Below the pieces are notes generated by a model, which saw only the letters and a list, made by a program, of their open reading frames with translations, did not search any database and had not been told where the DNA came from. A stretch of 22,685 nucleotides of DNA. Source: a virus. The translations under genes were made by a program, and so were the position numbers. Positions 1-22,685 of this stretch are shown here, piece after piece. Location: positions 1-22,685 of the IMG/VR virus record IMGVR_UViG_3300013010_000077. One strand, written 5' to 3'. Within the stretch, counting starts at the first letter, position 1, and each line of letters opens with the position of its first letter.

Positions 1-63
1 CGATATGGTGATTTAGCCATTCAAATTGTTGCTGATTGTTATTTCGAATTGTCTAGGGTTTAA
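1..63 (+). CDS. C-terminal end of an unidentified gene (partial)
   Basis: Reading frame 1 is open from the window edge to a TAA at 61-63 and encodes 20 residues ending ADCYFELSRV. The next start codon (66) follows two bases after this stop, the tight packing seen across the rest of the window, which supports real coding. The start lies outside the window, and too little is visible to assign a family or function. Confidence 0.5.
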   Translation, partial: RYGDLAIQIVADCYFELSRV

Positions 64-65
64 TA

Positions 66-317
66 ATGAATATTGAAAAACTAAAAACTGAAGTCAAAAA
101 GGGTTATCCTATTTTTGTTGTGTACACATCTGATACTAAAGAATTGGTCGATTGGTATCCATATGGTGAAAAAATGGCACGTGCATCTGCAGAATCACGG
201 AATAATAAAGTTGGTCCTGAAACATATACGTATAGTTCGTGGCAGGATTATGTAATTTCCTACAATAATTATCAACGCCATCTTGCAGATTTGGCAGAAC
301 CTTGGAGACACCGCTAA
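66..317 (+). CDS. Small protein of unknown function (83 aa)
   Basis: The ATG at 66 has an AGGG Shine-Dalgarno-like run at 55-58, seven bases upstream. It follows the partial upstream gene by two bases. The protein is hydrophilic and rich in Tyr and Trp (YPIFVVYTSDTKE near the start, TYTYSSWQDYVISYNNY near the end), with no signal peptide, membrane segment or cysteine motif. I do not recognise the family. It is probably the last gene of a transcription unit entering from the left, since a strong promoter for the next gene begins nine bases after its stop. Confidence 0.7.
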   Translation: MNIEKLKTEVKKGYPIFVVYTSDTKELVDWYPYGEKMARASAESRNNKVGPETYTYSSWQDYVISYNNYQRHLADLAEPWRHR

Positions 318-325
318 ATTAATGC

Positions 326-354
326 TTGACATCCTAGACGAATCAGTTTATAAC
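326..354 (+). promoter_or_regulatory. Sigma70-type promoter for the AAA+ ATPase gene
   Basis: TTGACA (326-331), a 17-base spacer, then TATAAC (349-354). The predicted +1 is near 361, giving a leader of about 23 bases with a GAGGA Shine-Dalgarno (372-376) before the ATG at 384. The spacer contains GAATCAGT, nearly the same as in the promoters at 11493 and 16656. Confidence 0.8.
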
Positions 355-383
355 TAGTTAGTAATCAAAAAGAGGAAACGTAA

Positions 384-1358
384 ATGTCAGTAGTTCAAAT
401 CACAAATGGTTCTTATCTTAATCAAGAAGTAACAGGCATTTTTCCTGTTGTATCTGAAATGAAAGTAGGCAAAGACGGTATACATTTTATCACAGTCGAT
501 GCTAGTGAAACTGAATTCAAGCGTTCAAAAATTCGTGTCAAAGTTCGTCCAGAAAATGTGGAAACTATTTCAGTGCATAACGAAACTGATGATGAAGTTA
601 TGGATCGAATTGCCGAGAGATTTTCTATTTTAGATGAAATGACCGAAGCAACGTGTGATGGTATTGTGCGAGGCATGGTAGTATCTGGCCCTCCTGGTAT
701 TGGCAAAACATACGGTGTCGAACAGATACTTGAGAAAGATTCATTGTTTGACGTTATGGCTGATAACCCACTTCGTCACACATTTGTTAAAGGCACAATG
801 TCACCTATCGGACTTTATGCAATGCTTTACAAGTATTCAGATGCAAAGAACATTGTAGTTCTTGATGATTGTGATAGTATCTTGTTTGATGAAAATGCAT
901 TAAACATCTTGAAGGCAGCACTTGATAGTGGCAAGAAACGCTATATCTCTTGGAATTCAGACTCGCATTTCTTGCGCCGCGAAGGTGTTCCAGACCGCTT
1001 CGAATTCAAGGGCAGTGTAATCTTTATCACAAATCTTAAATTTGATAATGTCCGTTCAAATAAGATCAAAGATCACCTTGAGGCTATTATGTCACGCTGT
1101 CACTATCTTGATTTGACCATGGATACAACACGTGAAAAAATCTTGCGCATTCGTCAAATTGCACGTGACGGTGGATTGTTTGATCAGAAAGGATTGACCA
1201 AAGACCAAGAACGTAACGTAGTGGATTTCTTAGAAGGTAATCAAGCAAAGATGCGTGAAATTTCATTACGCATGGCTCAAAAGTTGGCAGACTTGTGTAA
1301 AATGAGTCCAACACGATGGCAACGTCTGGCTGAAACTACGTGTATGAAACGTATCTAA
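384..1358 (+). CDS. AAA+ ATPase, phage type, role unknown
   Basis: A 324-residue P-loop ATPase. Residues 1-65 form a distinct basic N-terminal region. Walker A is GPPGIGKT (102-109) and Walker B is IVVLDDCDSIL (157-167). A sensor 1 Asn sits in VIFITNLKF (about 212-220), and an Arg in AIMSRCHYLDL (near 238) could be the arginine finger. The C-terminal part is helical, like an AAA+ lid. The length is close to that of T4 gp44, but the Walker B and sensor region do not read as a clamp loader, so I do not call it gene 44. It is monocistronic: its own promoter at 326, a GAGGA Shine-Dalgarno eight bases before the ATG, and a strong terminator after it. The nucleotide-hydrolysing fold is sure; the target, a remodelled protein or DNA complex, is not known. 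Confidence 0.85.
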   Translation: MSVVQITNGSYLNQEVTGIFPVVSEMKVGKDGIHFITVDASETEFKRSKIRVKVRPENVETISVHNETDDEVMDRIAERFSILDEMTEATCDGIVRGMVVSGPPGIGKTYGVEQILEKDSLFDVMADNPLRHTFVKGTMSPIGLYAMLYKYSDAKNIVVLDDCDSILFDENALNILKAALDSGKKRYISWNSDSHFLRREGVPDRFEFKGSVIFITNLKFDNVRSNKIKDHLEAIMSRCHYLDLTMDTTREKILRIRQIARDGGLFDQKGLTKDQERNVVDFLEGNQAKMREISLRMAQKLADLCKMSPTRWQRLAETTCMKRI

Positions 1359-1374
1359 TATAAATTAAAATATT

Positions 1375-1405
1375 AAAAACAGACACCATATGGTGTCTGT
1401 TTTTT
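1375..1405 (+). terminator. Rho-independent terminator after the AAA+ gene
   Basis: A perfect 30-base palindrome (1375-1404) with AACAGACACCA and TGGTGTCTGTT arms around a CATATG centre. The A-rich 5' flank and six-T run (1400-1405) give a classic intrinsic terminator. The next promoter starts two bases later. Confidence 0.9.
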
Positions 1406-1406
1406 C

Positions 1407-1435
1407 TTGACTCAAATCAATAAAAGTGTTATTAT
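1407..1435 (+). promoter_or_regulatory. Sigma70-type promoter of uvsW, predicted leaderless
   Basis: TTGACT (1407-1412), a 17-base spacer, TATTAT (1430-1435). Seven bases past the -10 hexamer falls exactly on the A of the uvsW ATG (1442). No Shine-Dalgarno precedes that ATG. Confidence 0.75.
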
Positions 1436-1441
1436 ATTATT

Positions 1442-2887
1442 ATGAAAAAATGTACAATCTTAATCAAAGACGAAGTAAATGTAAAGTTGGAAGGACTTGA
1501 TCCCGCCACACGCCGTAAGTGCAGCGATAAACTAAAGTTCTTTTTGCCACACGCATATCATATGCCTGCTTTTAAATTAGGACGATGGGATGGTACTGTT
1601 CGTTTTTGTGATGTAGGCGGAAGAACTTATCTAAATTTATTAGATGACCTTTTGCCTATTATTATGAGTTCTGGATATGAGATTGATATTGATGACAGGC
1701 GTGAACATACTACGCTAGAATTCGATATAATTGATGATAAATTTTGGGGTGATACTTGTTGGCCCGAAGGACATTCAGCAGAAGGCGAACCTATTCGTCT
1801 TCGTGACTACCAGGTTGATGTTGTTAATAAGTTTTTAGAATCGCCACAGGCTCTACAAGAGATTGCTACAGGTGCTGGAAAAACTATTATGACTGCAACT
1901 CTATCTAAACTCGTAGAGAAATATGGTAGATCAATTGTTATTGTACCAAATAAAGACTTGGTACGGCAGACCGAAGAAGACTATCTAAATTGTGGGTTAG
2001 ATGCGGGAGTTTACTTTGGTGATAGGAAAGATATTGGAAAAACCCACACCATCTGTACATGGCAATCCCTCAACTCCTTGCTAAAGAAAACTAAAAAAGG
2101 TGAAGACAACATCATGGACTTTATTGAGGATGTGAGTTGTGTAATTGTAGACGAGGTACATCAGGCAAAGGCGGATGTATTAAAAGATTTGTTAACAAGT
2201 GTATTTGCACGTGTTCCGTTACGTTGGGGATTAACAGGGACTATTCCCAAAACGGATCATGAGTTTGCTACTATACGAGCCAGTCTGGGAGATATAGTTA
2301 ATAGACTCGCAGCAAAAGAGTTACAAGATATTGGAGTATTATCTAATTGTCATGTAAATATTGTACAGACTCAAGAAACACAAGTATACACTGATTATCA
2401 AAGTGAACTAAAATTTTTACTAGAGGATAAAAAACGACAAGAATACTTAGCCAACTTAATTAAAGAAATATCACAAACAGGAAATACCCTAGTTTTAACT
2501 GGACGTATTAATTCAGGACAAGCATTACAAGAGCTAATTCCAGAAGCAGATTTTGTACAAGGCTCTATGAAATCTGATGATAGGAAAACAGCATACAAGG
2601 AAATAAATGAAGCTACTAATTCAATCACTATTGCTACTTACGGTGTTGCCGCCGTTGGTATTAACATCCCTCGCATATTCAACATGGTTCTTTTGGAGCC
2701 TGGCAAGTCTTTTGTGCGGGTTATTCAGTCTATCGGTCGGGGTGTCCGTGTTGCAAAAGATAAAGACTTTGTACAAATCTGGGATCTCACAAGCAGATGT
2801 AAGTTCTCAAAACGACATTTAACTGAAAGAAAGAAATTCTATAAAGATGCTGAATATCCGTTTAGCATAGAGAAGGTAAAATACTAA
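1442..2887 (+). CDS. uvsW: UvsW-type ATP-dependent DNA helicase (SF2)
   Basis: A 481-residue superfamily 2 helicase, close to the length of T4 UvsW, which unwinds R-loops and branched recombination intermediates and moves the phage from origin to recombination-dependent replication. The N-terminal about 110 residues match the UvsW accessory DNA-binding domain (FKLGRWDGTVRF, 44-55). Helicase motifs in order: RDYQ (121-124), motif I ATGAGKT (142-148), motif Ia VPNKDLVRQT (168-177), motif II DEVH (237-240), motif III LTGT (264-267), motif VI QSIGRGVR (429-436). All key residues are intact. It opens a long operon in which following genes overlap or nearly touch. The start is fixed by the promoter, whose predicted +1 is the A of the ATG; there is no Shine-Dalgarno, so translation is probably leaderless. 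Confidence 0.93.
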   Translation: MKKCTILIKDEVNVKLEGLDPATRRKCSDKLKFFLPHAYHMPAFKLGRWDGTVRFCDVGGRTYLNLLDDLLPIIMSSGYEIDIDDRREHTTLEFDIIDDKFWGDTCWPEGHSAEGEPIRLRDYQVDVVNKFLESPQALQEIATGAGKTIMTATLSKLVEKYGRSIVIVPNKDLVRQTEEDYLNCGLDAGVYFGDRKDIGKTHTICTWQSLNSLLKKTKKGEDNIMDFIEDVSCVIVDEVHQAKADVLKDLLTSVFARVPLRWGLTGTIPKTDHEFATIRASLGDIVNRLAAKELQDIGVLSNCHVNIVQTQETQVYTDYQSELKFLLEDKKRQEYLANLIKEISQTGNTLVLTGRINSGQALQELIPEADFVQGSMKSDDRKTAYKEINEATNSITIATYGVAAVGINIPRIFNMVLLEPGKSFVRVIQSIGRGVRVAKDKDFVQIWDLTSRCKFSKRHLTERKKFYKDAEYPFSIEKVKY

Positions 2888-3387
2888 TGAAAATATTAAC
2901 ACCAGAAAATCGCTGTTTTGAAATGAATAGCCTACCAGAAGAAATAGAAGATATTCGATACTGTGTAATGGATGTTACAGACAAAGCAGATCCAGATTTT
3001 TACTTCATTCCTTTAGTTTTTATTGAAACGTTTGAAGCACCTAGCATATCGATGACAATCGGAAAACATAAAATAGAAATGCCAATTGATTGGCATATAC
3101 TTATTGGTCACAGGGAAATTGGCAACTTAGAATTCGTTCCATTAACTAGTATCAATGAACGTAGTTTTGATACAATCTTAACTAATCCATTGGGTGGTTT
3201 TACAATGGACTGGCAACCAATAACAATTAATAATGTATTTGCTGATGTTAAGTGGTTTTTTCCTAAACTAAAATATGGACATATTCTTGCTATTCCATTG
3301 GAGTATGGTGACAAGCCTAAGTGTGCTTACTTCGTAAAAGACTTAAACCGTATTCCTGATGTATTAAATAGTTATGATTTCTTTTAA
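2887..3387 (+). CDS. Conserved-looking phage protein of unknown function (166 aa)
   Basis: The ATG overlaps the last base of the uvsW stop (TAATG), implying translational coupling. The protein is mixed alpha/beta and has no membrane segment. It contains a WHILIGHREIGNLEFVPL stretch (about 69-85) and FDTILTNPLGGFTMDW (about 98-113). This looks like proteins often seen next to replication genes in marine T4-like phages, but I cannot name a family and propose no function. Its position directly after uvsW and its coupling suggest joint expression with recombination functions. Confidence 0.8.
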   Translation: MKILTPENRCFEMNSLPEEIEDIRYCVMDVTDKADPDFYFIPLVFIETFEAPSISMTIGKHKIEMPIDWHILIGHREIGNLEFVPLTSINERSFDTILTNPLGGFTMDWQPITINNVFADVKWFFPKLKYGHILAIPLEYGDKPKCAYFVKDLNRIPDVLNSYDFF

Positions 3388-3412
3388 TTATAATTGTAAA
3401 GGAAGATAAGTC

Positions 3413-3844
3413 ATGAAGATATTGATATTTGGATTGCCCGGGTCAGGTAAGACCACATTAGCAAAACCATTTGCAGATTTAATCAACGGTGTTTGGATTA
3501 ATGCAGACGTTGTTAGAGAAAAATATAACGACTGGGACTTTAGCGATGAAGGTAGAAAACGCCAAGCATTTCGTATGAGTATGATCTCGGATGGTGTTAT
3601 TGCTGCTGGCAGAATTGCTGTATGTGATTTTGTATGTCCTACAGAAGAAACACGTAAAAACTTTAATGCAGACTTTGCAGTGTGGATGAACACTATCAAA
3701 GAAAGCAGATTTGAAGATACAAATATCATATTTGAAAAACCTTCCCAATTCGATTATCAAGTATCGGGTTGGTTTGATGATACGCACCAAACATTGATTC
3801 AAGCTATTGAGCGTTATCAAAAATGGCAGAGCAAGAATGAATGA
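3413..3844 (+). CDS. P-loop kinase, adenylylsulfate kinase (CysC)-like
   Basis: A 143-residue protein with Walker A GLPGSGKT (7-14). It then has INADVVREKY (29-38) and FSDEGRKRQAFR (43-54), matching the LDGDxVR and FSxEDR segments of APS kinases, and CDFVCPTEETR (71-81), matching their second conserved loop. APS kinases phosphorylate adenylyl sulfate to PAPS; several phage homologues have undetermined substrates and may act on nucleosides or polynucleotide ends. It is shorter than bacterial CysC (about 200 aa), and the C-terminal third diverges, so the substrate is uncertain. An AGGAAG Shine-Dalgarno lies just before the ATG. The stop overlaps the next start by eight bases. Confidence 0.72.
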   Translation: MKILIFGLPGSGKTTLAKPFADLINGVWINADVVREKYNDWDFSDEGRKRQAFRMSMISDGVIAAGRIAVCDFVCPTEETRKNFNADFAVWMNTIKESRFEDTNIIFEKPSQFDYQVSGWFDDTHQTLIQAIERYQKWQSKNE

Positions 3845-4061
3845 TTGGAAAGAACTGCATAGAGTATTGCTAGTTGATTATCAACATACAAAAAATGCAG
3901 TCTCATGGTGTGAACAATCTTTAGAGCCAAAAGATTGGAGTGTAGAGTATTTTGAAAATAATGATTGTTTTTACTTTACATCTAAGACTAAATGTGGTAT
4001 GTTTATGTTTGTAAATGGTGGTAAATATATTGCCCCGCCAAGAGGAGTAGATAATGGCTGA
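3837..4061 (+). CDS. Small acidic protein of unknown function (74 aa)
   Basis: I chose the ATG at 3837 (MNDWKELHRVL), which overlaps the previous stop by eight bases. An upstream alternative start at 3807 lies deep inside the kinase gene and is unlikely. The C-terminal half has a hydrophobic beta pattern CFYFTSKTKCGMFMFV, similar in style to YFEDDTDAAMFIMVW at the end of the 6770 gene, so the two may share a small fold. No known domain is recognised. It overlaps the next gene by eight bases. Confidence 0.65.
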   Translation: MNDWKELHRVLLVDYQHTKNAVSWCEQSLEPKDWSVEYFENNDCFYFTSKTKCGMFMFVNGGKYIAPPRGVDNG

Positions 4062-4536
4062 TAAACTTCCATTGAATGATGTTCTGAATGCTATTGACCA
4101 GCGTGATTATGATTGGTACTCGAGGCTATCAGATGATGATAAGAAGAAATGGAGTAGTTGGTTATTCTTGCGCTATGCCAGCACGGTGAAGGGGTCTGGA
4201 GCAGGCGAAGCATTACTTGCAACAAATGACTTTGTAAATAAGTATTACACCGATTTATACAAGCATGAAGAATTGATATGGAAGTTAATGTGTCTAACTG
4301 GGTCAGGTAAGAAAAAATATCACGAATGGATTAAACCTCCTACCGCAATCAAAAAGAAAGATACTATTACAGAATTTTTAGTAGACACGATGCCACATTT
4401 AAAAAACGATGAAATAGAACTATATCGAACTTTAAACGCAGATGAAGATATAAAACGCATGGCAGTTGATATGGGTATTGATGATAAAAGAATAGATGAA
4501 ATATTTGGTAAAACAAAGCGAAGGAAGAAAAAATGA
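4054..4536 (+). CDS. Possible sliding-clamp-loader small subunit (gp62-like)
   Basis: A 160-residue helical protein with a strongly basic tail (TKRRKKK). Landmarks are WSSWLFLRYAS (about 33-43), NDFVNKYYTDLYKHEELIWKL (about 58-78) and GSGKKKYHEWIKPP (about 83-96). The pattern (WLxxRYxS, TNxxVNK, KHxELxWKL, GSGKK) resembles small helical proteins of marine T4-like phages that I associate with the clamp-loader A subunit, which with gp44 loads the gp45 clamp. This rests on family memory, not a strong motif, and no gp44 or gp45 gene is adjacent. It could instead be an unrelated conserved phage protein. AGAGGAG precedes the ATG, and the stop overlaps the next ATG (ATGA). Confidence 0.75.
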   Translation: MADKLPLNDVLNAIDQRDYDWYSRLSDDDKKKWSSWLFLRYASTVKGSGAGEALLATNDFVNKYYTDLYKHEELIWKLMCLTGSGKKKYHEWIKPPTAIKKKDTITEFLVDTMPHLKNDEIELYRTLNADEDIKRMAVDMGIDDKRIDEIFGKTKRRKKK

Positions 4537-4946
4537 ATTGGTATCATATTCAAAACGCACAAAAGTGGGGCATCAGTGAAATACAATATTTCATTAATAA
4601 AGAGACAAATACTGGATTGAAAATAGATACTAACTGGAAATGGGGTTCTTTTGATATTGGACATGACGGTATAGTTGAATCCACTGACAAAACTGTTGAT
4701 GTATATGTAGAATTTGATGAACCAATGGTTAATGCATTGAATAGTGGCACAGATGAATTCATTTTTTACAATTTAGAAACTGGTGAAGAGTACGAAGCAA
4801 AGGATCATGATGATTTTATAAATAATTATCATGACGAAGGTATTAATTATCTATATGATAATGGATTTGATGATGGTGATGACCCTGAGTTCTGGATTGA
4901 AGGTGGCTTTACTATAAAAGAAATAGAATGTCCTTATGAGTTTTGA
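4533..4946 (+). CDS. Acidic protein of unknown function (137 aa)
   Basis: Starts within an ATGA overlap with the preceding gene. It is highly acidic, especially NGFDDGDDPEFWIEGG near the C-terminus, with many aromatic residues and no cysteine motif, signal peptide or membrane helix. The strong negative charge could suit a DNA-mimic or a protein-binding role, but nothing specific supports this. It overlaps the next gene by 11 bases, so it is clearly part of the uvsW operon. Confidence 0.75.
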   Translation: MNWYHIQNAQKWGISEIQYFINKETNTGLKIDTNWKWGSFDIGHDGIVESTDKTVDVYVEFDEPMVNALNSGTDEFIFYNLETGEEYEAKDHDDFINNYHDEGINYLYDNGFDDGDDPEFWIEGGFTIKEIECPYEF

Positions 4947-5613
4947 ATGTCAATACTGTAATCGTTCTTTCAAACGTGAAAAGACTTTATCTGTTCACTT
5001 ATGTGAATCAAAGCGCCGTCATCTTAATAGGGATGCTAAATATGTTAGATTGGGACATATAGCGTACAATCAATTTTATAAGTTAACACAAGGTATAAAA
5101 ACTAAAGACAAATCATATGAAGAATTTTCAAAATCTAAATACTATACTGCATTTACAAAGTTTGGCAGGCATATTTTAGATATTAATGCAATTGATCCAG
5201 AGAAATTTATTGACTTTGTTATCAATAATAGTGTACACTTAGACAAATGGTGCAGCGATGCAGTTTATGAAACTTATATTCGTGAGTTAAATAAAAAAGA
5301 AACTGCAGAACGTGCAATAGAGCGGGGCATATTACTAATGCAGCAATGGGGAAGAGAACATGATAGACCGTTTAATGTATTCTTTAGGGAGATTAGTAAG
5401 CCGCGTCTTATACATTGGATCAAGTCCGGACGTATTAGCCCTTGGATTATTTTTAATTGTTATAGTTGTAGCGAAGCAATGGCAAATCTTAATGAACACG
5501 AATTGAATTTAATAAATGAACATCTAGAACCTACATTTTGGACAAATAAGTTTTCTACACGGCAAGATGATGTGAAATTTGTAAATGAAGTATTAGAAAG
5601 AGCGGGATTATGA
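4936..5613 (+). CDS. Zinc-finger protein, T4-like phage conserved
   Basis: A 225-residue protein that opens with one zinc-finger motif: C5-x2-C8, then H21 and C23 or H29 (FECQYCNRSFKREKTLSVHL). A basic stretch SKRRHLNR follows. The rest is a helical domain (KYYTAFTKFGRHI, FIDFVINN, HLDKWCSDAVYETYI, SGRISPWIIFNC), a pattern I associate with a conserved family of marine T4-like phages whose function is not established. A single finger plus basic patch fits nucleic-acid binding, for example a transcription or replication accessory role, but this is inference. Its stop overlaps the next ATG (ATGA). Confidence 0.85.
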   Translation: MSFECQYCNRSFKREKTLSVHLCESKRRHLNRDAKYVRLGHIAYNQFYKLTQGIKTKDKSYEEFSKSKYYTAFTKFGRHILDINAIDPEKFIDFVINNSVHLDKWCSDAVYETYIRELNKKETAERAIERGILLMQQWGREHDRPFNVFFREISKPRLIHWIKSGRISPWIIFNCYSCSEAMANLNEHELNLINEHLEPTFWTNKFSTRQDDVKFVNEVLERAGL

Positions 5614-5816
5614 GTACCACAAAAACGTCAAGAAAAATGTATGATAAAACAACAACTGTATTTGAAGACCCGGATACAGGAGAACTGTGTATATACTTAC
5701 CAGAAGATATGCTACAGCATCTGGGCTGGGATGAAGACACTGAACTTGAATGGCATGAAGATGAAAATGGAGCATGGAGTTTAAAAAAAGTAAAAGAAAT
5801 AGGAACTGAAAAATGA
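5610..5816 (+). CDS. AbrB/SpoVT-fold small protein
   Basis: 68 residues. The core LCIYLPEDMLQHLGWDEDTE (about 26-45), followed by ELEWHEDENGAWSLKKV, matches the swapped-hairpin AbrB/MazE pattern: beta strand, LPxxxLxxLGWxxGDxL, then two short strands. Such proteins are usually dimeric DNA-binding regulators or antitoxins, but phage versions are often acidic, as here (many Asp and Glu), and may bind protein rather than DNA. No toxin gene lies beside it. It overlaps both neighbours by four bases (ATGA). Confidence 0.8.
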   Translation: MSTTKTSRKMYDKTTTVFEDPDTGELCIYLPEDMLQHLGWDEDTELEWHEDENGAWSLKKVKEIGTEK

Positions 5817-6310
5817 AACTAATGACATATGATTGGGCAAAAGTTAATTCGGCAGTACAGGACATTGCGATGGACATGTATAAAGATAACTGGCGCCCAG
5901 ATTACATTATAGGCATAACACGTGGTGGACTTGTACCAGCAGTACTTCTTTCTCACATGTCAGACATACCAATGCATACATTATGTGTGCAATTAGCAGC
6001 AAATGGATTAGAAGAAAACACTGAAAGTAATTGCTGGATGGCAGAAGATGCATTTGGTTATGAAAAAGACCCAAAAAATATTATTATTATAGATGATATA
6101 AATCGTGGTGGTGATGCTATGGAATGGATTATGAAAGATTGGCAAGCAAACTGTTTGCCATCAGATGAAAGATGGGACCAGATATGGCATAACAATGTTC
6201 GATTTGGTGCGTTACTCAGTAGTCCCAATTCAATCGTAGACACTGATTATTGGAGTCAGGAATTTTCAGATGACGAAGAGCATTGGGTGCAATTTCCTTG
6301 GGAGACATAA
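5813..6310 (+). CDS. Phosphoribosyltransferase-like protein
   Basis: 165 residues with a type I PRTase layout: IIGITRGGLVPAVLLSH (32-48), matching the conserved RGG loop, and a PRPP-binding strand-loop IIIIDDINRGGDAMEW (90-105) in which DD is the diphosphate/Mg motif. The usual PRPP loop ends TGxT; here it is NRGGDA, so activity may be altered. A 27-residue insertion between the last two core parts and an acidic tail (FSDDEEHW) are also present. The role in the phage is unknown: nucleotide salvage, or a reaction on a nucleobase or modified base. It sits in the uvsW operon between an AbrB-fold gene and a coiled-coil gene. Confidence 0.8.
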   Translation: MKLMTYDWAKVNSAVQDIAMDMYKDNWRPDYIIGITRGGLVPAVLLSHMSDIPMHTLCVQLAANGLEENTESNCWMAEDAFGYEKDPKNIIIIDDINRGGDAMEWIMKDWQANCLPSDERWDQIWHNNVRFGALLSSPNSIVDTDYWSQEFSDDEEHWVQFPWET

Positions 6311-6311
6311 T

Positions 6312-6770
6312 ATGACACATGTATCAGGAAAATATCCAATCGAGGCGATTACTGATTGGGATAAGGAAATTAAAAAACATATTTCAGAAGAAACAAAAAT
6401 TGAAAGTGATGTAGATGATTTTGATGAATTTGTATTAAGCCTTCAATCCGAAGATGATAGTAATATCAAAATCACAAGTGGTAGTACTACATATGATGTA
6501 TCAGACTTTACATCAAGTTCATCCTCATCCAATATGCAAAGTCAAGGAACCGTTAATATAGACCTTGATCTTTTTACTTTTCATGATAATATAGAAACAC
6601 ACGAAGATCGAACAGAAAGACGGCTTGATGCAATAGAAAAGCGACTATGTATCCTAGAACCAAAGCACGAAATGATTGAAAAATATGAAGTGCTGAAAGA
6701 TTTATACAATCAATATCGTGCTGCGGAGGCATTACTGTATGATGATGATAGCGAAAATACTCAAAATTGA
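6312..6770 (+). CDS. Coiled-coil protein of unknown function (152 aa)
   Basis: The ATG at 6312 (MTHVSGKYPIE) follows the previous stop by one base and has a GGGAG-type Shine-Dalgarno at 6300-6304. An in-frame start at 6270 would lie inside the PRTase gene without support. The middle is Ser-rich (SSSSSSN, about 74-80). The C-terminal 55 residues are predicted coiled coil (RTERRLDAIEKRLCILEP, then KYEVLKDLYNQYRAAEALLY), a pattern I associate with small T4-like phage proteins of unknown role. Its stop shares a base with the next start (TGATG). Confidence 0.75.
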   Translation: MTHVSGKYPIEAITDWDKEIKKHISEETKIESDVDDFDEFVLSLQSEDDSNIKITSGSTTYDVSDFTSSSSSSNMQSQGTVNIDLDLFTFHDNIETHEDRTERRLDAIEKRLCILEPKHEMIEKYEVLKDLYNQYRAAEALLYDDDSENTQN

Positions 6771-7078
6771 TGACACAACTCATTAAAAGAAATCATAAAA
6801 CACGTGATTTGCTTGATCGACTTCGTAAAATTGAAGGCAAAACACGTAATCGTAGAAAATTCTTTAGCGACTTTGATAATAAAGAGTTTTTAAAATGGTC
6901 GGCAGTTTCAAAAGATAATATTAAATTCGAAGGTGAATTAGTGCCAGGAAGTGGCGTACTTACAGAATTAATTGATTGGTGCAATGATACTTGTAATGGC
7001 TTTTATGTGGCACATATGGGGTCATTATATTTTGAAGATGACACTGATGCGGCAATGTTTATAATGGTGTGGAAATGA
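6770..7078 (+). CDS. Small basic-acidic protein of unknown function (102 aa)
   Basis: The ATG at 6770 overlaps the preceding TGA by one base; the TTG three bases earlier is less likely. The N-terminus is basic (LIKRNHKTRDLLDRLRK) and the C-terminus ends in a hydrophobic strand with acidic loop, LYFEDDTDAAMFIMVWK. The ending resembles that of the 3837 gene and of small proteins I have seen in T4-like phages. No catalytic motif is visible. Confidence 0.7.
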   Translation: MTQLIKRNHKTRDLLDRLRKIEGKTRNRRKFFSDFDNKEFLKWSAVSKDNIKFEGELVPGSGVLTELIDWCNDTCNGFYVAHMGSLYFEDDTDAAMFIMVWK

Positions 7079-7284
7079 GCGGACAGAGACGTTTTTTGAA
7101 AATGTGGGCACGTACTGTTGGAATGCCAATTGGCATCACAGACGATGACAAGCCTGAATTTTTACCTATTACACAGAAAGATGTAAAACGTGCATTGACG
7201 TTTAGAACATTCTGGATTGTCTTGCATATTGTTACCTGTTGTGCTATTATAGCAGGTAACGGCAGAACATTAGGTGTATGGTAA
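7075..7284 (+). CDS. Small membrane protein (69 aa)
   Basis: The ATG at 7075 overlaps the previous stop (ATGA) and is preferred over the GTG six bases earlier. The first 40 residues are hydrophilic. FWIVLHIVTCCAIIAGN (about 45-61) is a single transmembrane helix, with a short tail NGRTLGVW. It most likely sits in the host inner membrane. Similar tiny proteins occur in marine T4-like phages, with no known function. The DNA encoding the membrane helix contains a perfect 8-base-arm inverted repeat (7231-7260). The stop overlaps the next start. Confidence 0.72.
   Translation: MSGQRRFLKMWARTVGMPIGITDDDKPEFLPITQKDVKRALTFRTFWIVLHIVTCCAIIAGNGRTLGVW
7231..7260 (+). repeat. Inverted repeat inside the membrane-protein gene
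   Basis: GTTACCTG (7231-7238) and CAGGTAAC (7253-7260) are exact reverse complements. With wobble pairs the stem can extend to about 12 pairs around a six-base loop. No T-run follows, so it is not an intrinsic terminator. It could be an mRNA processing or stability hairpin, or a consequence of coding. Confidence 0.5.
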
Positions 7285-7859
7285 TGAAAACTCAAACTGA
7301 TATTGATATCGATATTTTAGACAGAGATAAAATTCTCAATATAATTAAGCACGTTCCTGCGAGTATAAAAAAGAATAAAACTTATACAAAACATAATAGT
7401 GGTGTATATGTATCCGCAATACCATATGATCCGGTGAGTAATCTAGCAAGTATTGAATATAAAGAAGCAGAAGAACGTGGTTACTTTAAATTAGATTTTT
7501 TGAATAATAGTTTATATGCCGGAATACAAGATGAAGAACATCTATCTCGACTAACAGACAGAGAACCGATGTGGGAGTTATTAGAACATTCGGAGATTGT
7601 TGAACAACTTTCACACATACATAGTCATATTGATGTATTACAAGTACTGAAACCAAGAAGTGTCATAGAATTGGCAGAAGTTCTTGCTATAATTCGACCA
7701 GCAAAAAGATATTTATTGAATGAAAGTAATGCTACCATTAAAGAAAATGTATGGAAAAAGCCACAAGACAATAGTTATTATTTTAAAAAGGCACACGCAA
7801 TTGCCTATGCTTTAAGTATTGTAGTACAACTCAATCTAATTTGCGAACAAGTTGAATAG
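7284..7859 (+). CDS. Miniature family C (DnaE-like) polymerase core protein
   Basis: 191 residues from the ATG at 7284, which overlaps the previous stop (TAATG) and has AGGTG eight bases upstream; the in-frame ATG at 7278 is too close to that site. The order of motifs follows bacterial PolIII alpha palm-fingers: TDIDIDILDRDKI (5-17), like the catalytic PDIDxDF; KHNSGVYVSA (36-45), like HaaGVVIs; GYFKLDFLNNSLY (66-78), like GLxKFDFLGL with the third catalytic Asp (D71); LKPRSVIELAEVLAIIRPA (122-140), like LxPxxfeDLvAxxALyRPGP; and YYFKKAHAIAYALSIV (165-180), like YGFNKSHAxAYALxSY. The three carboxylates (D6, D8, D71) are all kept, yet the protein is about one sixth of DnaE. Whether it polymerises is unknown; it could be a regulatory decoy or structural relic. 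It ends the uvsW operon and overlaps the convergent gene by 29 bases. Confidence 0.75.
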   Translation: MKTQTDIDIDILDRDKILNIIKHVPASIKKNKTYTKHNSGVYVSAIPYDPVSNLASIEYKEAEERGYFKLDFLNNSLYAGIQDEEHLSRLTDREPMWELLEHSEIVEQLSHIHSHIDVLQVLKPRSVIELAEVLAIIRPAKRYLLNESNATIKENVWKKPQDNSYYFKKAHAIAYALSIVVQLNLICEQVE

Positions 7860-8217
7860 ACCTTCGTTTAATTCTTTTTTGTACAATATTATTTAAGCTA
7901 GTTTCCGGTCCCCAAGCGATTTGTACATCCTTAGAATTCATATTCACAATCCAATTTCTATATGGAATTATTTGTGATCCTAAAAATAGATTAATGGGAA
8001 TTAGTCTATTTGATTCCCACCACCATTGTTCGCCCAGTTCAATGAACTGCTTCCTTAATTCTGGTGTTGGCATTGCTTCCCAATTATACATAGAAGTAAT
8101 TGTGGTGTCAGTATTAATGACAATTCCCAGATAGTCAGTAAATTCTTTTTTTCCATAACGGACAAACGAGAAAAATGGGTAATTTTCCTGTATCCATTCT
8201 ATTTTTTTATCATCCAT
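7831..8217 (-). CDS. T4-like phage protein of unknown function, only minus-strand gene
   Basis: 128 residues from the ATG at 8217 (MDDKKIEWIQENYPFF). A longer start at 8265 would run through the late promoter and is rejected. The protein has a Trp-rich centre (EQWWWESNRLIPINLFL) and a basic C-terminus (NNIVQKRIKRRSIQLVRK), which I associate with a conserved family of marine T4-like phages of unknown function. An exact TATAAATA on this strand (8230-8223) puts +1 on the A of the ATG, with no Shine-Dalgarno, so it is probably late and leaderless. Its 3' end overlaps the convergent DnaE-like gene. Confidence 0.8.
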   Translation of the reverse strand: MDDKKIEWIQENYPFFSFVRYGKKEFTDYLGIVINTDTTITSMYNWEAMPTPELRKQFIELGEQWWWESNRLIPINLFLGSQIIPYRNWIVNMNSKDVQIAWGPETSLNNIVQKRIKRRSIQLVRKLD

Positions 8218-8222
8218 ACGTA

Positions 8223-8230
8223 TATTTATA
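8223..8230 (-). promoter_or_regulatory. T4-type late promoter, minus strand
   Basis: An exact TATAAATA octamer read on the minus strand. In T4 the octamer ends about six bases before +1, which here is position 8217, the A of the start codon. A 14-base AT palindrome (8230-8243) lies between it and the divergent late promoter. Confidence 0.72.
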
Positions 8231-8254
8231 TAATTTAAATTATGTGTTCTGGAA

Positions 8255-8262
8255 GATAAATA
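8255..8262 (+). promoter_or_regulatory. T4-type late promoter (GATAAATA), plus strand
   Basis: GATAAATA ends six bases before 8268, the A of the ATG of the structural gene. The same octamer recurs at 19759 and 22670. A GGAAG lies 12 bases before the ATG, too far for an efficient Shine-Dalgarno and upstream of the predicted +1. Confidence 0.7.
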
Positions 8263-8267
8263 CAAGT

Positions 8268-9092
8268 ATGATTAACTTTAATGTATTACAGTATAATAGA
8301 GAAATAGAAGTAGTGTGCTTAGATAAATCTGGCACATCTTCTGTGACAACCTACCTAGGAAATATGCCAATGTATGATGGACACCACAAATTACATAAGG
8401 GTATTGATAATACTCTTAGATTTAAAATAAAAGACACTGATAGAAAATCGATTGATTTGAGTGGAAAAACTATTATCTGGAAAATGTATGACAGAGAAAG
8501 TCGTGAAAATGTTATTTTCAGATATTTGGATATTACAAATGCAACTAAAGGAATGGCATCACTAGTTATTACTACGGCTGATACTATTATGCTTCCAGAA
8601 GGTTTTTATCAGTTTGCAATGTATACAGTAGAAAATGGCGTAGAGCAAATTATTTATACTGATACATATGATAATGCTAAAGGTACAATAGAAGTAATTG
8701 ATGACATTTATCCACAGTTTGAAGATTCACAGGAAACAACTACATTTTTTCCTGTCACAACAACTATAAATGGTGAAGAAGTAACAACATACACATCTAC
8801 TACATTCGATGGCAGTGGCAATACTATTAAGTCCAAGTCATTACATACGATTGCATTATATTTTGATGGATTCACCGGCACAGTGAATATTAACGGAGAC
8901 CTCAGTGAACAGCCATCATTAAATGATACTGATTGGTTTGATCTTACTCCTAATTTATTTTATGATAAAAATATTATTGTCAATAATGAAACTGGTGTTC
9001 AAGCATATATGGTAAATGCTAACGTAAATTGGATAAGAATAAGTTATACAGCAACCAGTGGTTCAATAACCAAAGTAATGTTGAGAAATTAA
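8268..9092 (+). CDS. Probable virion structural protein (baseplate or tail, BppU-N-like domain)
   Basis: 274 residues from the ATG at 8268; an in-frame upstream start at 8175 would run through the divergent promoter and is rejected. Residues about 50-150 form an all-beta domain with RFKIKDTDRKSIDLSGKTI, WKMYDRES, MLPEGFYQFAMYTVENG and KGTIEVID. This resembles the immunoglobulin-like N-terminal domain of phage baseplate upper proteins, which describe a ligand as a linear change along a scale. A Thr-rich linker (about 165-195) leads to a second beta-rich part (TIALYFDGFTGTVNINGD). The late promoter fits a virion component. It is followed immediately by the next ATG. The exact position in the virion is not determined. 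Confidence 0.78.
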   Translation: MINFNVLQYNREIEVVCLDKSGTSSVTTYLGNMPMYDGHHKLHKGIDNTLRFKIKDTDRKSIDLSGKTIIWKMYDRESRENVIFRYLDITNATKGMASLVITTADTIMLPEGFYQFAMYTVENGVEQIIYTDTYDNAKGTIEVIDDIYPQFEDSQETTTFFPVTTTINGEEVTTYTSTTFDGSGNTIKSKSLHTIALYFDGFTGTVNINGDLSEQPSLNDTDWFDLTPNLFYDKNIIVNNETGVQAYMVNANVNWIRISYTATSGSITKVMLRN

Positions 9093-10382
9093 ATGAGAAT
9101 TACTAGAGAACTATTAGAGAGTGGTCTTGCAACAGATTTTAAAAAATGGTTAGGCTCACAGTTGAAAGATGCTGATATTAAATTAACATCAGGCAGTAGA
9201 GGCGGCACACATATACGTTTCGGATTAGATGGCGACAAAGGAGATTTTGCGCGTTTTTTTAATAATTATGGCATTGATGTTTTAGATACTTCTAAAAGCA
9301 TTAGTGGCTCATTTGAAACTTATCTGTTAAAAATGCGTGATGGCAATGAATCAATTGATCCAGGCACTGAACTACTATGGGTGAATAATATTACAGGTAC
9401 AAATACATCATCTGATAAAAAGTTCGGTGGCAAAGAATTGACGCCTGAAGATTTAGGATTTGCAGGAAGTCGAATGAATGCAAACGAGATATTATCTATA
9501 TTGCAAAATAGTTTGCAAGAAAAATATCCTGATCACGCAGAAGCCTTATTAAATATAGCAAAACTATCCACCACAAAGAGTAATACTATATCACTTGCTA
9601 ATATAGATTTATCAGTATTTACCACCAGTGATTTAGCAACTATTTCTAAAAACTATGGGGAAGTTCTTGCTGCAATTTGGAGTCATTCAAATATGGGATT
9701 TGCCAATGCTTATTTTCCAAAAGCAAGTAATGCTGCATTAATTGATTTTTATGGCGAAAGATTAAACATTGACTATCCTATCAGTGTAAAATCTGGCGGC
9801 GGTGGTAAAGTTACTATTCAGAATATTATTGATGCTCTAGATGATAAGATCAGAGAAGGTAAGGTAAATCCAGCAGAACAAAAAAGTTATATTGTATTTA
9901 AAACTGTCAATGAAAATAATGCAAAAAATGGTATTATTAAATTACATAGTTACTTTGATACTGGCCCATTACAATCACTAAGTAAAATTTCTGGTATAAG
10001 TAGAGAAGACATGTCTCAGGATGCAATTGCAGACTGGCTTAATAGTTTTGAAAATAAAGAAGATTTAAAGCAAGTTCTAGCGCCATTCCATGCTACAATG
10101 AAAACAAAACTCACTGATGCTATTTGGGAAAGAGATGATAGAGTACGTTATGTAGTTTCTCCATTGGGTGAATGGATTTGGAAGTATCTAAATATGAATG
10201 AAGAGATACAGCAATCGTTACAAGATTTGGCAAGAAAATTAAGTGTAATACAAGTAAATATTGATGTTAAAAATAGAGCAATGTTATTTCAGAAAACGTC
10301 TTTCAAAAAAGCAAACTTTGAATTTGGTTGGGCAGGTTATGCTGCAGGAAATAAACTTGGCTTTAAAATGAGTTTAAAATAA
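9093..10382 (+). CDS. Possible PD-(D/E)XK nuclease-like protein (429 aa)
   Basis: The ATG directly abuts the stop of the structural gene, so it is translated with it. Residues 116-126 read LTPEDLGFAGS, and 186-198 NYGEVLAAIWSHS; this GExLAAxW helix, followed by LIDFYGER (216-223) and YPISVKSGGGGK (228-239), resembles the E...D...(S/E)xK core of many restriction-type nucleases (E190, D218, K233). The acid usually before xK is a Ser here, so the assignment is tentative. The protein is followed by a methyltransferase with its own promoter, which fits a restriction-modification style pair, but its coupling to a structural gene also allows a virion-borne protein. No membrane or coiled-coil segments are seen. 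Confidence 0.8.
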   Translation: MRITRELLESGLATDFKKWLGSQLKDADIKLTSGSRGGTHIRFGLDGDKGDFARFFNNYGIDVLDTSKSISGSFETYLLKMRDGNESIDPGTELLWVNNITGTNTSSDKKFGGKELTPEDLGFAGSRMNANEILSILQNSLQEKYPDHAEALLNIAKLSTTKSNTISLANIDLSVFTTSDLATISKNYGEVLAAIWSHSNMGFANAYFPKASNAALIDFYGERLNIDYPISVKSGGGGKVTIQNIIDALDDKIREGKVNPAEQKSYIVFKTVNENNAKNGIIKLHSYFDTGPLQSLSKISGISREDMSQDAIADWLNSFENKEDLKQVLAPFHATMKTKLTDAIWERDDRVRYVVSPLGEWIWKYLNMNEEIQQSLQDLARKLSVIQVNIDVKNRAMLFQKTSFKKANFEFGWAGYAAGNKLGFKMSLK

Positions 10383-10386
10383 TCTA

Positions 10387-10415
10387 TTGACATTTATCAA
10401 CTTTGCGTATATAAT
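10387..10415 (+). promoter_or_regulatory. Consensus sigma70 promoter, predicted leaderless
   Basis: TTGACA (10387-10392), a 17-base spacer and TATAAT (10410-10415): full consensus in both boxes. Seven bases past the -10 hexamer is 10422, the A of the methyltransferase ATG. No Shine-Dalgarno is present. Confidence 0.85.
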
Positions 10416-10421
10416 AAACGT

Positions 10422-11348
10422 ATGAATAAAATTACTACCATAAACGGCGATATGCGCTCAGTCAATAATGATATAGACGATAACTCAATCGATTTATTGT
10501 TAACCGATCCACCCTATAATATAAGTGATAGAGGCGCTCAGGAAGTTAGTTGGGTTGATCCTGTCACTGGTAAAAATAAAAATGCTATTCATAGTCAAAA
10601 ATTTGACAAAAAGTTTGAAGAAAATTGGGATAGTTTAGATGATGCTGCTTTTAAACAGCAACTTGTAGAATGGTCAGAAGTATGGTTTAATAAAATGCGC
10701 AAGGGTGGGACGTTTTGTGTTTTCATCAGTGATGTGTATATTAGTCATCTTTGGGAAGCAATGGAATCAGTTGGATTTGAACCTAAACGTGTATTCACCT
10801 GGAAGAAGCCAGCTGCAGTACCATTCAATAGAAATGTAAATCCGATTAGTGGATGTGAATATATTATCTTTGGTATTAAACCCGGCGGTAAACGCACATT
10901 CAATAGTGATGCAGTTAAAGGCACAATTGTTGAACGCTATAGTCTTGCCGACAAAATAAGTAGCATTTTATATAAGTATATAAAAGATGACATTTATGGT
11001 AATTTGGATAAATGCTTTAATGATGCATTAATCGATGCTAAAAAAGTATATAGTAAGTTGAAAAAAACTAACGAGATAGTACATTGTGTTGTTCCAAATA
11101 CGATATCATATAGTGGTGGCCTAGGCAAAAATAAAATACATCCAACACAAAAGCCAGAAGAAATCTTAGAATACTTTATTACATTATGCAGTAATCCTGG
11201 CGATACAGTCTTGGATACGTTTGCTGGTAGTGGTAGCACAGGGATAGCAGCAAGATCGATTAATCGAAATGCAATACTAATTGAGCGTGATCCTATAATG
11301 TATAAAAAGATGGCAGAAAGATTTGATAATTCAAATTTATTTGATTAA
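10422..11348 (+). CDS. DNA methyltransferase, beta class (N6-adenine or N4-cytosine)
   Basis: 308 residues. The catalytic motif IV DLLLTDPPYNIS (24-35) precedes the SAM-binding motif I DTFAGSGSTGIAAR (265-278), the order that defines beta-class amino-methyltransferases. NKIHPTQKPEE, just before motif I, is typical of this class. An intervening region (about 35-240) includes NRNVNPISGCEYIIFG and would hold the target-recognition part. All key residues are intact. The target sequence cannot be read from the protein. It stands alone on a leaderless consensus promoter, separate from the nuclease-like gene upstream, so it could be expressed early and strongly to protect the phage DNA before host restriction acts. 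Confidence 0.9.
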   Translation: MNKITTINGDMRSVNNDIDDNSIDLLLTDPPYNISDRGAQEVSWVDPVTGKNKNAIHSQKFDKKFEENWDSLDDAAFKQQLVEWSEVWFNKMRKGGTFCVFISDVYISHLWEAMESVGFEPKRVFTWKKPAAVPFNRNVNPISGCEYIIFGIKPGGKRTFNSDAVKGTIVERYSLADKISSILYKYIKDDIYGNLDKCFNDALIDAKKVYSKLKKTNEIVHCVVPNTISYSGGLGKNKIHPTQKPEEILEYFITLCSNPGDTVLDTFAGSGSTGIAARSINRNAILIERDPIMYKKMAERFDNSNLFD

Positions 11349-11360
11349 TTTAAAAACATC

Positions 11361-11389
11361 TTGACTATAAACTAATTTAATGCTATAGA
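11361..11389 (+). promoter_or_regulatory. Sigma70-type promoter for a short non-coding unit
   Basis: TTGACT (11361-11366), a 17-base spacer, TATAGA (11384-11389); predicted +1 near 11396. No ORF of useful length follows before the terminator at 11470. Confidence 0.65.
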
Positions 11390-11395
11390 GTAGAC

Positions 11396-11470
11396 ACTGA
11401 GTTTATTCTACTAGGCGATATAGTAAATTTTTAAAGCACCCTCTGTTATTAATTTAGCAGAGGGTTTTTT
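11396..11470 (+). ncRNA. Candidate small RNA, about 75 nt
   Basis: The stretch runs from the predicted +1 of the 11361 promoter to the end of the T-run of the terminator at 11439-11470. It has no start codon with a Shine-Dalgarno and no reading frame of note. It is not a tRNA: there is no acceptor stem pairing or T-loop pattern. The 5' part contains GGCGATATAG and an A/T-rich single-stranded middle ending in the terminator stem, the shape of a regulatory antisense RNA. Function unknown. Confidence 0.5.
11439..11470 (+). terminator. Rho-independent terminator
   Basis: CCCTCTG (11439-11445), a 12-base loop, CAGAGGG (11458-11464), then six Ts (11465-11470). It ends the candidate small RNA unit and insulates the next promoter. 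Confidence 0.85.
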
Positions 11471-11492
11471 ATAATAATTATAATGTTAGTAC

Positions 11493-11521
11493 TTGACAAC
11501 TCAAACGAATCAGTATATAAA
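11493..11521 (+). promoter_or_regulatory. Sigma70-type promoter for the DUF262-HNH gene
   Basis: TTGACA (11493-11498), a 17-base spacer, TATAAA (11516-11521), predicted +1 near 11528. It shares ACGAATCAGT in the spacer with the promoter at 326. Confidence 0.8.
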
Positions 11522-11558
11522 GTATGTATAAGTTGATTAATCTAGGAGTTAATAAAGT

Positions 11559-12923
11559 ATGAAACCGATGAAATCATTAGTATATACTACGAAAACAGAA
11601 ACAGTGTGTGACTTTGTTGGTAGAGTTGATATAGATGCAGATCCAGCACATCAGCGCCCTCAAATACAAGATAATAGTAAACGTGTGGGCATTATCGAAG
11701 CAATGCTGGCTGGAATAGATGTTGGCGAGATTAAGTTGAATCAAAACTCAGAGAACTCAGACCAAGTAGAACTAGAAGTGATTGACGGTTCAAATAGATT
11801 GCGTTCTATTAAACAGTTTTGCGCTGACGAGTTTCCTATTTCTGAAAAGAACTTTTCAGAGTTACCAGGTGAAGTACAAGATATATTTCTAAATTATCCT
11901 CTTAGATATATAATTTACGATAATTTGTCATCACGAGATAAAGCGTATCAGTTTCAAGCAACAAATAAAACAACTGATGTAAATCACCAAGAAAAATTGA
12001 ATTCATATGGTGTTGATTTGTTAGCATCTTTGGTACGAGAATGTGTTCGTACAATTCCAGGAACAGACACAGTTCCAGAAGCATTGTTTGCATCTACTCC
12101 TAACAAAAAAGGAGACAAGAGAAATTTCAGATTTTTTCAGTTTGACAATAATCGATTAAAAATGGAAGATGACGTGGCTCGTATTGCCTATCTTTGTAAT
12201 GTAGATGAAGGTCTAGTTGGACACGACGATAAAAAGATGGAAAAATTCTATGACACTCATGGTCTTAATGAGAAAGAAATCAAATCACTTCACAAGAAAA
12301 TGAAAAAGGTATTCACGTTTGTTATGAAAAACGCAAATGCAAGAATGGAAAGCCATCTGAAAGCAGGATTAAGTCGTTTAGAATTTAGAGCCTTATATCG
12401 TTTATATTTTTATTTGACAGAAAAGTATGGCAGTTTTCATGTTGAAGACTACGCGGGGTTCTTTATGGCATTTAAGCAAGGTCATGATGCTTTCGCTAGT
12501 ACTATGCCCACACGAACAGAAAAAGTGATTGACAAAAATGGTGTAGAAAAACTCGAATCTCAAGTATATATCAAAGCATTAGGAAGCCACGAAAAATCCT
12601 GTGAGATTGCAGTCACGTACTTACTAGAAGAGTTTGACGTAGAAAAGTATATGATTAATTTAGATAACAAAAGAGTACCAACACGCGATGAAAAAGAGAC
12701 ACAACTTCAACGCCAGGATTTCAAATGCTGGGTCGATGGCAAACCATTGACAATGAATGAGGCAGAAGGTGGCCATATCATTGCTCACATTAAAGGTGGC
12801 AATTCTGATGCTGATAACTTTCGCATGATGCGAAAGATTCATAACCGGAAGATGGGCAAAAAGAATGCCAGAGAATATAAAGAAAAGTTCTTAGCAGAAC
12901 AAAAAACGCTACTATCTGCATGA
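11559..12923 (+). CDS. DUF262-like (ParB-fold) protein with C-terminal HNH nuclease
   Basis: 454 residues. The N-terminal part reads ADPAHQRPQ (27-35), SKRVGIIEAMLAGIDVGEI (40-58) and VIDGSNRLRSIKQF (74-87), the usual DUF262 signature (R-Q, IeSILxGxpi, VIDGxQRLxxixxF) with the NTP-binding DGxxR loop. A long helical middle follows. The C-terminus is an HNH nuclease: C390, GGHIIAH (404-410), N415/N420 and H428-N429. DUF262 plus HNH is the architecture of GmrSD/BrxU-type enzymes, which cut DNA carrying modified bases, and also of some ParB-HNH phage proteins. The only zinc Cys visible is C390, so a zinc-type HNH is uncertain. It has a 31-base leader with an AGGAG Shine-Dalgarno (11544-11548). 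Confidence 0.85.
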   Translation: MKPMKSLVYTTKTETVCDFVGRVDIDADPAHQRPQIQDNSKRVGIIEAMLAGIDVGEIKLNQNSENSDQVELEVIDGSNRLRSIKQFCADEFPISEKNFSELPGEVQDIFLNYPLRYIIYDNLSSRDKAYQFQATNKTTDVNHQEKLNSYGVDLLASLVRECVRTIPGTDTVPEALFASTPNKKGDKRNFRFFQFDNNRLKMEDDVARIAYLCNVDEGLVGHDDKKMEKFYDTHGLNEKEIKSLHKKMKKVFTFVMKNANARMESHLKAGLSRLEFRALYRLYFYLTEKYGSFHVEDYAGFFMAFKQGHDAFASTMPTRTEKVIDKNGVEKLESQVYIKALGSHEKSCEIAVTYLLEEFDVEKYMINLDNKRVPTRDEKETQLQRQDFKCWVDGKPLTMNEAEGGHIIAHIKGGNSDADNFRMMRKIHNRKMGKKNAREYKEKFLAEQKTLLSA

Positions 12924-12932
12924 TCAATATGG

Positions 12933-12961
12933 TTGACAAGTATTAACAAATCTGATATAGT
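12933..12961 (+). promoter_or_regulatory. Sigma70-type promoter of the primase, predicted leaderless
   Basis: TTGACA (12933-12938), a 17-base spacer, TATAGT (12956-12961). Predicted +1 is 12968, the A of the primase ATG. No Shine-Dalgarno. Confidence 0.78.
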
Positions 12962-12967
12962 ATAAAG

Positions 12968-13969
12968 ATGAATTTACAACAATTGTTATATTCACATTTG
13001 CCACATAAGAGACGGCAATCATCTGGTGGGTGGTTGTCGTTTAATTGTCCGTGTTGTGTTGATAATGGCGAAGCACGTAATGATACCAGATTACGTGGTG
13101 GTATTCGGAATGATGATAACAGCATTTCATATCATTGCTTTAATTGTGGCTTTACTGCGTCATATAAGTCAGGTAGGGTTATTAACAAAAAAATGATTTT
13201 ACTAATGCGTAATTTGGGCATTTCAGATTCTGAAATTAAACGTGTTCAATTACAAGCAATACGAGATAAAGAATTAGCGGACGGTCCAATGCTATTTGCT
13301 AGTGAAAAGACTAACATTGTTGTACCTAAATTTAAAGATTGTGAATTGCCTGACGGCAGTGTATTGCTAGACGATGTGCTACAAAGTGATGCACCCGATA
13401 AAAGAGCAATTTTAGGTGCTAAATACTTAATAGATCGTGGACTATATGATCATGTAAGTAATATATACTGGAGTCCACATCCAGTATTTAGACAACGTGT
13501 TATTATTCCGTATTATCAAGGTGAACGTATAGTAGGATATACTGGCAGAGACTATACTGACAACGCAGATTCAAAATATATGATGAAGACACCTAAAGAC
13601 TTTATATATAATATCGATGTTATTAAGAGTAGACGTAAATATTTGATAGTAACAGAAGGAGTTTTTGATGCAGCGGCATTAGACTGTGTTGCTATAATGA
13701 GTAATGAGGCAAGTAAAGAACAAATAGATTACATTAACTTATTTAAAGGTGAAATTATATTAAGTCCCGACAGAGATAAGGCAGGCCAAAAATTGATCAA
13801 ACAGGCAATCGAAAATGGTTGGTCAGTTAGTTTTCCACGATGGGAAGATGATATAAAAGATGCTGCTGATGCAGTGAATAGATATGGCAAGTTATACACA
13901 CTAAAGAGTATAATTGATAGTAAGATAAGTAATAGTACAAAAATAAACGTAAAAATGCGATTAGGATAA
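12968..13969 (+). CDS. 61: DNA primase, T4 gp61 type
   Basis: 333 residues, close to T4 gp61 (342). The N-terminal zinc ribbon uses CPCC (27-30) and CFNC (57-60). The Toprim catalytic domain has LIVTEGVFDAAAL (about 223-235) with the catalytic Glu, and ILSPDRDKAG (about 260-269) with the DxD-type metal site. It synthesises the RNA primers for lagging-strand replication with the gp41 helicase, whose gene lies at 18342. The start is set by the promoter, whose +1 falls on the ATG. ClpP follows after 16 bases and is probably co-transcribed. Confidence 0.92.
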   Translation: MNLQQLLYSHLPHKRRQSSGGWLSFNCPCCVDNGEARNDTRLRGGIRNDDNSISYHCFNCGFTASYKSGRVINKKMILLMRNLGISDSEIKRVQLQAIRDKELADGPMLFASEKTNIVVPKFKDCELPDGSVLLDDVLQSDAPDKRAILGAKYLIDRGLYDHVSNIYWSPHPVFRQRVIIPYYQGERIVGYTGRDYTDNADSKYMMKTPKDFIYNIDVIKSRRKYLIVTEGVFDAAALDCVAIMSNEASKEQIDYINLFKGEIILSPDRDKAGQKLIKQAIENGWSVSFPRWEDDIKDAADAVNRYGKLYTLKSIIDSKISNSTKINVKMRLG

Positions 13970-13985
13970 TATAGGAAATACATAC

Positions 13986-14672
13986 ATGGCAAAGAATCCA
14001 GTCAAAAAGAAAACAACTAAAAATACACCAGAGAAAAAACCAGCAGTGGAAACAAAAGTAATTCCATCACCAAAAGAGCAACCGGTGCCACCACAGATGC
14101 AGATGCCACAGCCACCTGTACCACCTAAGAAGCCAGGTGAAATACTGTATGATAACGGTGTGTTATTCATGGATAAAGAATTCAATCAAGAAAATTGTAT
14201 GCCATTAGTCAAAATGATTATGGAATACAACATGATGCCTGCTGAACAAAGACCTAATGTAATTCATCTTTATATTAATTCACCCGGTGGCGCAGTGAAT
14301 AGTGCACTGCATCTAATCGATACAATCAAACAGAGTGAAATTCCAGTATACACATATGGTATGGGAATGATTGCAAGTTGTGGAGTTCTTCTAATGATGG
14401 CTGGTGAAAAAGGTCATCGATATCTTACACAGAATACAAGTGTAATGTCGCACCAATATAGTTGGGGATCGAAAGGCAAAGAACATGAATTAATGTCAAT
14501 TGTTAAAGAGTTTGAATTATCAACAGAACGAATGCTCGATCATTATAAAAAATGTACGGGCAAAACAGAGAGTTATATTCGTAAAAACTTACTTCCCGAA
14601 AGTGATATGTGGCTAACTCCAGAAGAGGCAATTAAACATGGAATTGCGGACAAAATTATTCAAACGTACTAG
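13986..14672 (+). CDS. clpP: ClpP-like serine protease with basic, Pro-rich N-terminal extension
   Basis: 228 residues. The ClpP fold starts near residue 52. SPGG (99-102) forms the oxyanion strand; the triad is S131 in GMIASCGVLLMMAG, H156 in SVMSHQ and D207 in ESDMWLTPEEA, followed by the typical HGIADKII. All three residues are present, so it is probably active. The first 50 residues are Lys/Pro-rich (KNPVKKKTTKN, VPPQMQMPQPPVPPKKP), unlike ClpP, whose short N-terminal loop docks ClpX; the extension may change partner choice or localise it. A Clp ATPase is not seen here. It could process phage capsid proteins or degrade host factors. An AGGA Shine-Dalgarno (13973-13976) precedes the start; it is in the primase unit. 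Confidence 0.9.
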   Translation: MAKNPVKKKTTKNTPEKKPAVETKVIPSPKEQPVPPQMQMPQPPVPPKKPGEILYDNGVLFMDKEFNQENCMPLVKMIMEYNMMPAEQRPNVIHLYINSPGGAVNSALHLIDTIKQSEIPVYTYGMGMIASCGVLLMMAGEKGHRYLTQNTSVMSHQYSWGSKGKEHELMSIVKEFELSTERMLDHYKKCTGKTESYIRKNLLPESDMWLTPEEAIKHGIADKIIQTY

Positions 14673-14682
14673 AAAAATGCTG

Positions 14683-14712
14683 TTGACACATAGATATGAT
14701 GTGTGCTATAAT
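14683..14712 (+). promoter_or_regulatory. Sigma70-type promoter with possible operator
   Basis: TTGACA (14683-14688), an 18-base spacer, TATAAT (14707-14712); predicted +1 near 14719. Half-sites ACACAT (14686-14691) and ATGTGT (14699-14704) form an inverted repeat inside the spacer. ACACATAGATATGAT here nearly repeats ACACATAGAAATGAT in the gp41 promoter. Confidence 0.8.
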
Positions 14713-14744
14713 TACTTTAAAAGTTATGATTAATTGGATACAGT

Positions 14745-15182
14745 ATGACAGAAAAAACAAATACCCAAACAAATACCCCAGTACCAGAAGTGAAAGAATC
14801 TGGTGAATATGAAAACTTGATGGATCTTGCTGATAAGAATAAACAGCAAAAAATTGAAAATCCTGATGCGTTTACGAGTTTATTTGATGTCGAAGAAATA
14901 GAAATTAATCCAGACCATTGGACACAACATTGGAAAGGCATGCCTGAGTATGTACAGGAAGACAATGGACCGTGGAAAACAATTAGAATTCATTTTCGCA
15001 ATGAAGAAGATTATGAAGAATTTGCAAAGTTAACAGATAATACGCATCTCACCAAGAAAACAAAAAGTGCTTGGTATCCTAAACTAGAAATTACTAAAAA
15101 TGCACTACTACGTTGGATAGAAGATGATGACGATGCCGAAGACTTATCAATTGATGATGATAATAATGAAGGTTGGGAATGA
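14745..15182 (+). CDS. Acidic protein of unknown function upstream of the glycosyltransferase
   Basis: 145 residues. The first 45 are polar and probably disordered. A compact domain follows: HWTQHWKGMPEYVQED (about 65-80), IRIHFRNEEDYEEFAKL and KKTKSAWYPKL, ending in a very acidic tail (EDDDDAEDLSIDDDN). The W-GMPEY, HFR-x-DYExF and KTKSxWYP pattern is one I associate with small phage proteins next to DNA-modification genes, sometimes fused to ParB-type domains. Function unknown; its coupling to the glycosyltransferase (ATGA overlap) suggests a shared job. The leader is about 26 bases with only a weak Shine-Dalgarno. Confidence 0.8.
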   Translation: MTEKTNTQTNTPVPEVKESGEYENLMDLADKNKQQKIENPDAFTSLFDVEEIEINPDHWTQHWKGMPEYVQEDNGPWKTIRIHFRNEEDYEEFAKLTDNTHLTKKTKSAWYPKLEITKNALLRWIEDDDDAEDLSIDDDNNEGWE

Positions 15183-16126
15183 GTAAACGAACAGATCCAA
15201 AATATCCAGTATATATTATATCTAAAACTAGACATGAATCCATGTTTACTTCTCGTTCATTAGCACGTATGGGAATAAAACATTATATTTCTATAGAACC
15301 ACAAGATTATGATAATTATGATGCAGCATTAGATGAATTTAATATTAGGCCATATGTTACATTGTTAACATTGCCATTTAGTAATCACGGTGATGGACCA
15401 GGCAGAGCAAGGAACTGGTGCTGGGATCATTCTATGGAAGTGTTAAAAGCAAAAAAACATTGGGTATTAGATGATAATATTCAAGACTTTTATAGACTGC
15501 ACAATAATCAGCGTATTCGTGTGGAGTCTGGATTATTCTTTAAGATAATGGAAGACTTTTGCGATAGATATGAAAATGTAAAAATTGCCGGACCACAGTA
15601 TCGTTTTTTCTGTGCAGCAGATCAATCATATCCTCCATATGTAAAAAATACTCGAATATATTCAACACTTCTAATTGAAAATGATTGTAAGTATAGATGG
15701 CGTGGCAGATACAATGAGGATACCGATATTTGTCTTCGTGTTCTTAAAGATGGTGATTGTACTATACAGTTTAATGCATTTTTACAGGGAAAGTGTGCAA
15801 CTCAAACTGTTAAGGGCGGTAATACAGAAGAATTTTATCATGCTGAATACACGGATAATGAAGACTTTCAAAAAACCAAATACAACAGTGACGGAACAAT
15901 TAATAAATCACAGATGTTAGCAGATATGCATCCTGATGTTGCGAAAGTAGTGTGGAGATATGGAAGATGGCATCATTACGTAGACTATTTGCCATTTAAA
16001 AAGAATATGCTAAAGTTAAAAGATGGCATTACATTACCGACAGAAACAAATAATTATGGTCTCAAACTAAAAACATATAATAGTGTCAGCGAATTTGAAA
16101 CTGAACAGAACATTCAAACAAAATAG
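15179..16126 (+). CDS. TET-associated (TAGT-like) DNA-base glycosyltransferase
   Basis: 315 residues from the ATG at 15179 (MSKRTDPKYP), which overlaps the previous stop by ATGA; a start six bases earlier is less likely. The fold is GT-A like: IISKTRHESMFTSRSLARMG (13-32), GPGRARNWCWDHS (73-85), HWVLDDNIQDFYR (94-106) with the DDN metal/nucleotide motif, and RGRYNEDTDICLRVLKDG (175-192). These match my memory of the TAGT family, which is predicted to add sugars to oxidised or hydroxymethylated DNA bases and was described with TET/JBP dioxygenases in phages. No such dioxygenase is in this window, so the base and sugar are unknown. If active, it would shield phage DNA from host restriction. Confidence 0.85.
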   Translation: MSKRTDPKYPVYIISKTRHESMFTSRSLARMGIKHYISIEPQDYDNYDAALDEFNIRPYVTLLTLPFSNHGDGPGRARNWCWDHSMEVLKAKKHWVLDDNIQDFYRLHNNQRIRVESGLFFKIMEDFCDRYENVKIAGPQYRFFCAADQSYPPYVKNTRIYSTLLIENDCKYRWRGRYNEDTDICLRVLKDGDCTIQFNAFLQGKCATQTVKGGNTEEFYHAEYTDNEDFQKTKYNSDGTINKSQMLADMHPDVAKVVWRYGRWHHYVDYLPFKKNMLKLKDGITLPTETNNYGLKLKTYNSVSEFETEQNIQTK

Positions 16127-16165
16127 ATACAATTTATTACGTAATATTAATAAAGGAGATAGAAA

Positions 16166-16345
16166 ATGAAATTTGATAAGAAATTAGCAAGACTAGAACA
16201 ACTAAAAACTGAACATAGAGACCTTGATATTAAGATACAAAAAGATTATAGTCTGCGTCTAGATGTTAGTGAACTTAAACTACAAAAATTAAGATTGAAA
16301 CAAATAATTTTAGAAATGGAAAGAGAACTTGTCGCGTCTGAATAA
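16166..16345 (+). CDS. Small coiled-coil protein, DUF465/YdcH-like (59 aa)
   Basis: A short ORF with a full AAGGAG Shine-Dalgarno (16153-16158) seven bases before the ATG. Its sequence LARLEQLKTEHRDLDIKIQK (7-26), then VSELKLQKLRLKQIILEME (34-52), follows the DUF465 pattern of two helices with LExxHxxLDxxI and LxxLKxxKLxLKDxI. Such proteins are common in alphaproteobacteria; their function is not established. It probably belongs to the glycosyltransferase operon, 39 bases behind it. Confidence 0.75.
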   Translation: MKFDKKLARLEQLKTEHRDLDIKIQKDYSLRLDVSELKLQKLRLKQIILEMERELVASE

Positions 16346-16418
16346 AAATCGCAGCAATAGACGCAATGATCTTAGCAATTTGATCAATGCACTACAACAC
16401 AAGGTAGCAGCACTATGA
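16329..16418 (+). CDS. Possible tiny ORF, TTG start (29 aa)
   Basis: An open frame from TTG (16329) to TGA (16416-16418), encoding basic residues SRLNKNRSNRRNDLSNLINA then LQHKVAAL. The stop overlaps the next ATG as ATGA, the same coupling seen between real neighbours here, and it fills an otherwise empty 70-base gap. The Shine-Dalgarno is weak (GGAAAGAG at 16318-16325) and the start non-AUG, so this may be chance. Confidence 0.3.
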   Translation: MSRLNKNRSNRRNDLSNLINALQHKVAAL

Positions 16419-16630
16419 AACCAAATGAAAATTTCAAATTAACAGTTAGGGATTTAGAAATTATAGAAAACGCATTAAGTGCAAAAGTTTCCAGAAGGGC
16501 AAAACGTTTAATGGAAGAGCATGATGATAAACTAGCAGAAGAGTTGAAAGAAATTCGTGATTTGCTAGGAAGATTTCATAATCAAAAGATTTTTTATAGA
16601 CCTAAAGATAGATTTGGTAGAGGAAAATAA
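16415..16630 (+). CDS. Small conserved-looking phage protein (71 aa)
   Basis: Helical, charged protein beginning FKLTVRDLEIIENALSAKVS (7-26) and ending LLGRFHNQKIFYRPKDRFGRGK. The LTxRDxExIExAL start and LLGRxHNQKxxYRPK end match a small family I associate with T4-like phages, with no known function. AAGG lies about ten bases before the ATG. It ends in a probable terminator. Confidence 0.78.
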   Translation: MKPNENFKLTVRDLEIIENALSAKVSRRAKRLMEEHDDKLAEELKEIRDLLGRFHNQKIFYRPKDRFGRGK

Positions 16631-16653
16631 AAGGACGCATCGGCGCTCTTTTT
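16629..16653 (+). terminator. Probable intrinsic terminator
   Basis: AAAAGGACGC (16629-16638), a four-base loop ATCG, then GCGCTCTTTT (16643-16652) pair with one mismatch and one wobble, followed by further Ts. It overlaps the TAA of the preceding gene and lies just upstream of the next promoter. Confidence 0.55.
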
Positions 16654-16655
16654 AC

Positions 16656-16684
16656 TTGACAACAAATAAGAATCACTATATAAA
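16656..16684 (+). promoter_or_regulatory. Sigma70-type promoter for the second nuclease-like gene
   Basis: TTGACA (16656-16661), a 17-base spacer, TATAAA (16679-16684), predicted +1 near 16691. The spacer has GAATCACT next to the -10, resembling the 326 and 11493 promoters. Confidence 0.75.
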
Positions 16685-16722
16685 GAACGCATACGCTAAT
16701 AAACAGAGAGACGATTTATTGG

Positions 16723-16738
16723 ATATTGTTAACAATAT
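16723..16738 (+). repeat. Perfect 16-base palindrome in a long leader
   Basis: ATATTGTTAACAATAT is a perfect palindrome about 32 bases downstream of the predicted +1 and 65 bases before the best start codon of the nuclease-like gene. It could bind a dimeric regulator. It could also be chance in AT-rich DNA. Confidence 0.45.
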
Positions 16739-16802
16739 TGACAAAACTCAAATAGAACCAGAAGACTATTGGGGACATTTTGAAATATTAGGAAACACTA
16801 TA

Positions 16803-17387
16803 ATGAAAACTTCTACATACGCTACTCAATTAAAATCAGTAATTAATTCACAAGTATATAGTTCGGTTGTATATAGTTTGGGATCACAGTTAAACGACCG
16901 TAAAGATAGATTTGATAAGGCAGATATAATTGAACAAACAGTTGAAGCAGCAACAGACGGCCGGCTAGTTTGGGTTGATGATATCGGCAGGGACCATAGA
17001 GATATCGTAGAAAATTTAGATATAGAATTTAAATATATGACTGATGGTATGTTTACCAAACGTAATAATCAAAAAAAGACAGTTAAAGTAAAACTAAAGA
17101 ATAGTTTAGGTGAAAACAAAGGCACGACAATTGAAAATCCTGCAGATTTTTACATGCTTGGACAACAGAATGCAATTGCAATCATCAGTGCTGACGATGT
17201 TAAACCATATTTGATTGGAGTATCCGACGGCATAGAAGCACACATTCCATTTGATGCACTAGAGTTTATTTTTAGACCAGAAGATATTTCAAATACACAA
17301 CTAGTTGAAGTTAATTACAAAGATGAAAAACGTAAAGCACAACGTGCGGTAATTGAATCTGTGAAACAAAGTATAAAAAATGCTTGA
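16803..17387 (+). CDS. Possible PD-(D/E)XK restriction-type nuclease (194 aa)
   Basis: I chose the ATG at 16803 (MKTSTYATQLKSV), which has AGGAA (16790-16794) eight bases upstream. The frame stays open back to 16614, and TTG 16719 is an alternative; the upstream part crosses a terminator and promoter, so a start before 16691 is unlikely. The core reads ADIIEQTVEAATDG (40-53), WVDDIGRDHRDIVENLDIEFKYM (57-79 region), with D73 and E75-F-K77 fitting the D...ExK catalytic core after an acidic helix (E44 or E48). KVKLKNSLGENKG and ENPADFYMLGQQ follow, resembling substrate-handling segments of type II enzymes. The methyltransferase gene starts 48 bases later. Function is inferred, not proven. Confidence 0.72.
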   Translation: MKTSTYATQLKSVINSQVYSSVVYSLGSQLNDRKDRFDKADIIEQTVEAATDGRLVWVDDIGRDHRDIVENLDIEFKYMTDGMFTKRNNQKKTVKVKLKNSLGENKGTTIENPADFYMLGQQNAIAIISADDVKPYLIGVSDGIEAHIPFDALEFIFRPEDISNTQLVEVNYKDEKRKAQRAVIESVKQSIKNA

Positions 17388-17412
17388 TATTTTATTTGAG
17401 TTATAGTATAAT
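17384..17412 (+). promoter_or_regulatory. Sigma70-type promoter for the second methyltransferase
   Basis: TTGATA (17384-17389, overlapping the stop of the upstream gene), a 17-base spacer, TATAAT (17407-17412); predicted +1 near 17419, leaving a 16-base leader with AAGGAG (17424-17429). Confidence 0.78.
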
Positions 17413-17434
17413 TGTCAAATATGAAGGAGAGTAA

Positions 17435-18301
17435 ATGAATCATACAGTTTACAATCAAGATTGTACTAGTGGCATCAGTGAGCATATAGAAGATGGAACA
17501 GTAGATTTGATATTTACTGATCCTCCTTATGGCATCGAGGGTGATAAACTTGACGCACATTATAATCGTGACGAAGGCAACGTAGTTCCTGGCTATGTAG
17601 AAGTTCCATTAGAAACATATGGTGATTTTTCTAAGCAATGGATTACAGAATGTGCACGGGTTTTACGACCAGGCGGTAGTATGTATATTGTCAGTGGTTA
17701 TACAAATTTGCATCATATACTTAATGCATTGCATTCAACTGACTTAAAAGAAATTAATCATATTATTGCACAATATAGTTTTGGTGTATCAACAAAAAAT
17801 AAATTTGTAAGTAGTCACTATCATGTTTTGTTTTGGTCAAAGCCAGAAACAAGCAAGCAAAAGCGCACATTTAATACTAATGTCTATTATACAGATAGCA
17901 AAGATAGTTATCATGATCGTCTGACTGTTCAAACAATGCCGCGCAGTCATAAGCCCGGTCAAATTAAAAACAAGAATCAACTAAATGAAGATTGGATTGA
18001 AAAGTTTATATTGTATAGTAGTAATCGTGGTGATGTAGTAATGGATCCATTTTGTGGTGGCTTTACTACGCCTAGAACTGCATTACGATATGGTAGAAAA
18101 TTTGTTGGATTTGAAATGAATAAGAATGCGTATGATGCTTTCTTGCCAACATTGGACGAAGTTGAAGTAGTCACTGATCCAGAGCCTATCTCACCATCTG
18201 CAGAAGAACTTGCAAAACGAGAAAAGCAGCGCGACGGATGGAAGAGAGACAGATTACGTAAGAAAGAAGAAAACAATTTAAATCCAGCACTGTTTGACTA
18301 A
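17435..18301 (+). CDS. DNA methyltransferase, beta class, with unusual SAM motif
   Basis: 288 residues. Motif IV DLIFTDPPYGIE (24-35) comes before motif I MDPFCGGFTTPRTA (about 203-216), giving beta-class order for N6-adenine or N4-cytosine methylation. Motif I usually reads DPFxGSGTT; here GSG is replaced by GGF, which may affect SAM binding or reflect a subfamily. KNKNQLNEDWIEKFI before motif I takes the place of the common HPTQKP. The C-terminus is highly charged (KREKQRDGWKRDRLRKKEEN). The adjacent nuclease-like gene upstream makes a restriction-modification pair possible. Its own promoter and strong Shine-Dalgarno would let it be made independently of the nuclease. Confidence 0.88.
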   Translation: MNHTVYNQDCTSGISEHIEDGTVDLIFTDPPYGIEGDKLDAHYNRDEGNVVPGYVEVPLETYGDFSKQWITECARVLRPGGSMYIVSGYTNLHHILNALHSTDLKEINHIIAQYSFGVSTKNKFVSSHYHVLFWSKPETSKQKRTFNTNVYYTDSKDSYHDRLTVQTMPRSHKPGQIKNKNQLNEDWIEKFILYSSNRGDVVMDPFCGGFTTPRTALRYGRKFVGFEMNKNAYDAFLPTLDEVEVVTDPEPISPSAEELAKREKQRDGWKRDRLRKKEENNLNPALFD

Positions 18302-18306
18302 AAGTG

Positions 18307-18335
18307 TTGACCTTTACACATAGAAATGATATACT
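18307..18335 (+). promoter_or_regulatory. Sigma70-type promoter of gp41, predicted leaderless
   Basis: TTGACC (18307-18312), a 17-base spacer, TATACT (18330-18335). Predicted +1 is 18342, the A of the helicase ATG, with no Shine-Dalgarno. Contains ACACATAGAAATGAT (18316-18330), shared with the promoter at 14683. Confidence 0.75.
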
Positions 18336-18341
18336 ATACAA

Positions 18342-19760
18342 ATGTCAGAAGTAAAAAATTATAGCCCAGACTTACAAAAACTATTCATTCAATTCATGGT
18401 GACTAATCCTGAACTATATACTAGGATCAGAGGGATTATAAAGCCTGAATATTTCGACCGCAGTGTCCGTCCTGTGGTCAAACAACTTATTGATTATAGT
18501 GAAGACTATTCTACACTACCAGATCCTGCAATTATTAAGGCAGAAACAGGACAAGACATTGAGAAGTTGGAAAACATAACCCAGCACGAAGAATGGTTTG
18601 TGGATGAGTTTGAGACATTTTGCCGTCACAAGGCTATTGAGAAGGCTATTATCGATAGTACAGATTTACTTGAGACTGGCAAGTACGGTGAAGTAGAACT
18701 TAGAATCAAAGAGGCTGTTCAAATTGGACTGGCACGTAGTTTGGGAACAGATTATTTCGCTGATCCCAGAGGTGTGCTTGAACGGATGAAAGACAACAAT
18801 GGTCAAATTACGACTGGTTGGAAATCTCTTGATGATAAGTTATATGGTGGCATTAATCGTGGGGAGATTACGATTTTTGCAGGAGGCTCCGGAGCAGGTA
18901 AATCCCTTTTTATGCAAAATATGAGCCTGAATTGGGCGGAGGCTGGGTTGAATTGTGTCTACTTCACATTGGAGTTATCCGAGGAACTTTCAAGTATGCG
19001 TATGTATGCAATGCAGACGGACCGCAGTACTAGGCGCATTTTCAAAGACTTAGATGATGTTGAACTACAAGTAAAAGCGAAAGGCAAACAGTCCGGTATG
19101 CTACGTATAAAGTATCTTCCGAGTGGTTCAACAATCAATGATTTACGGTCTTACTTGAAAGAACTTCAGATACAAACTGGCAAAACAGTTGATTGTATGT
19201 GCATTGACTACCTAGATTTGTTAATGCCAGCAACTAAAAAAGTACAAGCAGGTGACACATTTACCAAAGACAAATATGTTACAGAAGAAATGCGTAACTT
19301 TTCTATGGAAACACAAACTGTTACGGTGACTGCATCACAGTTAAATCGTAGTGCAGTTGAAGAAATTGAATTTGACCATTCTCATATTGCTGGCGGTATT
19401 AGTAAAATTCAAACTGCTGATAACGTAATTGGTATTTTTACATCTAATGCTATGCGTGAACGTGGGCAATATCAATTACAACTACTAAAAACACGGTCAT
19501 CTTCCGGTGTAGGTAGTAAAGTAAGTTTATTATTTGATAGAGATAGTTTACGCATATCAGATGATCCAGATCAAGATAGCACTGGTGCGGGCACACCAAG
19601 TGGTGGCGCTACCACCAGTGTTGTTGATCAACTCAGAAAGAAAACAACACTGAATAAATCAGACGATGATGACACTCCTGTTTTTGAAAAAACACAGGCT
19701 GCAAGTTCACTCAGAGCGATGCTTAAAACTAAAAGTAGATCAGCTTTTGACGAAACTTGA
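18342..19760 (+). CDS. 41: Replicative DNA helicase, T4 gp41 type (DnaB family)
   Basis: 472 residues, close to T4 gp41 (475). The N-terminal 130 residues are the helical collar (PELYTRIRGIIKPEYF). The RecA-like core has Walker A FAGGSGAGKSLF (179-190), the LELSEE segment about 30 residues on, and Walker B VDCMCIDYLDLLMPA. QLNRS and GGISKIQTADN follow as in DnaB-family helicases. The C-terminal tail is Gly/Thr-rich and then Lys/Asp-rich. It forms the hexamer that unwinds the fork and works with the gp61 primase. A late promoter lies across its stop codon (19759-19766). Confidence 0.93.
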   Translation: MSEVKNYSPDLQKLFIQFMVTNPELYTRIRGIIKPEYFDRSVRPVVKQLIDYSEDYSTLPDPAIIKAETGQDIEKLENITQHEEWFVDEFETFCRHKAIEKAIIDSTDLLETGKYGEVELRIKEAVQIGLARSLGTDYFADPRGVLERMKDNNGQITTGWKSLDDKLYGGINRGEITIFAGGSGAGKSLFMQNMSLNWAEAGLNCVYFTLELSEELSSMRMYAMQTDRSTRRIFKDLDDVELQVKAKGKQSGMLRIKYLPSGSTINDLRSYLKELQIQTGKTVDCMCIDYLDLLMPATKKVQAGDTFTKDKYVTEEMRNFSMETQTVTVTASQLNRSAVEEIEFDHSHIAGGISKIQTADNVIGIFTSNAMRERGQYQLQLLKTRSSSGVGSKVSLLFDRDSLRISDDPDQDSTGAGTPSGGATTSVVDQLRKKTTLNKSDDDDTPVFEKTQAASSLRAMLKTKSRSAFDET

Positions 19761-19766
19761 TAAATA
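19759..19766 (+). promoter_or_regulatory. T4-type late promoter (GATAAATA)
   Basis: The octamer overlaps the gp41 stop codon; predicted +1 near 19772 gives a 14-base leader with a GGAG Shine-Dalgarno for the ATG at 19786. It is identical to the octamers at 8255 and 22670. Confidence 0.65.
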
Positions 19767-19785
19767 CACTTAACGGAGAATTGTT

Positions 19786-20022
19786 ATGAAACGTAAAAGT
19801 CTATTTGAAGAATTAAACAGTATATCATATGATAACGATAATAAACGTTTAGTCGAGCAGAAAGGCGAACATATTATTGCAGGTGCGATACACTTAATTG
19901 AATTCATTGAAAATACTTTTGATGAAGATACTGCCAATGATTTGCAAAAGCGTTTAGTTAACAGTATTCGTACCAAAGACCCTCGGAAATTTCGCCGTGG
20001 CATGAATAGTGTAGATAAGTAA
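19786..20022 (+). CDS. Small conserved-looking phage protein (78 aa)
   Basis: Begins KRKSLFEELNSI and contains GEHIIAGAIHLIEFIE (about 27-42), ending LVNSIRTKDPRKFRRGMNSV. The KSLFEEL, HxIxxAIxLIExI and RLxNSIRxxDPxKFxRG pattern is one I associate with a small helical family of marine T4-like phages, function unknown. ACGGAGA Shine-Dalgarno. A late promoter at 19759 suggests a virion or assembly role. The stop overlaps the next ATG by one base. Confidence 0.8.
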   Translation: MKRKSLFEELNSISYDNDNKRLVEQKGEHIIAGAIHLIEFIENTFDEDTANDLQKRLVNSIRTKDPRKFRRGMNSVDK

Positions 20023-20240
20023 TGAATTATGAACAACAATTGAATCAACTAAAAGTACTAGCAGGCATTTATAAACCTTATGATGTGTCTCAGCATCAGG
20101 AAAATATCTCCTACACCGGACAAGAAAAAGGTGAGTATCAACGTAAGAATAATATCGAGCCTGGTACCCCTGAGTGGTTTAAATTATGGTTTTCAAGACC
20201 GCAACTAACTGGCGAAAATCCATTCGGAGATAAAAAATGA
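20022..20240 (+). CDS. Small phage protein of unknown function (72 aa)
   Basis: Coupled to the previous gene by TAATG. The C-terminal half, NNIEPGTPEWFKLWFSRPQL (44-63), then TGENPFGDKK, is a recognisable pattern (IxPGTxEWFxLWFxxPxLTGExP) I associate with T4-like phages, but the function is not known. The late operon suggests a virion or assembly role. Its stop overlaps the next ATG (ATGA). Confidence 0.75.
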   Translation: MNYEQQLNQLKVLAGIYKPYDVSQHQENISYTGQEKGEYQRKNNIEPGTPEWFKLWFSRPQLTGENPFGDKK

Positions 20241-21583
20241 AAATATCTGATATAATTTTAAATCAAGGTATTGAACGTAGATTTAGAGGTCCACGCAAAC
20301 CACGCTTAAAACAAGTAGGACTTCATAATCGTATGAAAACCTTACTTGACAACGATTTGAGTGAAGCAAAGAATACACATTTGGATCATGCTGAGGAATT
20401 AATCTTTATGTATGGACAAGATGGATTAAATCGTGTAGTTAGTACGTATTCCAAATTACTATCCACATTGGATGGAGAAGGCGGCGGTGATGCAATTACA
20501 ACAAAATGGGATGGTGCGCCTGCAATATTTGCCGGTGTTGATCCAGAAGATGGTGAGTTTTTTGTTGGAACTAAAGGTGTATTTGCAAAATCTCCCAAGT
20601 TGAATAAGAAGCCTGCCGATATTGAAAAAAATCATCCTGATGCTATTAAGAATGGTGAAACAGTAAGCAAAAAAGGATTACGTGATAAACTATATGCGTC
20701 CCTTGAACATCTTAAAACCCTGGGTATTTCTGATGTAGTTCAAGGTGATCTTCTTTTTACACGTGATGATCTAAAAGAAGTAAAGATTGAAGGCAAAAAG
20801 TATATAGCATTTAAGCCTAATACTATAACATATGTTGTTCCTGTGGATAGTGATACCGCACGTGAAATGTTATCATCCGAACTTGGTGTAGTATTTCATA
20901 CTAACTATACGGGTGATACATTGTCAGATATGAGTGCTAGATTTGGTTATGACGCAAGTAACTTAAATAAATCATCTAAAGTTTGGTATACAGATGCACG
21001 TATTAAAGACGTATCTGGACAAGTAAATCTTAGTAAGAGTGAGATTAGTGCAATTAAAACTGGAATTAATGAACTTTCAAGTTTGTCTATTCCTAGTCCA
21101 GAACTATTTAATAAAATTAATAATACTATTGGTGGAATAGATATAGTCGCTGCACTCAAGGCACACGCAAACACTCCCATTCGTTCAGGCAATGCGTTAG
21201 AGCAAGATGTTGATAAATTTGTAGTAGATTTTATTAATAAATTAAAAGATAAGTTTGATACTGATATATCTAAATTAAAAACTGGACCAGAAGGCAAAGC
21301 AGGACTAGCAAAATTAGATAAAAAGAATCAAGTTGTTGAGTTTATCGAAGAGAATGCAATCCATATTGCCAATATGTACCGAGCGTATTTGAAAACTGAA
21401 GCAGTAAAAATGATGTTTCAGCGTAAGATGCGAGATATTAAAGCGATTGATAGTTTTATTGCACAGCCAGATGGTTCATTTAAGGTAACTGATCCTGAGG
21501 GATTTGTTATTGTGGATCATGTTGGTCGCGCTATGAAAATTGTTGATAGATTAGAATTTAGCGCCGCGAACTTCGCAAAGTAA
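20237..21583 (+). CDS. KWDG-motif nucleotidyltransferase-like protein (DUF6267-like)
   Basis: 448 residues. A GGAGA Shine-Dalgarno lies six bases before the ATG, which overlaps the previous stop. ITTKWDGAPAIFAG (87-100) resembles motif I (KxDG) of covalent nucleotidyltransferases (DNA/RNA ligases, capping enzymes), with K90 as the possible nucleotide-linked Lys. FFVGTKGVFAKSPK (108-121), DVVQGDLLFTRDDL (166-179; similar to motif III) and KKYIAFKPNTITYVVP (187-202; possible motif IV/V Lys) follow in ligase order. The C-terminal half (about 210-448) is helical, without a known motif. I believe this corresponds to a named family of unknown function in T4-like phages (DUF6267). Late expression is unusual for a ligase and may mean genome-end or virion-linked work. 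Confidence 0.82.
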   Translation: MKISDIILNQGIERRFRGPRKPRLKQVGLHNRMKTLLDNDLSEAKNTHLDHAEELIFMYGQDGLNRVVSTYSKLLSTLDGEGGGDAITTKWDGAPAIFAGVDPEDGEFFVGTKGVFAKSPKLNKKPADIEKNHPDAIKNGETVSKKGLRDKLYASLEHLKTLGISDVVQGDLLFTRDDLKEVKIEGKKYIAFKPNTITYVVPVDSDTAREMLSSELGVVFHTNYTGDTLSDMSARFGYDASNLNKSSKVWYTDARIKDVSGQVNLSKSEISAIKTGINELSSLSIPSPELFNKINNTIGGIDIVAALKAHANTPIRSGNALEQDVDKFVVDFINKLKDKFDTDISKLKTGPEGKAGLAKLDKKNQVVEFIEENAIHIANMYRAYLKTEAVKMMFQRKMRDIKAIDSFIAQPDGSFKVTDPEGFVIVDHVGRAMKIVDRLEFSAANFAK

Positions 21584-21595
21584 TTAGGGAATAGT

Positions 21596-21805
21596 ATGTT
21601 TAGTAAAGAATGTAAAGCACACTTAAAAGAAGCAAATATGGGACCATTACAACACGCAAAATTTGCGATTAGTATTGCTCTTAAACTTCAAATTGCTGTA
21701 TTTGCGATTATTATTCATTCAATTGTGCCTAGATGCTGTAAAACATATGCAAGTGATAAAATTATCGAACTTGCAGACCGATTTCGGGAGATGAAAGATG
21801 AGTAA
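21596..21805 (+). CDS. Small membrane protein, DUF6356-like (69 aa)
   Basis: Begins FSKECKAHLKEANMGPLQHA (2-21), matching the FxxECxxHLxExxMxxxxH start of DUF6356 proteins, then a transmembrane helix AKFAISIALKLQIAVFAIII (about 21-40), HSIVPR and a helical tail. These proteins occur in alphaproteobacteria and their phages; the function is unknown. AGGGA Shine-Dalgarno five bases before the ATG. Overlaps the next gene by eight bases. Confidence 0.78.
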   Translation: MFSKECKAHLKEANMGPLQHAKFAISIALKLQIAVFAIIIHSIVPRCCKTYASDKIIELADRFREMKDE

Positions 21806-22646
21806 TAAAAAATATACGGCCAGTCAATGGGCAAACATATATGGCGGCCACGATATTGATGATAACAATGATATGAGTTTGCAATTAGTACACGAACTAA
21901 CTGAAAGTCGATTGTTTAGAAATAAAAAGATGGCAAGTGAGGTCAATTTAGATGATGCTGCAGAAGTTTCATTCATGTATTTAATGTTATTAAATATTTT
22001 TAATAAAGATTATGATTATGCGCCATTAGCAAGTGAATATGCGAAGCGTACAGCATCGTTTAGAAATTTTGATACATTCAGAACAAGTGGAACGGATTTA
22101 TATATTTCTTTAAATCGGTTAATAGGCAAAGATCAAGATAATAGTAATGAAAAAGATGTAATCGCTAAGAAAAGATTATCACTAAAAAAAGCAGAGTTGG
22201 TACAATATCTAACTCATATTGGCAATAATAAAACTGATTCTGGTTATGAACAAAAAATGTTACTTAGATTTCAACGACAATTAAATATTCAAGATAGCAT
22301 GTTGAAGTCAATGCGTAGATTGGTTGGCGATTGGGATAATTTGAACCAAAACCAACGTGCATTAGTGGTGACACGTAGTGTTCAGTATATGCGTTCTAAA
22401 GCAATGCGTAGTGAGTTTATGAAACCATTACTTTCCTTTCAAAAGCGTGGCAATTTTATCGTCAATGATAGAAATGACAAAAAGAAAAAGATTTGGGATA
22501 ATCCTATTGTCAAAGGTGCTGCAGCAGTAGGTGGAATTTATGCTATTATGAAAGGTACAGACGAATTGGGCAAACGAATGGCAAAGACAACATATGATAG
22601 ACCAACAAAATCTGGTCTAACAAAATTTCAATCTAGAAGAAAGTAA
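21798..22646 (+). CDS. Late-operon phage protein of unknown function (282 aa)
   Basis: A helical, basic protein: VHELTESRLFRNKKMA, DAAEVSFMYLMLLNIF, and NQNQRALVVTRSVQYMRSKA (about 190-209). A hydrophobic stretch IVKGAAAVGGIYAIM near 245-259 is short for a membrane helix. The tail is basic (KSGLTKFQSRRK). I recognise the style of a T4-like conserved protein but not a function. GGGAG precedes the ATG, within the end of the previous gene. It ends the unit before the next late promoter. Confidence 0.8.
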   Translation: MSNKKYTASQWANIYGGHDIDDNNDMSLQLVHELTESRLFRNKKMASEVNLDDAAEVSFMYLMLLNIFNKDYDYAPLASEYAKRTASFRNFDTFRTSGTDLYISLNRLIGKDQDNSNEKDVIAKKRLSLKKAELVQYLTHIGNNKTDSGYEQKMLLRFQRQLNIQDSMLKSMRRLVGDWDNLNQNQRALVVTRSVQYMRSKAMRSEFMKPLLSFQKRGNFIVNDRNDKKKKIWDNPIVKGAAAVGGIYAIMKGTDELGKRMAKTTYDRPTKSGLTKFQSRRK

Positions 22647-22669
22647 TATATAACTAATCGTAAAAAAAT

Positions 22670-22677
22670 GATAAATA
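22670..22677 (+). promoter_or_regulatory. T4-type late promoter (GATAAATA) at the window edge
   Basis: GATAAATA 24 bases after the last stop; predicted +1 near 22683, two bases from the window end. It would serve a gene beyond the window. Confidence 0.55.
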
Positions 22678-22685
22678 AAAGTATA

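Follow-up and report, generated by a model that had tools for sequence, protein, structure and literature searches.

The closest described system to the locus considered here is the split minimal Pol III alpha of group 2.2 jumbo phages, for which Iyer et al. (2021; PMC7824862) suggested that two proteins reconstitute one enzyme and proposed that this enzyme cooperates with a family B polymerase; the split enzyme was also used there in an argument on the early history of replication enzymes. In the CBB genome paper, CBB_328 appears as a truncated Pol III alpha of 172 amino acids (PMC5259590), and a survey of marine jumbo phages placed PF07733, the domain that recognises the N-terminal half, in about half of one group. 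Our literature search turned up neither later work nor an experimental study on the split enzyme.

The window analysed here is the whole stretch of 22,685 nucleotides from IMG/VR virus record IMGVR_UViG_3300013010_000077, and it encodes a further member of the kind described by Iyer et al. The gene is an intact open reading frame for 191 amino acids at 7284-7859 (+) whose product, hereafter the C-half, comprises the second palm part of DnaE and a truncated fingers domain, as assigned by homology and from an AlphaFold model. Its ATG overlaps the stop codon of the upstream frame (TAATG), and an in-frame ATG at 7278 is a possible alternative start. The initial annotation had read in this frame a series of DnaE-like peptides and all three catalytic aspartates; the peptides are all present in the order it gave, and D6, D8 and D71 correspond to E. 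coli D401, D403 and D555. Along the chain, the DIDID motif of residues 6-10 (7299-7313, +) carries the equivalents of D401, D403 and D405; the TKHNSG segment of residues 35-40 (7386-7403, +) corresponds to E. coli GKHAGG, with H511 and G514; KLDFL of residues 69-73 (7488-7502, +), holding the third catalytic aspartate D71, corresponds to K553-F-D555-F-L557; IIRPAK of residues 136-141 (7689-7706, +) corresponds to LFRPGP, with R639 and P640; and in FKKAHAIAYAL of residues 167-177 (7782-7814, +), H171 matches the E. coli steric gate H760. The E. coli numbering was verified on the K-12 gene, where the first two aspartates of PDFDVDF are D401 and D403 and D555 lies in VKFDFL.

Homology to Pol III alpha and the position of the split

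Single-sequence searches of Pfam, NCBIfam and the PDB with the C-half gave no polymerase match. Despite this, its homology to Pol III alpha is secure, because phrog, profile-profile, HMMER and structure comparisons all match it to Pol III alpha, and control comparisons of unrelated profile pairs score 0.1-0.2%. The C-half matches phrog_11778, annotated as 'DNA polymerase', over its full length (E=1.4e-70), and matches phrog_405, a family of full-length phage Pol III alpha, weakly. A profile of 37 C-half members was compared with 12 Pol III alpha cores, among which phage sequences were included because the gammaproteobacterial DnaE set was too uniform for a profile; the result (P=2.2e-8, 95% probability) excludes chance, and the alignment sets K69-x-D71 on E. 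coli K553-x-D555 and pairs the fingers IRP with E. coli FRP. HMMER against the PDB gave short colinear matches to E. coli DnaE 401-420, 597-641 and 753-767, each weak singly. The AlphaFold model (pLDDT 92) retrieved only Pol III alpha and PolC among its top 15 PDB matches, the best at E=6e-4. The DnaE homology and the compactness claimed in the initial annotation are thus borne out.

Its idea of a self-contained family C core, however, did not stand, since the GRGS half of the palm is on a second, distant gene. Judging from the sequences, the C-half is not a mini-polymerase in its own right; it represents the C-terminal portion of a minimal Pol III alpha divided into two proteins. The GRGS nucleotide-binding motif is absent from its chain and is carried by a separate protein of about 180 amino acids, the N-half, which we located in related genomes with phrog_405 as query. 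Both N-halves scanned (n=2) score above the Pfam cut-off for PF07733, and the N-half profile matches DnaE 315-393 (P=8.4e-12); for the N-terminal ~100 residues no DnaE match was detected by profile comparison, and the model of the N-half is only moderately confident (pLDDT 75). For 76 of 78 N-halves, the last residues are EFLR/K and the distance from the start of GRGS to the chain end is 33 residues; E. coli DnaE has RFLN here, directly before PERVSMPD401. In all 81 loci compared the C-half starts 1-8 residues before DxDxD. The break therefore lies in the short loop preceding the first catalytic aspartate (D401), and the position of the C-half start leaves its chain without the GRGS half of the palm; the two proteins together span the palm core with no overlap.

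Both halves are present in the four complete phages examined (4/4) and in the nearest relative of the window, a 146-kb record with a C-half 88% identical to ours. The two genes lie 31 to 224 kb apart in these genomes, with the N-half at 34.8 kb and the C-half at 125 kb in the nearest relative, at 44 and 13 kb in 121Q, 59 and 15 kb in Paride, 97 and 321 kb in Phosso, and 241 and 58 kb in Atu_ph07, respectively. Fused halves were absent from the 81 C-half loci and the 78 N-half loci, and no adjacent pair was found in the genomes examined. Within the 22.7-kb window, itself a fragment of a virus genome, the N-half query had no match. An upstream frame at 4054-4536 with a KGSGAGEAL string, at first a candidate for the missing GS half, belongs to phrog_11758 and gave no match to the N-half query; the string looks like a chance resemblance. 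Several long contigs also show one half only; they are linear virus records and possibly fragments, and incompleteness is the probable explanation. We note a 330-kb contig with a C-half and a family B polymerase in which no N-half was detected, an observation that an incomplete contig, loss or strong divergence would all fit.

Spread, selection and gene neighbourhood

Phage records with a C-half number 90 and those with an N-half 94, a few of the latter being ordinary Pol III alpha genes; among viral contigs the counts are at least 156 and at least 596, respectively. Genus counts are nearly identical for both halves, with 34 Escherichia, 11 Pseudomonas, 8 Salmonella and 8 Erwinia records; the extra N-half matches include five Bacillus records, and those of the five that are among the matches listed are annotated as Pol III alpha or DNA polymerase. 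Neither phrog_11778 nor phrog_11637, the family of a neighbouring gene considered below, occurs in 14 cellular control genomes. C-halves of very different phages are about 50% identical, and a dN/dS of ~0.14 against close relatives indicates purifying selection. Of 17 related records, 11 encode a family B polymerase, the four complete phages among them, and none was seen in the 146-kb relative, which is possibly a fragment. The initial annotation had regarded a family C core beside a family B polymerase as lacking an obvious role; the coexistence itself holds, and it had already been described (PMC7824862). As for a proofreading partner, only 3 of 13 records had a DnaQ-type exonuclease above the cut-off, and no constant partner was seen.

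In the window, the C-half gene lies between a gene for a UvsW-like DNA helicase (1442-2887, +) and those for a DNA primase (12968-13969, +) and a DnaB-like replicative helicase (18342-19760, +), and the layout around the C-half is similar in Phosso, 121Q and Paride. Its immediate downstream neighbour is a convergent gene of 128 codons plus stop (7831-8217, -) that overlaps its 3' end and belongs to phrog_11637. At all 85 loci examined, in phages very different from one another, a relative of this gene follows the C-half convergently, mostly touching or overlapping the 3' end, and the two were found together in all nine C-half records tested (9/9). The four N-half-only contigs tested have neither the C-half nor phrog_11637, as expected if that region is missing there. 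The phrog_11637 protein has a WWWESNR motif and a basic KRIKRR tail, with the WWW and the basic residues invariant, and no relative of it was found in the PDB, Pfam or NCBIfam. It is possibly a partner of the C-half. The thought that it might be a missing piece of DnaE was dropped after hhalign returned no match (0.2%).

Other genes of the window deserve brief mention. A phrog_455 protein (20237-21583, +), whose KWDG string (TTKWDGAPAIFAG) looks like ligase motif I, is possibly a nucleic-acid ligase, and a protein of 454 amino acids (11559-12923, +) combines a ParB/DUF262-like N-terminus with a C-terminal HNH-like stretch (GGHIIAHIKGGNSDADNF). A glycosyltransferase-like protein (15173-16126, +; HWVLDDN) and two DNA-methyltransferase-like genes (10422-11348 and 17435-18301, the second recognised by eye only) possibly point to DNA modification.

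A possible two-chain polymerase and its alternatives

Invariant in the C-halves are the equivalents of D401, D403, D405, H511, G514, K553, D555, L557, R639, P640 and H760; the last of these, identified as the steric gate of E. coli DnaE (PMC8485763), is the histidine H171, kept in 37 of 37 members. The sole apparent gap in DxDxD, in Atu_ph07, disappears when the sequence upstream of a misannotated start is included: the annotated start of FDI40_gp074 is too late, and the frame extends upstream to MKNIPDIDIDF. The thumb and the block of the fingers with the DnaE invariants Q687, E688, R709 and F727 are deleted, the alignment skipping them, and 191 amino acids leave no room for the PHP, HhH, OB, clamp-binding and tau-binding parts, so that all flanking domains are lost. 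The N-half, for its part, has an invariant Glu at the position of DnaE R390. Because of this substitution and the deleted fingers segment, substrate handling may differ from that of DnaE. A beta-clamp motif suspected in the VQLNLI tail was rejected, since the tail sits, by eye, in the helix that continues the FNKSH...YQTLWL region of DnaE.

The comparisons establish the homology, the split site, the conservation of the residues, purifying selection and the co-occurrence of the halves, and on these we consider it probable, at roughly 0.6, that the two halves form a two-chain DNA polymerase of low processivity; assembly of the chains, activity and pathway are inferred. Let us assume that the two chains come together non-covalently. 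Of a minimal DnaE-type polymerase, the C-half would then supply the part with the metal-binding site and the fingers, and the N-half the GRGS helix, which in DnaE belongs to the nucleotide-binding part of the palm. This helix would pack on the strand carrying D6 and D8, with D71 on the neighbouring strand, and two metals and the incoming dNTP would be bound at the interface, where H171 would act as the sugar gate. Because the thumb and the PHP, HhH, OB, clamp-binding and tau-binding parts are missing, the enzyme would be expected to be slow and distributive. It would work alongside the family B replicase on brief tasks, for instance filling gaps or extending DNA during recombination or at lesions.

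The main rival, because of the deleted fingers block with R709, is that the halves make up an active nucleotidyltransferase other than a templated DNA polymerase, perhaps a terminal transferase, a primer-making enzyme or a nucleotide- or base-modifying enzyme. The Pol-beta fold occurs in many enzymes that are not polymerases, and such an activity is conceivable for a protein pair that lacks the DnaE thumb, the larger part of the fingers and every DNA-gripping domain; we nevertheless hold it to be doubtful, as the invariant steric-gate histidine and the RP of the fingers point to dNTP selection and the C-half gene sits within a replication and recombination module.

The initial annotation had also entertained a host-replisome decoy, in which the C-half alone would bind and inhibit host Pol III subunits or the beta clamp. 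An isolated DnaE-like fragment, with no full polymerase domain on one chain, might suit such a role, but the idea is unlikely because the active-site residues, including the steric-gate histidine, are invariant across 37 diverse members, and a decoy would not need them; the N-half, moreover, travels with the C-half, and the fragment does not include the clamp-, tau- and epsilon-binding parts of DnaE. Post-translational joining of the halves by a split intein would have a precedent in cyanobacteria, where the dnaE gene is split in two and its products are so joined, but that split lies elsewhere, near the FNKSH motif, and with the chain ends mapped above there is no space for intein sequence at the end of the N-half or the start of the C-half, so that we reject it as extremely improbable. 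A decaying remnant of a captured host dnaE, suggested by the small size relative to DnaE and by the description of the CBB relative as truncated (PMC5259590), is equally improbable given the spread over viral contigs, the identity kept between very different phages, the strong purifying selection and the invariant active site.

Returning to the two-chain polymerase, an active site split over two separately encoded proteins is very unusual and, if true, would show the minimum of a bacterial replicase needed for catalysis. It is a tentative and rather unlikely further step that the halves, possibly with the phrog_11637 protein, form an obligate multi-chain polymerase, which would be the smallest family C core, functioning without a thumb or the R709 fingers block. 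The mapped split site and residues make reconstitution with two proteins of ~20 kDa simple.

Comparison with described polymerases

With DnaE, the C-half shares the catalytic aspartate triad, D405, H511, K553, the RP of the fingers, the steric-gate H760 and the palm fold. DnaE, in contrast, is one chain of ~1,160 amino acids in E. coli, against two of ~180-190 here, and the split enzyme lacks its PHP, thumb, R709 fingers block, HhH, OB, clamp- and tau-binding parts. PolC has the same catalytic triad, with a weak structural match, but has Asn at the D405 position (PMC3919608), where the C-half has Asp, as in DnaE groups. The truncated Pol III alpha proteins of phrog_11778 and the CBB_328 type, from RaK2-like phages, belong to the same family over their full length and have in common with the window the gene order of primase, helicase and phrog_11637; they differ in being only ~45-50% identical and in having been annotated as a whole or truncated polymerase, not as one half.

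From the split Pol III alpha of Iyer et al. we find no difference in kind, the window being a fragment of a virus genome; the likeness is that the C-half of the window shares homology with the part of Pol III alpha that comprises the metal-binding site and the fingers. What our analysis adds to that description is the mapped split site, the inventory of residues kept and lost, and the conserved convergent phrog_11637 gene.
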